DNA of 64,000 nucleotides from Cellulosimicrobium sp. Marseille-Q4280 (GTDB taxonomy: Bacteria; Actinomycetota; Actinomycetes; Actinomycetales; Cellulomonadaceae), in assembly GCF_943181405.1 (NCBI RefSeq), contig NZ_CALPBY010000001.1, positions 434,001-498,000 on the forward strand, written 5' to 3'. Below the pieces are notes generated by a model. The model was not told the DNA's origin. It searched no databases and saw only the letters and a list, made by a program, of their open reading frames with translations. Below are positions 1 to 64,000 of this stretch, piece by piece. Numbering within the stretch: position 1 is the stretch's first letter; every line of letters begins with the position of its first letter. The translations under genes were made by a program, and so were the position numbers.

Positions 1-2
1 CG

Positions 3-275
3 GATCGTGCGGCGGTGATCGTCGGGGGCCCGGAGCTCGAGCACGCCCCGCTGGACGACGTCATCGCGTCGTGCGAGCCGCCGTCGGGCGTGGCGGCGGA
101 GAACCTCAGCCGAGCGGCGGCGAGCCCCGCGCAGGTCGTCGAGGCGTGGGAGGGCTCGCCGGGCCACCGCGCGAACCTGCTCGACCCGACCCTCACCCGC
201 GTGGGCGTCGGGTGCGTCCTCGACGGGACGGGCGACGCCGAGCAGATGCTCTGCTCCCAGGTCTTCCTCGGCTGA
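3..275 (+). CDS. CAP-domain (SCP/PR1-like) protein, C-terminal part
   Basis: The frame is open from the first bases of the window, so the gene begins upstream and only about 90 C-terminal residues are seen. The stretch around residues 40-60 (VEAWEGSPGHRANLL) matches the conserved C-terminal CAP motif, in which a short helix is followed by W-x-x-S-x-G-H-R-x-N-L. It is followed by a V-G-V-G-C strand and a terminal strand with a second Cys (MLCSQVFLG). The two Cys are suited to a disulfide, as expected of a secreted protein. CAP proteins in bacteria are usually secreted and of unclear activity. Signal peptide and any partner domains lie outside the window. Confidence 0.75.
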   Translation, partial: DRAAVIVGGPELEHAPLDDVIASCEPPSGVAAENLSRAAASPAQVVEAWEGSPGHRANLLDPTLTRVGVGCVLDGTGDAEQMLCSQVFLG

Positions 276-309
276 GACGCCGCGGCGTGGGTGCCGTCGT
301 CGCCGGTCG

Positions 310-1293
310 TCAGGCGTCGAGCGCCGTCCGCCACTGCTCGAGGAGGCGCGCCACGGCGCGGGTGTGCTCCCAGGGCATCTCGGGCGCCTCGGTCCGGCCG
401 TCGGCGAGCGCGCGGGAGACGGCGTCCGCCTCGGCGGCGAACGGGTCCACGGGCGGTGACTCGACGACACGCTCGACGTCTCCCGTGTGCACGACGAACG
501 ACGCCGCCGAGCCGGCCCGGCTGCCGAACGCGTCGTCGAGCCGCAGGACGCCGAGCGTGCCCTCGACGACGGCGGACCGCGGCAGCTCCGCGACGATCGA
601 GCACTCCACGGCGGCCGTGACGCCGTCGGCGGCGATCGTCGCCGACGCGTGCTCGTCGACCCCCGTCGGGCCGACGGTGCCTGCGACGTCCGTGAGGGCG
701 AGCGCGGCGAGGTCCACGCCGGCCGCCGCGGCGATCCCGACGGCGAGCGACACCGGGTAGCCGCCGACGTCGAGGATCGCGCCACCTGCGAGGGCGGGGT
801 CGAACAGCCGTCCCGTCCGCTCCGCGGCGGCGAACCCGAACGCCGAGGCGGCGTGGAGCGGGGTGCCGAGCGGGCCGTCGGCGACGGTCGCGTCCAGGAC
901 GCGCGCCAGAGGTCCGAACCGGTGCTTGTACGCCTCGACGAACGGCATGCCGGATGCGGCGGCGGCGGCGAGGACACGGTCCGTCTCGGCGGCGGTCGGC
1001 GCCACCGGCTTCTCGCAGAGCACCGCCTTGCCCGCGGCGAGCGCTGCGACGGCGAGGTCGGCGTGCGTCGTGTGGACCGTGGAGACGTAGACGGCGTCGA
1101 CGTCGTCGCGCGCCAGGACCTCGGCGTACGTCCCGGTCACGGGAGCTCCGTGGAGGCGGGCGAACGCCGTCGCCCGGTCGTGGTCGCTGCTGGCCACGGC
1201 GTGAAGGGTCCCGTGCTCCGAGCGAGGGAGCGCCCGGGCGAACCAGCCGCCGATCTGCCCCGGGCCGAGGACCGCCCACCGTGTCGTCCGCAT
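310..1293 (-). CDS. Gfo/Idh/MocA family NAD(P)-dependent oxidoreductase
   Basis: The 327-residue product starts MRTTRWAVLGPGQIGG, a Rossmann motif of the G-x-G-x-x-G type placed at the very N-terminus as in this family. The hallmark E-K-P (CEKPVAP) lies near residue 95 and supplies the catalytic Lys. A downstream GGAILDVGGYPV segment matches the family substrate-side motif (G-G-x-L-x-D-x-G-x-Y/H). Length is normal (about 330). The open frame extends 100 codons further upstream through the tRNA gene, but that part is not protein-like, so the ATG at 1293 is used. Likely an NAD(P)-linked sugar or polyol dehydrogenase. The substrate cannot be told from sequence. Confidence 0.88.
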   Translation of the reverse strand: MRTTRWAVLGPGQIGGWFARALPRSEHGTLHAVASSDHDRATAFARLHGAPVTGTYAEVLARDDVDAVYVSTVHTTHADLAVAALAAGKAVLCEKPVAPTAAETDRVLAAAAASGMPFVEAYKHRFGPLARVLDATVADGPLGTPLHAASAFGFAAAERTGRLFDPALAGGAILDVGGYPVSLAVGIAAAAGVDLAALALTDVAGTVGPTGVDEHASATIAADGVTAAVECSIVAELPRSAVVEGTLGVLRLDDAFGSRAGSAASFVVHTGDVERVVESPPVDPFAAEADAVSRALADGRTEAPEMPWEHTRAVARLLEQWRTALDA

Positions 1294-1348
1294 GCCGCGA
1301 ACGTAGCAGCACGCGCAGCGCGGGGAGGCGACGGTCCAGCACACATGA

Positions 1349-1394
1349 CGAGAGGCCCTCCGTCCAGCGTTTCCGCTGATCAGAGGGCCTCTCG
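1349..1394 (-). terminator. Perfect 12-bp inverted repeat downstream of tRNA-Pro
   Basis: Arms CGAGAGGCCCTC (1349-1360) and GAGGGCCTCTCG (1383-1394) are exact reverse complements around a 22-base loop. The hairpin begins three bases past the tRNA 3' end on the minus strand, so it most likely ends the tRNA transcript. There is no U-tract, which is normal for high-GC actinomycete hairpins. Confidence 0.75.
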
Positions 1395-1395
1395 G

Positions 1396-1473
<78 letters not shown>

Positions 1474-1656
1474 GTTGCCCACCACGCGTCGTCGGGCACT
1501 GCGAACAGTGCTCGGCGGCCAGGAGTTCCTGACCTTCCGCGGGGGAAGCCTGCCCAGAATAGCCGACGATGTGCCGTGCGACGAAACCGGGTCCACGTGA
1601 CGTGGACGACGCCGGTCCGGCGCCCCGGCCCGGTCGACCGGACGCGCAACGCGACG

Positions 1657-2592
1657 TCAGCGCGACGTCAGCGTGACCAGCGTCGCCTCGGGCCGGCACG
1701 CGAAGCGGAACGGGGCGTACGGCGACGTCCCGGCACCGGCCGACACGTGCAGCCACGTCGACGCCTCGCCGCCGTCCTCGTCCGGCCGCGCTCCCGGCCA
1801 GCCGTGCAGGCCCTTCGCCCGACGGCGGTCGAGGTCGCAGTTCGTGACGAGCGCGCCGAAGCCCGGGACGCACAGCTGCCCGCCGTGCGTGTGACCGGCG
1901 ATGATCACGTCCGACCCGTCGGCGTGCATCTGGTCGAGGACCCGGCGGTAGGGCGCGTGCGTGACGCCCAGGCGCAAGTCCGCACCCATCGTCCGGGAGA
2001 GCTCGGTCTCCGGGAACACGTCACGGTCCAGGTGCGGGTCGTCGACCCCGACGAGGTCGAGACGCAGGCCCCCGACCTCGACGACGTCGCGCCGGTTCGT
2101 GAGGTCCACCCAGCCGGCGTCCCGGAACGCCGCGGCCAGCTCCGCGGCGGGGAGCTCGCGCGGCGGCTCGGACCGGGAGACGCGCGCGTCCGGGAGGAGG
2201 TAGCGCGCCGGGTTCTTGGGCGACGGGGCGTAGTAGTCGTTCGACCCCATGACGAAGAGGCCGGGCGTGGAGTCGAGCAGCGGCTCGAGCGCGTGCAGGA
2301 GCGGGTCGAGTGCCTCGACGTGGGCGAGGTTGTCCCCCGTGTCGACCACGAGATCGGGCTCCAGCTCGGCGAGCGAGCGGATCCAGTCGATCTTGCGCTG
2401 CTGCGTCGGGACCAGGTGCAGGTCGGAGACGTGCAGCACCCGCAGGTCGCGCGCACCGGGGGGCAGGACCGGGACCGTCACCTCGCGCAGCGTGAAGAGC
2501 TTCGTCTCGACGTGGGCGTAGGCCAGCGCGCCGACACCCGCGACGGCGAGCGCCCCGAGAGCCTGCCCGGCGACGCGCCCGCGGGCGCTCAG
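1657..2592 (-). CDS. Membrane-anchored metallophosphoesterase
   Basis: Calcineurin-like phosphoesterase with the metal-binding blocks D-x-H (HVSDLHL), G-D-N (VDTGDNL), G-x-N-D (MGSNDYY) and the C-terminal G-H-T-H-G-G (AGHTHGGQL). The best-supported start is unusual. The only in-frame ATG/GTG is at 2481, but the frame is open and meaningful up to a stop shortly before 2592, encoding a hydrophobic anchor (ALGALAVAGVGALAYAHVE) typical of the N-terminus of this family. A CTG at 2592-2590 overlaps the TGA of the upstream PBP gene as CTGA and follows GGCGGGGGGAA. I therefore annotate 311 aa from CTG. GTG at 2481 (274 aa, no anchor) is the alternative. It is coupled to the PBP gene. Confidence 0.8.
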   Translation of the reverse strand: MSARGRVAGQALGALAVAGVGALAYAHVETKLFTLREVTVPVLPPGARDLRVLHVSDLHLVPTQQRKIDWIRSLAELEPDLVVDTGDNLAHVEALDPLLHALEPLLDSTPGLFVMGSNDYYAPSPKNPARYLLPDARVSRSEPPRELPAAELAAAFRDAGWVDLTNRRDVVEVGGLRLDLVGVDDPHLDRDVFPETELSRTMGADLRLGVTHAPYRRVLDQMHADGSDVIIAGHTHGGQLCVPGFGALVTNCDLDRRRAKGLHGWPGARPDEDGGEASTWLHVSAGAGTSPYAPFRFACRPEATLVTLTSR

Positions 2593-4918
2593 TCGTTCCC
2601 CCCGCCACCGAGGTCACCGAGGAAGTCCTCGAGCGCGTCGCGACCCTCGTCGTTCCCCCGGTCGCCACGATCACCCCGTCCGCCTCCGTCGGCGTTCGCC
2701 GGCGGCTGGGCGCCCTCCTGGGCGGGGGGCGGGGTGTCGCCACCCGCCGGAGGGCCGGCGGGCGTGGACGGCGGGGGCGGGGAGCGGGAGCGTTGACCCT
2801 GCCCCAGTCGGGTGCCGCGAACTCGACGGCAGGCTTCCCGGCGAGCGCCTGGTCCATGTAGGCCTTCCAGGTGGGCGCCGCGAGGTCGGAGCCGAACCAC
2901 CAGCGCCGCGAGACGCCGTTGATCGTGAACCCGTCGCGCATCTCGACGTCCGACTCGGCGTTGCCGATCCAGACGGCCGTCGCCACCTGCGGCGTGTAGC
3001 CGATGAACCACGTGTGCTTGTTGAGGTTCGCCGTCCCGGTCTTCCCGGCCGAGGTCCGGCCCTCGAGCTGTGCCTTCTTGCCCGAGCCCTGCGTCATGAC
3101 GGACTGGAGGGCGTACGTGACCGTGTTCGCGACGGCGGGGTCGAGCGCGTTCGGGTTGCAGCTCGCGGCCGGCACGGGCAGCTCCGCGCCCTCCGCACCG
3201 ACGACCTTCGTGATCGCGATCGGGTCGCAGTACGTGCCGCCGCTCGCGAACGTCGCGTACGCGGCCGCCATCTGCAGCGGCGAGGAGTTCTGCGTCCCGA
3301 TGACCATCGAGGGGTACATCGACACGCCGCCCTCCTGCTCCGCGAGGCGGGACGGCTTGTAGCCGATGGACTCGGCCGTCGCCTTGATGTCGCACAGCCG
3401 CAGCTGGCTCTCCATCGACGCGTACGCCGTGTTGATGGAGTTGTACGTCGCCTGCAGCACGGAGATCGAGCCCTTGTTGTCGATGCCGTCGGAGTTGCCC
3501 GGGCGCCACGGCTTCGACTCGTTGCGCACGTTCGCGCCGCAGAAGTCGAAGTCGGAGTTGTTCCACGACCGGCTGTTCGCGTTGACGTTCTGGTAGAGGC
3601 TCCGGCCGCTCTTGAGCCACTCCGCGAGCACGAAGACCTTCCACGTCGAGCCGGGCGAGAAGCCGCTCGACGAGCCGTGCGCCTGGTCCACGTTGTAGTT
3701 CACCGCGGTCGTGTTCGGCGCGGGCTGCTCCGCGACGTCGTAGTCACGGTTCTGCGCCATGGCGAGGATCTTCCCCGTCCCCGGCTCGACGGACACGATC
3801 GCGTCCTCGATACCGGAGGGGTCCTCGGGCGGGACGGCCGCCTTCGCCTGCTGCTCGGCCGCGGTCTGCATCGCGGGGTCGAGGGTCGTGAAGATGTCCA
3901 GGCCGCCGCGGTACAGCAGCGCCTTGCGGTCGTCCTCGGTCTCGCCGAACGCCGGGTCGGAGATCATCACCTTCGTGACGTAGTCGCAGAAGAACGCCGC
4001 ACCACCCGCCGCCTGGCAGCCGACCTCGACCGGCTTCACCTTGAGCGTGTCGGCGAGCGGTGTCGCGCGCGCGGTGTCGTACTCCTCCTTGGTGATGAAC
4101 CCCTGCTGGTACATGGTGAGGAGCACGGTGTTGCGGCGGCTCTGCGACACCTCGGGGTTGCGCGTCGGGTCGTACAGCGACGGCGCCTTCGTGACCCCCG
4201 CGATGGTCGCGGCCTCGACCGGGGTGAGGTCCTTCGCGCTCTTGCTGAAGTAGTGCTGCGCCGCGGTCTCGACGCCGTACAGCGACGCCGCACCGAACTG
4301 CGCGATGTTCAGGTAGCCCTGGAGGATCTCCTCCTTGGTCATCCGCTTCTCGAGCGAGATCGCGAGCTTCGCCTCGCGGGCCTTGCGGCCCAGCGAGTTC
4401 TCCTTGGCCTCCCAGATCCCCATCGTGTCGTCCTCGCGGACGGCCTGCTCGATGAGGACGTTCTTCACGTACTGCTGCGTCAGCGTCGACGCGCCCTGCG
4501 TGTCCTTCTCGAGGAAGTTGTTCACCGCCGCGCGCGGGATGCCCTCGAGATCGATGCCCCCGTGCTGCCAGAACCGCTTGTCCTCGATCGCGATGACCGC
4601 GCTCTGCATCGCCACCGACACCTGGTCGAGAGGGACCACGATGCGGTTCTCGGTGTAGAACGTCGCGAGCTGCGTCGTGCCGTCGTTCGCGTACACGCGC
4701 GACTGCTCCGCGAGCGGTCCCGGCTCGAGGTCCGCGGGCAGCTCGTCGAACACCTCGAGCGCGCTGTCCGTCGCCGTGTTGGCACCCGCGGCCAGCGGGA
4801 CGACCAGTCCGGCCGCGAGGACGCCGCCGACGCCGGACACCAGCACGAACGCCAGGAAGAGCGCCACGAGCTGGTACGCGTTGATCTGTCGACCGCGAGG
4901 GCGCACAGGGGAAGCCAT
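2589..4918 (-). CDS. Class A penicillin-binding protein (transglycosylase/transpeptidase), frame broken near the C-terminus
   Basis: Bifunctional peptidoglycan synthase. It has a short cytoplasmic N-terminus, one membrane segment (residues about 15-45), a GT51 domain with catalytic Glu in IEDKRFWQHGG (about E112) and the QQYVKN motif, then the transpeptidase domain with SPGSTWK (catalytic Ser), S-x-N (NSINTA) and K-T-G (AGKTGTA). From ATG at 4918 the frame reads normally to about 2778, then runs into a different frame. The expected Pro-rich, Gly/Asp-rich tail ending GGGGND lies one frame over and stops at 2589. One extra C in the C5 run at 2777-2773 (minus strand) would restore a 776-aa protein. 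This is either a base-calling gap or a real tail truncation. All catalytic motifs are intact either way. Confidence 0.92.
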
Positions 4919-5110
4919 GGTGCCAACCCTACGGGAGCCCTCCGTGCCCGGGCCCGGGAAGCCCGGTCCGGGCGGTGTGCGGGTTGTGTGAGCATCCCGA
5001 GGAACCGCGCCTGACGGGCCCCTGACCGGCCCACGACCGGCCCGCGACCGGCTCGGCGGGGTGGCGGGCGACACCCCGCGGGCGCGACGCCGGACGGCTA
5101 CGCTCGCCCC

Positions 5111-5275
5111 ATGGCAACCACCTGGGAGTACGCGACCATCCCCCTGATCATCCACAACACGAAGGCCGTCCTCGACCAGTGGGGCTCCGACGGCTGGGAG
5201 CTCGTCCAGGTCGTCACCGGACCGGACGGCAACGGCCTCGTCGCCTACCTCAAGCGCCCGACCGGGGAGAAGTAG
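5111..5275 (+). CDS. Small DUF4177-like protein (54 aa)
   Basis: A 54-residue ORF starts ATG at 5111 and reads MATTWEYATIPLI, with the WGSDGWELVQV core and a C-terminal YLKRP. The pattern W-E-Y-x-x-x, then W-G-x-x-G-W-E-L-V, resembles DUF4177-type small proteins often encoded next to ridA in actinomycetes. Its TAG overlaps the GTG of the next gene by one base (TAGTG), which indicates translational coupling with the RidA gene. The function is unknown. Confidence 0.82.
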   Translation: MATTWEYATIPLIIHNTKAVLDQWGSDGWELVQVVTGPDGNGLVAYLKRPTGEK

Positions 5276-5772
5276 TGGTCGACGGCGCTCCCGCCGCACC
5301 CGGCGCCGTCGCCGCGCGTCTCGCCGAGCTCGGCATCACGCTGCCCGACGTCGCCGCTCCCGTCGCCGCGTACGTCCCCGCCGTGCGCACGGGTCGGTAC
5401 GTCTACACGTCCGGGCAGCTCCCGTTCGTCGACGGCGCCCTGCCCGCGACCGGCAAGGTCGGCGACGGCGAGGGCCTCGTCCCGCCCGACGACGCCGCGC
5501 ACCTCGCGCGCGTCTGCGCGCTCAACGCGCTTGCGGCCGTCCACGCGCTCGTCGGGAACCTCGACCAGGTCGTCCGGGTCGTCAAGGTCGTCGGCTTCGT
5601 CGCGAGCGACCCGTCGTTCACCGGCCAGCCCGCCGTGGTCAACGGCGCGAGCACCGTCCTCGCCGACGTCCTCGGCGACGCGGGCGTCCACGCGCGCAGC
5701 GCCGTCGGCGTGGCGGTCCTCCCGCTCGACTCCCCGGTCGAGGTCGAGCTGGTCGTGGAGCTCGCGGAGTAG
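5275..5772 (+). CDS. RidA/YjgF family protein
   Basis: Product of 165 aa from GTG at 5275, overlapping the stop of the small upstream gene by one base. A longer reading would begin inside that gene and is rejected. The family pattern is clear: YVPAVRTGRYVYTSGQLPF (a beta strand leading to S-G-Q-L-P), a central helix with LNALAAV, then the VVKVVGFVAS strand and C-terminal ARSAVGVAVLPLDSPVEVE, which corresponds to the R-S-A-V-G-V-x-x-L-P block. This RidA subgroup has a C-terminal Glu-rich end and is commonly paired with the small DUF4177-like gene. Probable enamine/imine deaminase or related small-molecule role. The substrate is not evident. Confidence 0.88.
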   Translation: MVDGAPAAPGAVAARLAELGITLPDVAAPVAAYVPAVRTGRYVYTSGQLPFVDGALPATGKVGDGEGLVPPDDAAHLARVCALNALAAVHALVGNLDQVVRVVKVVGFVASDPSFTGQPAVVNGASTVLADVLGDAGVHARSAVGVAVLPLDSPVEVELVVELAE

Positions 5773-5817
5773 GTCCGCAGGCCCGCGCCACGCGCGGTCG
5801 GTGAGACGGCAGCAAGA

Positions 5818-5850
5818 GGTGCGGGTGGGGGCGGCGCCCCCACCCGCACC
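5818..5850. terminator. Bidirectional terminator between ridA and crp
   Basis: A perfect 15-bp stem, GGTGCGGGTGGGGGC at 5818-5832 and its complement at 5836-5850, encloses a 3-base loop. It lies between two convergent genes (ends at 5772 and 5890), so it can serve both transcripts. Confidence 0.85.
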
Positions 5851-5889
5851 CTCACCCAGGGCGACCCGACGGGAGCCCTGTGGCGCGGC

Positions 5890-6567
5890 TCAGCGCGCGC
5901 GGCGCTCCAGGCGGTCCAGGTCCAGCAGCACGACGGCGCGGCCCTCGCGGCGGACCCAGCCGCGCGTCGCGAAGTCGGCGAGCGCCTTGTTGACGGTCTC
6001 GCGCGACGCGCCGACGAGCTGTGCGAGCTCCTCCTGCGTGAGGTCGTGCGCGACCCGGACGCCCTCGTCGGTGTCCTCGCCGAAGCGCGTCGACAGGTCG
6101 AGGAGCGCCTTGGCGACGCGACCGGGGACGTCGGAGAAGACGAGGTCGGCGAGCGTCTCGTTCGTGCGGCGCAGGCGGCGCGCGAGCGCGTTGAGCAGGT
6201 GCTTCGCGACGGTGGGGTGCTTCTCGATCCACTCGACGAGCTGGTCGTGGCCGAGCTCGTAGATGACCGAGTCGGCGACGGAGCTCGCGGTCGCGGTGCG
6301 CGGGCCCGGGTCGAACAGCGACAGCTCGCCGAACATCTCGCCGGGCCCCAGGATCGACAGCAGGTTCTCGCGCCCGTCGTTGGAGCGGCGGCCCAGCTTG
6401 ATCTTGCCGCTCGCGATCACGTACAGGCGGTCGCCCGGCTCGCCCTCGCGAAAGAGCACGTCACCCCGGGAGAGCTCGATCTGCTGCATCGACTCGAAGA
6501 GGGTGCGCGTCTCGTCCGGGTCCATCGTCGCGAACAGGGGTGCGGAGAGCACAACGTCGTCGTCCAC
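5890..6567 (-). CDS. glxR: Crp/Fnr-family cAMP-type regulator, GlxR-like
   Basis: 225 aa from GTG at 6567, chosen because AAGGA lies a suitable distance upstream. The long upstream open frame is antisense to nth. Residues about 20-115 form the cyclic-nucleotide domain with the phosphate-binding cassette FGELSLFDPGPRTATA. Residues about 140-225 form the winged helix with the DLTQEELAQLVGASRETVNK recognition region, which is nearly identical to actinobacterial GlxR/Crp. The C-terminus ends ERRAR as in GlxR. It is the expected global regulator of carbon use and is divergent from nth with about 95 bp between them. Confidence 0.93.
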   Translation of the reverse strand: MDDDVVLSAPLFATMDPDETRTLFESMQQIELSRGDVLFREGEPGDRLYVIASGKIKLGRRSNDGRENLLSILGPGEMFGELSLFDPGPRTATASSVADSVIYELGHDQLVEWIEKHPTVAKHLLNALARRLRRTNETLADLVFSDVPGRVAKALLDLSTRFGEDTDEGVRVAHDLTQEELAQLVGASRETVNKALADFATRGWVRREGRAVVLLDLDRLERRAR

Positions 6568-6663
6568 GCGGGGTGTCCTTCGTCTCGTCCTCGTCATCTT
6601 CCAGGCCCAAGTCTGCCCTACCGTCGCAACTCGGGTGTCGGCGGACCGCGCTAACGTGGCCGT

Positions 6664-7428
6664 GTGACCGACGCCGAGCAGGTTCCCGTGACCACTCCGA
6701 GCACGACGTCGCGAGGGGCCGCGCGCGGTTCGGCGTCGGGTGGTGAGTCGCGGCTCGGCCTCGTGCGGCGCGCGCGCCGCACGAACCGCGAGCTCGCGCT
6801 CACGTACCCGGACGCGCACTGCGAGCTCGACTTCACGACCCCTCTCGAGCTGCTGATCGCCACCGTGCTGTCGGCGCAGACCACGGACAAGCGCGTGAAC
6901 CTCACGACGCCGGAGCTGTTCGAGACGTATCCCGACGCCGCGGCGTACGCGGCGGCGGACCGCGCCGAGCTCGAGGACATCCTGCGGCCCACGGGCTTCT
7001 TCCGGGCGAAGGCGCAGTCGGTGATCGGGATCGGGCAGGCGCTCGTCGAGCGGTTCGACGGCGAGGTGCCGGCTCGCCTCGACGACCTCGTGACCCTCCC
7101 GGGCGTGGGGCGCAAGACGGCGAACGTCGTGCTGGGCAACGCCTTCGGCATCCCCGGTCTCACGGTCGACACGCACTTCGGGCGGCTCGTGCGGCGCCTC
7201 GGCTGGACGGCCGAGGAGGACCCGGTCAAGGTCGAGCAGGTCGTCGGCGGGCTGATCGAGAAGTCCGAGTGGACCATGCTGTCGCACCGGCTGATCTTCC
7301 ACGGGCGGCGCGTGTGCTTCGCGCGCAAGCCGGCGTGCGGCGCGTGCACCATCGCGCAGTGGTGCCCCTCCTACGGCGTCGGCGAGACGGACCCCGAGAA
7401 GGCCGCGGCGCTCGTCAAGACGGGCTGA
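6664..7428 (+). CDS. nth: Endonuclease III (base-excision repair DNA glycosylase/AP lyase)
   Basis: 254 aa with the helix-hairpin-helix [12 protein letters not shown], which carries the catalytic Lys (K in GRKTA), followed by the catalytic Asp in VDTHFGRL. The C-terminal [4Fe-4S] loop C-x6-C-x2-C-x5-C is complete ([17 protein letters not shown], about residues 217-233). The N-terminal 35 residues are a low-complexity extension. An internal start at codon 10 is possible. Divergent from glxR, a pairing that is conserved in many actinomycetes. Confidence 0.95.
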
Positions 7429-7519
7429 GGGCGACCGCCACCACGACGCGGTCGGCGTCGATCCCGACGGCGCCCACGGTCGGTCGGCGCCCGCGGTCGG
7501 TGGGCACCCGCGGTCGGTC

Positions 7520-8458
7520 TCAGTCCCGGGCGACGCGCGGGAGCCAGTCGAGGAGGAGGCTCGTGACGTCGTCGGGCGCCTCCTCCGGCAGGTAGTGCCC
7601 GACGTCGGGCAGCACCTCGAACCGGAAGTCGCGCGCGAGCGCGGCGCCGTCGGCGTCGGCGAGCTCGCGCCGCAGCAGGCCGTCGCGCCCGCCGTGCACC
7701 TGCAGCGCCGGGACGCCGACGGGACGGCGCAGCGCGTTGAGGAAGCGGCGGCCGTCCGGGCGCGGGGTCGAGCGCACCGCCCAGCGCAGCGACTCCATGG
7801 CGGTGTGCGCGGCGAACGGGATGCGCATGACCGTGCGGTAGGTGGCGACGACGTCGTCGTCGAAGGCTCGGGCGGCGCCGTCGGCCAGGACGCGGTCCAC
7901 GAGGTCGCCGGACGTGAGGGCGCGCTCGGGAAGGGTCGGGACCTGGAAGAACGCGAGGTGGCGACGCGCCGCCGGCGTGAGCAGGCGGCGCGACGACGCG
8001 TGCATGCGCGCGGGGTGCGGTGCGGAGAACGCGGCGACGCCCGCGGTCACCGCGGGCTGGAGGGAGGCCATCGCCCACGCGAGGCTCCCGCCGGTGCCGT
8101 GGCCCACGACGACGGCGCGGCCCGCGCCGAGCGAGCGGATCACCCCGGCGATGTCGCGGGTCCGGGTGGGGGCGTCGTACCCGATCGGCGGCTTGTCCGA
8201 GGCGCCGACACCGCGCAGGTCCATCGCGGCGACGCGGTACCCGGCTGCCGCGAGCGGCTCGACCTGGTGCCGCCACGCCCACCAGAACTGGGGGAACGAG
8301 TGGAGGAGCACGACGAGAGGCGGACCGGGGTCGCGGACCCCGCGGTCCTCAGGACCGGCGAGCGCGACGTGGAACCGCGCCCCGTTCGCCGGCACGAACT
8401 CGTGCCGCCAGGGTCCGTCGGGAAGGGCTGCCGTGAAGTCGGAGGTGTCGGCCGTCAC
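7520..8458 (-). CDS. Alpha/beta hydrolase (epoxide-hydrolase-like)
   Basis: 312 aa from GTG at 8458, whose first bases overlap the TGA of glnR (GTGA), so translation is coupled. Features are the oxyanion motif [11 protein letters not shown] (H-G-x-P type with HSFP), [11 protein letters not shown], the nucleophile elbow, and C-terminal DVGHYLPEE with the catalytic His. The elbow reads VGHGTGG: the position of the usual Asp or Ser nucleophile (G-x-Nuc-x-G) is Gly-His-Gly-Thr-Gly, so the nucleophile would be Thr or is missing. In epoxide hydrolases this motif is G-H-D-x-G. The changed elbow casts doubt on classical activity. Confidence 0.82.
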
Positions 8459-9234
8459 CCGGACGAACCTACCGGTGCGCCGGCGCCTCCGTCCCGCGAG
8501 GTCCCGCGGGTTCCGCGCCCGTCGGCGTCCGCGGTGTCGTCGTCGGCCGCCGGGCGGCGGTCCTTGGGCGGGTCGAACCGGTAGCCGACGTTGCGCACCG
8601 TTCCGATGAGCTGTTCGTGCTCCGGGCCGAGCTTGGCGCGCAGGCGCCGCACGTGGACGTCCACGGTGCGGGTGCCGCCGTAGTAGTCGTAGCCCCACAC
8701 CTCCTGCAGCAGCTGGGCGCGCGTGAACACGCGGCCCGGGTGCTGCACGAGGTACTTGAGGAGCTCGAACTCCTTGTAGGTCAGGTCGATGGGACGGCCG
8801 CGCAGTCGCGCGGTGTACCCGCTGGCGTCGATCGCCAGCTCGCCTGCGGAGATCTCCTGCGGCCCGTCGTCCGACGGCCCCCTGGCCGACCGCTCGATGA
8901 CGAGCCGCAGCCGTGCCTCGACCTCCGCCGGGTTCGCGGTCTCGAGCAGCAGGTCGTCGGCGCCCCACTCGGCCGTGACGACCGTGAGGCCGCCCTCGGT
9001 GAGGACGAGCACGAGCGGCACGGTGAGGCCCGTGGCGTGCAGGAGCCGGCACGTGGTGCGTGCGGCCACGAGGTCGCGCCGCGCGTCGAGCAGGACGACG
9101 TCCGAGTCGGGTGCGTCGACGAGCGCGGACGGCTCCATCGGCAGGACCCGGATGCGGTGGGAGAGCAGGCCCAGCGCGGGAAGGACCTCGACGGAGCCTC
9201 CGGTGGCAGGGGTGAGGATCAGCAGGTCGGCCAC
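8455..9234 (-). CDS. glnR: GlnR, OmpR-type nitrogen regulator
   Basis: 259 aa. The receiver-like domain (residues 1-115) ends a strand with LLDAR, placing Asp at position 50 as in known GlnR, and lacks the usual acidic pocket, so it is an atypical response regulator. The winged-helix domain contains [20 protein letters not shown] and the [15 protein letters not shown] recognition helix, close to identical to mycobacterial and streptomycete GlnR. GTG at 9234 is preferred over GTG at 9243 because the AAGGAGGT ribosome site covers the latter and sits 8 bases before the former. It carries an extra C-terminal Asp/Gly-rich tail of about 40 residues. No kinase gene is adjacent, as usual. Confidence 0.95.
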
Positions 9235-9544
9235 TGCTGGCACCTCCTTCCGGGGACGGGACGCGCGTGGCGCCCGCCTCGTCGCGTCTCGTGGTCTCGC
9301 GGTCCACGGTCCGTGGCGCGCGTCTCGTCTGGTGGCGGGACGTGCTCGGTCCGTGGATGGTTACCGTATCGCGTGGTGGCCCGGCGGGCGGCGACGTCTC
9401 ACGGCGGCGCACCGCGGGAACCTGCGGAGGGATGCGCGCCGCCCGGGCTGCGACCGTCGTCTGCGACACGTGTCTGCGACACTCTGAGGCGTGCTGTGCG
9501 ACTCGACGACCTCTTCGACCCCCCGATCGGGGCGCTGACCGCTC
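9235..9544. promoter_or_regulatory. Divergent control region of glnR and the downstream plus-strand cluster
   Basis: 310 bases without a gene. It contains the glnR ribosome-binding site at the left end, a relatively AT-rich island GGTTACCGTATCGCG near 9360-9375 that includes a possible minus-strand -10 (TACGGT), and an 11-base direct repeat GTCTGCGACAC at 9459-9469 and 9472-9482 (13-base period). A short reading starting at GTG 9491 stops after 15 codons and is probably not used. The direct repeat is a candidate regulator site. Confidence 0.45.
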
Positions 9545-10279
9545 GTGGACCTCTCGACCCGCGCCGTCGTCACGGCCTGCCTCGCGGCGGGCATCGCCGT
9601 CGCCGCCTTCTTCGGCCCCGTGCCGCTCGCGGCGGCTGCCGCTGCCCTCGCGCTCGTCGTCGCGATCGGCTGGCCGCGGCTCCTCGACATCCCGGTCCAC
9701 GGCGGCACCCGCATCGTCATCGCGGTCGCCGGGGTCGGGGCCGTCGCCGCGACGGTGGCCACCCAGGGCGAGCCCGCGCTGCGACACCTCCCGGTGGTCC
9801 TCGCGCTGTCCGTCGTGCTCGCGTTCGTCGCGGAGCTGCTCCGGCGCGACGGGCGTCCGCGCCTCGTCGAGTCCCTCATCGGCACGGTGAGCGGGATCGT
9901 CGTCGCGGTGTCGTGCGCGGGATGGATCGCGACGGGACGCACCGACGCCGGCGCGTCGCTCGTCGTGACGTGCGCGGTGGCGCTCGCCGTCGCGTCCGCC
10001 GTGTCCGCGCTCCCGCTCGGCGGGTGGACGATCGCGGGTCTCACGCTCGCCCTCGCCGTCGTGGCCGGTGGTGCGGTCGGGTTCGTCATGCCGGACCTCG
10101 ACCTGATCGACGGCGTCTGGTCCGGGGTCGTCGCCGGGCTGCTCGTCGCGTCGCTGCACGCCCTGTTCGACCAGCTGCCCGAGCTGCGGGGCCGATGGGG
10201 CGCGTTCTCGGCGACCGCGCTGCCGGTCGCCGTGGGCGGGACGCTGATCTTCGTGGTGGGCCGGGTGATCGTCGGATGA
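9545..10279 (+). CDS. Multi-pass membrane protein of unknown function
   Basis: 244 aa, almost entirely hydrophobic. About seven membrane segments are visible, separated by short loops such as LLRRDGRPRLVES and the acidic MPDLDLIDG. There is no signal for an enzyme or a known transporter. GTG at 9545 is the first start after an in-frame stop at 9536. Its stop overlaps the ATG of the thioredoxin-like gene (ATGA at 10276-10279), so the two are translated together. Unidentified family. The conserved position beside glnR and a thioredoxin suggests it belongs to that neighbourhood rather than being horizontally gained. Confidence 0.75.
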   Translation: MDLSTRAVVTACLAAGIAVAAFFGPVPLAAAAAALALVVAIGWPRLLDIPVHGGTRIVIAVAGVGAVAATVATQGEPALRHLPVVLALSVVLAFVAELLRRDGRPRLVESLIGTVSGIVVAVSCAGWIATGRTDAGASLVVTCAVALAVASAVSALPLGGWTIAGLTLALAVVAGGAVGFVMPDLDLIDGVWSGVVAGLLVASLHALFDQLPELRGRWGAFSATALPVAVGGTLIFVVGRVIVG

Positions 10280-10773
10280 CCGGAGGGCTCGGGGTGCCGG
10301 CGCTCGCGCTCCTCGGCGTCCTGCTCGTCCCCGTCGGGCTCGGCGTGTGGTGGCAGCGGCGCCAGGGCGTGGTCCGGACCGGTGCCCGACGCCGCGTGCC
10401 CGGCACGCGTGCCGCCCGGGTCGGCGGGGCCGACGAGGGAGACGCCCCGTTCGACTGGGCGGCGCACGGAGTGGACCTGGGCGCCCGCCGGACCTTCCTC
10501 CAGCTCTCCGCCGCGGTGTGCGCGCCGTGCCGGTCGACGGCGCGCGTGCTCGCGGAGGTGGCGGGGAGCCACGACGGGGTGCTGCATCGCGAGCTGGACG
10601 TGGACGACCACCTCGACCTCGTGCTCGCGTTCGGCATACTGCGCACCCCGACCGTCCTCGTCCTCGACGCGGACGGACGGGAGACGGCCCGCGCGAGCGG
10701 CGCGATGAACCGTCGCCAGGCGATCACGGCGCTGGCGGCCGGGGATCCGACGCCGGTCGCCCGCACGGGCTGA
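10276..10773 (+). CDS. Membrane-anchored thioredoxin-like protein
   Basis: 165 aa with an N-terminal transmembrane helix (residues 5-23, LGVPALALLGVLLVPVG), a basic stretch, then a thioredoxin fold. The redox motif CAPC lies in LSAAVCAPCRST (about residues 80-83), and the cis-Pro is in LRTPTVLVLDADGRE. CAPC in place of CGPC resembles mycobacterial ThiX-type proteins encoded next to glnR. Start ATG overlaps the previous stop. The anchor predicts that the domain faces the outside or lies at the membrane, acting on thiols of exported proteins or on the adjacent DUF4395 protein. Confidence 0.85.
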   Translation: MTGGLGVPALALLGVLLVPVGLGVWWQRRQGVVRTGARRRVPGTRAARVGGADEGDAPFDWAAHGVDLGARRTFLQLSAAVCAPCRSTARVLAEVAGSHDGVLHRELDVDDHLDLVLAFGILRTPTVLVLDADGRETARASGAMNRRQAITALAAGDPTPVARTG

Positions 10774-10869
10774 GCACCCCCGGTCCCGGCCCCGGGCCCC
10801 ACGAACGACCCGGAACCCCGTGAACGACCCGACATCGGCGGCACACCGCCGGACCCCGAGGAGACCTCG

Positions 10870-11355
10870 ATGACCGAACCCGTCGAGCCACCGGCGTCGC
10901 GCGAGCGAGCCGGCGCACCCGGTATCGACCCGCGCGGTCCCCGCGCCGCTGCGGGCATCACGGCGCTGCTGCTCGCGGTGACGATCCTCCTGTGGACGTC
11001 GACGGCGGCGCTGGTCCTCCTGGCCGTCGTGGCCGCGAGCTTCGCGGTCGGGGCCGTCGCGGGCGCGCAGCGGACGTGGCAGGCGTGGGTCTACCGCGTC
11101 GTCGTGCTGCCGCGCATCGGTCCGACGGACGAGCGCGAGGACCCGGCGCCGCCGCGCTTCGCCCAGCTGGTGGGGTTCGTCATCACCGCGGTGGGCGTCG
11201 TCCTCGGTCTGGTGGGCGTGCTCCCCGCCGTGCCTCTCGCCGCGGCCCTCGCGCTCGCCGCGGCCGTGCTCAACGCGGCGTTCGGCCTGTGCCTCGGGTG
11301 CGAGGCGTACCTGCTGCTGCGCCGGCTCCGCGCGGGCTCGGCCCCGGCGCGCTGA
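10870..11355 (+). CDS. DUF4395 family membrane protein
   Basis: 161 aa with four hydrophobic segments. A cytoplasmic N-terminus carries GIDPRGPRAAAGITALLLAV (the family pattern P-R-x-x-A). The central loop is VVLPRIGPTDEREDPAPPRFAQ with the typical P-R-x-x-Q, and the last helix ends in FGLCLGCEAYLLLRRL. That Cys-x-x-Cys (CLGC) in the membrane is characteristic of DUF4395. GAGGAGA precedes the ATG. DUF4395 genes are usually next to thioredoxin or sulfurtransferase genes, as here, so a thiol/sulfur-redox partnership with the CAPC protein is likely. Confidence 0.85.
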   Translation: MTEPVEPPASRERAGAPGIDPRGPRAAAGITALLLAVTILLWTSTAALVLLAVVAASFAVGAVAGAQRTWQAWVYRVVVLPRIGPTDEREDPAPPRFAQLVGFVITAVGVVLGLVGVLPAVPLAAALALAAAVLNAAFGLCLGCEAYLLLRRLRAGSAPAR

Positions 11356-11376
11356 CCTTCGGACCTGCCGCCGGGA

Positions 11377-11775
11377 TCAGTACACGAGCGCCTGGGCGCC
11401 GTCGCGCAGGGCCTCCTCGACGAAGACCGCGGCGCCGGCGATGCGCACGCCCGGCAGGACGTCGTCGGGTGTGATGCCGCGGCGCGCCGCGCACTGCGTG
11501 CACACCGTGAGCGTCCCGGCGGCGAGGATCGCCTCGAGGAGGTCGGGCAGCGGCGCCGCGTGCTCGAGCTCGAGCTCGGCGGCGCGGCCCGGGAGACCGA
11601 ACCATGCGGCCTCGCCCGTGAGCCACACGCTCACCTCGACACCCGCGGCGACGGCCGCCGCGGCGACGGTGAACGCCTGGTTGACGGCCTCGGGGCGGTC
11701 GAGTCCCGAGGTGGCCTTGACGACGAGCGAGCGGGCGGGTGCGGCGGACGGGCCCGCCGGGTGCACGGAGGTCAC
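11377..11775 (-). CDS. DsrE/DsrF-like small sulfur-relay protein
   Basis: About 132 aa. The pattern of beta strands with V-V-K-A-T-S-G-L-D-R-P-E-A-V-N-Q-A-F at the N-terminus, WLTGEAAWF in the middle and VCTQCAARRGI later is that of the DsrE fold. The C-x-x-C (CTQC) is the likely thiol site. The start is uncertain: GTG at 11775 (used here, clean homologous beginning VTSVHPA) or GTG at 11820 (147 aa). It converges with the DUF4395 gene only 21 bases away. The neighbourhood of thioredoxin-like, DUF4395 and DsrE points to a shared sulfur or thiol task. Confidence 0.8.
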   Translation of the reverse strand: MTSVHPAGPSAAPARSLVVKATSGLDRPEAVNQAFTVAAAAVAAGVEVSVWLTGEAAWFGLPGRAAELELEHAAPLPDLLEAILAAGTLTVCTQCAARRGITPDDVLPGVRIAGAAVFVEEALRDGAQALVY

Positions 11776-11867
11776 CCGGCCGAGCGTAGCGGGCGCCTCC
11801 TCCGGCGTGACCGGCGGCACGGTGCCGGGCGGCCGTCCGTGCGGGGACGGCTTGTAGGATCGGGCCC

Positions 11868-11981
11868 ATGAGCCCGCACACTCTCGAGCTGATCTTCCTC
11901 GGCCTGCTCATCGCGGCCACCGTGACCATCACGTGGTTCGCCGGGTACGTCGTCTACAAGCTCTTCAAGGGTCAGCGCTGA
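11868..11981 (+). CDS. Single-pass small membrane protein (37 aa)
   Basis: ATG at 11868 opens a 37-codon frame: MSPHTLELIFL, then a hydrophobic helix through LGLLIAATVTITWFAGYVVY, ending with the basic KLFKGQR. Codon third-position GC matches the neighbours. It lies between the divergent DsrE-like gene and the nitrobindin-like gene, 49 bases ahead of the latter. A single helix with a positively charged C-terminal end predicts an N-out, C-in topology. Function unknown. Confidence 0.65.
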   Translation: MSPHTLELIFLGLLIAATVTITWFAGYVVYKLFKGQR

Positions 11982-12030
11982 CCTCCCCGCCGACCCGGTC
12001 CTGACGTCCCGACCCCGGAGGTAGTCGCTC

Positions 12031-12627
12031 ATGCCGTTCGAGTTCCCGGAAGGGCTCGCGCCCGAGGTGTACCCGCTCGCGTGGCTCGTGGGCCGCTGGC
12101 GCGGCGAGGGCGTCATCAAGTACCCGGGCGTCGACGAGACGCCCTTCGTGCAGGACCTCGTCTTCGACCACGACGGCGGTCCGTACCTGCGCTACGAGTC
12201 GACGCTGCGCGTCCTCGAGACCGAGGTGCCGTCGACCGTCCCCGGCGAGGGGGAGTGGCCGGAGCGCGACCCGGAGGCGCTCGACGCCGCGGTCGCCGAC
12301 TCGACGGTGTGGTCCACGGAGACCGGCTACTGGCGCGTGTCGACGGACCGCCCCGAGGGTCTCGAGGACGACCGGCACCCGCTCGAGGTGCTCCTCGCCG
12401 ACCCGGCGGGTCGCGTCGCGGTGTACCTCGGCGCGGTGGGCAACGGGCGCGTCGACCTCGCGAGCGACCTCATCGCGCGCACCGGGACCGCCGCCGAGAT
12501 CGCGGCGTCCAAGCGGCTGTTCGGCCTCGTCGAGGGCCAGCTCCTGTGGGTCTGGGAATTGGCGGCCTTCGGTGAGCCGTTGCAGTCGTACGCGTCCGCG
12601 AAGCTGGACCGCCGTCCGGCGGTCTGA
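12031..12627 (+). CDS. Nitrobindin-like / FABP-fold protein (DUF1794), heme His replaced
   Basis: 198 aa beta-barrel protein. The family motif G-x-W-x-G-x-G is present (GRWRGEG, near residues 28-34), as are the repeated strands W-S-T-E-T-G-Y-W-R and HPLEVLLADPAGRV. In true nitrobindins a His in the last strand (the P-L-Q-P-H-L region) holds the heme iron. Here the matching segment reads EPLQSYASAKL, so the His position is Tyr187. The mycobacterial homologue beside glnR (Rv0813c) also lacks this His, as I recall. It is therefore probably a ligand-binding barrel of the ferric nitrobindin-like subgroup without ordinary heme binding. Confidence 0.88.
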   Translation: MPFEFPEGLAPEVYPLAWLVGRWRGEGVIKYPGVDETPFVQDLVFDHDGGPYLRYESTLRVLETEVPSTVPGEGEWPERDPEALDAAVADSTVWSTETGYWRVSTDRPEGLEDDRHPLEVLLADPAGRVAVYLGAVGNGRVDLASDLIARTGTAAEIAASKRLFGLVEGQLLWVWELAAFGEPLQSYASAKLDRRPAV

Positions 12628-12684
12628 CCGTCGGCGGGCCCGCACGGCCCCACCGGGCTGCGGGCGACGACCAAGGAGGACCCT

Positions 12685-13827
12685 GTGACCACCGGCTACA
12701 CCAGCCCTCTGCTCTCCCGGCACGGCGCCGTCGAGGCGTCCGGCCCCGACGCGGGCGTCGCCTGGCACTACGGCGACCCCACCGGGGAGCAGCGCGCGCT
12801 GCAGACCGGGGGGGCCGTCGTCGACCAGTCGCACCTCGGTGTCGTCCGCGTCGCGGGACCGGACCGCCTCTCGTGGCTGCACTCGATCACGTCGCAGGAC
12901 CTCACGAGCCTGGCCCCGCGCACGTCGACGGAGCTCCTCGTCCTGTCGCCGCAGGGCCACGTCGAGCACGCCGCGGCCGTCGTCGACGACGGCGAGGCGA
13001 CGTGGCTCGTCACCGAGCGCTCGCACGCGCCCGGCCTCGCGGCCTGGCTCGACCGCATGAAGTTCATGCTGCGCGTCGAGATCGCCGACGTCACGGACGA
13101 GTACGCCGCGCTGGGTGAGCCCGTCGACGCCGAGGGCGTCGAGGGCGAGCCCGTCACGTGGCGCGACCCGTGGCCGCACGTCACGGGCGGCGGCACGCGC
13201 TACGGACCGCCGGAGGCCGAGCACCCCGGCAGCGAGCGCCCGTGGCGCCTCGTCCTCGTCCCGCGCCCCGACCTGGAGGACGCCGTCGCCGCGCGCGAGG
13301 CCGCCGGGTGGCGGCTCGTGGGGACGTGGGCGAGCGAGGCGCTGCGCGTCGAGGCGTGGCGGCCGCGGCTCGCGACGGAGGTCGACCACCGGTCCATCCC
13401 GCACGAGACGGACTGGCTGCGCACCTCCGTGCACCTGCACAAGGGCTGCTACCGCGGGCAGGAGTCGATCGCGCGCGTGCACAACCTCGGCCGCCCGCCG
13501 CGCCGGCTCGTCATGCTGCACCTCGACGGCTCGGGCCACCTGCTGCCCGTCGCCGGCGCGGAGGTCACGCTCGACGGCCGCGCCGTCGGCGCCGTGACGT
13601 CGGTCGCGCGGCACCACGAGCTCGGCCCGGTCGCGCTCGCCGTCCTCAAGCGCAGCGTCCCGGACGACGCCGTCCTGCTCGTCGAGTGCGACGGCGGGGC
13701 GATCACCGCGGCGCAGGAGATCGTCGTCCCGGGCGAGGGCGTCTCGGTCGACCGGCCGGGGCCGCGCGGCCCCGTGACCCGGGGCCTCACGCCGCGTGGC
13801 GAGGGCGCGCCGTCGAGCATGCTGTGA
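12685..13827 (+). CDS. ygfZ: YgfZ/GcvT-type folate-binding protein
   Basis: 380 aa beginning at GTG 12685 behind AAGGAGGA. The N-terminal GcvT-like domain contains VVDQSHLGVVRVAGPDRLSW and a loop TSQDLTSL. The diagnostic YgfZ signature K-G-C-Y-x-G-Q-E is exact (HKGCYRGQESIAR, about residues 253-260). A C-terminal beta domain completes the family length. YgfZ proteins use folate and a conserved Cys to help repair or assemble some Fe-S enzymes. The nitrobindin-like and YgfZ genes are also neighbours near glnR in mycobacteria (Rv0811c region), so this is old synteny. Confidence 0.93.
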   Translation: MTTGYTSPLLSRHGAVEASGPDAGVAWHYGDPTGEQRALQTGGAVVDQSHLGVVRVAGPDRLSWLHSITSQDLTSLAPRTSTELLVLSPQGHVEHAAAVVDDGEATWLVTERSHAPGLAAWLDRMKFMLRVEIADVTDEYAALGEPVDAEGVEGEPVTWRDPWPHVTGGGTRYGPPEAEHPGSERPWRLVLVPRPDLEDAVAAREAAGWRLVGTWASEALRVEAWRPRLATEVDHRSIPHETDWLRTSVHLHKGCYRGQESIARVHNLGRPPRRLVMLHLDGSGHLLPVAGAEVTLDGRAVGAVTSVARHHELGPVALAVLKRSVPDDAVLLVECDGGAITAAQEIVVPGEGVSVDRPGPRGPVTRGLTPRGEGAPSSML

Positions 13828-13857
13828 CCCCGGACGCGCCATGACCCCGGAGGCCCT

Positions 13858-15006
13858 GTGACGCCGGACCCGTCGCGGGAGGCCGACGACCGTCCGGGCG
13901 CCGTCGACCTGGCGCGGACGGCGTGGCGCCGGCTCCTGCTCCGTGCGCGCGTACGCCAGGGGGCGTCCCGCGTCCGGGTCGCGTTCTGGCCGATCCTCCA
14001 GGCGGCGGCCGCAGCGGGTGTCGCGTTCGGCATCGCGCGGTACGGGCTCGGTCACACCGCGCCGTTCTTCGCGCCCGTCGCGGCCTGGATCTGCCTCGGG
14101 TTCAGCCAGGACCGCCAGCTCCGGCGCGTCCTCGAGGTCGCCGTGGGCGTCGCGATCGGGGTGGGTCTGGGCGACCTCGTCGTGCACGTCATCGGGTCCG
14201 GCTGGTGGCAGGTCGCGGTCGTCCTCGCCGTGTCGGCGCTCGCCGCCCGCTTCATCGACCGCGGCGCGATGCTCACGACGCAGGCCGGCGTGCAGGCGAT
14301 CGTCATCGTCGGCCTGCCGGCCGCGCAGGCCGGCGGGCCGCTCGGCCGCTGGACGGACGCCCTCGTGGGAGGCGGGGTCGCGCTCGCCGTCGCGGCGCTC
14401 ACCCCGGGTGACCCGCGGCGTCGGCCCCGGCTCCTGGGTGCGGAGGCGACGACGGAGCTCGCCCAGGTGCTCGACGTCCTGACGCGCGGGCTGCGCAGCC
14501 GTGACCGGGCCGACCTCGAGGCCGCGTTGGTGCGGGGCCGGGCGTCGGAGGGTGCGCTCGAGGAGTGGCAGTCGGCGGCGAAGTCGGCGCGCGAGCTCGC
14601 GCGCGTCAGCGCCGCCGGCCGGCGGCACCGCGACGAGCTCGGGGACCACGAGCGCCAGTCCGTGCTCGTCGACCGCGCGATGCGCAGCGTGCGCGTCCTC
14701 GCGCGGCGTGCGCTGCCTGTCGCGACCGGGTCGGACGAGCACGACCTCGCACCGGTCGCCGACCTCGTGGCCCGCTTCGCCGCGGGGACCCGCGTGCTGG
14801 CGGAGGCGATCGGCGCGGGCCGTGATCCCGCGGTGGCACGCGAGGTGCTCGTGGAGGTCGCCCGGACCGCGGACCCGCACGCCGTCGGGGAGGGGGACTG
14901 GCAGATCCAGTCGCTCGTCATGCTCCTGCGCTCGCCGCTCGTGGACGTGCTCGAGGCGTCCGGCGCGACGCCCGAGCAGGCGCGGACGGCACTGCCGGAG
15001 CTCTGA
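13858..15006 (+). CDS. FUSC-family (aromatic acid exporter-like) membrane protein
   Basis: 382 aa. The N-terminal half has about five membrane segments after an amphipathic R-rich leader. These include FWPILQAAAAAGVAFGIA, HTAPFFAPVAAWICLGFSQ and AVGVAIGVGLGDLVV, which fit the pattern of FUSC/ArAE permeases. The C-terminal half is a soluble helical domain (residues 190-380) with many Arg/Glu residues. GTG at 13858 is preceded by CGGAGG. An earlier ATG at 13841 stops after six codons. It follows ygfZ by 30 bases and is probably co-transcribed. Substrate unknown. Confidence 0.82.
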   Translation: MTPDPSREADDRPGAVDLARTAWRRLLLRARVRQGASRVRVAFWPILQAAAAAGVAFGIARYGLGHTAPFFAPVAAWICLGFSQDRQLRRVLEVAVGVAIGVGLGDLVVHVIGSGWWQVAVVLAVSALAARFIDRGAMLTTQAGVQAIVIVGLPAAQAGGPLGRWTDALVGGGVALAVAALTPGDPRRRPRLLGAEATTELAQVLDVLTRGLRSRDRADLEAALVRGRASEGALEEWQSAAKSARELARVSAAGRRHRDELGDHERQSVLVDRAMRSVRVLARRALPVATGSDEHDLAPVADLVARFAAGTRVLAEAIGAGRDPAVAREVLVEVARTADPHAVGEGDWQIQSLVMLLRSPLVDVLEASGATPEQARTALPEL

Positions 15007-15075
15007 CCCGCCGTGGGGACGGACCGGACGATCTTCACCCTGCACCGGGTGCCTCGCGGACGGTACGGTCGGGGG

Positions 15076-15387
15076 ATGGAGGTCCCCGTCAGCGCGCTGC
15101 GCGCCGAGCTCAAGTCGTGGATCGAGCGGGCCCGGTCGGGGGAGGAGATCGTCGTCACGGAGCGTGGCGTCCCGGTGGCGCGGCTCACGGGCGTCGCCAC
15201 GGCGGACCTCGTGACCGAGCTGACGCGCGACGGCGTCCTCAGCCCGCCGTCGACGGAGCGTCCGGTGCACGCCGTGACCGCGCCCGACGACGTGCCGTCG
15301 GCCCGGCCGGTCGGAGCGCCGGCCGCAGCGGCGCGGGGCACACGTCCGACCGGCGTCGCGGCGCTCGTGCGGCGCATCAGGCGCTGA
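15076..15387 (+). CDS. Phd/YefM-type antitoxin
   Basis: 103 aa from ATG 15076. The first 45 residues, MEVPVSALRAELKSWIERAR then GEEIVVTERGVPVARLTGV, match the DNA-binding Phd/YefM fold. The rest is a proline/alanine-rich tail ending VRRIRR that would wrap the toxin. A longer frame from 15013 has no family support upstream. TACGGT lies 10 bases before the ATG, so the message may be nearly leaderless. The toxin gene follows after 5 bases, as is normal for type II modules. Confidence 0.85.
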   Translation: MEVPVSALRAELKSWIERARSGEEIVVTERGVPVARLTGVATADLVTELTRDGVLSPPSTERPVHAVTAPDDVPSARPVGAPAAAARGTRPTGVAALVRRIRR

Positions 15388-15392
15388 CCGCC

Positions 15393-15812
15393 GTGGCCCT
15401 CGTCTACTTCGACGCGAGCGCGCTCGTGAAGCTCTGCGTGCCCGAGCCGGGCTCGGTCCTCGCGAGCCGTCTGTGGAACCGTGCGGACGTCGTCGTGACC
15501 AGTCGGCTGACCGACACCGAGCTGCGCTCCGTGCTCGCTGCCGGCCTCCGGGCCGGCGCGCTCGGGGCGGGCGGCCACGCGGACGCGCTGGGCACCTGGG
15601 AGTCGCTGTGGCCCGCGCTGCACGTCGTCGAGGTCTCGAGCGACGTCGCGGCCCGCGCCGCGTCGCTGGTCGGGAACGCCTCGCTGCGCACCCACGACGC
15701 CGTGCACGTCGCGAGCGCCCTCACCGTCGCGCACGACGACGCGCTCGTGGCGGCCTGGGACCCGTTCGTGGCCTCCGCGGCGCGGGGCCAAGGACTGCGC
15801 GTCGTGCCGTGA
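15393..15812 (+). CDS. vapC: VapC-type PIN-domain toxin
   Basis: 139 aa from GTG 15393. All acidic PIN residues are in place: Asp in YFDASALVKL, Glu in TDTELRSVLA, Asp in THDAVHVASAL and a final Asp in AAWDPFV. PIN toxins of this kind are Mg-dependent ribonucleases held in check by the partner antitoxin upstream. The five-base gap supports co-translation. The pair sits between metabolic genes with normal base composition and no mobile-element remains. Confidence 0.9.
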   Translation: MALVYFDASALVKLCVPEPGSVLASRLWNRADVVVTSRLTDTELRSVLAAGLRAGALGAGGHADALGTWESLWPALHVVEVSSDVAARAASLVGNASLRTHDAVHVASALTVAHDDALVAAWDPFVASAARGQGLRVVP

Positions 15813-15884
15813 GCAGTCACGTGAGCAGCCGCATGGGCCGGCGCACGGTGCCGCTGCGGCCGACCAGACCGTAGGCTCGTCGTC

Positions 15885-16226
15885 GTGACCGGAATCGTCG
15901 GATCCCTCCAGTGGATCGTCTACCTGCTCCTCACCCTCCTGGTGTTCGGGGTCCAGCTGTTCGCCCTGATCGACGCGGTGCGGCGGCCCGCGAGCGCCTT
16001 CACCGCCGAGGGCAAGCTGACGAAGCCGATCTGGCTCGCGATCCTCGGCGTCGCCGCGCTCCTCGGCTTCCTCTCGCTGCCGTTCGGCGGTCCGAACCTC
16101 GGGTTCTTCGGGCTCATCGCCGTCGTCGCGGCGATCGTGTACCTCGTCGACGTGCGCCCCCGTCTGCAGCCGTACGGCAACGGCCGCCGCGGTGGGCAGG
16201 GTGGCGGGCGCCCGAACGGGTGGTGA
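15885..16226 (+). CDS. DUF2516 family membrane protein
   Basis: 113 aa with three hydrophobic segments. The start MTGIVGSLQWIVYLLLTLLV is followed by F-A-L-I-D-A-V-R-R-P-A-S-A-F-x-A-x-G-K-L-T-K, the family signature linking helices 1 and 2. The C-terminus is a Gly/Arg-rich cytoplasmic tail. Its TGA overlaps the GTG of the asparaginase gene (GTGA at 16223), so it heads a three-gene coupled operon (DUF2516, asparaginase, dtd). Confidence 0.88.
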   Translation: MTGIVGSLQWIVYLLLTLLVFGVQLFALIDAVRRPASAFTAEGKLTKPIWLAILGVAALLGFLSLPFGGPNLGFFGLIAVVAAIVYLVDVRPRLQPYGNGRRGGQGGGRPNGW

Positions 16227-17257
16227 CGGGCGTGCCGGGGACCGTGACGAGCACGGCGGACGTGGCGCGCGGCGCGGTGCCGCTCGCGGAGGTCGTGCGC
16301 GGTGACCTCGTGGAGTCCGTGCACCTGGGGCACCTCGTGCTGCTCGGCGGCGCGCACGACGCCGAGCCGGACCTCGTGCTCGGCGACGCGGACGCCGTGA
16401 TCTGGCCGCGGTCGAGCGTCAAGCCGTTCCAGGCCGTCGCGATGCTGCGCCACGGGCTCGCGCTGCCGCCGCGCCTCCTCGCGCTCGCGGCGGCGAGCCA
16501 CGACGGCGAGCCGGAGCACGTCGCGGGCGTGCGCGAGATCCTCGCCGGCGTCGGTCTCGACGAGTCGGCCCTGCGCAACACCCCTGACATGCCGCTGCAC
16601 GCGCCCGCGGCGTTCGCGTGGCAGGTCGAGCACGGCGGGCCGTCGTCGGTGACGCAGAACTGCTCGGGCAAGCACGCGGCGATGCTCGCGACGTGCGTCG
16701 CGGCGGGCTGGGACACGCGGACGTACCTCGAGGCGGACCACCCGCTGCAGGTCGCGGTGCGCGAGGTCGTCGGCGAGCTGACCGGCGTCCCGGTCGACCA
16801 CGCGACCGTCGACGGCTGCGGCGCCCCGCTGTTCTCGACGACGGTGCGCGGCCTCGCGCGCGGGTTCGGACGGCTCGGCGGGGCTCCCGCGCACGAGCCG
16901 GGTTCGGCGGAGGCCGAGGTCGCGCGGGCCATGTCCGCGTTCCCCGAGATGGTCGCCGGACCGCACCGCGACGCGACGCGCGCGATGCGAGCCGTCCCGG
17001 GTCTCGTCGCGAAGGACGGCGCCGACGGCGTGTACGGGGCGGGGCTGCCCGACGGCCGCGCGCTCGCGTTCAAGGTGCTCGACGGCGCGGCGCGACCCCG
17101 GCCCGCGGTGCTCGCCGCGGCGCTGCGTCGTCTCGGTGCGCCGGCCGTGCCCGGTGCGGACGCCGCCGCGCTCGACGCGCTGGGTGACGTGACCGTGCTC
17201 GGCGGCGGCCGACCGTTCGGTGCCGTGCGCGCGGTCGGGATCGAGGAGTCGTCGTGA
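16223..17257 (+). CDS. L-asparaginase II family protein (Rhizobium AnsA type)
   Basis: 344 aa with the motifs of the asparaginase_II family, which is unrelated to E. coli AnsB: SSVKPFQA near residue 65, the central [10 protein letters not shown], then [11 protein letters not shown]. The Ser-x-x-Lys and the Cys-containing motifs are the proposed active-site parts, and in this class C-S-G-K binds zinc and substrate. The start is GTG at 16223 overlapping the preceding stop. GTG at 16232 is possible. The gene ends in a GTGA overlap with dtd. It probably releases ammonia from asparagine. A GlnR link is plausible but no site was identified. Confidence 0.9.
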
Positions 17258-17703
17258 GGGCCGTGCTGCAGCGCGCGACGCGCGCGAGCGTCACCGTGGT
17301 GCGCGACGACGGGACGCGCGACGTCGTCGGGGCGATCGACCGGCCGGGGATCGTCGCGCTCGTCGGGGCCACCCACGACGACGGCCCCACGCAGGTCGAG
17401 ACCGTGGCCCGCAAGATCGCCGACCTGCGCATCCTCGACGGCGAGCAGTCCGTGCTCGATACGGGCGCGCCGGTCCTCGTCGTCAGCCAGTTCACGCTCT
17501 ACGCCGACGTGCGCAAGGGACGACGGCCGTCGTGGAACGGTGCCGCACCCGGCGACGTCGCGCGCCCGCTCGTCGACGCGGTCGTCGAGGCGCTGCGGGC
17601 GCGCGGCGTCGAGGTCGCGACGGGCGAGTTCGGCGCGCACATGGAGGTCGAGCTCGTCAACGACGGCCCGGTGACGATCCTCGTCGACACCGGGACGGCC
17701 TGA
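17254..17703 (+). CDS. dtd: D-aminoacyl-tRNA deacylase
   Basis: 149 aa, the usual size. Diagnostic blocks are the N-terminal [15 protein letters not shown], the active-site S-Q-F-T-L-Y-A-D ([18 protein letters not shown]), and the C-terminal [11 protein letters not shown] carrying the cross-subunit G-P motif. It removes D-amino acids and glycine wrongly attached to tRNA. GTG start overlaps the asparaginase stop by four bases. It converges on corA with only six bases between the two stops and no clear terminator there. Confidence 0.96.
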
Positions 17704-17709
17704 CCGCCG

Positions 17710-18711
17710 TCACCGCAGCCAGCCCCGCCGCCTGATGTACGCGAGCGGGATGACCGCGGCGACGAGCGTGAGCAGCAGCGTCAGCGTGAACCCGTACGGC
17801 CGGTCGAGCTCGGGCATGTGCGTGAAGTTCATGCCGTAGAACGACGCGATGAGCGTGGGCGGCAGGAACACGGCCGTGATGATCGTGAACACCTTGACGA
17901 TCTGCGCCTGCTTGACGTCGAGCGACGTCATGATCGCCTGCTGGAGGTAGCGCACCTTCTCGTGCTCGAACCCGGCGTGCTCCTTGACGCCCTCGACGTC
18001 GGCGACGAGCGTCTCGACGAGCCCCGCGAGCACCGGGTCGGAGTCCGCGATCTCGCTGCGCAGGTGGCGAACGGCCCGCGCGAGCGAGAGCTGCGACTCC
18101 TGGGCGCGCGAGACGATCTCCTCGGCGCGGTTCATGCGCGTGATGGTCTCCTGCATGTCGCGGACACCGATCTCGCGACCGCGCGCGTCGACGCCGCGCG
18201 TGGCCTCGTCGATCTCGTCCGACATCTCCTCGAGCACGTCGCTGGCGTGCGCGACGACGCGGTCGGCCGCCTCGTTGAGCGCGTAGAGGAGCGCGTACGC
18301 GACCCCGTACGCCGAGCCGACGAGCCACGGCGTGCGGCGCATGCGCGCGATCGCCTTGTCGAACACCGGGTAGTGGCGCACGGGCTGCGCGGTCGCGACG
18401 ACGTCGGGGGAGAGGGCGAGCACGATCCGCTCGTGCAGGACCTCGCCGCCCTGGCGCCGGGTCGCGGCGACCGGGAGGTAGACGTGCACGTCGGTCTCCC
18501 ACACGCGGTCGCCGGCCGTCGCGAAGTCGACGCCGTGATCCGCGGCGCGGGCGGTGGCGTCGGCGTCGCCGGCCGGGACCTGGATCCACCGGGTGCGCAG
18601 GACGGCCGGGTCGAACCGCGGGGGCGCGGCCGTGACCGCGGGGACGGTCGCGTCCGCGCGGCTCGTCGTGCCCGCGTGAAGGGGCGCGCGCTCGGGCAGC
18701 AGGGTCGTCAC
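17710..18711 (-). CDS. corA: CorA-family Mg/Co transporter
   Basis: 333 aa from GTG at 18711 behind GGAGGT. The soluble N-terminal domain (about 230 residues) is followed by the long stalk helix (RMNRAEEIVSRAQESQLSLA onward) and two C-terminal membrane helices. The pore signature G-M-N is present (YGMNFTHMPEL, about residues 293-295), and the C-terminus ends with basic RRRGWLR as in this family. The start overlaps the stop of a small upstream membrane gene by GTGA, so translation of the two is linked. Confidence 0.93.
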   Translation of the reverse strand: MTTLLPERAPLHAGTTSRADATVPAVTAAPPRFDPAVLRTRWIQVPAGDADATARAADHGVDFATAGDRVWETDVHVYLPVAATRRQGGEVLHERIVLALSPDVVATAQPVRHYPVFDKAIARMRRTPWLVGSAYGVAYALLYALNEAADRVVAHASDVLEEMSDEIDEATRGVDARGREIGVRDMQETITRMNRAEEIVSRAQESQLSLARAVRHLRSEIADSDPVLAGLVETLVADVEGVKEHAGFEHEKVRYLQQAIMTSLDVKQAQIVKVFTIITAVFLPPTLIASFYGMNFTHMPELDRPYGFTLTLLLTLVAAVIPLAYIRRRGWLR

Positions 18712-18884
18712 GAGGCACCTCCGGCGGTGACGTGCGCGAGCAGCAGCGCGACGACGATGAACAGGTAGAGGCCGACCGTGAAGGAGATCGACTGGCGCTC
18801 GAGGTCGGGCCCTCGGCGTGTGCGGTCGTCCGGGCGGTGACGTGCCGGCGTCGACCGGCTGCTCGTCGGGGTGCGCATGGTCAT
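18708..18884 (-). CDS. Small single-pass membrane protein coupled to corA (58 aa)
   Basis: An overlooked small gene: ATG at 18884 preceded by GAGAAGGA, reading MTMRTPTSSRSTPARHRP, a basic linker RRGPDLERQ, then one hydrophobic helix ISFTVGLYLFIVVALLLAHV and the end TAGGAS. Its TGA (18710-18708) overlaps the corA GTG (18711-18709). The ribosome-binding site, the coupled overlap and the clear helix support a real gene. It may be a regulatory or stabilising subunit of the transporter, by analogy with other small transporter partners. That is inference, and no family is recognised. Confidence 0.72.
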   Translation of the reverse strand: MTMRTPTSSRSTPARHRPDDRTRRGPDLERQSISFTVGLYLFIVVALLLAHVTAGGAS

Positions 18885-19392
18885 GGGTCGTCCTTCTCGA
18901 CGGCGCGCGGGCGACCACCGACGTCGGGGGACGACGACGGGTGCCCGGCGGGGAGGGCGGGTGCGGGGCGCGCGGTGGCGGGCGCTCGGAGCGCACTGGC
19001 GGCCTCCCCGCGCGCACTCCGCAACGGGCGGGTGCCCGGGGCGGTGCCGTCGACGACCGGTCAGCGTGCCGGTCGAGGACCACGAGGGGTGAGCGCGCAG
19101 TGCGCGGATCTATGACTGCTGCCGTCCGGCACGGTGCTCACCTCGCTCTCGTGGCGGCGCCTCCGCCGTCGCGGGGCGCACCTCTGCCCGGTGCGCACGA
19201 CGTGCGCGACGGGGGTGGGTCCGGGTCAGGGTAGACCGCCAGGTCGTCGCCGGCAAGGTCCTCCGCGCGGAGGGCGCTCCGCTGGCGTGCCCGTAACGCC
19301 CGGGAAACGATGGGATCGCCCGCTGTTTACGGAGGGTTGTTAACATTTCACCCGGTCGTCGGGCAACGGTGCCCTCGGACGGAAGGGCCGAC
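18885..19392. promoter_or_regulatory. 508-base region between the corA operon and the LuxR-type regulator
   Basis: No convincing gene. The left part holds the ribosome site of the small corA partner. Most of it is GC-rich without clear repeats. Near the right end an AT-rich island (TGTTTACGGAGGGTTGT followed by TAACATTTCA, about 19324-19350) stands out and contains a possible -10 TAACAT and the palindrome GTTAAC about 45 bases ahead of the regulator ATG. It is the best promoter candidate here, but no matching -35 is evident. Confidence 0.4.
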
Positions 19393-22300
19393 ATGTCGGA
19401 CAACGCGCTGGACCTCGTGATCCCGGAGCCCGCCCGGAGCGCGGACGCCCGTGCCGCACGGCGGCTCGAGCGGCTGTCGTCGCGGGCCCAGGAGACCGAG
19501 CTCGCCCTCGCGGCGGTCGTCGAGGGCCGGGGTGCGTTCGTGTGGACGGCCGAGCCGGGGATGGGCGCGAGCGCGACCCTCGAGCTCGTGTGCGAGGCGG
19601 TGGTCGCCGCGACGGTGGCCCACCCGCCCGTGGTGCTGCACTGCCGACCACCCGCGGGCGTCTCGGTGCCCGGCGCGACGGTCGCCGCGCTCGTCTCCCA
19701 GGTCGTCCAGCTCTCCGGCCGCGCCGTGCCCGCGCGGCTCGAGCGCGCGCTCGACGCCACCGACCCGGCCTACGCCTGCCTCGCGGAGGTCGCCGCCGTC
19801 GCGCTCGCCGAGCTGTTCGTCGAGGCCTTCGAGGCGACGACCGTCGTGCTCGTGGCCGACGACCTGCACCTCCTCGACGAGCGCAGCCGCGCGGTGCTCG
19901 TCGCGCTCGTCGGGCACCGTCGCACGCCCGTCGTCCTCCTCGCGACCGCTGCCGACGGCGCGCTCGACGCGTCGGTGACGCCGTTCGAGCTCCGCAGGGT
20001 CCCGCCGCTCGCCGCGGCCGACGCGCTGCACCTCCTGCTCGTGGAACGGCGGCTCGCCGTCGCGCCGCACGTCGCCGCGCACCTCGCGCGGCGGCTCGTC
20101 GGCAACGCGGCCGCGATCGTCCAGACCGCCGACCGCCTCACGCCCGAACAGCTCGCCGGCGGCGCGATCCTTCCCGACCCCCTGCCGGTCGTCCCGGCCG
20201 TACGGCGCCTGCTCGGGGACCGGCTCGCGCTCCTCACGGCGGAGCAGCGGCACGCGCTCCTCGTGGCGGCCGTCGCGGTCGTCGACCGGACCGAGCTCCT
20301 GCTCGCCGCCGTCGGCCAGACGATGGACGAGGTGCTCGACGGGCCCCTCGCCGAGCACCTCGCGCTCGTCGGCGGCAGGTTCGCATTCGTCGACCCCCGG
20401 GTGCGCGCGCTCGTGCACGGTGACGCCCGCCTCGCGGAGCGCACAGCGGCGCACTCCGCCCTCGCCGACGCCCACCGCCGTGCAGGGGAGGGCGACGTCG
20501 CCGTCTGGCACGGCGCGCTCGCGACCCTCGCCGGAGATCCCGCGCTGGTCCCCGGCCTGCTGCGCATCGCGCGGCGGCACCTCGAGCGCGGCGACGTCGT
20601 GTGGGCGCACGAGGTCGCGCGCGAGGCGGCGAGCCAGGCGGACGGCGACCACCGCGCCGAGGCGTTCGCCGTGGCGGGGATCGCGGCGCTGAAGTCCGGG
20701 CACGTCCAGGACGCGGCGGACTGGCTCCGCAAGGCGTCGCGCAGCGGGGACGACGCCCTGCGCGGCCGGACCCTCGGCCCGCTCGTCGCCGCCCTCACGC
20801 TCGCCGAGGGCCAGGTGCCCGACGACGTCCTCACGCCCTACCTCCGCCCCGCGGGTCCGGAGGGGCCCGTGTCGGCGGCGCGCCCGGGGATCACGTGCGG
20901 CGTCGTCACCGCGGCGCGGCTGCACGCTGAGCGCGGTGACGGGGTGAGCGCGAGCCAGCTCCTCGACACGGCCGCCTACCTCTGCCCGTCCGGTGCGGAC
21001 GCGGACCCGACGACGCTCGCCGAGCTCGCCCTCGGCCGGACCTGGGCCGCGACGTTCGGCGTGGGGGAGCGTCCCGCCCACGTTCCCGACGACGGCCTCG
21101 GACCCGACCACGAGGCGTACGTCCAGGTCTGCCGCGCCCTCGCCGTCGCCGCCGACGACCATCCGGACGTCGCCGCGCAGACGCTCGCGAGCGCCGTCGC
21201 GTCGCTCGCCCCCGTCCGGGACGAGGCGCGCTGGTTCGACGGGCCCGCGACCGCGCTCACGCCGCTCGCCGAGGCGCACGTGCGCCTCGCCCAGGTGCTC
21301 GTCGACGTGTGGCGCGGCAACCTCACGCGAGCAGCCGACGAGATCGCCGACGCCGCGTTCCGGCTCCCGCTCGGCCTGCCCTTCGCCGGGCTCGGCGTCG
21401 CCGTGGCGCGGCGCGTCGACATGATGACCGCCGGTGTCGTGGGCAGCGTGGCGACGGCGCTCGAGGAGACGTGCGCGAGCCCCACGGCGCGCCCCGTCCG
21501 GCTCGGGCTCCTGGTCGACCGCGCGATGGGGGCCGCGTTCGCGCACCACGTCACGCAGGCCGCGACGCTCCTCGAGCTCGCCGCCGAGCGGGAACGGCCC
21601 GACAGCGCGCGCATGCTGCCGCTGCCCGGGCTCGACGACGTCGAGGCGTGGGTCGTCGCCGGGCGCGTCGACGCGGCGCACCGCGCGCTCTCGAGACGTC
21701 GCGTCGACGTCAAGGAGCTGCCGCCGTCGTTGCGCGCAGCCTCCCTCGTGCGGGCCGAGCTCGCGCTCGCGGCGCCCGAGGAGCTCGCCCAGCCCGTCGA
21801 GCGCGCGACGCGCGTCAACCGGACGACGGCCTCGCCCTACGAGCACGCGCGGACCGACCTGTGCGCGGCGCGCGCCCTCGTCCGGGCCGGCGAGCTGTCG
21901 CGCGCCCACGGGCTGTTCCTCTCGGCCATCGAGCTCTTCGCCGAGTCGGGGGCCGACGCCTGGGCGAACGCGGCCCGGGACGAGCTCGTCGACGTCGTGC
22001 GCCACCTGGGCGGGCACCACGACGACGACGTCGTCGACCGGTCGCCGACGGAGGCTGCGGGTGGACCCACCGCCGGGGCCGGAGCGGCGGGTGCGGGTGC
22101 GGTTCCGGGTGCGGCTGCAGGTCCGGGTGCCGGCGGCGGTGCGGCCGTCGGGGGCCTCGGCGGGGCGGCGAGGACGTGGAACCGGCCGGGTGCGGCGGAG
22201 CCGGGCCCGCCCGTCGCGCGCGTGCCCGACCGCTGCCGTCTCGCCGCACGGGAGAGCGAGGTGTCCGACGACGCGCTCGCGGAGCTGCGCGTGCGGTGGG

Positions 22301-22491
22301 CGGACGAGCTCACGGAGCGCGAGCTCGACGTCGCGCTGCTCGTCGTGCAGGGCGGGTCGAACCGTGAGGCGGCCGACCAGCTCTTCCTGTCGGTCCGCAC
22401 GGTGGAGGTGCACCTCGGCCGGGTGTTCCGCAAGCTCGGCGTCCGGTCGCGGGTCGAGCTCACGGTGCTCGCGCACCGCGTGGGTCGCTGA
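19393..22491 (+). CDS. Large LuxR-family regulator with degenerate nucleotide-binding site
   Basis: 1032 aa from ATG 19393 (ACGGAAGG upstream). The architecture resembles LAL regulators: an N-terminal ATPase-like domain, a long alpha-helical region rich in TPR-like repeats (about 350-900), a Gly/Ala/Pro linker of about 40 residues near 895-935, and a C-terminal LuxR helix-turn-helix (about 972-1032, LTERELDVALLVVQGG then NREAADQLFLSVRTVEVHLG). The P-loop position reads AEPGMGASATL (residues 53-63). The essential Lys-Ser/Thr is missing, so ATP binding is unlikely. A Walker-B-like strand VVLVADDLHLLD remains. It stands directly upstream of the chitinase on the same strand, so chitin-related control is plausible but unproven. 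Confidence 0.87.
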   Translation: MSDNALDLVIPEPARSADARAARRLERLSSRAQETELALAAVVEGRGAFVWTAEPGMGASATLELVCEAVVAATVAHPPVVLHCRPPAGVSVPGATVAALVSQVVQLSGRAVPARLERALDATDPAYACLAEVAAVALAELFVEAFEATTVVLVADDLHLLDERSRAVLVALVGHRRTPVVLLATAADGALDASVTPFELRRVPPLAAADALHLLLVERRLAVAPHVAAHLARRLVGNAAAIVQTADRLTPEQLAGGAILPDPLPVVPAVRRLLGDRLALLTAEQRHALLVAAVAVVDRTELLLAAVGQTMDEVLDGPLAEHLALVGGRFAFVDPRVRALVHGDARLAERTAAHSALADAHRRAGEGDVAVWHGALATLAGDPALVPGLLRIARRHLERGDVVWAHEVAREAASQADGDHRAEAFAVAGIAALKSGHVQDAADWLRKASRSGDDALRGRTLGPLVAALTLAEGQVPDDVLTPYLRPAGPEGPVSAARPGITCGVVTAARLHAERGDGVSASQLLDTAAYLCPSGADADPTTLAELALGRTWAATFGVGERPAHVPDDGLGPDHEAYVQVCRALAVAADDHPDVAAQTLASAVASLAPVRDEARWFDGPATALTPLAEAHVRLAQVLVDVWRGNLTRAADEIADAAFRLPLGLPFAGLGVAVARRVDMMTAGVVGSVATALEETCASPTARPVRLGLLVDRAMGAAFAHHVTQAATLLELAAERERPDSARMLPLPGLDDVEAWVVAGRVDAAHRALSRRRVDVKELPPSLRAASLVRAELALAAPEELAQPVERATRVNRTTASPYEHARTDLCAARALVRAGELSRAHGLFLSAIELFAESGADAWANAARDELVDVVRHLGGHHDDDVVDRSPTEAAGGPTAGAGAAGAGAVPGAAAGPGAGGGAAVGGLGGAARTWNRPGAAEPGPPVARVPDRCRLAARESEVSDDALAELRVRWADELTERELDVALLVVQGGSNREAADQLFLSVRTVEVHLGRVFRKLGVRSRVELTVLAHRVGR

Positions 22492-22551
22492 TCCGCGCGG
22501 GTCGTCTCGTCTCGTCGTCGTGCACAGCGACGCCTCGTGGGCGCACCGCAG

Positions 22552-22652
22552 CGCGCCGAACCCCGGGTCGTGCGTCGATCGGTGGCCGGAACGGCCGGCA
22601 ACCCGGGGTTCGGCGCGTTGACGGGGCCGGGCAACCCCGGGTTCGGCGCGTT
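22552..22652. repeat. Three copies of a CCGAACCCCGGGTT palindromic repeat; likely terminator
   Basis: Copy 1 (22551-22568) is inverted relative to copy 2 (22597-22619). They pair over 17 of 18 bases and enclose about 30 bases, which suits termination of the LuxR-type gene. Copy 3 (22629-22652) repeats copy 2 in direct orientation. The same word, again as an inverted pair, occurs at 53648-53709 between unrelated genes, so this is a dispersed family rather than a one-off hairpin. Confidence 0.7.
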
Positions 22653-22899
22653 GGACGGGGGAAGTCCTCGCGGAGACGAGGGGCGCGCAATCAGCAGGCG
22701 ATGGCGCCGGTTCGTCGGTTTTCGAGGTGTTCTGTCCTACGGGTTCTCCCCTACAGCGCGCGTAAGTTCAGATCGTGAACAATGTGGAGAGCGCGGATGT
22801 CCGGCGGACGGGTGCGCGCCTACGTTCGTGACGACCCCGGTGACGACGCCGGCCGCGGAGGCCGGGTCGTCGCCCACGACACCACGTGAGGCAGGACCC
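22653..22899 (+). promoter_or_regulatory. Chitinase upstream region with a GTTCA-N5-TGAAC palindrome
   Basis: The region between the repeat cluster and the chitinase ATG has lower GC around 22700-22790. A 15-base palindrome GTTCAGATCGTGAAC lies at 22766-22780, about 120 bases before the start codon. It is a good operator candidate. It does not match the DasR consensus known to control streptomycete chitinases. No clear -35/-10 pair could be fixed. Confidence 0.45.
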
Positions 22900-24795
22900 A
22901 TGGACGTGTTCACCCGAACCAGGCGGACGGGACGCCGACGCGGCGGCCCCGCCGTCGCGCTCGCCGCGACCGTCGCCCTCGTCGCCGGACTGGTCGGCGG
23001 CGCCGCACCCGCCGGTGCCGTTCCCGCCGCCGAGACCGCCCCCGTCACCCGTCCCGGCGACAGCGACGTCAACGGCTACCGGAACGTCGGCTACTTCACG
23101 CAGTGGGGCGTGTACGGCCGCGGCTTCCCGCTCAAGAAGGTGCAGGACTCCGGGGCCGCGGCGGACCTGACGCACATCAACTACTCGTTCGGCAACATCC
23201 ACCACCAGGACCTGACCTGCTTCATCGCGAACAAGGCCCAGGGCACCGGCCCGAACGGGTCCGACGGCGCGGGGGACGCGTGGGCCGACTTCGGCATGGG
23301 CTACACCGCGGCGAGCTCCGTCGCCGGGGTCGCCGACGCCTGGGACCAGCCGCTCGCGGGCTCGTTCAACCAGCTCAAGCAGCTCAAGGCCAAGAACCCC
23401 CACCTGCGCCCGATGATCTCCCTGGGCGGCTGGACGTGGTCGAAGAACTTCTCGAAGGCCGCGGCGACCGACGCGTCCCGCACGAAGCTCGTGTCGTCCT
23501 GCATCGACCTCTACATCAAGGGCAACCTGCCCGTGATCGACGGCCGCGGCGGTCCCGGCGCGGCGGCCGGTGTGTTCGACGGCATCGACATCGACTGGGA
23601 GTGGCCCGGCTCGCTCAACGGCGAGGTCGGCAACCACGTCGACGTCGTGAACGACGCGCGCAACTTCAAGCTCCTGCTCCAGGAGTTCCGCACCCAGCTC
23701 GACGCGTACGGCGCGCAGACGGGCAAGCACTACCTGCTGTCCGCGTTCCTGCCGGCGAACCCCGACGACATCGCCGCGGGCGGCTGGAACGACCCCGAGA
23801 TCTTCGAGTACCTCGACTACGGCAACGTCCAGGGCTACGACCTGCACGGCGCGTGGGACCCGGCGCTCGCCGGGCACCAGGGGAACCTCTACGACGACCC
23901 GGCCGACCCGCGTGCGGCGAACCGGCAGTTCAGCGTCGACAAGGCCGTGGACGAGTACCTGCGCACCGGGATCGACCCGTCCCAGCTCGGCGTCGGGCTC
24001 GCGATGTACGGCCGAGGCTGGAAGGGCGTCGGCTCGGCCGAGCCCTGGTCCGCCGCGACCGGCGCGGCCCCCGGCACGTGGGAGGCCGGCAACGAGGACT
24101 ACGACAAGCTCCGGACCCGTGGCCAGGATTACTACGACGCGGAGACCGTCTCGGCCTGGCGGTACGACGGGGACCAGTGGTGGAGCTACGACAACCCCCG
24201 GTCGGTCGCCGCGAAGGCGGAGTACGTCGCCGACCAGGGCCTCGGCGGCGGGATGTGGTGGGACCTGTCGGGCAACCACGACGGCTCGCTCCTCGGCGGC
24301 TTCACCGACGCCCTGCGCGCCGCGCCGGCCGGCCCCGTCGACGGGACCGACGGACCGACGGACCCCACCGACCCGACGGACCCGACGGACCCGACGGACC
24401 CCACCGAGCCGGGTGACGGGTGCCTGCCCGCCTGGTCCGCCGCGGCGGTCTACACGGGCGGCGCCACGGCGTCGTACCAGGGGACGAACTACCGCGCGAA
24501 GTGGTGGACCCAGGGCGAGACACCGACCGCGGGCGGACCGTGGGAGGCCACGGGCCCGTGCGGCGACGACCCGACCGACCCGACCGACCCGACGGACCCG
24601 ACCGACCCGACGGACCCGACCGACCCGACCGACCCGGGCGAGTGCACCGCGGCCGCCTGGTCCGCGTCCGCCGTCTACACCGGCGGCGCGACGGTCTCCT
24701 ACCAGGGCCAGAGCTACCGCGCGAAGTGGTGGACGCAGAACGACGTCCCCGGAGCGGAGCAGTACGGCCCCTGGGAGTCGCAGGGCGCCTGCTGA
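22900..24795 (+). CDS. Secreted GH18 chitinase with two CBM5/12-like modules
   Basis: 631 aa. A Sec signal peptide (about 1-40) has an RTRRTGRRR n-region, a hydrophobic core and an AGA-VPA cleavage zone. The GH18 barrel (about 60-435) carries SLGGWTW and the catalytic D-x-x-D-x-D-x-E in FDGIDIDWEWPG (Glu234), then MYGRGW and GGGMWWDLSGNHDG. Two chitin-binding modules (about 475-515 and 585-631) share W-S-A-x-x-V-Y-T-G-G-A and Y-R-A-K-W-W-T-Q, each preceded by an Asp-Pro-Thr repeat linker. ATG at 22900 follows GAGGCAGGA. The arrangement is typical of soil actinomycetes that degrade chitin or fungal walls. Confidence 0.95.
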   Translation: MDVFTRTRRTGRRRGGPAVALAATVALVAGLVGGAAPAGAVPAAETAPVTRPGDSDVNGYRNVGYFTQWGVYGRGFPLKKVQDSGAAADLTHINYSFGNIHHQDLTCFIANKAQGTGPNGSDGAGDAWADFGMGYTAASSVAGVADAWDQPLAGSFNQLKQLKAKNPHLRPMISLGGWTWSKNFSKAAATDASRTKLVSSCIDLYIKGNLPVIDGRGGPGAAAGVFDGIDIDWEWPGSLNGEVGNHVDVVNDARNFKLLLQEFRTQLDAYGAQTGKHYLLSAFLPANPDDIAAGGWNDPEIFEYLDYGNVQGYDLHGAWDPALAGHQGNLYDDPADPRAANRQFSVDKAVDEYLRTGIDPSQLGVGLAMYGRGWKGVGSAEPWSAATGAAPGTWEAGNEDYDKLRTRGQDYYDAETVSAWRYDGDQWWSYDNPRSVAAKAEYVADQGLGGGMWWDLSGNHDGSLLGGFTDALRAAPAGPVDGTDGPTDPTDPTDPTDPTDPTEPGDGCLPAWSAAAVYTGGATASYQGTNYRAKWWTQGETPTAGGPWEATGPCGDDPTDPTDPTDPTDPTDPTDPTDPGECTAAAWSASAVYTGGATVSYQGQSYRAKWWTQNDVPGAEQYGPWESQGAC

Positions 24796-24808
24796 GCCGG
24801 CCCTGAGC

Positions 24809-24842
24809 GGCCGCGGGTACGGGGAAACCCGTACCCGCGGCC
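24809..24842 (+). terminator. Terminator of the chitinase gene
   Basis: A perfect 15-bp stem GGCCGCGGGTACGGG (24809-24823) pairs with 24828-24842 around a GAAA tetraloop. GNRA loops greatly stabilise such hairpins. It begins 14 bases after the chitinase stop. Confidence 0.9.
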
Positions 24843-24972
24843 CTCGACCCGTGTGGATCTCCCCGATCTCGACGCCCCGCCGCGCTCGTCGGCGTGGACG
24901 GGCCGTCGAGGTCACCCCGCCGCCCTCCCCAGTGGGCTACGGGGTCGCTCCGATCGTGAAAGGCGAGTCACC

Positions 24973-25725
24973 GTGCACCTGCGTCGCGGCATCCTTCGTC
25001 CCCAGTCCGGCGGACGTCCCGCACACCCGAGGACGGAGGGGGCCGCGCCGCGGCCACCGCTGCCGGGTGCAGCGGCACGCTCCGGTCACGTCCTGGCGGT
25101 CGCGCTCGCCGTCGGCCTCCTCGCGTCGTGCACCGGGGCCCCGGGTGCGGGCAGCGGGCCCGACGGCGCACAGCCCACGGAGACGTCCGGCGAGGAGGCG
25201 TCCGACGCCGGCGGATCAGGCCCTGCCGGTGCGGGCGAGGACCACGCCGAGCACGGCGACCACGCCCAGCACGGCGGTCAGGTCGCCGTGGGGCCCCTCG
25301 TCCTGCCCGCCGCGGAGTACTGGTCCGTGATCCAGCCGGACGACGGCGTGACGCAGGTGCGTGCCGGGGGGTGCCCGGAGGGTGCCGTGTGCCCGAGCTT
25401 CGACATCCTCACCGGGCCCGCGCTCGACGGCGTCGACCCCGCCGCGGCGCACGTCCCCGACGGCGCGACCTGCCCCGGCGCAGACGCGCTCACGGCCCAG
25501 CCCGTCGCCGCGGCCGAGGAGTCGGAGGCGGTCGTGGGCGGCACACCCGCGACGCTGACCCGCTGGACGTTGTCGTGCGTCGACGGTTCCGGGACCGAGG
25601 TGCGCACCGCCGACCAGCTGCAGTGGTACGTCTCCGACGCTCCCGGCGGGCCGGTGCTCGTCGTCGACCGCTGGGCCTTCGAAGGTCTCGGGTCACGTCT
25701 CGCCGCCGGGTCCTGGCCCGCCTGA
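24973..25725 (+). CDS. Lipoprotein of unknown function
   Basis: 250 aa from GTG 24973. The N-terminus has a long basic lead, then hydrophobic HVLAVALAVGLLAS-C with lipobox L-A-S-C (Cys near residue 53), so it is lipid-anchored. A Gly/Ser/Glu/His-rich linker follows, including the run AGEDHAEHGDHAQHGGQ, which might bind metal. The folded part contains EYWSVIQPDDGVTQVRAGGCPEGAVCPSF with several Cys. No family is recognised. An earlier in-frame ATG-like start at 24853 is upstream of the true signal sequence and has no ribosome site. The gene has terminators on both sides. Confidence 0.75.
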   Translation: MHLRRGILRPQSGGRPAHPRTEGAAPRPPLPGAAARSGHVLAVALAVGLLASCTGAPGAGSGPDGAQPTETSGEEASDAGGSGPAGAGEDHAEHGDHAQHGGQVAVGPLVLPAAEYWSVIQPDDGVTQVRAGGCPEGAVCPSFDILTGPALDGVDPAAAHVPDGATCPGADALTAQPVAAAEESEAVVGGTPATLTRWTLSCVDGSGTEVRTADQLQWYVSDAPGGPVLVVDRWAFEGLGSRLAAGSWPA

Positions 25726-25734
25726 GGGCTCCTG

Positions 25735-25782
25735 CACGACGACGGGCTCCGCACCTCGCGAGGTGCGGAGCCCGTCGTCGTG
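25735..25782. terminator. 24-bp perfect palindrome, bidirectional terminator
   Basis: Bases 25735-25758 and 25759-25782 are exact reverse complements (arm begins CACGACGACGGGCTCCGC) with essentially no loop beyond the CGCG centre. It lies between the lipoprotein stop (25725) and the convergent surface-protein stop (25816). Confidence 0.92.
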
Positions 25783-25815
25783 GACCTGGGCCGTCCGGCT
25801 GACCGGACGAGTCGG

Positions 25816-26502
25816 TCAGCTCCTGCGCGTCCGGCGCGTCAGCAGCAGGATCGCCGCGCCGACGACCGCGAGACCGCCGGCGATCGCCGCGTACAGACCG
25901 ACCGTCGCGCCGGTGTCCGCCAGGCCGGGCGCGTCGCTCGACGCGGACGTCACCGGGTTCGACACCTGCTGGGCGGGCGGCGGCGGGTCCTCCTCGCCGG
26001 GCGGGTTCGTCGCGCAGTTCGGCGACGACGGCGGGTAGTCCACCGTGACGACGGTCTCGGGGTTGACCTCGAAGAGCACCTCGACCGACGGGCGGACCCA
26101 GTCGAACTCGTCGCCCACGACCCACTCGCCGTCCTCCAGGCGCCAGCCGGGCCAGTCGGCACCACGGCCGTCAGGACCGACCACCGCGCCCGGCCAGATG
26201 ACCCGACCGCTGAGCGGCAGCCCGGACTCGACGACGTCGTCGCCGGAGGGGTTCTGCCACGTGATGGTGACGGTGTCGTTCTCCGTGCCCGTGACGTCGA
26301 CCGCGTAGTCGAGGTACGGCACGTCGCCGTCGCAGACGGGGGCGAGGACCGTGAGGTCGATCGTGGGCTCCGGCGGGACGTACGAGTCGTCGGTCGGGGT
26401 GGCGGCCTGGGCGGCCGGCGCGCTGAGCAGGCCGGCGATGCCGACGGCTGTGATGACGGCGAGCGTCCGGCTCGCGCGGCGGAGCCCTCTCGAGCTGCTC
26501 AT
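25816..26502 (-). CDS. LAXTG-anchored surface protein
   Basis: 228 aa. The Sec signal peptide (MSSSRGLRRASRTLAV, core GIAGLLSAPAAQA, cleavage AQA-A) is followed by an immunoglobulin-like beta region (about 45-160) with W-x-N-P-S-G and paired Cys, a Pro-rich stalk (PPGEEDPPPPAQQV), and a cell-wall sorting signal: LADTG at residues 194-198, a hydrophobic helix and the basic end RRTRRS. LAXTG is the motif used by class E sortases of high-GC actinobacteria. No sortase is in the window. ATG at 26502 has GAGGAAG upstream. Confidence 0.87.
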   Translation of the reverse strand: MSSSRGLRRASRTLAVITAVGIAGLLSAPAAQAATPTDDSYVPPEPTIDLTVLAPVCDGDVPYLDYAVDVTGTENDTVTITWQNPSGDDVVESGLPLSGRVIWPGAVVGPDGRGADWPGWRLEDGEWVVGDEFDWVRPSVEVLFEVNPETVVTVDYPPSSPNCATNPPGEEDPPPPAQQVSNPVTSASSDAPGLADTGATVGLYAAIAGGLAVVGAAILLLTRRTRRS

Positions 26503-26816
26503 GGCTTCCTCGTCTCGGTCTCAGGAGGTGCGGTGCTGGAAGGAGGGAGCCGGCGAGCAGCGGCGCTGATACCCGGCCACGGCTGCCCTGCCACCCCTCC
26601 CGGAAAGTCGGGCTGCGGCCACAGTATCGATGTCGGCGCTTCGAGTTGGACGATCGTCCGGGTGAAAAGAATGCCACCGGGGCATCGTTACCGGTCCGTG
26701 ACGCGAATTCACCCTTCACGGCGGTGACGACGGCCGTCAGCCAACGATCGGGACGTCGGCACAGCGCTGCGCTCGGCGGCGGTCCTCGGCTCCGGTCGGA
26801 GACCGCGGGACCGTGG
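26503..26816. promoter_or_regulatory. 314-base region upstream of the surface-protein gene
   Basis: No gene. GC content drops relative to neighbours in 26620-26720. There is a palindrome GGACGATCGTCC at 26648-26659 and a small hairpin ATGCC-ACCGG-GGCAT at 26671-26685. I compared it by eye with c-di-AMP, cobalamin and c-di-GMP riboswitch cores and found no match. The promoter of the minus-strand surface-protein gene should be here. Confidence 0.35.
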
Positions 26817-28664
26817 TCAGCCGCAGACCGGGACCTCGACCGTCTGCAGGCCGGGCGTGCGCGCCGTCGGGGTCGTCCACACGTCGAGGAGTCCGGGCGA
26901 GGGGTCGGGAGCGGCGTCGTCGGCAGGGGCCGACGTCGTGGCGAACGTGACCGTCGTGGTCTCGCCGGGCGCGAGGTCCACCATGACCGACACGGCGGCG
27001 CGGTCGCCGACGGTCCCGGGCTGGCCCGGCGCCGGCCGGTCGTCACGACGGACGTCGGTGGCGCTCTCGCCGCGCGGGGGGTAGAGCACGACGAACGTCC
27101 GGATGACGCCCGGGTCGACGCCGTAGATCCCGCCGCCGGTCACGTACCACGGCAGGCTCGTCGCGGCGTCTGCCGGCGCGGTCGAGGTCAGGTCGGCCGC
27201 GAACGTGTCGACGCGGCCGTCGGCCGTGCAGCGGCTCCCCGTGTGCCGGACGGCGGTGTCGAGGTAGTAGCCCATCTTCCCGCCGGTGCCGTCGTTGAGG
27301 AACACCCCGACGGAGCGCGCGGCACGGTCCGCGGTGTCGACGTCTCCGGCCACGACGGTGCCCGCGAGGCTCTCCTGCTCGTCGGCGTGGGCGGACCACA
27401 GCATCAGGCGGTGCTCGTCCGCGGCGCGACCGACGGCGTCGAGGGCCGTCGCAGGGTCCCCGCCGCCGCCGAGGAACGTGCCGATGACCGACGAGGCGAC
27501 CGTCGCGAAGAACTCGTCGGTCGCCGGGCCGGGCTCGAGCTCCGCGTAGGCGTCCGAGAGCAGGGTGCGGACCACGGTCGTCGAGTCCACGGTCGTGCCC
27601 GCCACGTCGACGGGTCCCGTCGACTCGAGGAGATAGGACAGGGCGACGGGGTCGGTCGCGAGGACCCCGTCCACCTGCTCGCCCTGGGCCTGCGCCCACA
27701 TCTCGGCGGAGAGCGCGGCCGCCGTCGGGAAGTCGGGCGTGAGCGTCGTGTCCTGGACGAAGCGCCCCACGCGGTCGGAGTAGAGCTGCTCGACACCCGG
27801 GTCGAGCGGCAGGACCGGCTCGTCGAACGGCGGCACGTCGCCGGTCGCCGCCTGTCGTTCGAGGACGACCCGGCCGTCGTCGACCGTGAGGACGGCGAGC
27901 GCCCCGGTGATGCCGCCGCCGGCGCGCAGCTCGGCGTTGCTGAGCGCGAGGACGAGGTAGCGGCGCGGGCCGTCGGCACCGAGCATCGCCGGTCCGAGCG
28001 TCGTGACGCGATCGGCGGTGCGCACGAGCGGGCGCAGCTCGTCGGTCGCGGCGACGAGCCGGTCGTACGGCTCCGCGACCTCCGCGTGCAGCGCCGCGCG
28101 GTCCACCTGCGCGTGGCGCGCGTCGATGTCGTCGAACGCGGCGGCCGCACGGGCCGTCAGCGGGGCCGCCGCCTCGAGCGGTGCGAGGTCGACCCTGCCG
28201 TCGGTGATCGTGACCGCGTCCCCGTCGACGACCGCGAGCACCTGGGACAGCGGGGGGAGGACGTCGGTGGCGAGGTCGTCGACCGTCGCCGCGGACGCCG
28301 AGTAGGCGCGCACGTCCTGCCCGACGACGGGGAGGTGGGCGGCGAGCGTCCAGAGGAACCCGTCGGTGCTCGCGCGCGCGGTCGCGGTGAGCGGCTGGAC
28401 GTCGGCGAGGAGCGCGGACGCCGTCTCGACGTCCCCCGCGCGCAGCGCCTCCTCCGCGGCCGGGACCTCGGCCATCGCCTCCTCGAGGGCGTCGCGTGCG
28501 GTCAGGGCGTCACGGACGAGGAGCGCGGCTCCGACGAGGAGGAGGACGCCGAGCGCGACGAGCGACCAGCCCACCCAGAGTCCCCAGCGGCCGCGGCGGC
28601 GTCGCGGTCCCTCCGGCGCGGCCTGCTGGTGCTCCGCCCCGCCGGCGGCGTCGGTGGCGCTCAT
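26817..28664 (-). CDS. DUF4012 family membrane-anchored protein
   Basis: 615 aa from ATG 28664. A short cytoplasmic segment with RRRRGRWG is followed by one membrane helix (about 32-52, GWSLVALGVLLLVGAALLV), and the rest is outside the cell. The DUF4012 core shows RRYLVLALSNAELRAGGGITGALAVL, the motif R-x-Y-L-x-L-x-x-N-x-A-E-x-R-x-x-G-G. The C-terminal 120 residues form a beta domain with VPVCG at the end. In other actinomycetes such proteins occur with surface-polysaccharide genes, but none are here. Divergent from the ECF sigma gene. Confidence 0.87.
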   Translation of the reverse strand: MSATDAAGGAEHQQAAPEGPRRRRGRWGLWVGWSLVALGVLLLVGAALLVRDALTARDALEEAMAEVPAAEEALRAGDVETASALLADVQPLTATARASTDGFLWTLAAHLPVVGQDVRAYSASAATVDDLATDVLPPLSQVLAVVDGDAVTITDGRVDLAPLEAAAPLTARAAAAFDDIDARHAQVDRAALHAEVAEPYDRLVAATDELRPLVRTADRVTTLGPAMLGADGPRRYLVLALSNAELRAGGGITGALAVLTVDDGRVVLERQAATGDVPPFDEPVLPLDPGVEQLYSDRVGRFVQDTTLTPDFPTAAALSAEMWAQAQGEQVDGVLATDPVALSYLLESTGPVDVAGTTVDSTTVVRTLLSDAYAELEPGPATDEFFATVASSVIGTFLGGGGDPATALDAVGRAADEHRLMLWSAHADEQESLAGTVVAGDVDTADRAARSVGVFLNDGTGGKMGYYLDTAVRHTGSRCTADGRVDTFAADLTSTAPADAATSLPWYVTGGGIYGVDPGVIRTFVVLYPPRGESATDVRRDDRPAPGQPGTVGDRAAVSVMVDLAPGETTTVTFATTSAPADDAAPDPSPGLLDVWTTPTARTPGLQTVEVPVCG

Positions 28665-28888
28665 GGTGCTCAGCGTAGGGCGTCGACGGTGGCAGGATCG
28701 TGCCCGGAGCGGGTGAGGTACGGGTGATCCTGGGGCCGCTCCCGTCCCGGGCGGCGCCCGTCCCGCGGCCGGCCCAGGTGCTCGCGAAAGCCGACGACGC
28801 CGTCGTGCAAGGACCCGCCGGTCCGCGACACAGAGCGGTTGACGACAGCCGACGACAGCCCACGACAGCCGACGACACAGGAGCCGCC

Positions 28889-29503
28889 GTGACGACCGAC
28901 GAGACGCCCGACGCGACGTCGGGTGCCGCGCGCGAGCACCTGCCGCACGACCCACCGCACCACGCACCGCACGACGCCGCGTGGTTCGCCGTGCTCTTCG
29001 GCGCGCACTCGGGCGCCCTGTACCGCTACTTCCGTCGCCGCCTGCCGACCGGTCAGGGCGCCGTCGGCCCCGACGCGGAGGACCTCGCCGCCGAGGTCCT
29101 CGCGACGGCGTGGCGTCGTCGCGAGGACGTGCCCGACGGCGCCGAGCTGCCCTGGTTGTACCGGACCGCCGGCTTCGTGCTGGCCAACCATCGGCGCAAG
29201 GCCCGGGCCGTCCCCGTCGCCGACGTGCCGGAGGAGTCGGACGCGGGTGCCGACGTCGAGCACGTCGTGGTGCAGGACGACGCGGTGCGGCGCGCGCTCG
29301 TCGCCCTGTCGCCGCGCGACCGGCGGATCCTGCTGCTCCACGCGTGGGAGGGGCTGACGGGCGACGAGCTGGCGGCCGTGCTCGGGGTGTCCCGCGGCGG
29401 GGCGGACGCCGCGCTGTCGCGCGCGCGGGCCCGGTTGCGCGCCGCGTGGGACGACGACGGGTCGGTCGCCGCGGCGCGTGCCCCGCAAGAGACCGGCGCC
29501 TGA
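28889..29503 (+). CDS. ECF-type RNA polymerase sigma factor
   Basis: 204 aa from GTG 28889, picked because AGGAG precedes it. The longer frame to 28700 has no ribosome site. Region 2 is FGAHSGALYRYFRRRLP through DAEDLAAEVLATAWRRRED, with PWLYRTAGFVLANHRRK. Region 4 is ALVALSPRDRRILLLHAWEG then ELAAVLGVSRGGADAALSRARARLR. The N-terminus is unusually rich in His/Pro/Asp (HLPHDPPHHAPHD) and may bind metal or simply be flexible. The upstream leader carries a short tandem repeat GACGACAGCC (28849-28877). The gene 65 bases downstream is the likely membrane anti-sigma partner. Confidence 0.9.
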   Translation: MTTDETPDATSGAAREHLPHDPPHHAPHDAAWFAVLFGAHSGALYRYFRRRLPTGQGAVGPDAEDLAAEVLATAWRRREDVPDGAELPWLYRTAGFVLANHRRKARAVPVADVPEESDAGADVEHVVVQDDAVRRALVALSPRDRRILLLHAWEGLTGDELAAVLGVSRGGADAALSRARARLRAAWDDDGSVAAARAPQETGA

Positions 29504-29567
29504 CGACACAAGCCCGGTGGACGACGCAACCGTCGGACCCGCGTCCTGCGCAGTACCTGGAGTCGAC

Positions 29568-31118
29568 ATGACCACGAACACCCCTGACGAGCCCACCGCG
29601 GCACCCGCTGACCGGACCGAGCGGGCCGGCGTCCCGGAGCCGGCGGACAGCACGGAGACGGTCCACGGCTCCGGTCCGGCCGGGACCGACGACGTCGTCC
29701 TGGACCGGCTGCGGGCCGCCGACCCGGCCGCCGGCGAGACGCCCGACCTCTCCGTGATCGAGGCGGCGGTCCGCGAGCGCGCTCCCGAGGCGTTCGCCGA
29801 CACCCGCACCGGCACCGGCGACGCCGGTGCGGCGGCACCGGTCGTCGAGCTCCCGGTGGTGCCGGACGAGCTCGCCGCGCGCCGTCGTCGTGCGCCGCTG
29901 CTCGTGGCCGCGGCCGTCGCGGGCGTGCTCGTGGTCGGCGGGGGCGGTTACGCGCTCGGCGCCGGGACCGGTGCGGGGAGCGCGTCGGACGAGCAGGCCG
30001 CCAGCACGGCTCTCGCCCCGATCCAGCTCGGGTCGTCGGCGCAGGAGGAGTCGGCGGCGGCGTCCGACGCGGCGGGTGGCGGCGTCCAGAGCCAGCTCGA
30101 GGCCTCACGCGCGGCGACCGACATGGCCTACGGGGGGAGCTGGGGCGGGCGCACCGTTTTCCACCAGGACGGGCTGCCGACCGAGGGGGGTCGTGCCGAC
30201 GCCTGGGCGTACGACGCGCAGGCCGTGTTCTCGGAGGAGACGGCACGCCGCGTCGCCGACGCCCTCGGGGTCGAGGGGGAGGTCCGCGAGGAGTACGGCG
30301 CGTACGCCGTCGGGTCGAGCGACTGGACGGGGCCGCAGGTCTCGCTCCAGCCCGACGGTCTCGCGAGCGTGTCGTTCAACGACCCGACGAAGGACCCGTG
30401 GGGCTGCGTCGTCGTGACGCCGATGCCCGCGGAGGAGGGCGGCTCCACCGACGGCGGCGACGGGACGTCGGCCGTCGACCCGGGGGCGTGCGTCGAGCAG
30501 GACCACGGCGCGCCGCCGAGCGGGGACGACGCGGTCGCGCAGCTGCGCGCCGTGCTCGGCGAGCTGGGCCTCGACGCCGGTGCGTTCGAGGTCGTCGCGG
30601 ACGAGCAGCCCGCCGACCAGGGCGCCCCGCGGTCCACCACGGCGTCGGCGTACGAGGTCGTCGACGGTCGGCGCACGGGCGTCGCGTGGGGTGCGACGTT
30701 CTCCGGCGCGGGCATGTCGTCGCTCTACGGGTCGCTCGCCCCGCGCGTGGCGCTCGGCACGTACGACGTCGTGAGCCCCGCTGCGGCGGTCGAGCGGCTC
30801 GGCGACGCGCGGTTCTCCGGCGGGGGCCCGATCGCCTGGGCACGCGAGGACGTCGGGACGGCGGTCCCCGAGATCGGGGTCGCCCCCGAGGAGGCCGAGG
30901 TTCCCACGGTCCCGCCGACCGTCGCGGAGGGCAGCCGGTTTGCGTGGCCCGTGACCGACGTGACGATCACCGACGCGCGGCTCGGCGCGGCCGTCCAGCA
31001 CCAGCCGGACGGCGCCGCGGTGCTCGTCCCGGCGTACGAGCTGACCGACGCCGGCGGGAGCACCTGGTCGGTGCTCGCCGTCGCGGACGAGCAGCTCGAC
31101 TTCGCCGCCGCCCCCTGA
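29568..31118 (+). CDS. Single-pass membrane protein, probable partner of the ECF sigma factor
   Basis: 516 aa from ATG 29568. The cytoplasmic N-terminus of about 100 residues has LDRLRAADPAAGETPDLSVI, a pattern seen at the start of sigma-gene partners in actinomycetes. One helix follows (about 106-126, APLLVAAAVAGVLVVGGGGY), then a large outer domain with few Cys (CVVVTPMP and GACVEQDHG) that contains repeated W-G/Y segments. The domain resembles the proteins of unknown function commonly encoded after ECF sigma genes. A classical zinc anti-sigma motif H-x3-C-x2-C is absent, so an anti-sigma role is inferred from position. Confidence 0.72.
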   Translation: MTTNTPDEPTAAPADRTERAGVPEPADSTETVHGSGPAGTDDVVLDRLRAADPAAGETPDLSVIEAAVRERAPEAFADTRTGTGDAGAAAPVVELPVVPDELAARRRRAPLLVAAAVAGVLVVGGGGYALGAGTGAGSASDEQAASTALAPIQLGSSAQEESAAASDAAGGGVQSQLEASRAATDMAYGGSWGGRTVFHQDGLPTEGGRADAWAYDAQAVFSEETARRVADALGVEGEVREEYGAYAVGSSDWTGPQVSLQPDGLASVSFNDPTKDPWGCVVVTPMPAEEGGSTDGGDGTSAVDPGACVEQDHGAPPSGDDAVAQLRAVLGELGLDAGAFEVVADEQPADQGAPRSTTASAYEVVDGRRTGVAWGATFSGAGMSSLYGSLAPRVALGTYDVVSPAAAVERLGDARFSGGGPIAWAREDVGTAVPEIGVAPEEAEVPTVPPTVAEGSRFAWPVTDVTITDARLGAAVQHQPDGAAVLVPAYELTDAGGSTWSVLAVADEQLDFAAAP

Positions 31119-31138
31119 CCCGCCGCCCCCTTCTCCGC

Positions 31139-31197
31139 GCCGAACACGACCCGGCGGTCGTTCTGAGGCCCAGAACGACCGCCAGGTCGTGTTCGGC
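31139..31197 (+). terminator. 27-bp hairpin terminator after the sigma operon
   Basis: Arms 31139-31165 and 31171-31197 pair with one mismatch around a 5-base loop. The outer word GCCGAACACGAC recurs in degenerate form near 37362-37393 inside the end of eboE. It separates the sigma/anti-sigma pair from the ebo promoter. Confidence 0.88.
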
Positions 31198-31224
31198 GGC
31201 GGACCGGGGCGGTCTCCGTCGCGG

Positions 31225-31302
31225 CTTTTGTCGTGCCCTGCGGCGAGTGCGAGCAGAACCGAACTGCTTTTGATTGACCACCGACAAAAGGGTGACTAGG
31301 GT
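31225..31302 (+). promoter_or_regulatory. ebo operon promoter with overlapping inverted repeat
   Basis: TTGACC (31274-31279) and TAGGGT (31297-31302) are spaced by exactly 17 bases, a strong match to the housekeeping promoter pattern. Inverted half-sites CTTTTGTCG (31225-31233) and CGACAAAAG (31282-31290) flank the -35, the second lying in the spacer, with a further CTTTTG at 31267-31272. This is the expected layout for repression by looping or by a dimer pair. The predicted transcript starts near 31309, about 120 bases before the first gene. Confidence 0.7.
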
Positions 31303-31430
31303 CGCTGCAGGCCGTCGCCTCGGGCACACTCCCCGTGTGCTGCGGGCACCGGCCGGCGGTGGCAGTGAAGCCATCGTCGCGACACTTCGGTCCGCGCCCC
31401 GGCGCGTGCCCGACGGGAACGGGAGCAACG

Positions 31431-32681
31431 ATGCACCACAACGCCTCTGGTCGGACCGGTCTGTGGCTCGTCGGGGCCCGCGGGTCGGTCGCGACGACCG
31501 CGACCCTCGGCCTCGCCGCGATCGTCGACGGCCGTGCCGCGCCCACCGGGTGCGTCACCGCGCAGGAGCCGTTCGCCTCCGCGCCGCTCCCCGCCTTCGC
31601 GGACCTCGTCGTCGGCGGTCACGACATCACCGACGTCTCCATGGCGAAGCACGCCGAGCTCCTCGTCGAGGCCGGCATGATCCCGCCCCGCCTGCTCGCC
31701 TCGACCCATGCCGCGCTGGAGCGGGCCGACGCCGAGGTGCGCCGGGGCTACGACGCCCGTCCGGGCGTCCTCGCGCAGGGGCCGCGCGAGTCCCAGCAGG
31801 CCGCGGCCGAGCGCCTCGCGGCCGACATCACCGACTTCCGCGAGCGCAACGGTCTCGCGCGCGTGGTCGTCGTCGACCTCGCGTCCACCGAACCGCTGCC
31901 CGAGCCCGCGCCGGAGTTCTCCGACCGCGCGCTGCTCGAGGCAGCCCTCGCCGACCCGGACCGCGCCGTCCTGCCGCCCAGCTCCGTCGTCGCGTACGCG
32001 GCGCTGCTCGCGGGCGCGCCCTACGCGGGCTTCACGCCGTCGGCGAGCATGGACCTGCCCGTCCTCGTCGAGATCGCGCGCGAGCGCGGCGTGCCCGTCG
32101 CGGGCCAGGACGGCAAGACCGGTCAGACCTGGCTGCGCACGATCCTGGCGCCCGCGTTCGCCGCGCGCGGCCTGCGGGTGCTCTCGTGGGCCGGTGCGAA
32201 CCTGCTCGGCGGCGGCGACGGTGCGACCCTCGCCGACCCCGAGGCCGTCCGCAGCAAGCTCGCGTCGAAGACGCGCGGCCTCCAGGACCTCACGGGCAGC
32301 GAGGTCACCCCGCTGCACATCGACAACGTCCCCGACCTCGGCGACATCAAGGTCGCGTGGGACCACGTGCACGTCGAGGGCTTCCTCGGCTCGCGCCTCA
32401 CGCTCCAGACGACGTGGTCCGCGTACGACTCGATGCTCGCCGCGCCGCTCGTGCTCGACCTCGCGCGCCTCCTCGCGCTCGCGGACGCCGCAGGGTGCGC
32501 CGGTCCGGTGCCCGAGCTCGGGTTCTTCTTCAAGGACCCGTGGGGCAGCGACGTGCACGACTTCGCGACGCAGACCGTCGCGCTCGCCGACTGGGTGCGC
32601 GACGCCGGTGCCCGCGTCGTCGGGAGGGCGGGGATGCACGGCTCGACGGGCGACGTCGTCGCGCCCGACGACCGGGCGTGA
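31431..32681 (+). CDS. Myo-inositol-1-phosphate synthase-like cyclase of the ebo operon
   Basis: 416 aa from ATG 31431. The N-terminal NAD-binding motif is LWLVGARGSVATTATLG. The MIPS catalytic half is recognisable as GQDGKTGQTWLRTILAP (the D-x-K-S/T-G-Q-T motif), ANLLGGGDGATL (N-x-L-G-N-x-D-G) and HIDNVPDLGDIKVAWDHV. MIPS makes inositol-1-phosphate from glucose-6-phosphate by an internal redox and aldol closure. As first gene of an ebo operon it occupies the role of the dehydroquinate-synthase-like EboD in cyanobacterial clusters. Both classes cyclise a sugar phosphate with NAD, so it may make a cyclitol head group. The stop overlaps eboC (GTGA). Confidence 0.9.
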   Translation: MHHNASGRTGLWLVGARGSVATTATLGLAAIVDGRAAPTGCVTAQEPFASAPLPAFADLVVGGHDITDVSMAKHAELLVEAGMIPPRLLASTHAALERADAEVRRGYDARPGVLAQGPRESQQAAAERLAADITDFRERNGLARVVVVDLASTEPLPEPAPEFSDRALLEAALADPDRAVLPPSSVVAYAALLAGAPYAGFTPSASMDLPVLVEIARERGVPVAGQDGKTGQTWLRTILAPAFAARGLRVLSWAGANLLGGGDGATLADPEAVRSKLASKTRGLQDLTGSEVTPLHIDNVPDLGDIKVAWDHVHVEGFLGSRLTLQTTWSAYDSMLAAPLVLDLARLLALADAAGCAGPVPELGFFFKDPWGSDVHDFATQTVALADWVRDAGARVVGRAGMHGSTGDVVAPDDRA

Positions 32682-33616
32682 CCGTGTCGACCAGCCTGCC
32701 GACCAGCCTGCCGACCAGCCCCACCCTGCGCGACCACCTCGACCTCGTCCGCGCCCCTGCCGTCCTGTCCGTCGTCGGCGACACGCTCGCCGGCGCGGCG
32801 GCCGCCGGGCACCGGACCACCCCTCGTCGCGCTCTGCTGCCGCTCGCGTCCGCGTGCCTGTACGCGGGCGGCATGGCGCTCAACGACTACTCCGACCGGC
32901 ACCTCGACGCGCTCGAGCGGCCCGAGCGGCCCATCCCGTCGGGCCGTGTCACGCCGCGCCGTGCGCTCCAGGTGGCGACGGGACTCACCGCCGCGGGGAT
33001 CGGGCTCGCCGCCGTCGGTGGCGGACGCCGCGCGCTCGCCGTCGCCGTGCCGCTCGCCGCGAGCGTGTGGACCTACGACACGGTCGCCAAGGACCGTCCC
33101 GTCGGCCCGGTCGTCATGGCGGCGTGCCGCGGCCTCGACGTCCTGCTCGGCGCGGGGGTCGGGCACCTGCGCGCGGCGCTGCCCGCCGCGACCGCGCTCG
33201 CCGCGCACACCGCGGGCGTCACCGTGCTCTCGCGCGGCGAGGTCCACGGCACGACGACGCCCGTCGCCGCGGCCGTCGGGGGCGGCACGCTCGCCGTGGC
33301 CGCGGCGGTCACCGCGGGCGCGCTGCGCGGCGACGCGCTCGGGCGCACCGCGCGCGTCGCGGCGGTCGCCGCCGCCGGGGCGTACGTCGCGACGTGCCTT
33401 CCGCGCCAGACGGACGCCGCACTGACGCCGTCCGCGGCCAACGCGTTCGCCGCGACCAAGGCGGGCATCCGCGCGATGGTGCCGCTCCAGGCGGCCTGGG
33501 CCGCCCGCGGCGGCGGCCTCGCGTCCGTCGGGGTGCTCGCCGCCGTGGAGGTCGCCGGCCGGCTGCTCCGGCGTGCGGGACGGCGTCCCGGCCGTGCCGA
33601 GATGAGCGAGACGTGA
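32678..33616 (+). CDS. eboC: EboC, UbiA-family prenyltransferase
   Basis: 312 aa membrane enzyme with about eight helices. The two Asp-rich prenyl-diphosphate sites are seen: N-D-Y-S-D in GMALNDYSDRHLDALERPERP (about residues 67-71) and Y-D-T-V-A-K-D in the fourth-fifth helix loop. The R-P-I-P-S-G-R-V block next to the first site is typical. It should transfer an isoprenoid chain to a polar acceptor at the membrane. The N-terminus includes a short triple repeat TSLPTSLPTSPT encoded by a 12-base repeat. GTG at 32678 overlaps the previous stop, and its own stop overlaps the next GTG. Confidence 0.92.
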   Translation: MTVSTSLPTSLPTSPTLRDHLDLVRAPAVLSVVGDTLAGAAAAGHRTTPRRALLPLASACLYAGGMALNDYSDRHLDALERPERPIPSGRVTPRRALQVATGLTAAGIGLAAVGGGRRALAVAVPLAASVWTYDTVAKDRPVGPVVMAACRGLDVLLGAGVGHLRAALPAATALAAHTAGVTVLSRGEVHGTTTPVAAAVGGGTLAVAAAVTAGALRGDALGRTARVAAVAAAGAYVATCLPRQTDAALTPSAANAFAATKAGIRAMVPLQAAWAARGGGLASVGVLAAVEVAGRLLRRAGRRPGRAEMSET

Positions 33617-34535
33617 GCGCCGGGGACGAGCCGGGCAGCGGCGTCGGGCAGCGCACGCTCCCGTTCGCGCTCGGGTACGGCACGAACGGCTTCACCGACC
33701 ACCCGCTCGACGACGTGCTCACGATCCTCGAGCACGAGGGCTACGAGGCCGTCGCCCTGACCCTCGGCTTCCCCCACCTCGACCCGTTCGCCCCGGGCTG
33801 GGGCGACCGCGTCGACGCGCTGCGGACGCGCCTCGCGAGCCTGCGCGACGGCGCGGGGATGCGCGTCGTCGTCGAGACGGGCACGCGGTTCCTCCTCGAC
33901 CCGTACCGCAAGCACCGCCCGACCCTCGTCGACGCCGAGGCGGAGCCGCGACTGCGGTTCCTCGAGCGGGCCGTCGAGATCGCGGCGGGCCTCGACGCGG
34001 AGTGCGTCTCCTTCTTCTCCGGCGTCCTGCCCGACGACGCGTCCCCGGCCGACGGGTGGGCTCGCCTGCGCGATCGGCTCCCGGCCCTGGTCGAGCACGC
34101 CCACGGCCTGGGCGTGCGGCTCTCGCTCGAGCCGGAGCCGGGGATGCTCGTCGAGACGGTCGCCGACGCGCTGCGGCTGCGCGACGACCTCGGCGACCCT
34201 CCCGGCCTGGGTATCACGGTCGACGTGGGCCACTGCCTCGTCGTCGAGCCCGACGGGGTCGAGGGCGCGCTGCGCGCCGCCGCCCCGTACCTCGCGAACG
34301 TGCAGCTCGACGACATGCCCTCGACGCACCACGAGCACCGGCCGTTCGGCGAGGGAGAGATCGACCTGCCCCTCGTGCTCGCGACGCTCACGGACGTCGG
34401 GTACACCGGCGTCGCGGCGGTCGAGCTGCCGCGCCACTCCTACGACGCCCCGGGCCTCGCGCGGCGCAGCATGACAGCGCTGCACGACGCGTGGCCCGCG
34501 GGCAACGCCCCGCCCACCCCCAGGAGGTGCCATGA
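33613..34535 (+). CDS. TIM-barrel sugar-phosphate isomerase-like protein of the ebo operon, frame broken at the end
   Basis: Xylose-isomerase-like TIM barrel of about 307 aa. From GTG 33613 it reads PFALGYGTNGFTDHPLDD, then VVVETGTRFLLDPYRKHRPT, SLEPEPGMLVET, GITVDVGHC and ANVQLDDMPSTHHEH, which are the metal-site blocks (Glu, Asp, His, His-Glu-His). The frame shows no stop where the gene should end. It stays open through eboA and into eboB (36135). One extra C in the C5 run at 34517-34521 would give a stop TGA at 34533-34535, overlapping the eboA ATG as ATGA like the other joints here. Coordinates assume that correction. Confidence 0.85.
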
Positions 34536-35257
34536 CCGAGGACCAGACCCACCGGGTCGACGACGCGACCGGGAGCCCCGGCGAGCGCTGGCTCGCCGAC
34601 GCGCTCGCCGAGGTGGCGCGCGACCCCGGTTCCGCCGCGCGCGCGTTCGCGCTCGCCGGTCGCAAGGTCGGGCGGTCCGCGCTGCGTCCGGACGGGGACC
34701 CCACGGGCGTCCTGCACGGCACCGTCGACGACGCGGCCCGCGCGTCGCTGGTCGTCGCGCTCGCCGACGCGCTGGGACCGGACAGGGGTGCCGCGCTCGG
34801 GGCGCGGCTCGCCGACCTGTACCAGCACGGGGACACCGCGGAGCGGCGCGGCGTCCTGCGCGGGCTCGACGCCCTGACCGAGCGCGGGAGGCTCGACGCG
34901 GACGTCGTCGCCGTCGGGACCGAGCTCGCCGCCGACGCGCTGCGCACCAACGACCAGAGCCTCGTCGCCGCGGCGGTGGGCCCGTTCGCGGCCGCGCACC
35001 TCGACCAGCACGCGTGGCGCCACGCCGTCCTCAAGCTCGTGTTCATGGGCGTGAGCCTCGACGCCGTCGCCGGTCTCGACGACCGCGCGGACGACGAGCT
35101 CGCGCGCATGGCCCGCGACTTCGCCGCGGAACGCCGGGCGGCCGGGCGCGTCGTGCCCGACGACGTCGCGCGCCTCGCGTCCGACGTCACCACCGGCCCG
35201 ACCCGGCCCGACCAGACCACCCCCGGCACGTCGTCCACCACCGGAAGGAGCGCCTGA
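34532..35257 (+). CDS. eboA: EboA-domain protein
   Basis: 241 aa. The EboA core is clear in the C-terminal half: TNDQSLVAAAVGPFAAAHL, then HAWRHAVLKLVFMGVSLDAV and GLDDRADDELARMARDF, matching the family pattern W-x-x-x-V-L-K-x-x-F-M-G-V-x-L. The rest is alanine-rich helical repeat. EboA has no known enzyme motif and may be a scaffold. It is preceded by AGGAGGT, starts at ATG 34532 and ends one base into the eboB ATG (TGATG at 35255-35259). A Thr/Pro-rich tail of 25 residues follows the domain. Confidence 0.9.
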   Translation: MTEDQTHRVDDATGSPGERWLADALAEVARDPGSAARAFALAGRKVGRSALRPDGDPTGVLHGTVDDAARASLVVALADALGPDRGAALGARLADLYQHGDTAERRGVLRGLDALTERGRLDADVVAVGTELAADALRTNDQSLVAAAVGPFAAAHLDQHAWRHAVLKLVFMGVSLDAVAGLDDRADDELARMARDFAAERRAAGRVVPDDVARLASDVTTGPTRPDQTTPGTSSTTGRSA

Positions 35258-36135
35258 TGCGCATCTTCGACCCGCACATCCACATGACGAGCCGCACGAC
35301 GGACGACTACGAGGCGCTGTACGCCGCGGGCGTGCGCGCGCTCGTCGAGCCGGCGTTCTGGCTCGGGCAGCCGCGCACGAACGTCGGGTCGTTCCTCGAC
35401 TACTTCGACTCGCTGCTCGGCTGGGAGAGGTTCCGGGCCGCGCAGTTCGGCATCCGGCACCACGCGACGATCGCCCTCAACCCCAAGGAGGCGAACGACC
35501 CCCGCTGCCGCGAGGTGCTCGACGAGATCCCGCGCTACCTGCTCAAGGACGGCGTGGTCGCCGTCGGCGAGGTCGGGTACGACTCGATGACGCCCGAGGA
35601 GGACGAGGTGTTCGCGCGCCAGCTCCAGATGGCGCGCTCCGTCGAGCTGCCCGTGCTCGTGCACACGCCGCACCGGGACAAGCTCGCGGGCACGCGGCGG
35701 ACGCTCGACGTCGTGCGGGAGTCGGGGCTGCCGTCCGAGCACGTGCTCGTGGACCACCTCAACGAGACGAACGTCGCCCTCGTGCTCGACGCGGGGGCAT
35801 GGGCCGGGTTCTCGATCTACCCGGACACGAAGATGGACGAGGACCGGATGGTCGCCATCCTCCAGGAGCACGGGACCGAGCGGATGATCGTCAACTCCGC
35901 CGCGGACTGGGGCCGCTCCGACCCGCTCAAGACGCTCAAGACCGGGCACGCGATGCTCGCCGCGGGCTTCTCGGAGGACGACGTCGACCGGGTGCTGTGG
36001 CGCAACCCCGTGGAGTTCTACGGGCAGTCGGGCAACCTCGTGCTCGACCCGGTCCCGGGGTTCACGGCCGGGGAGCTCCCGACCCCGGGCGTGGAGTTCG
36101 AGGGCTCGTCCGTGCTCCGCGGCGTGCGGGCCTGA
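35257..36135 (+). CDS. eboB: EboB, TatD-family hydrolase
   Basis: 292 aa with the metal-dependent hydrolase pattern: D-P-H-I-H at the first strand (MRIFDPHIHMTSRTTDDY), the bridging acidic GEVGYDS (about residues 105-111), H-T-P-H (VLVHTPHRDK), DHLNETN and a final Asp in NSAADWG. It differs from DNase TatD in its first half (FWLGQPRTNVGSFLDYFDSLL), a trait of the Ebo subgroup. GGAAGGAG precedes the ATG. Likely acts on the ebo metabolite rather than on DNA. Confidence 0.92.
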   Translation: MRIFDPHIHMTSRTTDDYEALYAAGVRALVEPAFWLGQPRTNVGSFLDYFDSLLGWERFRAAQFGIRHHATIALNPKEANDPRCREVLDEIPRYLLKDGVVAVGEVGYDSMTPEEDEVFARQLQMARSVELPVLVHTPHRDKLAGTRRTLDVVRESGLPSEHVLVDHLNETNVALVLDAGAWAGFSIYPDTKMDEDRMVAILQEHGTERMIVNSAADWGRSDPLKTLKTGHAMLAAGFSEDDVDRVLWRNPVEFYGQSGNLVLDPVPGFTAGELPTPGVEFEGSSVLRGVRA

Positions 36136-36136
36136 C

Positions 36137-37444
36137 ATGCTCCTGTCGTACTGCACCAACGTCCACCCGGCCGAGGACCTCGACGGCGTGCTCGACCAGC
36201 TCGCGCGCTACGCCGCGCCCGTGCGCGAGGCGGCGGGGCTGGACGTGCTCGGCGTGGGGCTGTGGATGCCGGCAGTGCTCGCGCACCGGCTCGCGGGGTC
36301 GCCGGACGACCGGGACCGGCTCCGCGCGGCGCTCGCCGAGCACCGGCTCCAGGTCCACACCCTCAACGCGTTCCCGTACGGCGGGTTCCACGCCGACGTC
36401 GTCAAGCTCGACGTGTACACGCCCACGTGGGCCGACCCCGAGCGGCTCGCGTACACGCTCGAGTGCGCGGAGGTCCTCGCGGACCTGCTCCCCGACGGGG
36501 TCGACGGGTCGATCTCGACGCTGCCGCTCGCGTGGCGCGAGCCGTGGTCCGAGGCCGACGACGCCACGGCGACCCGCGCGTTCGCGGAGCTCTCGGCGGG
36601 GCTCCGGGACCTGCGCGAGCGCACGGGCAAGGTCGTGCGCGTCGCGGTCGAGCCCGAGCCGGGGTGCGTCCTCGACACCGTGGAGGACGTCGTGGCGTGG
36701 CTCTCCGCGCGGTCCGGTGCGGACCTGCCCGTCGAGCGGCGGATCGACCCCGAGCACGTCGGCGTGTGCCTCGACACGTGCCACCTCGCGGTGTCGTTCG
36801 CGGACCCCGCGGGCGCGGTGCGGCGGATCGCCGACGCCGGGCTGCGCGTCGTCAAGGTCCAGGCGTCGGCCGCGCTGCACGTGGCCGACCCGTCCGGCGC
36901 GGCTGCCCGCGACGCCGTGGGCGGGTTCGTCGAGAAGCGCTACATCCACCAGGTGCGCGAGCTCGCCGCCGACGGCACCGTGCTCGCCGCCGACGACCTG
37001 CCCGACGCGCTGGGCGACGGACCGGGTCCTGACGCGGGGGGCGACGTCGGGCACGACGCGGGGGTCGGCGTCGGGCACGCGCTCCCGGCGGAGGGCCCGT
37101 GGCGCGTGCACTTCCACGTGCCGCTGCACCACGAGCCCGAGGCGCCGCTCGCGGCGACGACGGACGTGCTGCGCGCCGCGGTCGCGGCCGTGCGGGAGGT
37201 GCCGCACGGCGACGAGGCGCACCTCGACGTCGAGACCTACACGTGGTCCGTGCTGCCCGAGGGCGCCGCGACCGACTCGCTCGTCGCCGGCATCGCGGCC
37301 GAGCTGCGCTGGGCGACGACCCACCTCATCCGCGCCGAGAACGACCTGAAGGACGTCACGACGCCGAGAACGACCCCCATGTCGGGTTCGGCGGCGACCG
37401 ACGACGTGCTCGGCACCGAAGGAACGACCAGGAGGACCGCATGA
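36137..37444 (+). CDS. eboE: EboE, metabolite-traffic TIM-barrel protein
   Basis: 435 aa. The start MLLSYCTNVHPAEDLDGVL is diagnostic for EboE (S-Y-C-T-N-V-H-P). Further family blocks are TLNAFPYGGFH, VKLDVYTPTWADPERL, VEPEPGC, VCLDTCHLAVSF, WRVHFHVPLH and VETYTWSVLP. Metal-binding residues of the xylose-isomerase fold are kept. Two additions stand out: an internal Gly/Asp/His repeat (DVGHDAGVGVGHA) near residue 300, and a 35-residue low-complexity tail whose DNA contains a degenerate copy of an intergenic hairpin word. It starts one base after eboB and ends in an ATGA overlap with eboF. Confidence 0.93.
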   Translation: MLLSYCTNVHPAEDLDGVLDQLARYAAPVREAAGLDVLGVGLWMPAVLAHRLAGSPDDRDRLRAALAEHRLQVHTLNAFPYGGFHADVVKLDVYTPTWADPERLAYTLECAEVLADLLPDGVDGSISTLPLAWREPWSEADDATATRAFAELSAGLRDLRERTGKVVRVAVEPEPGCVLDTVEDVVAWLSARSGADLPVERRIDPEHVGVCLDTCHLAVSFADPAGAVRRIADAGLRVVKVQASAALHVADPSGAAARDAVGGFVEKRYIHQVRELAADGTVLAADDLPDALGDGPGPDAGGDVGHDAGVGVGHALPAEGPWRVHFHVPLHHEPEAPLAATTDVLRAAVAAVREVPHGDEAHLDVETYTWSVLPEGAATDSLVAGIAAELRWATTHLIRAENDLKDVTTPRTTPMSGSAATDDVLGTEGTTRRTA

Positions 37445-38859
37445 AGCCCGTGCTGCTGCTCGACGTCGTCGGGCTCACGTCGACCGCGCTCGCCCACATG
37501 CCGCGCCTGCGCCAGCTTGCCGCGGGCGGCTGGCAGTCCGAGCTCGCGACCGTGCTGCCCGCCGTGACGTGCTCGGTCCAGTCGACGATGCTCACGGGCC
37601 TGAGCCCGGCCGAGCACGGGATCGTCGGCAACGGCTGGTACTTCCGCGAGCTCGGCGACGTGTACCTGTGGCGCCAGCACAACCGGCTCGTCGAGGGCGA
37701 GAAGCTCTGGGAGGCGGCGCGGTCGGCGCGCTCCGGCTACAGCAGCGCGAACGTCTGCTGGTGGTACGCGATGGGCATGTCGACGGACGTCACCGTCACG
37801 CCGCGCCCGATCTACCACGCCGACGGTCGCAAGTCTCCCGACGCGTACGTGCGGCCGCCGGCGCTGCACGACGACCTCGTGGAGCGGTTCGGCGAGTTCC
37901 CCCTGTTCACGTACTGGGGCCCGACGGCGTCCATCGCGTCCTCGCGCTGGATCGTCGACGCGACGCGGCACGTCCTGCGCACCCACGCTCCCGACCTCAC
38001 GATGACGTACGTCCCGCACCTGGACTACGACCTGCAGCGGTTCGGGCCGAACGACCCGCGGGCCCACGCCGCGGCGGCCGAGCTCGACGCGACGCTCGCG
38101 CCGCTGCTCGACGACTGCGCGAACCAGGGCGTCACGGTGCTCGTCGTGTCGGAGTACGGCATCGCCGACGTCGACCGGCCGGTGCACCTCAACCGCATCC
38201 TGCGGCGCGAGGGCCTGCTCGAGGTCTACGTCCAGGACGGCAAGGAGCAGCTCGACCCGTGGGCGTCGCGCGCGTTCGCCGTCGCGGACCACCAGGTCGC
38301 GCACGTCTACCTCGGCGACCCGCAGGACACCGCGCTGCAGCGCAAGGTCGCCGACCTGCTCCGCGCGGTGCCCGGCGTCGACGAGGTGCTCGACCGCGAG
38401 GCGCAGGCCCGCTACGGGCTCGACCACGAGCGGTCCGGCGAGCTCGTCGTCGTGGCGGAGCCCGGAGCCTGGTTCACGTACTACTTCTGGCTCGACGACG
38501 ACCGCGCTCCCGAGTACGCGCGCGGCGTCGACATCCACCGCAAGCCGGGCTACGACCCCGCCGAGCTGTTCTTCGACCCGGCGGACCCGCTCGCCAAGGC
38601 GAAGGCGGGCCTCAACCTCGTGAAGAAGAAGGTGGGCCTGCGGTACGCCATGAGCACGGTGCCGCTCGACGCGTCGTACGTGAAGGGGTCGCACGGTCGC
38701 CTGCCGACGTCGTCGGCGGACACGCCGCTGGTGCTGTGCTCGGACGCGGAGGTCCCCGCGTCGGTCGCGGGGCTCGTCGCCTCCGACGACGGGCAGGTGC
38801 CCGCGGCGGCGATCAAGGGTCTCGTGCTGGAGCTGCAAGGCCTCGGCGCCCGCGTCTGA
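37441..38859 (+). CDS. eboF: EboF, nucleotide pyrophosphatase / alkaline-phosphatase-like protein
   Basis: 472 aa of the type I phosphodiesterase superfamily. The N-terminus MKPVLLLDVVGLTSTAL supplies the metal Asp. The nucleophile region is ATVLPAVTCSVQSTMLTG (Thr/Ser after V-x-C), followed by SPAEHGIVGNGW. The second metal site has YVPHLDYDLQRFGP (H-x-D-Y), then VVSEYGI, and the final His is in KGSHGRLP. It should hydrolyse a phosphodiester or phosphomonoester of the ebo product. No signal peptide is visible, so it acts inside. Last gene of the operon, followed by the repeat block. Confidence 0.92.
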   Translation: MKPVLLLDVVGLTSTALAHMPRLRQLAAGGWQSELATVLPAVTCSVQSTMLTGLSPAEHGIVGNGWYFRELGDVYLWRQHNRLVEGEKLWEAARSARSGYSSANVCWWYAMGMSTDVTVTPRPIYHADGRKSPDAYVRPPALHDDLVERFGEFPLFTYWGPTASIASSRWIVDATRHVLRTHAPDLTMTYVPHLDYDLQRFGPNDPRAHAAAAELDATLAPLLDDCANQGVTVLVVSEYGIADVDRPVHLNRILRREGLLEVYVQDGKEQLDPWASRAFAVADHQVAHVYLGDPQDTALQRKVADLLRAVPGVDEVLDREAQARYGLDHERSGELVVVAEPGAWFTYYFWLDDDRAPEYARGVDIHRKPGYDPAELFFDPADPLAKAKAGLNLVKKKVGLRYAMSTVPLDASYVKGSHGRLPTSSADTPLVLCSDAEVPASVAGLVASDDGQVPAAAIKGLVLELQGLGARV

Positions 38860-38860
38860 C

Positions 38861-38906
38861 CGCGGCAGCGCGAGGTAGTACCGGGGTAGCGCGAGGTAGT
38901 ACCGCG
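38861..38906. repeat. Two units of a 21-23 bp repeat, inverted relative to the array at 39098-39334
   Basis: Two successive copies of a unit containing GCGCGAGGTAGTACC begin right after the eboF stop. They are the reverse complement of the units in the downstream array (GGTACTACYTCGCG). Together with that array they could form a very long hairpin enclosing the structured element. The same CGCGAGGTAG word is found at 58539-58611. Confidence 0.8.
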
Positions 38907-38946
38907 GTCGTGCCCGACGACGCGTGGTCGCCCTGGGTGTCGGGGC

Positions 38947-39025
38947 GGGTGGGGCGCCGCGTCTACCATCCGCCGCTCGTTCCTCGCGGCTCCCGCCAGG
39001 CCCACCACGACGCGGCGCCCCACCC
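38947..39025. other. Structured element, copy A (covarying two-stem fold)
   Basis: Outer stem of 15 perfect pairs (38947-38961 with 39011-39025, GGGTGGGGCGCCGCG). Inside are the free strand TCTACCATCC (38962-38971), an inner hairpin GCCGC/GCGGC (38972-38976, 38986-38990) with loop TCGTTCCTC, and the free strand TCCCGCCAGGCCCACCACGA (38991-39010). Copy B at 51178-51260 keeps the free parts (38 of 39 bases) but has different, still perfectly paired, stems. It lies between the convergent ends of eboF and the subtilase. The strand used and the function are unknown. Confidence 0.75.
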
Positions 39026-39097
39026 ACCCCTCCCGGGGTCGTCTCGCCCTGGTCCTCGCTCGCCCGGCGCCATCAAGCCTCATCGGCACCGGACCGC

Positions 39098-39334
39098 GGT
39101 ACTACTTCGCGCGAGGCCGGGGTACTGCTTCGCGCGAGGCCGGGGTACTGCTTCGCGAGGCCGGGGTACTGCTTCGCGAGGCCGGGGTACTGCTTCGCGC
39201 GGCCGGGGTACTGCTTCGCGCGGCCGGGGTACTGCTTCGCGCGGCCGGGGTACTGCTTCGCGCGGCCGGGGTACTGCTTCGCGCGGCCGGGGTACTACCT
39301 CGCGTGACCGGGGTACTACTTGGCGAGGCCGCGG
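39098..39334. repeat. Tandem array of eleven 21-23 bp units
   Basis: Units begin at 39098, 39121, 39144 and then every 21 bases to 39312. The consensus is GGTACTGCTTCGCGCGGCC plus GG. The central units (39186-39290) are identical. End units vary (GGTACTACTTCGCG, GGTACTACCTCGCGTG). There are no unique spacers. Decay toward the edges and identity in the middle are typical of slippage growth. It fills the space between copy A of the structured element and the subtilase stop. Number of units could differ between strains. Confidence 0.93.
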
Positions 39335-39420
39335 GGCTTCGTCGTGCTGCTGTGGACGCCGACGGCGCCCGGTCCGTGGGGACCGGGCGCCGTCGGTGAG
39401 CCGTGATCGTGCCGTGCAGC

Positions 39421-42400
39421 CTAGGAGCAGCTCAGCGCCTCGAACGCGGCGTCGTACGACGTCGTGACCTCGGCCCCGTCGATCTCCGCGGTGGCGTCCA
39501 CGGTCACGGAGTCCGCCTCGACCGACGTGTCGCGGACGGCGAACGCCTGGTACGCGTTCTTGCCCTCCTTGACGTTGTTGAACGTCCGGTCGCCGTACGG
39601 CGTGCTCACGGCGATGTCCGCCCGTGCGCCGGACTCGTTGAGCACGCGGACGGCCACGTAGGCCTTGCCCGCGAGGCAGCGCGACTCGGCGGTCACCGCG
39701 ACGTCCACGGCAGCGTCGGACGTCGTGACGTCCACCGTCTGCCACCGCTTGCCCGGTGTCGCGTTGTGCAGGTGCAGCAGCAGGAGCTTGCCGCTGCCCT
39801 CCTCCGCGGCGGCCTCCGACCGGTGCACCGTGACGGGTGCGTCGTCCGCGCCGAGGTAGACCAGCTCGTCCTCGCCGTCGAACCAGTAGGCGGGGTCGTA
39901 CGGGTCGCCCGTGAACGTGTCCGTGGCGTCGACGAGCTGGTCGGCGCCGGAGGCGTACGGCGAGTAGGTCCGCACCTGGAACGTCGGGACGGTGCCCTCC
40001 TCGATCCCGAGCGAGCCGATGCCCACCGGGATCACGACGACGTTGTTGTCGAACACCGAGGTGTCGACGTCGCCCCAGAGCGAGTTCACCGGCTGGAGGT
40101 CGATGTTGTCGCCGGCCTCGTACTCCGTGCCGTCCGGAGCCGTCCAGTCCTTGAGGGTGAACGTCGCCGCGAGGGTCAGGTCGGTCTCGCTGTTGTACTT
40201 GATGACCGCGACCTCGAAGTCCGAGGACCCGTCGGAGTCGACGTCGACCTCGACCGAGGGGCTCGCGACCGAGCCGAGGCTCGCCCACGGGCCGTCGACC
40301 GCGACGCCGATGCCGATGGTGCCGTCGGCCGGGTCGTCGCCGGCGGCCTCGAGCTGCGGTGCGGTCGAGGAGAACCCGACCGCGCGGATGTCCGCCGAGG
40401 CGATGGCCGTCGCCGACGTGCCCTCCGAGGCGTCGGCCTCGAGACGAGGGCTCGTCGCCTTGAGCTCGAAGGGCGCGAGCAGGGAGAACCAGCCGCCCGA
40501 GGCGACGCCCCGGCCGTCGAGGTCGAGCTCGGCGGTCTCCGCCTGCGCGCCGAAGGCGACCGGCTTGGCCGTGAGGTCGCTGACCAGTCGCGGCGACGCC
40601 TGCACCGGCACGCGGAGCTCGCTGCTGCCGTCGGTCGGCGTGAGCACGACGCGTCCGCTCACCGAGGACACGAAGTCGCGCGGGACACCGACGCCGGAGT
40701 CGGCCGACGACGTCGGGTCGAGCTCCTTCTCGAGCGTCGCCGGGTCCGCGGTGAGGGTCACGGTGACGACCGTCTGCTGCCCGGCCGGGACGGTGACCGT
40801 CGCGGGCGCGACGGAGACCGCCGCACCACCGGCCGTGCTCGACGACGTGAAGCCGGTCGCGTACGTGACCGGGGTGTCGCCCGTGTTGCGCACGGTGACG
40901 GCCTGGCGCTTCGTCACGGTCGCCGCGCCGACGTCGACGACGCCGAACGCGACCGACACGAGGTCGGACGCCTGCGACGCGTAGGCGAGCGTCGTGTTGC
41001 CCACCGCCTCGAGCGCGTCCACGCGGCCGGAGCCGATGCGCTCCGGGCCGTAGGCCGTACCGGTCCCGGACGGGCCCGTGAACACGTCGTGCGTCGCGGT
41101 GTTCATGACGGACGTCTTGATCTCCTGCGGGCCCCAGCCGGGCTGGGCCTGCTTGACGAGCGCCGCGATGCCCGTGACGTGCGGGGCCGACATGGACGTC
41201 CCGGACTTGATGCCCGCACCGTCGAGACGACCCGAGGCGGCGGAGGCGATGCCGGTTCCCGGAGCCGCGACGTCGGGCTTGACGACGCCGAGCGACCCGT
41301 GGACGCCGCGCGACGACCCGCTGTTGAGCGTGTCCGCGATCTCGGGGATCTCGACGAACGACGCCATCGCGTACGACGGCCCGATCGTCATGACGACCGT
41401 GCCCGCCTCGATCGCCGGGCGCAGCGCCGCGTGGCTCGGACCGGTGAGCTGCGCACCGGGGATGCCCTGGTTGCCTGCGATCCCGGCGACGAACGACTGG
41501 AGCTCGGACGACAGGAGCACGCCCGCCGCGCCCGCGGCCTCGGCGTTGTTGAAGCGCGCGGCGCTGCCGCACGCGCGCGTCGCGTCGTCGTCGTCCCAGA
41601 AGAGGAACGCGATCTTCCCGGCGACCGCCGCGGCCTGCTCCGGCGTGAACGCCTGGCAGCCGGAGAAGTCGTCGGCGACGAACGCGACCGGTGCGGTGAC
41701 GTCCTCCTCGCCGCGGTACTCGACGGAGTTCTGCGCCGCGTACGTGCCGGCGAGCTCTGCGGGCTCGACGACCTCCACGGCGTCGAACGTCTGGGTGTTC
41801 CCCACGGAGTTCGCCACCGTGAGGGCCGAGCGCGAGTTGCCCGGCGAGCCGCCGACGTCGGTCACGTCGCCCGAGTTGCCCGCCGAGTTGACGGACAGCG
41901 TGCCGAGGCGCGAGAGCTGGTCGATGAAGAGGTTCTCCGGGTCGTCCGCGGGGGAGCCGGCCGAGCCGAGGGAGAGGTTGACGATGTCGAGACGGTCGGA
42001 CAGGTCGCCGTCCTGGTCCGGGTCGGCCGCCCACTCGAGCGCGTCGACGACCACGCCGGTCGAGCCGCCGAGGTCGCCGAACACCTTGAGCGCGTACACG
42101 CCTGCCTCCGGCGCCGAGCCCGGCCCGACCTTCCAGTCGGAGATGTCGGTGAGCGTCGAGTAGTCGCCGTCGAACGTCGTGCCGTCGGCCGTGACGCCGT
42201 AGCCGGCGGCGGTGCCGGCGACGTGCGACCCGTGGCCCGAGCCGATCGTGTCCAGCGAGTCGATGGGGTTCTCGTCGGGAGACGGGACGAGCGTCGTGCC
42301 CTCGACGGTTCCCGAGGCGTCGTAGTCGTAGCCCGCGAAGTCGTGGCCGCCGAGGTACTTCACCTCGTCGTACGTCCCCTCGGGGACGGGGCCGTCGCCG

Positions 42401-43047
42401 CGCTCCCCGTACGCCTCGTCGTAGGCCTCCTGCGTGCCCGGGCCGCCGAAGTCCGCGTGCGTGTAGTCGATGCCGGTGTCGATGATGCCGATGCGCACGC
42501 CCTCGCCGGTGAGGCCCGTGCTCTGCCACGTCTCGGCGGCGCGCGTGAACAGGTCGGTGCCCTTGTTCGTGCGCTCCTTGGGGATGATGCGGTAGACCGT
42601 GACCACCTTGTCGTCGCGCGCGAGGTCGCGCACGCGGTCCGCGTCGCCCGTGACGACGACACCCGAGACGAGCGTGCTCGTCACCGAGACCTGCTGGGGG
42701 CTGCGTGCACCGGCGCTGCGCGCGGTCGCCTGCTGCGGGACGACGTCGTCCGCGAGCGTGGCGACCTCGGTCGCGTTGTCCTCGACCTCCTGCGGGCTCG
42801 CGCCCTGCGCGGCGAGGTCGACGCCCGACGGCGCGTCGAGCTGCACGAAGGCCGTCACCGTCCCGCTGGCGGCGGCGAGCGACGGCGCGACCTTGGTGGT
42901 CGGCTCGAGCCCGGCGTCCCTCTGGACCGCCAGACCGCCGGGTTCGTCCGGTGGTGGGGCGGCGACGGCCGGGACGGCGGCCGCGGCGACGACCGCGAGC
43001 CCCGCGGCGGCCGCGGTGAGGGACACGGGCAGAGAACGGTGCTTCAT
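39421..43047 (-). CDS. Secreted subtilisin-like (S8) protease with PA insert
   Basis: About 1208 aa. A Sec signal (MKHRSLPVSLTAAAAG, cleavage after VAA near 30) and an I9-like propeptide (about 65-155) precede the S8 catalytic domain. The triad is Asp190 (GIIDTGID), His275 (SGHGSHVAGT) and Ser618 (SGTSMSAPHV), and oxyanion Asn391 is in NSAGNSG. A protease-associated domain is inserted at about 430-560. Fn3-like and other beta domains fill the C-terminal half. ATG at 43047 is used. GTG at 43053, two codons earlier, has a better ribosome site (GGGGAA) and may be the true start. Probably an extracellular protein-degrading enzyme. Confidence 0.93.
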   Translation of the reverse strand: MKHRSLPVSLTAAAAGLAVVAAAAVPAVAAPPPDEPGGLAVQRDAGLEPTTKVAPSLAAASGTVTAFVQLDAPSGVDLAAQGASPQEVEDNATEVATLADDVVPQQATARSAGARSPQQVSVTSTLVSGVVVTGDADRVRDLARDDKVVTVYRIIPKERTNKGTDLFTRAAETWQSTGLTGEGVRIGIIDTGIDYTHADFGGPGTQEAYDEAYGERGDGPVPEGTYDEVKYLGGHDFAGYDYDASGTVEGTTLVPSPDENPIDSLDTIGSGHGSHVAGTAAGYGVTADGTTFDGDYSTLTDISDWKVGPGSAPEAGVYALKVFGDLGGSTGVVVDALEWAADPDQDGDLSDRLDIVNLSLGSAGSPADDPENLFIDQLSRLGTLSVNSAGNSGDVTDVGGSPGNSRSALTVANSVGNTQTFDAVEVVEPAELAGTYAAQNSVEYRGEEDVTAPVAFVADDFSGCQAFTPEQAAAVAGKIAFLFWDDDDATRACGSAARFNNAEAAGAAGVLLSSELQSFVAGIAGNQGIPGAQLTGPSHAALRPAIEAGTVVMTIGPSYAMASFVEIPEIADTLNSGSSRGVHGSLGVVKPDVAAPGTGIASAASGRLDGAGIKSGTSMSAPHVTGIAALVKQAQPGWGPQEIKTSVMNTATHDVFTGPSGTGTAYGPERIGSGRVDALEAVGNTTLAYASQASDLVSVAFGVVDVGAATVTKRQAVTVRNTGDTPVTYATGFTSSSTAGGAAVSVAPATVTVPAGQQTVVTVTLTADPATLEKELDPTSSADSGVGVPRDFVSSVSGRVVLTPTDGSSELRVPVQASPRLVSDLTAKPVAFGAQAETAELDLDGRGVASGGWFSLLAPFELKATSPRLEADASEGTSATAIASADIRAVGFSSTAPQLEAAGDDPADGTIGIGVAVDGPWASLGSVASPSVEVDVDSDGSSDFEVAVIKYNSETDLTLAATFTLKDWTAPDGTEYEAGDNIDLQPVNSLWGDVDTSVFDNNVVVIPVGIGSLGIEEGTVPTFQVRTYSPYASGADQLVDATDTFTGDPYDPAYWFDGEDELVYLGADDAPVTVHRSEAAAEEGSGKLLLLHLHNATPGKRWQTVDVTTSDAAVDVAVTAESRCLAGKAYVAVRVLNESGARADIAVSTPYGDRTFNNVKEGKNAYQAFAVRDTSVEADSVTVDATAEIDGAEVTTSYDAAFEALSCS

Positions 43048-43326
43048 CGACACTCATTTCCCCGGCTGGACCGGTGGGTGGAGGGGAGCGTAAGTGGGCC
43101 CTGCGGGAAGGCGCCGACCGGTCGGACGGGTGCCCCCGTTGCACGGTAACCTCCCGGCGCCCTGGTTGCCCAGGGACAGCGTCGACCCGGTCGCGACAGG
43201 ACGGCTGACGGAACCTAGGATTCCGCCCGGGGGCACGGGACGACGCTGTCCCGTGGGAGGCCCCTTCCCGCGTCAGGTCCACGGGTGCGACACACCGGGG
43301 GCGTGGCCCACGCAGAAGGAGAAACC

Positions 43327-44025
43327 ATGCAGCGACGCCCGTCCCGCTTCCTGTCCGCCGCACTCGCGTCCGTCCTCGGCGCCGCCGTGGCCCTCGCCGT
43401 CCCGGCCATGGCGTCGGCCGTGGAACCCGACCTGACCGTGAAGACGTGGGAGCGCCCAGCGCCCGGCGCCGCGCCGTCCTCCGACGAGGTCTGCACCGCG
43501 CAGGCGCAGCCCGTCGTCGCCGGGCAGGACCCGTCGCTCCTCCCGCCGTCGCTCGTCGAGTGCTTCGACACGCTCGAGGACGCGCTCGCCCACGTGACCG
43601 GCAGCCCGGTACCGGCGGCCGAGGGCGTGGCCGTGGACGACCGTGCCGCCGTGCGCGCCGCCGTGGACTCGGCGAACGCGCGCAGCTCGGCCGACGCGCG
43701 CACCACCGCCGCCGCCGCGTCCTCGCTCGTGCTCGGGCTGATCCACCGCGACGCGAGCTACAAGGGGAGCCAGACTCTCCTGTGGGGCAAGGGCGGCAAC
43801 GGGTGCTTCACCGGGTCGACCTACGGCTTCCCGAACATGGCGAGCTTCCTGCAGAACAACGTCATCAGCTCCGCCGAGTCGGTCGCGGGGTGCTGGAGCA
43901 CGTTCTACGACGCGTACAGCTACGGGGGCGACCGCCGGAACTGCACGCCGAGCTGCGCGACGATGGGGTCGATGGACAACCGGGCGTCGTCGATCGTGTA
44001 CCGCCCGAAGGGTCAGCTGGGCTGA
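43327..44025 (+). CDS. Secreted protein with peptidase-inhibitor I36-like C-terminal domain
   Basis: 232 aa with an excellent AGAAGGAG ribosome site and ATG at 43327. The Sec signal MQRRPSRFLSAALAS ends near PAMASA-V (about 35). The middle is a variable helical region. The last 100 residues hold four to five Cys (GNGCFTG, AGCWSTF, RNCTPSCATMG) and a W-G-K-G-G/Y-x-x-M-x-S pattern like the small beta-gamma-crystallin I36 inhibitors. It is divergent from the subtilase gene with a 279-base shared control region. A protease-inhibitor or immunity relation is suggestive but not shown. Confidence 0.65.
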   Translation: MQRRPSRFLSAALASVLGAAVALAVPAMASAVEPDLTVKTWERPAPGAAPSSDEVCTAQAQPVVAGQDPSLLPPSLVECFDTLEDALAHVTGSPVPAAEGVAVDDRAAVRAAVDSANARSSADARTTAAAASSLVLGLIHRDASYKGSQTLLWGKGGNGCFTGSTYGFPNMASFLQNNVISSAESVAGCWSTFYDAYSYGGDRRNCTPSCATMGSMDNRASSIVYRPKGQLG

Positions 44026-44028
44026 TCG

Positions 44029-45630
44029 TCACGCCGCGCCGCCGGGCACGTCGCTGGACCAGCGGCGTGCCCGGCCGTCGCCGAGCCGGGCCGGGCTCAC
44101 CTCGTGCACGGTGACGGACCGTCCGAGCAGCTGCCCGACGGCGGCGCCCGCCTCCCGCGCGGCGCTCGCCCCGGCGGCGCCCGGCGCGTCGGGGACCACG
44201 TCGAGCACGACGCTCCCGTCGGCGTCCTGGTGGAGCTGCCACGCCGCCATGCCGTTCGCCTGCAGGTGCTGGGCGGCGTCGACCGACGGCACCCACGCAC
44301 CGTCGGGCCGCAGGTACCGCACGGGGGAACGGCCCTCGAGGTCGTGGAGCTCGACCCGCCCGCCGCGCCGCACGATCCGGGCGTGGTCGCCGGTGCGGTA
44401 GCGCAGGAGGGGGAGGTACGGGTTCTCGTCGACGGTGACGACGACCTCGCCGCGGCCGCCGTCGATGACCGGGGTGCCGTCGTCGGCAAGGATCTCGACC
44501 CACACGCGTCGACCGGTCACGACGACGAACGGCCCGCCGTCGACGCGTGACGCGACGGCTCCCGTCTCGCGCAGGCCGTAGAGGTCGACGACGGGGACGT
44601 CCCACGTGGCGCGCAGGCGTGACCGTGCGACGTCGGACAGGTGCGCGGCCCCGCTGACGAGCGCGACGGGGTGCAGGTCGAGCCCGGCGTCGGCGAGGCG
44701 TGCGAGCGCGAGCAGCGGGAGCGGCGAGCTCGACACGACCTGCGGGTCCTGCGCCGTGAGGAACGCCTCGCGGTCGCCGGGGCGCGTCCACGCGCCGGGG
44801 TCGAGGTTGACGCGCGCCATGCTCGGCGCGGAGACGCCCGGACCGCGCCGGAACCCCGTCATCGCCGACGCGTACGTGAACGCCTGCCGCTGGTCCACGA
44901 GGTTCATCAGGCCCAGCCGGCCGGGCTCCGGCGCCCAGGCCGCGCCCGCGCCCGTGACGAGGTGCTGCAGGAGCACGAGGTCCGCCGCGACCGCCACGGG
45001 GTGCAGCGGGATGCGGATCGCCGCTCCCGTGCTGCCCGAGCTCGACCCCTCGAGCACGCGACCGAGGGGCACGTCGACGGGGACGAACGACGCGACGTCA
45101 CGGCGCAGGTCGTCGCGCGTGACGGGAGCGACGGCGGCCAGGGGTGAGGCGGCGCCGCTCTCGCCGCGGTCGCGGGCCCGCCGGTAGCGCGGCACGACGG
45201 CGTGCGCCCTGGCCACGAGGTCCCGCACCCAGCCGGGCGGTTCGGTGTACGGCCTGCCGGGCGTGACCCTGTCCGCGGCGTCGGAGGACCGCGCGGTCCC
45301 GTCCGGCTCGTCGGGTGACCCCGAGGCGAGGCGTGCCGCGACGTCGTCGAGGAGGGGCAGGTCGTCGGTGCGCAGCCGGTCTCCGGTGACGTGGACCCAG
45401 ACCGGGGCGGCGGGATCACGGCGCACGGCGTCGAGGGCGTCGCGGCCGGCGGCGTCGAGCGTGGGCCAGCGCTCGGCGTCGGTGAGCGCGACGGCGCCAC
45501 CCGGGGCGTACTCGCCGAGCGCGAGGCCGTCGTCCGGCGCGACGGCCGGGGGTGGGTCCGTGCGTGCGGCCGGGAGCGCGCCCGGGCGCGGCTCGTCGGG
45601 CGTGCCCGCGGTCCCGGGTCCTGTCGTCAC
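44029..45630 (-). CDS. Adenylate-forming enzyme of the PaaK (phenylacetate-CoA ligase-like) type
   Basis: 533 aa from GTG 45630 (GGAGGAG just ahead). The ATP-binding loop is LEGSSSGSTGAAIRIPLHP (S-S-G-S-T-G), followed by VVSSSPLPLLALARL, VDLYGLRETGAV (the Y-G-x-x-E motif), YRTGDHARI (the G-D motif near the hinge) and a small C-terminal domain with a possible catalytic-Lys-poor end. The N-terminal 170 residues are a separate Asp/Pro-rich region not typical of PaaK. Last gene of the moxR operon with a 29-base gap. It may activate a carboxylic acid for transfer. Partner thiol unknown. Confidence 0.8.
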   Translation of the reverse strand: MTTGPGTAGTPDEPRPGALPAARTDPPPAVAPDDGLALGEYAPGGAVALTDAERWPTLDAAGRDALDAVRRDPAAPVWVHVTGDRLRTDDLPLLDDVAARLASGSPDEPDGTARSSDAADRVTPGRPYTEPPGWVRDLVARAHAVVPRYRRARDRGESGAASPLAAVAPVTRDDLRRDVASFVPVDVPLGRVLEGSSSGSTGAAIRIPLHPVAVAADLVLLQHLVTGAGAAWAPEPGRLGLMNLVDQRQAFTYASAMTGFRRGPGVSAPSMARVNLDPGAWTRPGDREAFLTAQDPQVVSSSPLPLLALARLADAGLDLHPVALVSGAAHLSDVARSRLRATWDVPVVDLYGLRETGAVASRVDGGPFVVVTGRRVWVEILADDGTPVIDGGRGEVVVTVDENPYLPLLRYRTGDHARIVRRGGRVELHDLEGRSPVRYLRPDGAWVPSVDAAQHLQANGMAAWQLHQDADGSVVLDVVPDAPGAAGASAAREAGAAVGQLLGRSVTVHEVSPARLGDGRARRWSSDVPGGAA

Positions 45631-45659
45631 GTCTCCTCCGTCGTTCGTCGGCTCGTCGG

Positions 45660-46283
45660 TCAGTAGTTCGCGTACTGCGCGGCGGCCTCCTTGGCCCGCT
45701 TCTCGGCGAGCTCGCGCGCGAGCTGCTCGGCCCGGCGCGCCTCCTCGGCCATCTCGCGCGCGATGCGCCGCTGCTCGGCCGTGCTCACGGCCGTCCACCG
45801 GTCCTGCGCGACCTCCGGGCTCTCGCCCGCGGGCCGCAGCCCGAGCTCTCGCAGCACCGCACGCGCGAGCTCCTCGCGCGCCGCCGGCTCGTGGACCCAC
45901 GCGGCCGCGGTCCGCAGCGTCGCGAGCTCGGGCACGAGCCGGGACACGAGCCCGACGAGCGCAGCGGGCGTCGCGGCGGCCCGGAGACCGGGGGCGGAGA
46001 GCAGGTGCTCGTCGCGCAGGAGCCAGCACACCGTCCCCGCGAGCGCCGCGTAGGGCGCGATCGCGCACAGCGCGTCCACCTCGCGCCGTGGGTCCCCGCG
46101 CAGGACGTCGACCGCGTGCGCCCCGGCGAGCATGTCGGCGGTGTCGGCGACGAGGGCGCCGACGACGACCGCGGGGTCGAGCACGTCCGGGGGCGTGTCG
46201 GCGAGGCGGCGCACGACGTCGGCGAGCGGCGGCCCCTCGACGGTGGACACCTCGGGCCGCGACCCGGTCTGGTCAGGGGACAC
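45660..46283 (-). CDS. Hypothetical helical protein of the moxR operon
   Basis: 207 aa from GTG 46283. It overlaps the end of the vWA gene by 11 bases and precedes the ligase gene. The middle is alanine-rich helix (VVVGALVADTADMLAG, LCAIAPYAALAGTVCWLL), and the last 45 residues form a highly charged helix (REMAEEARRAEQLARELAEK) likely to be a coiled coil, ending AAAQYANY. No known family. Its place in the operon suggests an adaptor between the MoxR/vWA machine and its target. Confidence 0.72.
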   Translation of the reverse strand: MSPDQTGSRPEVSTVEGPPLADVVRRLADTPPDVLDPAVVVGALVADTADMLAGAHAVDVLRGDPRREVDALCAIAPYAALAGTVCWLLRDEHLLSAPGLRAAATPAALVGLVSRLVPELATLRTAAAWVHEPAAREELARAVLRELGLRPAGESPEVAQDRWTAVSTAEQRRIAREMAEEARRAEQLARELAEKRAKEAAAQYANY

Positions 46284-48249
46284 GGCGTGCTCCTCCCGGT
46301 CGGTCGGCGCCGGACGAGGCACCTGTCGTCGCGCCCCACAGCTCACGTGCGAACGCCCGGGCGAACGCGACGAGGTCGCCCTGGGTCCGCACGGCGTGGA
46401 CCCGGTAGCCCACGGCGTAGTCCCGCACCTTCTCGGCGTACGCGTCCGACACGTCGAGGACGAGAGTCCCCCCGCCACCAGCGGCGGCGACGGCACGGGC
46501 CGCCGTGCTCTCGTGCGGCAGGACGAGCTCGGCGTCGGGCCGCCCGCCCCAGCGGTGGCGGACGACGTCGTCGAACATCGAGACCACGCCGTCGTCGGAG
46601 ATGACGGCGACGTGGCAGGGGCGCGTGCGCGTCGGCGGGGCGCCGTTCCGTGGGTCGCCGAGGTGGGTGCGCTCGAGCAGCGGCACGGGGAACGACGTCC
46701 CCCCGCCGAAGTGCGCGACCACCGCGTCGAGCACCCGGTCCTCGTCGCGCACGAAGCCGTCCGTGCCGGCGATCTGCTGCGGGCCGCTCCACGTCGTGGC
46801 CTGCACGCGCGCCCCGGCGCGCAGGGCCGAGAGGGCGAGGACGGCGCCCGCGAGCGCGATCGGCGCGACGCGCCGCGACGGGTCGGGCATGGACCCCGAC
46901 GAGTCGAGGTACAGGTCGAGGTCGACGGGCACGCGGTCGGGCTCGTCGCCCGCGTCCTCGTCGACGGAGCGTCGCACGGTCGTGAAGCCCGGTACGACGA
47001 CGGGCGAGCGCAGCAGCGAACCCGTCCAGTCCACCTCACCCAGGTCGTCGCCGACGTCCCACTGCTCGTGCGCGCCGAGCAGCGGCTCCGACGCGCGCAC
47101 GTGCTCGCGCACGGGGAACGGCACGAGCAGCGGTGCCGCGTGCTCGCGATACCAGCGTCGCGCCGACGCCGCGGCGTCCGACGTGAGCCCCAGCAGCCGC
47201 AGCGTCGCGTCGTAGTCGGCGGGCGCGAGGCTCTGGCCGCCCGCGTCGTGCGCGCCGGTGCCGTCCCCTCCCTGGCCGGTGGACGAGACCGACCCGGCGT
47301 CCGGCGCCTCGGCGAGGCCGTCGTCCGTGCCCAGGCCGAGGTCGCCGACGACGCGCGGGTCGAGCGCAGGGTGCTGCACGGGCGCGACCGCCCGCGGGTC
47401 GGTCGCGAGGCCGCCCGGCACGGCCCCGGCGACCTCGTCCTGCCCGCAGACCACGTGGGGCAGCGAGCTCCGCCGGCGCTGCAGGTGTCGCCGACGCGCC
47501 TCGCGATCGCCGTGCTCGGGTCGACCCTGGCTCCGCGCGTCCCGCGAGGTGGCGTCCGGCCCCGCCTCCGACGCGAGCAGCGTGCGCAGCAGCGCGGCGA
47601 ACCCGGCCGCGCCACCGACGGGGTCGTCCGCGTACGCGCGCACGAGGCGCGCGACGAGCACCGCCTCGCGCTCACCCACCGGGACGTCGGCCGAGGTCAG
47701 GTCGCCGCGCGGCAGCCCCCACAGGATCTCGTCCGCGCGCAGCACGGTCTGCATGACGACGCTCGTGCCCGGCCCGAGCGCGCGCCAGAGACCGGCCAGG
47801 TCGATCCCCGCGCGGCGCTGCAACCGGTCGTTGATGAGCAGGTCGCTCCAGAGGTTCGCGGTGAGCGCCGCGAGCTGGTCCTGGTCCACGAGCCCGGCGC
47901 GCGTGCGTGCGACGAGGAGCGCGCTCGTCGTGAGGTCGCCGGGCGAGAGCACGTGGTGCCCCACCTCGTGCGCGAGGACCGCGACCGCGTGGTCCTCGAT
48001 CCCCAGCGCCACGACCTCGGCGAGGTCCACGTGGACGCTCACGCGCGTCGTCGAGAACCAGGCGAACGAACCCACGTCCGCCGGTGCGGTGCCCGGGCCG
48101 TGCAGGGTCGGCGCGCCCAGGCGCGTGAAGCGTCCCCAGGCGGCGAGCGCCTCGGGCCACGCGGCCTGCCAGCGCCTGCGCAGCGCCCCGATCTCGTCCG
48201 TGACCTGGCCGGGGCGTGCGTCGGCTGAGTCCGCCGAGGGCGCGCTCAT
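46273..48249 (-). CDS. vWA-domain protein with N-terminal zincin-like (HEVGHH) domain
   Basis: 658 aa from ATG 48249, which overlaps the preceding stop (ATGA). The N-terminal half is a putative metallopeptidase domain with H-E-V-G-H-H at residues 94-99 (VLAHEVGHHVLSPGD), resembling vWA-linked predicted metallopeptidases. A His/Arg-rich linker follows. The C-terminal half is a von Willebrand A domain with the metal-ion site D-x-S-G-S (LYLDSSGSMPDPSRRV), TSFPVPLL (the Thr) and ISDDGVVSMFDD (the Asp). MoxR ATPases commonly work with such vWA proteins on metal-cofactor insertion or complex remodelling. Both functional motifs are intact. Confidence 0.88.
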   Translation of the reverse strand: MSAPSADSADARPGQVTDEIGALRRRWQAAWPEALAAWGRFTRLGAPTLHGPGTAPADVGSFAWFSTTRVSVHVDLAEVVALGIEDHAVAVLAHEVGHHVLSPGDLTTSALLVARTRAGLVDQDQLAALTANLWSDLLINDRLQRRAGIDLAGLWRALGPGTSVVMQTVLRADEILWGLPRGDLTSADVPVGEREAVLVARLVRAYADDPVGGAAGFAALLRTLLASEAGPDATSRDARSQGRPEHGDREARRRHLQRRRSSLPHVVCGQDEVAGAVPGGLATDPRAVAPVQHPALDPRVVGDLGLGTDDGLAEAPDAGSVSSTGQGGDGTGAHDAGGQSLAPADYDATLRLLGLTSDAAASARRWYREHAAPLLVPFPVREHVRASEPLLGAHEQWDVGDDLGEVDWTGSLLRSPVVVPGFTTVRRSVDEDAGDEPDRVPVDLDLYLDSSGSMPDPSRRVAPIALAGAVLALSALRAGARVQATTWSGPQQIAGTDGFVRDEDRVLDAVVAHFGGGTSFPVPLLERTHLGDPRNGAPPTRTRPCHVAVISDDGVVSMFDDVVRHRWGGRPDAELVLPHESTAARAVAAAGGGGTLVLDVSDAYAEKVRDYAVGYRVHAVRTQGDLVAFARAFARELWGATTGASSGADRPGGARRVP

Positions 48250-49493
48250 CGGGTCCACCGCACCAGGAGGACGTCGTACGAGCCGGTCCGGCTGAGGAGC
48301 ATGAGGCGACCGGACGGGGAGTCGACCGACGCGGAGCCGCTGAGGTCCGCCAGGTCCTCGGCGCGCACGGGTGCCGGAGCCCCGCCGCCCGCGCAGAACA
48401 TGTCGCCCGGGTCGAGGTGCGCGACCGTCTCCTCGGCGTGCGGGGCGCGGGCGACGAACGCCCCGTGGACGTCGGCGACGAGCGTCCAGTCGACCGTCCC
48501 GGCACCGTCGGGCGCGAGCAGGAGCCACCGCAGGCCCGGGTGCCGCGCGTCCGCGCCGACGACGACCGCGGGGGAGAGCCACGGCCCGCCGAACCCGCGG
48601 AACCCGCCGAACCGGCCGAGGACGTGTGCCGGGCCGTGGACGCCCCGCAGCAGGACGGTCGGCGCCGCGCCGTCGGTGTCGCCGAGACCCGGCCACCACC
48701 ACGGGTCGGCGGCGTGCCGGTCGAGGACGGTCACGAGATCGGGGCCACCGACCGTCTCGGCCCAGGCCGGCTCGTCGGTCGTCACGAGCGACAGCGCGGC
48801 CCGCGCGACGTGCTCCGGCAGGCGCCGCGCGGCGTCGAGGGCCGCGTCGCGGTAGCGCACGAGACCGCTGCGCCACGCCGCGACGAGCACCGCTCCGCGG
48901 ACCAGGTCGACGGTCCGCGCGGCGGTCGTGCCGGTCGTGCCGGTCGCGTTCGTGCCGTCCTCCGTGATCGGGTCGGGCGCGGACGCGTGCGCGGCGTCGA
49001 CGACGCGCCGGCTCCACGCCGTGAGGTCGCCGTGGGACCCGGGCCCGCCACCGACCGCGCGGGCGCCGTCCACGACGGCCGCCACCGTCACCGCGGGCGC
49101 GGTCGCGAGCCACCCTGTAAGACGCGGCACGACCTCGAGGACGGCTGCCCGCTCCGGACCGCCGGTGCGCCAGCGGCGCGCCGCCGCGAGCCGTGCGGTG
49201 ACGTCGACGAGCGCGTCGCACGTCGCGGCGAAGGCTTCCGCCGCGAGCCGGTCGGCGAGCGGCTCGGCCGCCTGGGCGACCTCGCGGACCGCGTCCGCGA
49301 GCACGTCCCGCTCGGCGCCGTGCGCGAGGGCGCGGGCGAGCACGGCGTCGTACCGGTCGCGCGCCGCGAGGGCGCGGCTCGCGAAGGCCGAGCTCGCGGT
49401 GGGCGCCGCCGTCGCGGTGGCGGCCTCGGGCGACGCCACGACGTCGGGTGACCGGGCGGCCTCGGGCGACCGGGCGGCGTCGGGCAGGGTCAC
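48246..49493 (-). CDS. Hypothetical protein between moxR and the vWA gene
   Basis: 415 aa from GTG 49493, overlapping the moxR stop by GTGA and overlapping the vWA start by ATGA. The N-terminal half is alanine/arginine-rich helix. The C-terminal half has beta-rich segments with many Trp (ADPWWWPGLGD), a Gly-rich FGGFRGFGGPWLSP and MFCAGGGAPAPV. No family is recognised. Its fixed place between the ATPase and the vWA protein is like the third component of other MoxR/vWA systems, so it may be the substrate-recognition part. That is inference. Confidence 0.75.
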   Translation of the reverse strand: MTLPDAARSPEAARSPDVVASPEAATATAAPTASSAFASRALAARDRYDAVLARALAHGAERDVLADAVREVAQAAEPLADRLAAEAFAATCDALVDVTARLAAARRWRTGGPERAAVLEVVPRLTGWLATAPAVTVAAVVDGARAVGGGPGSHGDLTAWSRRVVDAAHASAPDPITEDGTNATGTTGTTAARTVDLVRGAVLVAAWRSGLVRYRDAALDAARRLPEHVARAALSLVTTDEPAWAETVGGPDLVTVLDRHAADPWWWPGLGDTDGAAPTVLLRGVHGPAHVLGRFGGFRGFGGPWLSPAVVVGADARHPGLRWLLLAPDGAGTVDWTLVADVHGAFVARAPHAEETVAHLDPGDMFCAGGGAPAPVRAEDLADLSGSASVDSPSGRLMLLSRTGSYDVLLVRWTR

Positions 49494-51097
49494 GTGCCGC
49501 TCCAGCGCAGCCAGGTGAGGTAGTTGGTGTACCGCTGGTGGGCGTACTTCAGCGCGAGGGCGTCCTCGTAGACGTGCCCGTGGAGCTTGGCGTGCTGCTG
49601 CCAGGACGCGAGCACCTTCTCGATGCGGGCGAGACGCCGGCGCACGTCCGCCTCGGGCAGACCCTCCAGGCCGGCGGCCAGCTGGTCGAGGATCTCGCCG
49701 ACGTCGTCCCGGTCGTCGAGCCCCGTGGCGTCGTACTGGCGGCACGCGGTGTCGAACAGGTCGCGGATCCACGACACCCGGTCGGAGCGCAGCGGCTCGC
49801 GGTCGCGGTCGTCGAACGGCGCGGACTGCAGGTCGGGCAGCAGCTTGTCGTGCAGGACGAACGGGAGGACCGCGCGCAGGTCCGCGAGGTCCACCTCGGC
49901 GTTGCCGCGGAAGTACGCCATCGCCTTCGCGTACGCGACGAGCGACTGCAGCGCGCGGACGGACAGCCCGTTGAGCGTCTGCGCGCCCACGTCGCCGAGT
50001 CGGTCGCGGCCCGAGTCCGCCGTCGCGACCAGGTGGGGGTCCACGCCCGCGACACGTGCCGTGTCCTTCGTCCGGTACTCGAACTGCCACCCCGCGCGCT
50101 CGAGCACCTCGAGCTGGCTCGCGAAGAACTCGAGGCGACGGCGCACCGGCTCCGGGAGCGGCACGGCGAGGATCGCGGCGTGCAGCGCGGCGTGCTCCGC
50201 GGCGTCGAACACGATCTCCGGCGGCACGTTCTCCTCGGGCCGCACGCGCCGCTCCGCACGCGCGACGAGGTCGCCGAGGAAACGGTTGTTGAACGGCATC
50301 GCGTGCACGACGACGTCGATGCGGTCCCGCAGCGCGTCGACCACCTGGTACGTGCCGCCGCCCGCGTCGTCGTTCGCCGTGAGGTACCAGGCCGCGTCGC
50401 CCGTCTCGTAGACCTGGTCGTACACCTCGACGTACCCGTCCGCGAGGACGGTGAGCAGCGCCGACTGGGTGCGCGTCGGGATGCGGTTGTACTCGTCGAC
50501 GATCTTCACGCGCATGCCGAGCCACGACCGCCACGCGACGTCGACGTCGGCGAGGCTGTCCGCCTGCACGAGGTCCTTCGGCAGCGGCGTGCCGAACAGG
50601 TCCGAGACCGTGAGCTGCGGGTGCCCGTGCTGCATCGCGCGCCGCACCTCGCGCACCGGGTAGCCCGCGAGCACGCCCATGAGCACGGCGCTCGCGGTCT
50701 TGCCGCGGCCCGGCCCGCCGATCATCAGGCACCGCCCGCGCACCGCGAACGTCAGCAGCGGCAGCAGCACGAAGCTCGAGTAGGACTGGTCGCTCGGCAG
50801 GTTCAGCAGCGCCTTGGAGTCGCCGAGCCGAAAGCTCGTCTCCGCGGCGCCCGGTGCCGAGAACTCGACGTCGTAATGCGGGGAGATGATCGCGTGGTTG
50901 ACGACCCAGAAGTACGCCTGCCGCAGCTTCTCGTCGAGCGGCAGCCCGGTGCGCTTCTCGCCGTCGGTGCCTACCGCGTCGGCGACCGGCGTCCCGAACA
51001 GGTCGTCGACACCCAGGGCGAACGGGTCGCGGCCGTCCGTCCGACCTGTCGGCTGCGGCCGGGTCGGTGCGGAGGAGACGTGCTCGAGATCGGTCAC
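49490..51097 (-). CDS. MoxR-type AAA+ ATPase
   Basis: 535 aa from GTG 51097 (AGGA seven bases upstream; the longer reading from 51142 has no ribosome site). Walker A is IGGPGRGKTAS, Walker B VKIVDEYNRIPTRTQ (D-E-x-N-R), sensor 1 YLTANDD and an arginine-finger region with RDRIDVVVHAMPFNNRFL. The lid has RALQSLVAYAKAMAYFRGN. The N-terminal 90 residues are an added region, and the C-terminal 130 residues are helical. First gene of the operon running toward 44 kb. Copy B of the structured element lies about 80 bases upstream of its start. Confidence 0.92.
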   Translation of the reverse strand: MTDLEHVSSAPTRPQPTGRTDGRDPFALGVDDLFGTPVADAVGTDGEKRTGLPLDEKLRQAYFWVVNHAIISPHYDVEFSAPGAAETSFRLGDSKALLNLPSDQSYSSFVLLPLLTFAVRGRCLMIGGPGRGKTASAVLMGVLAGYPVREVRRAMQHGHPQLTVSDLFGTPLPKDLVQADSLADVDVAWRSWLGMRVKIVDEYNRIPTRTQSALLTVLADGYVEVYDQVYETGDAAWYLTANDDAGGGTYQVVDALRDRIDVVVHAMPFNNRFLGDLVARAERRVRPEENVPPEIVFDAAEHAALHAAILAVPLPEPVRRRLEFFASQLEVLERAGWQFEYRTKDTARVAGVDPHLVATADSGRDRLGDVGAQTLNGLSVRALQSLVAYAKAMAYFRGNAEVDLADLRAVLPFVLHDKLLPDLQSAPFDDRDREPLRSDRVSWIRDLFDTACRQYDATGLDDRDDVGEILDQLAAGLEGLPEADVRRRLARIEKVLASWQQHAKLHGHVYEDALALKYAHQRYTNYLTWLRWSGT

Positions 51098-51177
51098 GGG
51101 CCGATCCTGCCATCCCTCGTCGTCGGTCAGCAGGTGGTCCACAGGTCGTCCGCGCGGTGCAGGTCAGCGGGGTTCCC

Positions 51178-51260
51178 GGGTGGCGGCGGCGGGTCTACCA
51201 TCCGGACCCTCGTTCCTCGGGTCCTCCCGCCAGACCCACCACGACCCGCCGCCGCCACCC
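51178..51260. other. Structured element, copy B (leader of moxR / 3' region of nadR)
   Basis: Outer stem of 16 perfect pairs (51178-51193 with 51245-51260, GGGTGGCGGCGGCGGG), free strand TCTACCATCC (51194-51203), inner hairpin GGACCC/GGGTCC (51204-51209, 51219-51224) with loop TCGTTCCTC, and free strand TCCCGCCAGACCCACCACGA (51225-51244). Compared with copy A both stems have changed bases on both sides. It lies between two minus-strand genes, after nadR and before moxR. Confidence 0.75.
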
Positions 51261-51326
51261 GTCCACCCCGCTCGTCGTCCGCCTCACCTCAGCAGCGGGC
51301 ATCCCCGGGCCCGGTGCCGAGCGCCC

Positions 51327-52454
51327 TCAGAAGGCGTCGGTGCCGGCCTGGGGGAGCGGGTCGGCGACGTACCGCGGGGTCGTGAGCAGCGGCCCGACGG
51401 CGGCCAGCGCCACGGCGAGCCGGGTCGCCCGGTCACCCCTCACCTCGAACCACGGGACACCGGGGCGGTCACCGTCCGGGGACGACAGCTCCGCCGGGCC
51501 GAGGTGGCGGACGACGTCGGCCGGGTCGGCGAGGTGCGGTCCGGTCGCGGCGAGCACCTCGCGGAAGCGGTCCTGCATCGCGTGGCGCACGTGCTCGCCG
51601 TCGCGCGTGCCGTCCTGGACGAACGGGATCTCGTCGCCGGTGAGGACGTAGAGGTCGGGACGCCGGGCGGCGGCCAGCGCCTCGACGCCCGGGGAGCGGT
51701 GACCGACGTAGCGCTCGTGCCACAGCGTCGTCGCGAGCACGTCGGTGTCGCAGACCAGGAGCGGCATGGGCGCGGTCGCGGCGGCGTCGTCCTCGCGCCG
51801 GGCCTGCTCGCGCGCGACGAGGTCGAACTCCGCGGTGTGCCACGGCGCCGTCGGTCCGCCGGGTCGGTCCACGGACCACTCGCGGCCGAACTCGAGGACG
51901 GGGTCGAGGCCGAGGTGCCCGGCGAGGTCGCTCGCGAGCGTCGTCGAGCCCGTGGACTCGGCCCCGAGCACGACGACGCGCCGCACGTACCAGGACCGCA
52001 CGGCCGCGGGCAGCGCCCACCAGTGGGCCGCGGGGTCGGCGCGGACCGCCGAGCCGGACACCGGCAGGTTCCGGCGGTCGGGGTCCACCTGGACCCACGT
52101 GGCGTCGAAGCGCCGTGCGAGCTCGACGCCGTACCGGTCCGAGGTGAGCACCGCGTCGACGGGCGGGTCGTCCGGGTCGAGGAGTGCGCGCATGACCTTG
52201 ACGTGCTCGTCCCACGCGTGCGGGTCGGCGTAGTCCACGGGCGCGTCGTCGAGCCCGTGCACGACGCGCGCCCCCGGGGCCTCGGCGCGCAGCCAGTCGG
52301 CGCGCAGCGCGGCGGGGATCGACTCGCGCGTCGACGCGAGCACCTCGACCGTGACGCGCTCGCACCGGGCGAGCGCGGTGCGTACGAGCTGGAGGTGGCC
52401 CGCGTGCGGCGGGTAGAACTTCCCGATCACGAGACCGTGGGCGAACTCCCTCAC
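51327..52454 (-). CDS. nadR: NadR-type NMN adenylyltransferase / nicotinamide riboside kinase
   Basis: 375 aa from GTG 52454, overlapping the pnuC stop (GTGA). The N-terminal nucleotidyltransferase domain begins GLVIGKFYPPHAGHLQL, with the H-A-G-H motif, and has NLPVSGSAVR (I-S-G-T/S-x-x-R). The C-terminal kinase domain (from about 158) has a P-loop-like VLGAESTGSTTLA in which the Lys is replaced by Ser170. It also has GREWSVDR and LVCDTDVLATTLWHE. Functions in salvage of nicotinamide riboside brought in by PnuC. The altered P-loop leaves kinase activity in question. No N-terminal repressor domain. Confidence 0.92.
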   Translation of the reverse strand: MREFAHGLVIGKFYPPHAGHLQLVRTALARCERVTVEVLASTRESIPAALRADWLRAEAPGARVVHGLDDAPVDYADPHAWDEHVKVMRALLDPDDPPVDAVLTSDRYGVELARRFDATWVQVDPDRRNLPVSGSAVRADPAAHWWALPAAVRSWYVRRVVVLGAESTGSTTLASDLAGHLGLDPVLEFGREWSVDRPGGPTAPWHTAEFDLVAREQARREDDAAATAPMPLLVCDTDVLATTLWHERYVGHRSPGVEALAAARRPDLYVLTGDEIPFVQDGTRDGEHVRHAMQDRFREVLAATGPHLADPADVVRHLGPAELSSPDGDRPGVPWFEVRGDRATRLAVALAAVGPLLTTPRYVADPLPQAGTDAF

Positions 52455-53077
52455 CGGGCCGACCCCGCGTCGTCGGGCACGACGAGACCAGCGGGGACGC
52501 CCGGCGTCTGCTCCGGACCCGGCACGCGCCGCGCCGCCGACCACTCCCGCAGGCCCTGGACGCACAGGGCGACGAACCCGACGTAGAGCACCGCGGTGAG
52601 CCACAGCCCCTGGCTCGCGTAGAGGCCCACGAGCACGACGTCCGTGGCGATCCACACCCACCAGTTCCCGATCCACTTGCGCCCGAGCATCGTCTGGGCG
52701 AGCAGGCTCGACGACGTGGTGAGCGCGTCCCAGAACGGCACGGTCGAGTCGGTCCACGCGGTGAGGACCGCGAAGAGCACGGCCGTGCACACGGCCGCCG
52801 CGACGATCCCGACCACCCACGCGGCGCGCGGCGTCCGGTGGACCACGAGCCCGCCGCGGTCAGGACCCCCGCGCAGCCACCAGTACCAGCCGAGCGCGCC
52901 GAGCACGAGGTACACGACCTGCAGGCCCGCGTTGGCGTACAGGCCCGTGCCGGTGAAGAGCACGAGGAACACGACGTTGTTGGCCAGCCCGACGGGAAAC
53001 GTCCACACGTTCTGCCGCACCGCGAGCCACACGCAGGCCGCGCCCGTGACGAACCCCAGGATCTCCTCGACGCTCAC
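52451..53077 (-). CDS. pnuC: Nicotinamide riboside transporter PnuC
   Basis: 208 aa with seven predicted membrane helices. The family blocks are TFPVGLANNVVFLVLF (N-terminal), YWWLRGG, and the W-x-x-W-type substrate-site motif GNWWVWIATDVVLVGLY. It facilitates uptake of nicotinamide riboside, which the coupled nadR product then phosphorylates and adenylylates. GTG at 53077 is the start. The gene is divergent from osmC with about 107 bases between them. Confidence 0.94.
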   Translation of the reverse strand: MSVEEILGFVTGAACVWLAVRQNVWTFPVGLANNVVFLVLFTGTGLYANAGLQVVYLVLGALGWYWWLRGGPDRGGLVVHRTPRAAWVVGIVAAAVCTAVLFAVLTAWTDSTVPFWDALTTSSSLLAQTMLGRKWIGNWWVWIATDVVLVGLYASQGLWLTAVLYVGFVALCVQGLREWSAARRVPGPEQTPGVPAGLVVPDDAGSAR

Positions 53078-53184
53078 GGGCGCTCACTCTACGAGGCCGG
53101 GATGCCCGACGGCGCGGGGCCGGGTTACGGTCGGGACGAACCCGGGCGCGTCCCCGGGACCCTCGACGTCGAAGGAGCACCCGC

Positions 53185-53628
53185 ATGCCCACTCGTATCG
53201 CACGCACCGCCTGGAACGGCGGCCTGCAGGACGGCCAGGGCCAGGTCGAGCTGTCGAGCTCGAAGGTCGGCACGTACGACGTCTCGTGGCCGCGTCGTGC
53301 CGGCGACGACGCCGGCGGCGTCACGAGCCCCGAGGAGCTCATCGCCGCGGCGCACTCGTCGTGCTTCGCGATGCAGTTCTCGGCCGTGCTCGCCGAGGCG
53401 GGCGCGACGCCCGTCGCGCTCGAGGTCACGGTCGAGGTGGAGTTCGGCCCGGACCCGGCCGGCGGCTTCAAGATCCCGTCCATCGCCATCACGGTCCGCG
53501 GCGAGGTCGAGGGCATCGACGAGGCCGGGTTCCAGCAGGCGGCCGAGACGGCCAAGGCGACGTGCCCGGTCTCGAAGGCGCTCGCGGGCGTCGAGTCGAT
53601 CACCCTGGACGCCGCGCTCGAGGGCTGA
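53185..53628 (+). CDS. OsmC family peroxiredoxin
   Basis: 147 aa from ATG 53185 behind GAAGGAG. The two redox Cys are in place: SPEELIAAAHSSCFAMQFSAVL (first Cys, preceded by P-E-E-L) and TAKATCPVSKAL (second, C-P-x-S-x-A-L). The shape and length suit the OsmC/YhfA class that reduces organic peroxides. TACGGT about 55 bases before the ATG is a possible -10. A long hairpin follows the stop. Confidence 0.94.
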   Translation: MPTRIARTAWNGGLQDGQGQVELSSSKVGTYDVSWPRRAGDDAGGVTSPEELIAAAHSSCFAMQFSAVLAEAGATPVALEVTVEVEFGPDPAGGFKIPSIAITVRGEVEGIDEAGFQQAAETAKATCPVSKALAGVESITLDAALEG

Positions 53629-53647
53629 GCCCCGGCGCTGTTCCTCT

Positions 53648-53709
53648 CGCCGAACCCGGGGTTACCGGGTGCTCACGTCCGTGGGTGCCCGGCAACCCCG
53701 GGTTCGGCG
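53648..53709. terminator. 22-bp hairpin of the CCGAACCCCGGGTT family, bidirectional terminator
   Basis: Arms 53648-53669 and 53688-53709 (right arm begins CCCGGCAACCCCGGGTTC) pair with one mismatch around 18 bases. It lies between the convergent ends of osmC (53628) and the epimerase (53747). The arm sequence is the same word as in the cluster at 22552-22652. Confidence 0.85.
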
Positions 53710-53746
53710 CGTGCGGGCGCGAGACGTCCCGGCAGGACGTCCCGCG

Positions 53747-54790
53747 TCAGCGCGGCACGAGCGGCGGGGTCGACGTGCCGGCGCCGTCGCGGATCCCCGT
53801 GACGAGCTCGGCGAGCGTGTCCTTCGCCTCGTGGACCGGTGCCCAGCGCAGCAGCTCGTTCGCGAACGTCATGTCGAGCACGGGGACCCGCATCGCCATG
53901 TCGAGCCAGCCCTCGCCGACCGGGACGAGCCGCGCGCGCCACGCTGCCGCCAGTGCGGTGCGCGCCGTGCCGAACGGGACCTCGCGCCACGAGCCGTCCG
54001 CGACGACGTCGGCGACGTCCTGCGCGGTGAGCACGGTGGGGTGGGCGACGTTGAACGGGCCGGGGTGGCGCCCGACGACGATGCGCGCGTAGGCGTCGGC
54101 GAGGTCGTCGGCGTGGACCACCTGGAGGCGGAGCCCGCCGGGGAGCGGCACGGTCGGGAGGGGCTCGCGGCGCAGGGCGCGCGTCCCGAGCGGGCCGAGG
54201 AAGTACCGGGAGATCTCGGAGGCGGCGTCGCGCTGGAAGACCAGGGCCGAGCGCACGCGCGAGACGACGAGGCCGGTCTCGCGGTCCACGTCGTCGAGCA
54301 GCGCCTCGACCGCGGCCTTGTCCTCGGAGTACGACGACCCGGGCACGCCGTCGACCGGCCACGCCTCGGAGACGGGCGTGTCGCGCGCCTCGCCTGCGTA
54401 GCGCGCGGGGGAGTAGGCGCCGACGGAGGAGGCGACGACGAGGTGCTGCACACCGGCGCGCCGCACCGCGGCGACGACCCGACGCGTGCCCTCGACGTTG
54501 ACGCGACGCAGGTAGCGCCGGTCGTGGCTCGGCTGGATCGCCCACGCCAGGTGCACGACCACGTCCGCCCCGGCGAACGCTGCGTCGAGCCGCTCGTCCG
54601 CGTCGGACGCGGCGACGTCGGCGTAGCGCCAGGTCGCGGCGTCGTGGGGGAAGCCCACGGTGCTCGACCCGTCGGCACGCGGCACGCGCCGCGCGACCGC
54701 GACCACGGACGTCACGGCGGGTTCCGTCGCGAGGCGGCGCAGCACCGCCGTCCCGACGTTCCCGCTCGCCCCGACGACCACCACGCGCAT
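53747..54790 (-). CDS. NAD-dependent epimerase/dehydratase family protein
   Basis: 347 aa extended short-chain dehydrogenase. The start MRVVVVGASGNVGTAVLRRL carries the G-x-x-G-x-x-G dinucleotide site. VVHLAWAIQPSHD, VASSVGAYSP (active Ser) and the catalytic pair in SSYSEDKAAVE (Y-x-x-x-K) follow. The C-terminal third is membrane-free but basic. ATG at 54790 has GGGAGG upstream. It follows the tetR gene by 41 bases on the same strand and may be co-transcribed with it. Substrate unknown. Confidence 0.88.
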   Translation of the reverse strand: MRVVVVGASGNVGTAVLRRLATEPAVTSVVAVARRVPRADGSSTVGFPHDAATWRYADVAASDADERLDAAFAGADVVVHLAWAIQPSHDRRYLRRVNVEGTRRVVAAVRRAGVQHLVVASSVGAYSPARYAGEARDTPVSEAWPVDGVPGSSYSEDKAAVEALLDDVDRETGLVVSRVRSALVFQRDAASEISRYFLGPLGTRALRREPLPTVPLPGGLRLQVVHADDLADAYARIVVGRHPGPFNVAHPTVLTAQDVADVVADGSWREVPFGTARTALAAAWRARLVPVGEGWLDMAMRVPVLDMTFANELLRWAPVHEAKDTLAELVTGIRDGAGTSTPPLVPR

Positions 54791-54831
54791 GTGCTGCCTC
54801 CCGCTCTCGGCCGGTCCCACCTGCCCCGACG

Positions 54832-55503
54832 CTAGCCCGCCGAGCCGGAGTTCGCGCGGGCGATGCCGAGCACGACGCCGCGCGCGGGCTCGCTGAGCTC
54901 GGGCACGAGGACGATGGTGCTCGCGAGCACGAGCCGCTCGATCTCGGCGCGCGTGAGGTCGCTGCCGCCGAGCCAGGCCGCGGTGACGTTCTCCACGAGA
55001 GCGACCCAGCCGCCGACGAGCAGGTCCCAGCGCGACGTCGGCGTGGCCCCGACGGTCGCGGCCGTCGTGGTCATCCGCAGGACGAGTCCCGCACGTACCG
55101 CGGCGAGGGCTTCCTGGGTGGCCGGGTCGTCGCCGAGCGTGCCGCGCCACAGGTCCTGCCAGACCCGGCGGCGCGACTCGACGGTGTCGAGGAACGCCGC
55201 GACGGCGAGCGCCGGGCGGTCGGCGAGAGGACGGTCGTCGGGCGCGACGGTCGCGCGCTCGAGCTCGGCGACGGCCTCGAGCACGACGGCCCGGCGCAGC
55301 CCGGACGTGGAGCCGAAGTAGTGGAAGACCAGGGCCCTGGACGCCCCCGCGCCGGACGCGACGGCGGCGGGTGTGAGGGCGTCGAGACCCTGCTCGTCGG
55401 CGAGGCGGGCCGCGGCGTCGAGGAGCTCGCGCCGTCGGTCGGCCGGTTCGCGCCGCGTGCGGCCCTGCGGCGAGTGCCCGCCGGCCGTGGGGGACGTGGT
55501 CAT
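54832..55503 (-). CDS. TetR-family repressor of the adjacent exporter
   Basis: 223 aa. The N-terminal helix-turn-helix spans about 22-68, RRRELLDAAARLADEQGL then TPAAVASGAGASRALVFHYF. The ligand domain follows with VFHYFGSTSGLRRAVVLEA and R-R-R-V-W-Q-D-L-W. It is divergent from the pseudo-ABC/YhgE-Pip exporter with about 170 bases between start codons, where two matching palindromes lie. By analogy it represses itself and the exporter until a toxic compound is bound. Confidence 0.9.
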   Translation of the reverse strand: MTTSPTAGGHSPQGRTRREPADRRRELLDAAARLADEQGLDALTPAAVASGAGASRALVFHYFGSTSGLRRAVVLEAVAELERATVAPDDRPLADRPALAVAAFLDTVESRRRVWQDLWRGTLGDDPATQEALAAVRAGLVLRMTTTAATVGATPTSRWDLLVGGWVALVENVTAAWLGGSDLTRAEIERLVLASTIVLVPELSEPARGVVLGIARANSGSAG

Positions 55504-55522
55504 GGCACTGTTCTACGCGGCT

Positions 55523-55571
55523 GTTGACTGGAAGTCAATACGGCTCGTACCCTTGTTGACAAGAGGTCAAC
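55523..55571. promoter_or_regulatory. Twin operators TTGAC-N6-GTCAA between tetR and the exporter genes
   Basis: Two palindromes GTTGACTGGAAGTCAAT (55523-55539) and GTTGACAAGAGGTCAAC (55555-55571) have centres 32 bases apart, about three helical turns, so two dimers would sit on one face. A plus-strand -35 TTGACT (55524-55529) and a -10-like TACCCT (55548-55553) overlap them, explaining repression. Confidence 0.85.
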
Positions 55572-55676
55572 ACGCGACGGCGGGCGGCACCGGGCATGCA
55601 GCCGGGAGCCCCGGTGGCGCAGGCGGGCGGAGGCGCGCACCGGTCGGTGCCGTCGCCGCAGGAAGGATGTCCCGAG

Positions 55677-56372
55677 GTGAAGATCACCCTGACCGGCGTG
55701 CGCGTCGACGGGCGGCGCGAGCCGATGCTCGAGCCGGTGGACCTGGCGTGGAGCACGGGCGAGACCGTGCTCGTCGCGGGGGAGCCGGGCCACGGGCACA
55801 CCGCGCTCGCGCTCGTCGCGACCGGCCGCTTCGCGCCGAGCGCGGGCGAGGTCCGCCTCGGACCCACGCCGCGGGGCGCACGCACGGAGCCCGGCCCCGC
55901 GCGGGCCGCCGACCTGCGCGCCGTGAGCGCCGTCGTCGACGTGCCCGGCGTCAGCGAGCCCGACGACGCGCTGACCGTCGCCGCCGTCGTCGCGGAGGGC
56001 CTCGCGCTCGCCGGGCGACGAAGCCTTCCGACGGACGTGTCGCGGTGGCTCGCGGAGCACTCGTTGACCACCGACCGGGGACGGCGGCTCGACCAGGTCC
56101 CCGGCGTGGTCCGGACGGCGCTCCTCGCGGCGCTCGCGGCCGAGCGCGAGGGCGTGCGGTTCCTCGTCCTCACGCTGCCCGACCGGCACGGCGGCGAGCC
56201 GAGCGGGTGGTGGGAGGTCGCGCAGACGCTCGCCGCGTCCGGCCTGGGAGTGCTCGTGCAGTGCTCCCGCTCGTCCGCGCGGGACCTCGGCGTCGACCTC
56301 CCGCCCGCGCACGGCTCGTTCGCCGTGCCGCCGGTCGTGGCGCTGCGCTCCGCACCGGAGGTGACCCGATGA
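55677..56372 (+). CDS. ABC-type ATP-binding protein relic (degenerate P-loop)
   Basis: 231 aa from GTG 55677, chosen because GGAAGGAT lies upstream and the frame before it is not family-like. The fold follows an ABC ATPase (MKITLTGVRVDGRREPM, LEPVDLAWSTGETVLVAG), but the P-loop is G-E-P-G-H-G-H-T (residues 35-42) with His in place of the catalytic Lys. An LSGGQ signature and a Walker B Asp-Glu cannot be found (the strand is FLVLTLPDRHGG). It is probably not an ATPase. The stop overlaps the exporter ATG by ATGA, so it must be made with the exporter, perhaps as a structural partner. Confidence 0.75.
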   Translation: MKITLTGVRVDGRREPMLEPVDLAWSTGETVLVAGEPGHGHTALALVATGRFAPSAGEVRLGPTPRGARTEPGPARAADLRAVSAVVDVPGVSEPDDALTVAAVVAEGLALAGRRSLPTDVSRWLAEHSLTTDRGRRLDQVPGVVRTALLAALAAEREGVRFLVLTLPDRHGGEPSGWWEVAQTLAASGLGVLVQCSRSSARDLGVDLPPAHGSFAVPPVVALRSAPEVTR

Positions 56373-58495
56373 CCGCCGTCCGCCTCGGGCTGTCGGAGCT
56401 GCGACGCCTCGCGTCGGGAACGCTGCCGCGCCTCGCGATCCTCGCGATGGCCCTCATCCCGACCCTCTACGCGGGGCTCTACCTCTTCGCGAACCACGAC
56501 CCCTACGGCCGCCTCGACGAGATCCCGGCCGCGCTCGTCGTGCTCGACGAGGGCACCACGACGACTGATGCCAAGACCGGGGCGACGACGGAGCGCGACT
56601 TCGGCCGCGACGTCGCGGACCAGCTCCTCGACGACGGCGGCTTCGGCTGGGTAGAGACGTCCCAGGTGGACGCCGAGTACGGCGTGCGGTCGGGACGCTA
56701 CGACGCGGCGCTGGTCATCGGTCCGACGTTCTCGGCGGACCTCGCGTCGGCGGGCGAGTTCGCGCCGCAGCAGGCGAGCCTCACGCTCGTCACGAACGAC
56801 GCGAACAACTACCTCGCGCGCACCATCGCCGACCAGATCGTCGGGAAGGTGCGCGACTCGATCGCGGAGCAGGTGGGCACCGAGGCGGCGGACACGTTCC
56901 TGCGCGGCTTCGCGTCGATCCACACGAACCTCGCCGACGCGGTCGACGGCGCCGGCCGGCTCCTCGACGGGTCGACGCAGCTCCGGGACGGCCTGGTCAC
57001 CGCGGACGACGGCGCGCACACCCTCGCCGACGGCGCGGCACAGGCCGCCGACGGCGCGGAGACCCTGCGCTCGAGCGTCGGACCGCTCGCGGACGCGGCC
57101 GAGCAGCTCTACGACGGCGCGGACCGGCTCGCGACGGGTCTCGCCACGCTGCGCGACGGCACGGCGACGCTCCCCGACGAGACGCGCCGGCTCGCCGACG
57201 GCGCGGCCCAGGTCGCGGACGGCAACGCGCAGGTCGCGCAGTTGGGGCAGCAGGCCGAGGACGCCGCCGCCCAGGTTCTCCCGGCGCTCGACACGGTCCG
57301 CGACGACGTGGGGACTGCGCTCGACGACCGTCTCGGCGACCTCGTCGACCAGGGCGTCCTCACGCAGGAGCAGGCCGACGCGGTCCGCACGGACGTGCAG
57401 GCGCAGGTCGCGCCCGTCCTCGACGCCCGGCGCGAGCAGGTCCAGGGTGCGGTCGACCAGGTGGAGGGCGCGTCCGCGCAGCTCGACCGGCTCGCCGACG
57501 GCTCGCGCCAGGTCGCGGACGGCGCCAGCACGCTCGCGGCCGCGACGCCGCAGCTCACGTCGGGCATCGCGACCGCGGCCGACGGCTCGGCGACCCTCGC
57601 CGACGGGACGGGGCAGCTCGCCGCCGCGACGCCGGCCCTGGTCGACGGCGTCGGTCGGCTCGCGGACGGGACCGCCCAGGTGTCCGACGGCGCGACGAAC
57701 CTCGCGGACGGCACGGCGCAGCTGCGCGACGGGTCGGGCGAGCTCGTAGACGGCGTCACCCAGCTCCGGGACGGGCTCGCGGAGGGCCTCGGCCAGGTGC
57801 CCGACCTCGACGAGCAGACGCGGCAGGACACCGCCGAGACGATCGGCAACCCGGTGTCCGTGCACAACGAGGCGCTCGCGTCCGCGGGCACGTACGGCGG
57901 CGGCCTCGCGCCGTTCTTCCTCTCGCTCGCGACCTGGATCGGCGCGTACGTGCTCTTCCTGCTCGTGCGACCGCTCTCGACCCGCGCTCTCGCGGCGGGG
58001 CGCTCGGGGCTCGCGACGGCCCTGGGCGGTTGGCTCACCCCGGCCGCGATCGGCGTCGTGCAGGTCGCGGCGATGTTCACGGTGACGAAGTTCGCGCTCG
58101 ACATCGACCCGGTGCACGGGGTCGGCACGGCCCTGTTCCTCGTGCTCGTGTCCGCGACGTTCGTCGCGATCCTCCAGGCGCTCAACGTCTGGCTCGGCGC
58201 CGCCGGCCAGTTCCTCGGGCTCGTGCTGATGCTCGTGCAGCTCGTCACCGCCGGCGGCACGTTCCCGTGGCAGACGATCCCGCAGCCGCTCCAGGGGATG
58301 CACCGGTTCCTGCCCATGACGTACGCCGTCGAAGGCCTGCGCCAGCTGCTCTACGGCGGGAACCTGGCGACGGTCGCGCGCGACGTGACGGTCCTCGCCG
58401 TCGTGCTGGCCGGGGCGCTCGCGCTGACGACCGTCGCCGCGCGCCGCCAGCGCGTGTGGACGGTGACGAAGCTCCAGCCCGAGCTCGTCCTCTGA
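56369..58495 (+). CDS. YhgE/Pip-type membrane exporter
   Basis: 708 aa. One N-terminal membrane helix (about 22-43, LAILAMALIPTLYAGLYLF) is followed by the conserved P-A-A-L-V-V-L-D-E-G block, a long outer region (about 45-525) with many L-x-D-G and A-x-L-x-D-G repeats forming a coiled-coil-like stalk, then about five C-terminal helices with GGGLAPFFLSLATWIGAYVL, TAGGTFPWQTIP and FLPMTYAVEGLR. These are family hallmarks (Pip/EsaA/YhgE; related to ABC-2 permeases and MmpL-like pathways). Start ATG overlaps the pseudo-ABC stop. Regulated by the adjacent TetR. Confidence 0.92.
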   Translation: MTAVRLGLSELRRLASGTLPRLAILAMALIPTLYAGLYLFANHDPYGRLDEIPAALVVLDEGTTTTDAKTGATTERDFGRDVADQLLDDGGFGWVETSQVDAEYGVRSGRYDAALVIGPTFSADLASAGEFAPQQASLTLVTNDANNYLARTIADQIVGKVRDSIAEQVGTEAADTFLRGFASIHTNLADAVDGAGRLLDGSTQLRDGLVTADDGAHTLADGAAQAADGAETLRSSVGPLADAAEQLYDGADRLATGLATLRDGTATLPDETRRLADGAAQVADGNAQVAQLGQQAEDAAAQVLPALDTVRDDVGTALDDRLGDLVDQGVLTQEQADAVRTDVQAQVAPVLDARREQVQGAVDQVEGASAQLDRLADGSRQVADGASTLAAATPQLTSGIATAADGSATLADGTGQLAAATPALVDGVGRLADGTAQVSDGATNLADGTAQLRDGSGELVDGVTQLRDGLAEGLGQVPDLDEQTRQDTAETIGNPVSVHNEALASAGTYGGGLAPFFLSLATWIGAYVLFLLVRPLSTRALAAGRSGLATALGGWLTPAAIGVVQVAAMFTVTKFALDIDPVHGVGTALFLVLVSATFVAILQALNVWLGAAGQFLGLVLMLVQLVTAGGTFPWQTIPQPLQGMHRFLPMTYAVEGLRQLLYGGNLATVARDVTVLAVVLAGALALTTVAARRQRVWTVTKLQPELVL

Positions 58496-58538
58496 CGCCG
58501 AGGTACTTCCCCGGTCCGCTGAGGGTCGCACCGAGGTC

Positions 58539-58611
58539 CGCGAGGTAGAACGGCGGGTCGCGAGGTAGATCTCCCGGAGCTCTACCTCGCGACCTGCGGT
58601 TCTACCTCGCG
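58539..58611. terminator. 35-bp imperfect palindrome with repeated CGCGAGGTAG words
   Basis: Left arm CGCGAGGTAGAACGGCGG and following bases to about 58573 pairs with the right arm to 58611, with about three mismatches. Each arm contains two CGCGAGGTAG words, so four copies are present in alternating orientation. It follows the exporter stop by 44 bases and is likely its terminator. The word is the same as in the block at 38861-39334. Confidence 0.8.
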
Positions 58612-58683
58612 TGGCGGCGTGGCGGTCGGTCACCGGGCGGACCGTGCGACGGCGCGCCGACGGACAGTGCGAGAATCACCGAC

Positions 58684-61600
58684 GTGTCCGCTGAGATCGA
58701 CGCCACCCCGACCCCCGCCCGGCAGCACGACGGGAACGGCTCGCGGCGGTCCGGCTCCGGCGCCGTCACCGCCGCCGAGGCCGAGCACGCCGCGGCGCTG
58801 CGCGAGGCCGAGCGCGCCGCCGACGCTGCCCGCACGGCGCTCGCCGACGCACTGCGCACCGTGACGCGCGGCGACGTGGACCCGTCGTCCCGTCGCCGCG
58901 CCGAGTACTCCACGGACGCCTCCAACTACCGCGTGCTGCCCGAGGTCGTGGTGCTCCCGCGGGACGTCGACGACGCGGTCGCCGCGCTCGACGTCGCGCG
59001 CGAGCTCGAGGTGCCGATCACGGCCCGCGGTGCGGGGACGTCGGTCGCGGGCAACTCGGTCGGCCCGGGCGTCGTCCTCGACTTCTCGCGGCACGTGCAC
59101 CGCGTGCTCGACGTCGACCCCGAGGCGCGCACGGCCCGCGTCGAGCCGGGGGTCGTCATGTCGTCGCTGCAGCAGTCCGCGGCGCCGCACGGGCTGCGCT
59201 TCGGCCCGGACCCCTCGACGCAGAACCGCGCGACGCTCGGCGGCATGATCGGCAACAACGCGTGCGGCCCGCACGCCGTGGCGTACGGCCGCACGGCCGA
59301 CAACGTGGTCGAGCTCGACGTCGTGGACGGGACCGGCCGGCGCTTCACCGCCGGGAAGGGCGACCCGACGTTCGCCGCGGTCCCCGGCCTGGCCGACCTC
59401 GTCCGCGAGAACCTGGCCCTGATCCGCACCGAGTTCGGTCGCTTCGGCCGCCAGGTGTCGGGGTACTCGCTCGAGCACCTGCTGCCGGAGAACGGCTCCG
59501 ACCTGGCGAAGGCGCTCGTGGGGACCGAGGGCACGCTCGTGACGATCCTCGAGGCCACGGTCCGCCTCGTCCCAGTGCCGTCCAAGCCGACCCTCGTCGT
59601 GCTCGGCTACCCGGACATGCCGTCGGCCGCCGACGACGTCCCGACCTTCCTCGGCCTGAGCCCCCTCGCGGTCGAGGGGCTCGACGCGCGGCTCGTCGAC
59701 GTCGTGCGCCGGGCCAAGGGCGACGCCTCGGTCCCGCCGCTGCCGCCCGGTGCCGGGTGGCTCATGGTCGAGGTCGGCGGGGCGACCCCCGAGGAGGCGA
59801 TGGCGAACGCCGAGGCGATCGTCGCGGCGTCGGGCAGCGAGGCGACGCTCATCCTGCCCGCCGGTCCCGAGGCCACGAAGATGTGGCAGATCCGGGCCGA
59901 CGGCGCAGGCCTGGCCGGGCGCACGCCGTCCGGGGAGCAGGCGTGGCCGGGCTGGGAGGACTCCGCGGTCCCGCCGGAGAAGCTGGGCGCCTACCTGCGC
60001 GACCTCGACGAGCTCATGGCGCGGTACGGCGTCGACGGCCTGCCGTACGGGCACTTCGGCGACGGCTGCGTGCACCTGCGCATCGACCTGCCGCTCGAGG
60101 CGTCGGGCTCGGTGCTGCGCACGTTCATGCTCGAGGCCGCCGACCTCGTCGCGAAGTACGGCGGCTCGCTGTCCGGCGAGCACGGCGACGGCCGTGCGCG
60201 GTCCGAGCTGCTCCCGGTCATGTACAGCCCGGAGGCGATCGCGCTCCTCGAACGCTTCAAGGCGCTGTTCGACCCGCAGGACGTCATGAACCCGGGCGTC
60301 GTCGTGCGCCCGCGGGCGATCGACGACGACCTGCGCCGCCCGCAGGCCCACCCCGTGCTCTCGGCGGTCGGCGGTGGGGGTGCCCCGGGCGCGACGGCGC
60401 CCGTGAAGGTCTCGAAGATCTCGCGCCGTGCCGGGTACCAGGGCTTCTCGTTCGCGCACGACCACGGCGACATGACGCAGGCCGTGCACCGTTGCGTGGG
60501 CGTGGGCAAGTGCCGCGCCGACACCAGTGCCGCTGGTGGGTTCATGTGCCCGTCGTACCTGGCGACGAAGGACGAGAAGGACGTCACGCGCGGTCGTGCG
60601 CGCGTCCTGCAGGAGGCAGTCAACGGGACGCTCGTCGGCGGTCTCGCGGCGCCCGAGGTGCGCGAGTCGCTCGACCTGTGCCTGTCGTGCAAGGCGTGCT
60701 CGAGCGACTGCCCGGCGGGCGTCGACATGGCGCAGTACAAGTCCGAGGTGCTCCACCGCACCTACCGCGGGAAGCTGCGCCCGGTCGACCACTACTCGCT
60801 GGGGTGGCTGCCGGTCTGGGCGCGGCTCGCGACGGGCATGCCGCGGTTCGTCAACAAGCTCTTCGGCATCCGTCCGGTCGCGAAGACCGTGCTCTGGGCG
60901 GGCGGCATGGACACGCGGCGCTCGATGACGACGTTCGCCGAGGTCCCGTTCCGCACGTGGTGGAAGCGCGGCGGCGCGAGCCAGGGCGTGCCGGGGCTGC
61001 GCATCGGCCAGGTGCCGGGACGTCCCGTGCGCGACGAGCGCCCCAAGGTCGTGCTGTGGACCGACTCGTTCAGCGACAACATGTCGCCGACCGTCCCGCA
61101 GGCGGCCGTCAAGGTCCTGACCGCCGCGGGGTACGACGTCGTGGTCCCCGAGCAGGAGGCGTGCTGCGGCCTCACGTGGATCAGCACGGGCCAGCTCGAC
61201 GGCGCGCGCAAGCGCCTCGAGAACCTGCTCTCGGTCCTCGGCCCGTACGCCGTCAACGGCATCCCCATCATGGGGCTCGAGCCGTCGTGCACCGCGGTCC
61301 TGCGTTCCGACCTCGTCGACCTGTTCCCCGACGACCCTCGCGCGCAGGCCGTCTCGCGCGCGACGCGCACGCTCGCCGAGCTGCTCACGTCGGTGGACAC
61401 GGCACCCGGCACGGACTCCGGGTGGCGCGTGCCCGACCTCTCGGACGTGACCGCGGTCGTGCAGCCGCACTGCCACCAGCACTCGGTGATGGGCTTCGCC
61501 GCCGACGAGCGCCTGCTGCGCGACGCCGGCGCGACGATCAAGGTCCTCGCCGGGTGCTGCGGGCTCGCGGGGAACTTCGGGATGCAGAAGGGGCACTACG

Positions 61601-61764
61601 AGACGTCCGTCGCCGTCGCGGAGAACGCCCTGCTGCCCGCGCTGCGCGACGCCGAGCCCGGCGACGTGTACCTCGCCGACGGGTTCTCGTGCCGCACGCA
61701 GGCCGACGACCTCGCCGGGGTGCAGGGCAAGGCGCTCGTCGAGCTCCTCGCCGAGCGCCTCTGA
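58684..61764 (+). CDS. FAD-linked oxidase / Fe-S (D-2-hydroxyacid dehydrogenase) fusion
   Basis: 1026 aa with three parts. The FAD-binding type 4 domain (about 60-260) has RGAGTSVAGNSVGPGVVLDF and NNACGPHAVAYGRT. The FAD-linked oxidase C-terminal domain (to about 540) has GEHGDGRARSEL. A ferredoxin-like part has two Cys clusters (CVGVGKCRADTSAAGGFMC near 604-622; CLSCKACSSDCP near 665-676). Two CCG motifs (EQEACCGLTW, LAGCCGLAGNFG) form the heterodisulfide-reductase-like part. This combines glycolate-oxidase D and F functions, or D-2-hydroxyglutarate/D-lactate dehydrogenase, in one chain feeding electrons to quinone or a membrane partner. GTG at 58684 is the first start. Confidence 0.93.
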   Translation: MSAEIDATPTPARQHDGNGSRRSGSGAVTAAEAEHAAALREAERAADAARTALADALRTVTRGDVDPSSRRRAEYSTDASNYRVLPEVVVLPRDVDDAVAALDVARELEVPITARGAGTSVAGNSVGPGVVLDFSRHVHRVLDVDPEARTARVEPGVVMSSLQQSAAPHGLRFGPDPSTQNRATLGGMIGNNACGPHAVAYGRTADNVVELDVVDGTGRRFTAGKGDPTFAAVPGLADLVRENLALIRTEFGRFGRQVSGYSLEHLLPENGSDLAKALVGTEGTLVTILEATVRLVPVPSKPTLVVLGYPDMPSAADDVPTFLGLSPLAVEGLDARLVDVVRRAKGDASVPPLPPGAGWLMVEVGGATPEEAMANAEAIVAASGSEATLILPAGPEATKMWQIRADGAGLAGRTPSGEQAWPGWEDSAVPPEKLGAYLRDLDELMARYGVDGLPYGHFGDGCVHLRIDLPLEASGSVLRTFMLEAADLVAKYGGSLSGEHGDGRARSELLPVMYSPEAIALLERFKALFDPQDVMNPGVVVRPRAIDDDLRRPQAHPVLSAVGGGGAPGATAPVKVSKISRRAGYQGFSFAHDHGDMTQAVHRCVGVGKCRADTSAAGGFMCPSYLATKDEKDVTRGRARVLQEAVNGTLVGGLAAPEVRESLDLCLSCKACSSDCPAGVDMAQYKSEVLHRTYRGKLRPVDHYSLGWLPVWARLATGMPRFVNKLFGIRPVAKTVLWAGGMDTRRSMTTFAEVPFRTWWKRGGASQGVPGLRIGQVPGRPVRDERPKVVLWTDSFSDNMSPTVPQAAVKVLTAAGYDVVVPEQEACCGLTWISTGQLDGARKRLENLLSVLGPYAVNGIPIMGLEPSCTAVLRSDLVDLFPDDPRAQAVSRATRTLAELLTSVDTAPGTDSGWRVPDLSDVTAVVQPHCHQHSVMGFAADERLLRDAGATIKVLAGCCGLAGNFGMQKGHYETSVAVAENALLPALRDAEPGDVYLADGFSCRTQADDLAGVQGKALVELLAERL

Positions 61765-61804
61765 CCCGCGGCCGGACCAGGGCCGCCCGGCCGACGGCCT
61801 GCGA

Positions 61805-62830
61805 CTACCGCGCCGCGGGGTCGACGCGCACGACCATCTTCCCGACGTTGCCGCCACGCATCATGTCGAGGAACGCGTCGACCGCATGGTCGATCCCGTC
61901 GACGACGGTCTCGTCGTAGGCGATCTTCCCCTCGGCGAACCAGCCGCTCATGCGCTCGCGGAACTCGCCCGCGAGCCCGAGGTAGCCGCCGAGCGTGAAG
62001 CCCTGCATCGTCAGGCCGCGCGTGATGAGGTTCGCCAGGTTGTCCGGTCCGGGGGCGCGGTCGGTCGCGTTGTACCCGGCGATGGCCCCGCACAGGGCGA
62101 CCCGTCCGCCGTCGTTCATGACGTCGAGCGCGGCCTCCAGGTGGTCGCCGCCGACGTTGTCGAAGAACACGTCGACGCCGTCCGGCACGAGCGAGGGGAG
62201 CTGCTCGCGCACGGGCGCGGCCTTGTAGTCGAGGGCCGCGTCGTAGCCGTAGCGCGACGTGAGGAGCTCGACCTTCTGCGGACCACCGGCGGAGCCGACG
62301 ACGCGCGACGCGCCGAGCAGGCGGGCGATCTGCCCGGTCGCCGTCCCGACGGCACCCGCGGCACCGGAGACGAGGACGGTGTCGCCGGGCTTCATCCCGG
62401 CGATCGCGGTGAGGCCGACGTAGGCCGTGAGCCCGGTCATGCCCAGGATCCCCAGGTGGACCGACGACGGATGGCCCGGGATCTCCGGCACGACCCGGAA
62501 CCCGGACGCGTCCTCCTGCACGACGTCGCGCCAGCCGTGCTGGTGGAGCACGAGCGCCCCGACGGGCATGGCGTCGACCGTCGTCTCGACGACCCGGCCC
62601 ACCGCGCCGCCGGTCATCGTCTCGCCGAGCGCGAAGGGAGGGGTGTAGCTCTTCACGTCGTTCATGCGGCCGCGCATGTAGGGGTCGACGGACACGAACT
62701 CGTTGACCACGCGCACCTCGCCGGGGGCGAGGTCGCCGTACTCGACGGTGACGGTGCGGAAGTCGTCGTGCGTCGGCCAGCCCTCGGGACGGGTGGCGAG
62801 CTGGACCTGGGTGCTGCGGGCGGACGTCAT
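61805..62830 (-). CDS. NADPH-dependent MDR-family oxidoreductase (CurA-like)
   Basis: 341 aa medium-chain reductase. The N-terminus is catalytic (VNEFVSVDPYMRGRMND, with the Y-M-R-x-R-M block of the leukotriene B4 dehydrogenase/CurA group), then GMTGLTAYVGLTAIAGMKPG, cofactor motif VLVSGAAGAVGTATGQIA (A-x-x-G-x-x-G) and VFFDNVGGDHLEAAL. There is no zinc-ligand set, as expected for this group. The substrate is probably an enone or quinone-like compound. ATG at 62830. It is followed downstream by the FAD oxidase in convergent orientation. Confidence 0.92.
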   Translation of the reverse strand: MTSARSTQVQLATRPEGWPTHDDFRTVTVEYGDLAPGEVRVVNEFVSVDPYMRGRMNDVKSYTPPFALGETMTGGAVGRVVETTVDAMPVGALVLHQHGWRDVVQEDASGFRVVPEIPGHPSSVHLGILGMTGLTAYVGLTAIAGMKPGDTVLVSGAAGAVGTATGQIARLLGASRVVGSAGGPQKVELLTSRYGYDAALDYKAAPVREQLPSLVPDGVDVFFDNVGGDHLEAALDVMNDGGRVALCGAIAGYNATDRAPGPDNLANLITRGLTMQGFTLGGYLGLAGEFRERMSGWFAEGKIAYDETVVDGIDHAVDAFLDMMRGGNVGKMVVRVDPAAR

Positions 62831-62923
62831 GCGGAGGGCCTCCGGTGGGGTCGGGTGGTGCGGCTGCTGGTGGGTGCGGGCTCGGTCCTGCGAGCCGCGG
62901 CGTCGCGCGGCGGGTCGCGGCCG

Positions 62924-63310
62924 TCAGGCTGAGAGGGCGACGACGACCGCCAGGACCGCCAGGAGCGGTAGCGTCCCCTGCTTGACCGCGGCCGCGCGGT
63001 GCGCGCGGGAGGAGAGGAGCAGGACGAGCGCCGCCGCGAGCATCGAGCCGGTGCCGGTGAGCACGAGGGTCGTGCCGACGGTCGTCTCGCCCGCGACGTG
63101 GAGGACGACGCCGAGCACGGTGACGATCGCGAGGAACAGGTTGTAGAACCCCTGGTTGAACGCGAGCGACCGCGTGGCCTCGGCCTCCTCGGGCGTGGTG
63201 GCGAACGTGGCGCGGGCCCGGGGAGAGGTCCACGCGACGGACTCCAGGTAGAAGATCACGACGTGGAGCGCCGCCGCGGCGGTGGCGAGCACGAGTCCGA
63301 CGACGATCAC
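62924..63310 (-). CDS. DUF1304 family membrane protein
   Basis: 128 aa from GTG 63310 (GAGAGGAAG ahead). Four hydrophobic segments are present. The family signature is in the first loop: ALHVVIFYLESVAWTSPRA and S-L-A-F-N-Q-G-F-Y-N-L-F-L-A. DUF1304 proteins have no assigned function. Divergent from a TetR gene with 102 bases between, which suggests it is the regulated target. Confidence 0.9.
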   Translation of the reverse strand: MIVVGLVLATAAAALHVVIFYLESVAWTSPRARATFATTPEEAEATRSLAFNQGFYNLFLAIVTVLGVVLHVAGETTVGTTLVLTGTGSMLAAALVLLLSSRAHRAAAVKQGTLPLLAVLAVVVALSA

Positions 63311-63412
63311 GCGACCACTTCCTCTCTGCCGCCGACGTCTGGTCGGCTTTCTGGACTGAGCGTTACACAACATATACTGGACTGCACGGTTCACAAAAAG
63401 CGAGGAGCACCC
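63311..63412. promoter_or_regulatory. Divergent promoter region of DUF1304 and TetR genes
   Basis: AT-rich for this genome. TTGTGA and TATGTT, spaced by 16 on the minus strand, make a promoter for the DUF1304 gene. TATACT (63372-63377) is a plus-strand -10 candidate. The direct repeat CTGGACTG at 63351-63358 and 63377-63384 is a possible TetR site. Confidence 0.6.
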
Positions 63413-64000
63413 GTGGGCAGGCCGCAGTCGTTCGACACGAGCGCCGTCGTGCGCGCGGCGCGCGCCGCCTTCTGGGAGCACGGCTACGAGGACGCGTCGC
63501 TGCCGCTGCTCGAAGGTGCGACGGGGCTGCGCCGGTCGAGCCTCTACCACGCGTTCGGGAGCAAGCGCGGGCTGTTCGACGCCGCGGTGACGAGCTATCT
63601 CGACGAGGTCGTCCGCCCACGGCTCGCCCCGCTCACGGTCGCCGACGTGCCGCCGGACGCGGTGGTCGACTACTTCGTCGGGCTGCGCGCCGCCCTCGCC
63701 GCGCCGGGCACGGTCCAGGCGGACAGCGGCTGCCTGCTCATCAACGCCGCGGGAGCGCCGATCGGGAAGGACGTGGTCGTGCGCGAGACCGTGGCCGCCT
63801 ACCGGGCCGAGCTGCGCGCCGCGATCCGGGCCGGCGTCGTCGCCCGCTTCCCCGACCGTGACCCGGCCGAGCACGACCGCGTCGCCGACCTGTGCACCGC
63901 GCTGCTGGTCTCGGCGTTCCTCCTCACGCGCGTCGACCACCCGCAGGCGCTCGCGAACCTCGACGCCGCGCTCGACCTGCTCGCCGCCGACAGGGCGCCG
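63413..64000 (+). CDS. TetR-family regulator, C-terminus cut by window end
   Basis: GTG at 63413 behind CGAGGAG opens a frame that is still open at 64000 (196 codons). The start GRPQSFDTSAVVRAARAAFW is followed by the helix-turn-helix region YEDASLPLLEGATGLRRSSLYHAFGS and KRGLFDAAV. The middle has ADSGCLLINAAG, with a conserved Cys in the ligand domain, as in a subgroup of TetR repressors near oxidoreductase genes. The nearby DUF1304 and MDR genes are candidates for its regulon. Confidence 0.88.
   Translation, partial: MGRPQSFDTSAVVRAARAAFWEHGYEDASLPLLEGATGLRRSSLYHAFGSKRGLFDAAVTSYLDEVVRPRLAPLTVADVPPDAVVDYFVGLRAALAAPGTVQADSGCLLINAAGAPIGKDVVVRETVAAYRAELRAAIRAGVVARFPDRDPAEHDRVADLCTALLVSAFLLTRVDHPQALANLDAALDLLAADRAP

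Follow-up and report, generated by a model that had tools for sequence, protein, structure and literature searches.

REP and BIME sequences, which go with TnpA-REP (RAYT) transposases, are short multi-copy hairpins near gene ends that are thought to be read as folded single strands, whose stems are conserved in sequence and which carry GTAG/GGAG at the hairpin foot. MITEs conserve their terminal inverted repeats, and attC sites are characterized by folded-strand recognition, variable stems, conserved unpaired bases and a position after genes. RPEs occur between genes as well as inside them. In PMC10969869 they are described as palindromic repeats of ~150 bp found in frame within unrelated genes. 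PMC2267715 gives a catalogue of stem-loop repeat families from 40 genomes, with three high-GC Gram-positives among them.

Two copies of a hairpin, A and B, were analysed in a window comprising the whole stretch of 64,000 nt of Cellulosimicrobium sp. Marseille-Q4280 (NZ_CALPBY010000001.1, 434,001-498,000, forward strand), together with their relatives in public genomes. As with RPEs, in-frame copies are present within ordinary genes, a comparison made by description and not by sequence; however, the arms here vary and covary around fixed loops, the hosts are actinobacterial, and three sense frames as well as the antisense orientation are used. REP sequences are resembled in the short, many-copy hairpins near gene ends, but the stems are variable, no Y1 transposase is present in the 43 carriers, and the GTAG of the minus strand sits inside a conserved unpaired stretch and not at the foot. 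MITEs such as ERIC, Correia and BOX are likewise small non-autonomous repeats whose sites differ between relatives, whereas in the present family it is the inverted repeats that vary. Variable stems, conserved unpaired bases and a post-gene position are shared with attC sites (compared by description and not by alignment), the differences being that the conserved sequence lies in the loops and that no integron integrase above cut-off is present in 150 genomes. The covariation is RNA-like, as in the structured RNAs of Rfam, but G.U pairs are very few and there is no gathering-level match. Fixed loops, freely covarying arms, scarce G.U, the use of all frames and the lack of a REP transposase together set the family apart. 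The earlier statement that these motifs belong to no described family holds as far as tested: Rfam release 15 at the gathering threshold gave no match in the window besides a tRNA, with only chance-level hits in the copy A region (E 3.6-7.7), and no description of the repeat was found in the open-access literature, which does not imply absence in print. We consider the family best explained, with slightly less than even confidence, as a non-autonomous dispersed palindromic DNA element with effects like those of REP sequences and RPEs, which is recognised in the form of a folded DNA hairpin, spread by an enzyme and partly retained by selection.

Structure of the two window copies

Copy A spans 38942-39030 and copy B spans 51177-51261 of the window, the stems of both extending slightly beyond the coordinates of the original prediction. 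Gene calls were made with a home-made gene caller and domains of the neighbours were assigned by Pfam, giving the following features.

37441..38859, + strand: type I phosphodiesterase / nucleotide pyrophosphatase gene, its stop ~80 bases ahead of copy A
38942..38961, + strand: copy A outer stem, 5' arm (inverted repeat I4 and fold)
38962..38971, + strand: copy A conserved TCTACCATCC, its TC able to lengthen the stem (sequence, fold and conservation)
38972..38976, + strand: copy A inner stem, 5' arm GCCGC
38977..38985, + strand: copy A conserved loop TCGTTCCTC
38986..38990, + strand: copy A inner stem, 3' arm GCGGC
38991..39010, + strand: copy A conserved TCCCGCCAGGCCCACCACGA, its GA able to lengthen the stem
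39011..39030, + strand: copy A outer stem, 3' arm (inverted repeat and fold)
39421..43053, - strand: subtilase-family gene on the other side of copy A, convergent with the phosphodiesterase gene
49490..51142, - strand: AAA_3 / AAA_lid_2 ATPase gene, left of copy B
51167..51173, + strand: copy B distal stem past the internal loop, 5' arm GCGGGGT (equal layout in other copies, e.g. L116)
51174..51176, + strand: copy B symmetric internal loop TCC, 5' side
51177..51193, + strand: copy B outer stem, 5' arm, 17 perfect pairs
51194..51203, + strand: copy B conserved TCTACCATCC
51204..51209, + strand: copy B inner stem, 5' arm GGACCC
51210..51218, + strand: copy B conserved loop TCGTTCCTC
51219..51224, + strand: copy B inner stem, 3' arm GGGTCC
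51225..51244, + strand: copy B conserved TCCCGCCAGACCCACCACGA
51245..51261, + strand: copy B outer stem, 3' arm
51262..51264, + strand: copy B symmetric internal loop TCC, 3' side
51265..51271, + strand: copy B distal stem, 3' arm ACCCCGC
51327..52454, - strand: AAA_28-domain gene whose stop faces copy B

Copy A thus lies between convergent genes and copy B between two minus-strand genes. The original prediction of one shared fold was borne out by the RNA folds of the + strand, which in both copies give the described structure plus small side pairs (z -5.9 and -6.8, with 0 of 200 shuffles as low), and direct comparison confirmed that the conserved stretches TCTACCATCC, TCGTTCCTC and TCCCGCCAG(G/A)CCCACCACGA are equal at 38 of 39 bases while the inner stems differ, being GCCGC/GCGGC in copy A and GGACCC/GGGTCC in copy B. 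One detail required correction. The 39 bases had been taken as unpaired, but the opening TC of the first stretch and the closing GA of the last are complementary and lengthen the stem in the RNA fold, these four junction bases probably being paired, and hence 35 bases are truly unpaired. The outer stem of copy B has 17 perfect pairs, after which come a symmetric TCC/TCC internal loop and seven further pairs, and that of copy A covers 20 positions with a single C.A mismatch. The window has two matches to the joint pattern, whereas 100 shuffles gave none. The claim that this is not a random repeat holds as far as tested. Other folds agree less well: for the minus strand of copy A, with RNA as well as DNA parameters, and for the + strand of copy B with DNA parameters, the outer stem is predicted with no inner hairpin. 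Absence of the inner hairpin from these DNA-parameter folds is a point against reading the element as folded DNA.

A 21-base tandem repeat (GCGAGGTAGTACCGCGG..) stands on both sides of copy A in opposite orientations, with ~2 units at 38859-38907 and ~11 units at 39094-39331, and just to the right of the latter array 39359-39396 is occupied by a perfect inverted repeat of 17 bp whose arms are 4 bases apart. Similar 21-base arrays are found beside young hairpin copies in other species, and the window's genome contains 27 exact matches to part of the 21-base unit, many with no hairpin nearby.

A covarying family in Cellulosimicrobium and its relatives

The exact two-motif pattern is present at 22 places in the window's genome, as against none for a reversed control, and in at least 112 stretches of public genomes. 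Among the 112 matches listed, 92 are named Cellulosimicrobium, five Sphaerisporangium cinnabarinum, three Luteimicrobium and one Oerskovia, while 11 are from other phyla, and these last are chance matches as far as seen, since none of the nine inspected (all but L057 and L065) contained the element. The record Sphaerisporangium cinnabarinum ATCC 31213 (L006, L025, L079, L099 and L105) holds Cellulosimicrobium-type copies and its organism name is probably wrong. Two pattern hits in IMG/VR were without stems and were discarded as chance.

Using a covariance model (R1) built from 15 copies with six-pair inner stems, at least 45 copies were detected in the window's genome. Three further Cellulosimicrobium genomes contain 23, 59 and 34 copies. 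Because few candidates were scored per genome (at most 28 in the family sample and at most 10 each in the order and phylum samples), the genome counts are lower bounds and the negatives weak: R1 found the element in 43 of 150 genomes and 10 of 25 genera of the family, including 17 of 17 genomes of Cellulosimicrobium; a model retrained on 87 copies (R2) found it in 26 of 396 genomes and 15 of 110 genera of the order, with 20 of the 26 outside the window's own family; and in a phylum sample of 396 the window's own genome alone was matched. Nineteen of the 26 order genomes, spanning five families, reached E 1e-5 or better, and the best E of the other seven was >1e-5. When 30 distant copies were aligned, most were seen to retain CCATCC, CTCGT(T/C)CCTCG and CTCCCGCCAG(N)CCC between varying stems. 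A longer form of the element carries an extra hairpin of ~55 bases at TCCCG^CCAG with a conserved GTTCGCAAGCTCACT (L018, L027, L031, L100), and ~150-base matches in genomes G088 and G049 may be further cases of it.

Pairing is maintained throughout the family by changes on both sides of the stems. In an ungapped MAFFT alignment of 15 sequences (A2), 97.4% of cells are paired with 74 two-sided changes (shuffle mean 20, slid partners 4-16), and in an alignment of 86 distinct sequences fitted to the structure by the covariance model (A7), 96.8% of cells are paired with 550 two-sided changes (shuffle mean 142, slid partners 46-118) and a covariation score of 0.763 vs 0.161. Coarser measures on A7 are less clear, 22 pairs with two-sided change being reached by 6 of 500 shuffles and 62 further pair types by 68 of 500. 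Similar figures were obtained from the window's genome alone and from other genomes alone. Covarying copies in related genomes, the test set in the original prediction, speak strongly for it.

Stems that covary around preserved loops usually count as proof that an RNA is functional. The wobble pairs in this family are scarce and of the wrong kind for the sense strand: the 3209 pair cells of 143 distinct older cores comprise 3076 Watson-Crick, 20 G.T, 52 A.C and 61 other cells, and counted once per locus, with an approximate position index, there are 51 A.C-type vs 22 G.T-type events (p 9e-4). The gap is narrower in distant copies (15 G.T vs 20 A.C among 668 cells) and is seen even within the tandem-sense copies (4 vs 16). 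An excess of A.C over G.T is the reverse of what is expected for sense-strand RNA, and such RNA fits poorly. This leaves folding of the minus strand, pairing preserved at the DNA level, or a strand bias of mutation, which could account for the A.C excess. As A.C on the + strand is G.U on the minus strand, the excess both by cells and per locus is what a non-coding RNA transcribed from the minus strand of the hairpin loci would leave, but we regard such an RNA as very unlikely, given that at most loci it would run antisense to the gene upstream, that the minus strand of copy A is predicted without the inner hairpin and that a search limited to sigma-70-like promoters found none near A or B. Very strong covariation with almost no G.U and with coding copies on both strands makes the family a natural test of whether DNA hairpins can mimic RNA covariation.

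Placement after genes and within them

The 95 distinct older loci include 31 in tandem sense, 27 convergent, 13 in tandem antisense, two divergent, 15 in genes and seven at contig ends (locus L112 lies outside the 100 source stretches of one locus survey). Sense orientation is thus commoner than antisense among older tandem loci (31 vs 13, p 0.0096), and the median distance from the upstream stop is 38 bases for tandem-sense and 50 bases for convergent loci. No orientation bias is seen in a younger amplified subfamily of 44 loci (7 vs 7). By reading of protein ends, the upstream genes in the window's genome are mixed, ordinary housekeeping genes.

This placement bears directly on whether the element acts as a sense-strand 3'-UTR RNA, in which a hairpin near the end of the mRNA would terminate or protect the transcript and its pyrimidine-rich loops would be read by an RNA-binding protein. 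The preponderance of tandem-sense and convergent loci over antisense and divergent ones, with the upstream stop close by, is expected of such an RNA, and the orientation bias (31 vs 13) to that extent counts against the folded-DNA reading; the + strand of both window copies folds as proposed, and in C. marinum the orthologous convergent gap at one older site has a different 18-bp hairpin. However, G.T pairs are fewer than A.C pairs even among tandem-sense copies, the young loci are without orientation bias, no T run follows the hairpin at A or B, and 15 of 95 loci are in coding sequence, where termination would cut the gene short, making the 3'-UTR explanation rather unlikely. An intrinsic terminator was rejected for the same lack of a T run at A and B and since older loci are not only after transcription units, in line with the original prediction as far as tested; copies inside genes are evidence against transcription termination as a general function.

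Fourteen in-gene loci are in sense and three in antisense orientation, and all three sense frames are used. Six cases were checked against Pfam, placing the copies as follows.

LigD: linker between the phosphoesterase and ligase domains
Fused ABC transporter: between the permease and ATPase domains
Biotin carboxylase: past the biotin carboxylase C-terminal domain, ahead of the biotinyl domain
Polymerase III alpha-type protein: past a stretch of the alpha domain, ahead of the finger domain
Thioredoxin/NHL protein: between the thioredoxin-like domain and the NHL repeats
Protein with two ABC ATPase stretches: in the C-terminal part

The translated element reads STIR.., VYHP.. or LPSA.., or as an unrelated peptide when antisense. 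A conserved peptide is therefore ruled out, as copies in three sense frames and in antisense have nucleotides and not a peptide in common. At the thioredoxin/NHL locus, which two genera share, the element has five codons ending in A or T (TCT, CCT, CCA, CCA, CGA) that are identical in 5 of 5 genomes. Conserved enzymes such as LigD, the polymerase III alpha-type protein, biotin carboxylase and ABC proteins hence contain linker segments derived from a repeat.

Site differences, conservation and possible spread

Species differ in the presence of the element at the same site. For four young sites of one genome, 20 orthologous stretches were compared, of which 15 are without the hairpin, three have it and two were not assigned (L251, empty by the strict pattern but with a diverged hairpin, is counted as present); three of the 15 retain the 21-base repeat array together with a truncated arm. 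At an older convergent site (L094:2316-2388), C. marinum is without the element and four relatives have it. Such differences reflect either gain or loss. The C. marinum gap is occupied by another hairpin of 18 bp (CACGAGGTTGCTGTCGT..), which looks like the replacement of one kind of hairpin by another. Across 955 flank pairs, 81 are without a core by the strict pattern, though many of these resemble repeat-array matches or diverged cores (L094 alone was read fully). Where sites are shared, orientation is equal in 110 pairs and opposite in 15, several of the latter being two neighbouring copies, and the linker of LigD clearly shows a single site occupied in either orientation.

In 41 young copies the 17-base 5' arm shows no changes and the 3' arm two changes in 697 bases, these copies having been chosen for exact loops and the last nine 5'-arm bases, so that 9 of the 17 were fixed by selection of the set, whereas in the two 40-base flanks, themselves part of the repeat unit, 387 and 308 of 1640 positions are different, with indels accounting for some of these. 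Near-invariant arms beside diverged flanks imply movement or homogenisation of the hairpin independently of its surroundings, or else a far stronger constraint on it. Four older locus groups, chosen from 25 multi-genome loci and two of them spanning genera, gave 32 pairs with loops 88-100% identical, nearby coding sequence 76-96% and 58-base flanks 60-97%, as against a shuffled baseline of 52-67% for such flanks. Twelve cross-genus pairs at two loci retain 88-95% of non-stem core bases with flanks at 60-74%, near random. That conserved loops are retained at orthologous sites argues for a host function rather than pure selfishness. A proposal that arms change faster than flanks was dropped, because the flank identities stemmed from coding sequence while the spacers themselves had diverged.

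Some REP sites are said to bind host DNA proteins. A cruciform or hairpin serving here as binding site for a host protein of replication, supercoiling or the nucleoid would be in keeping with the loop identity of 88-95% between near-random flanks in the 12 cross-genus pairs, and with the use of both strands inside and outside genes; but the distribution is patchy (43 of 150 family and 26 of 396 order genomes), and copy number ranges from 23 to 59 among the deeply searched genomes of Cellulosimicrobium, so that such a site appears unlikely. No match that would point to plasmid or phage provenance was found for the copy A region, and no origin genes were recognised at 5 of 6 contig starts inspected for a replication-strand bias.

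The Y1 HUH transposase (PF01797) was found neither in the window's genome nor in any of 43 carriers, its only occurrence among 150 family genomes being in a non-carrier, and for this and for the variable stems a known REP system was rejected. A retron or group II intron element was rejected because reverse transcriptase (PF00078) is not common to carriers (2 of 43). As far as tested, the enzyme is thus not Y1, integron-type or reverse-transcriptase based. This also weighs on attC-like recombination sites, of which a tyrosine recombinase would use the folded bottom strand: the location shortly past stop codons in sense orientation, wobble counts in favour of the bottom strand, and variable stems with conserved unpaired bases all speak for them, but integron integrase is above the curated cut-off in 0 of 150 family genomes, with weaker tyrosine-recombinase matches in all, upstream genes look like ordinary housekeeping genes and copies are also inside genes. 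Such sites are extremely unlikely.

Of the three readings offered in the original prediction, sense-strand structured RNA is thus disfavoured, and the best fit is a small mobile DNA element that is recognised by its hairpin. Under the mobile-element reading, it would be structure that defines the element, with variable, perfectly paired arms around nearly fixed unpaired sequence. A protein may read it as an extruded DNA hairpin, either a single strand or a cruciform, which would explain why pairing and loops are important and the sequence of the arms is not. An enzyme supplied in trans would copy or move the element into gene ends and protein linkers, where the least harm is done. The arms would remain Watson-Crick because the hairpin must form as DNA and because template switching re-copies one arm from the other, and such switching during replication could renew perfect arms in a single step. 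Template switching as a route to perfect stems has been described for RNA hairpins (PMC8794818). Old copies just downstream of genes, commoner in sense, look retained by selection, perhaps as 3'-end structures; that spread was followed by use is suggested by the sense bias and the loop constraint at old sites. A bolder form of the proposal, namely a new class of folded-DNA mobile element whose single-stranded hairpin is mobilised by an enzyme other than Y1, integron or reverse-transcriptase types, is inserted in frame into linkers in any frame and has its arms rewritten pairwise by template switching, is possible but somewhat improbable. If true, DNA-level copying, and not selection on RNA, would yield textbook covariation. 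The family also points to a further enzyme or binding protein in these bacteria.

Two minor features concern the arrangement of copies. Several contigs start or end in or beside a copy (starts of C5, C6 and C8 in G000; L003, L013, L030, L048, L051, L074, L083, L090, L103), and hence the hairpin seems to break assemblies. In addition, pairs of copies face each other within a few hundred bases (L046, L123, L187, L234), either between convergent genes or, in L187, inside one polymerase III alpha-type gene.
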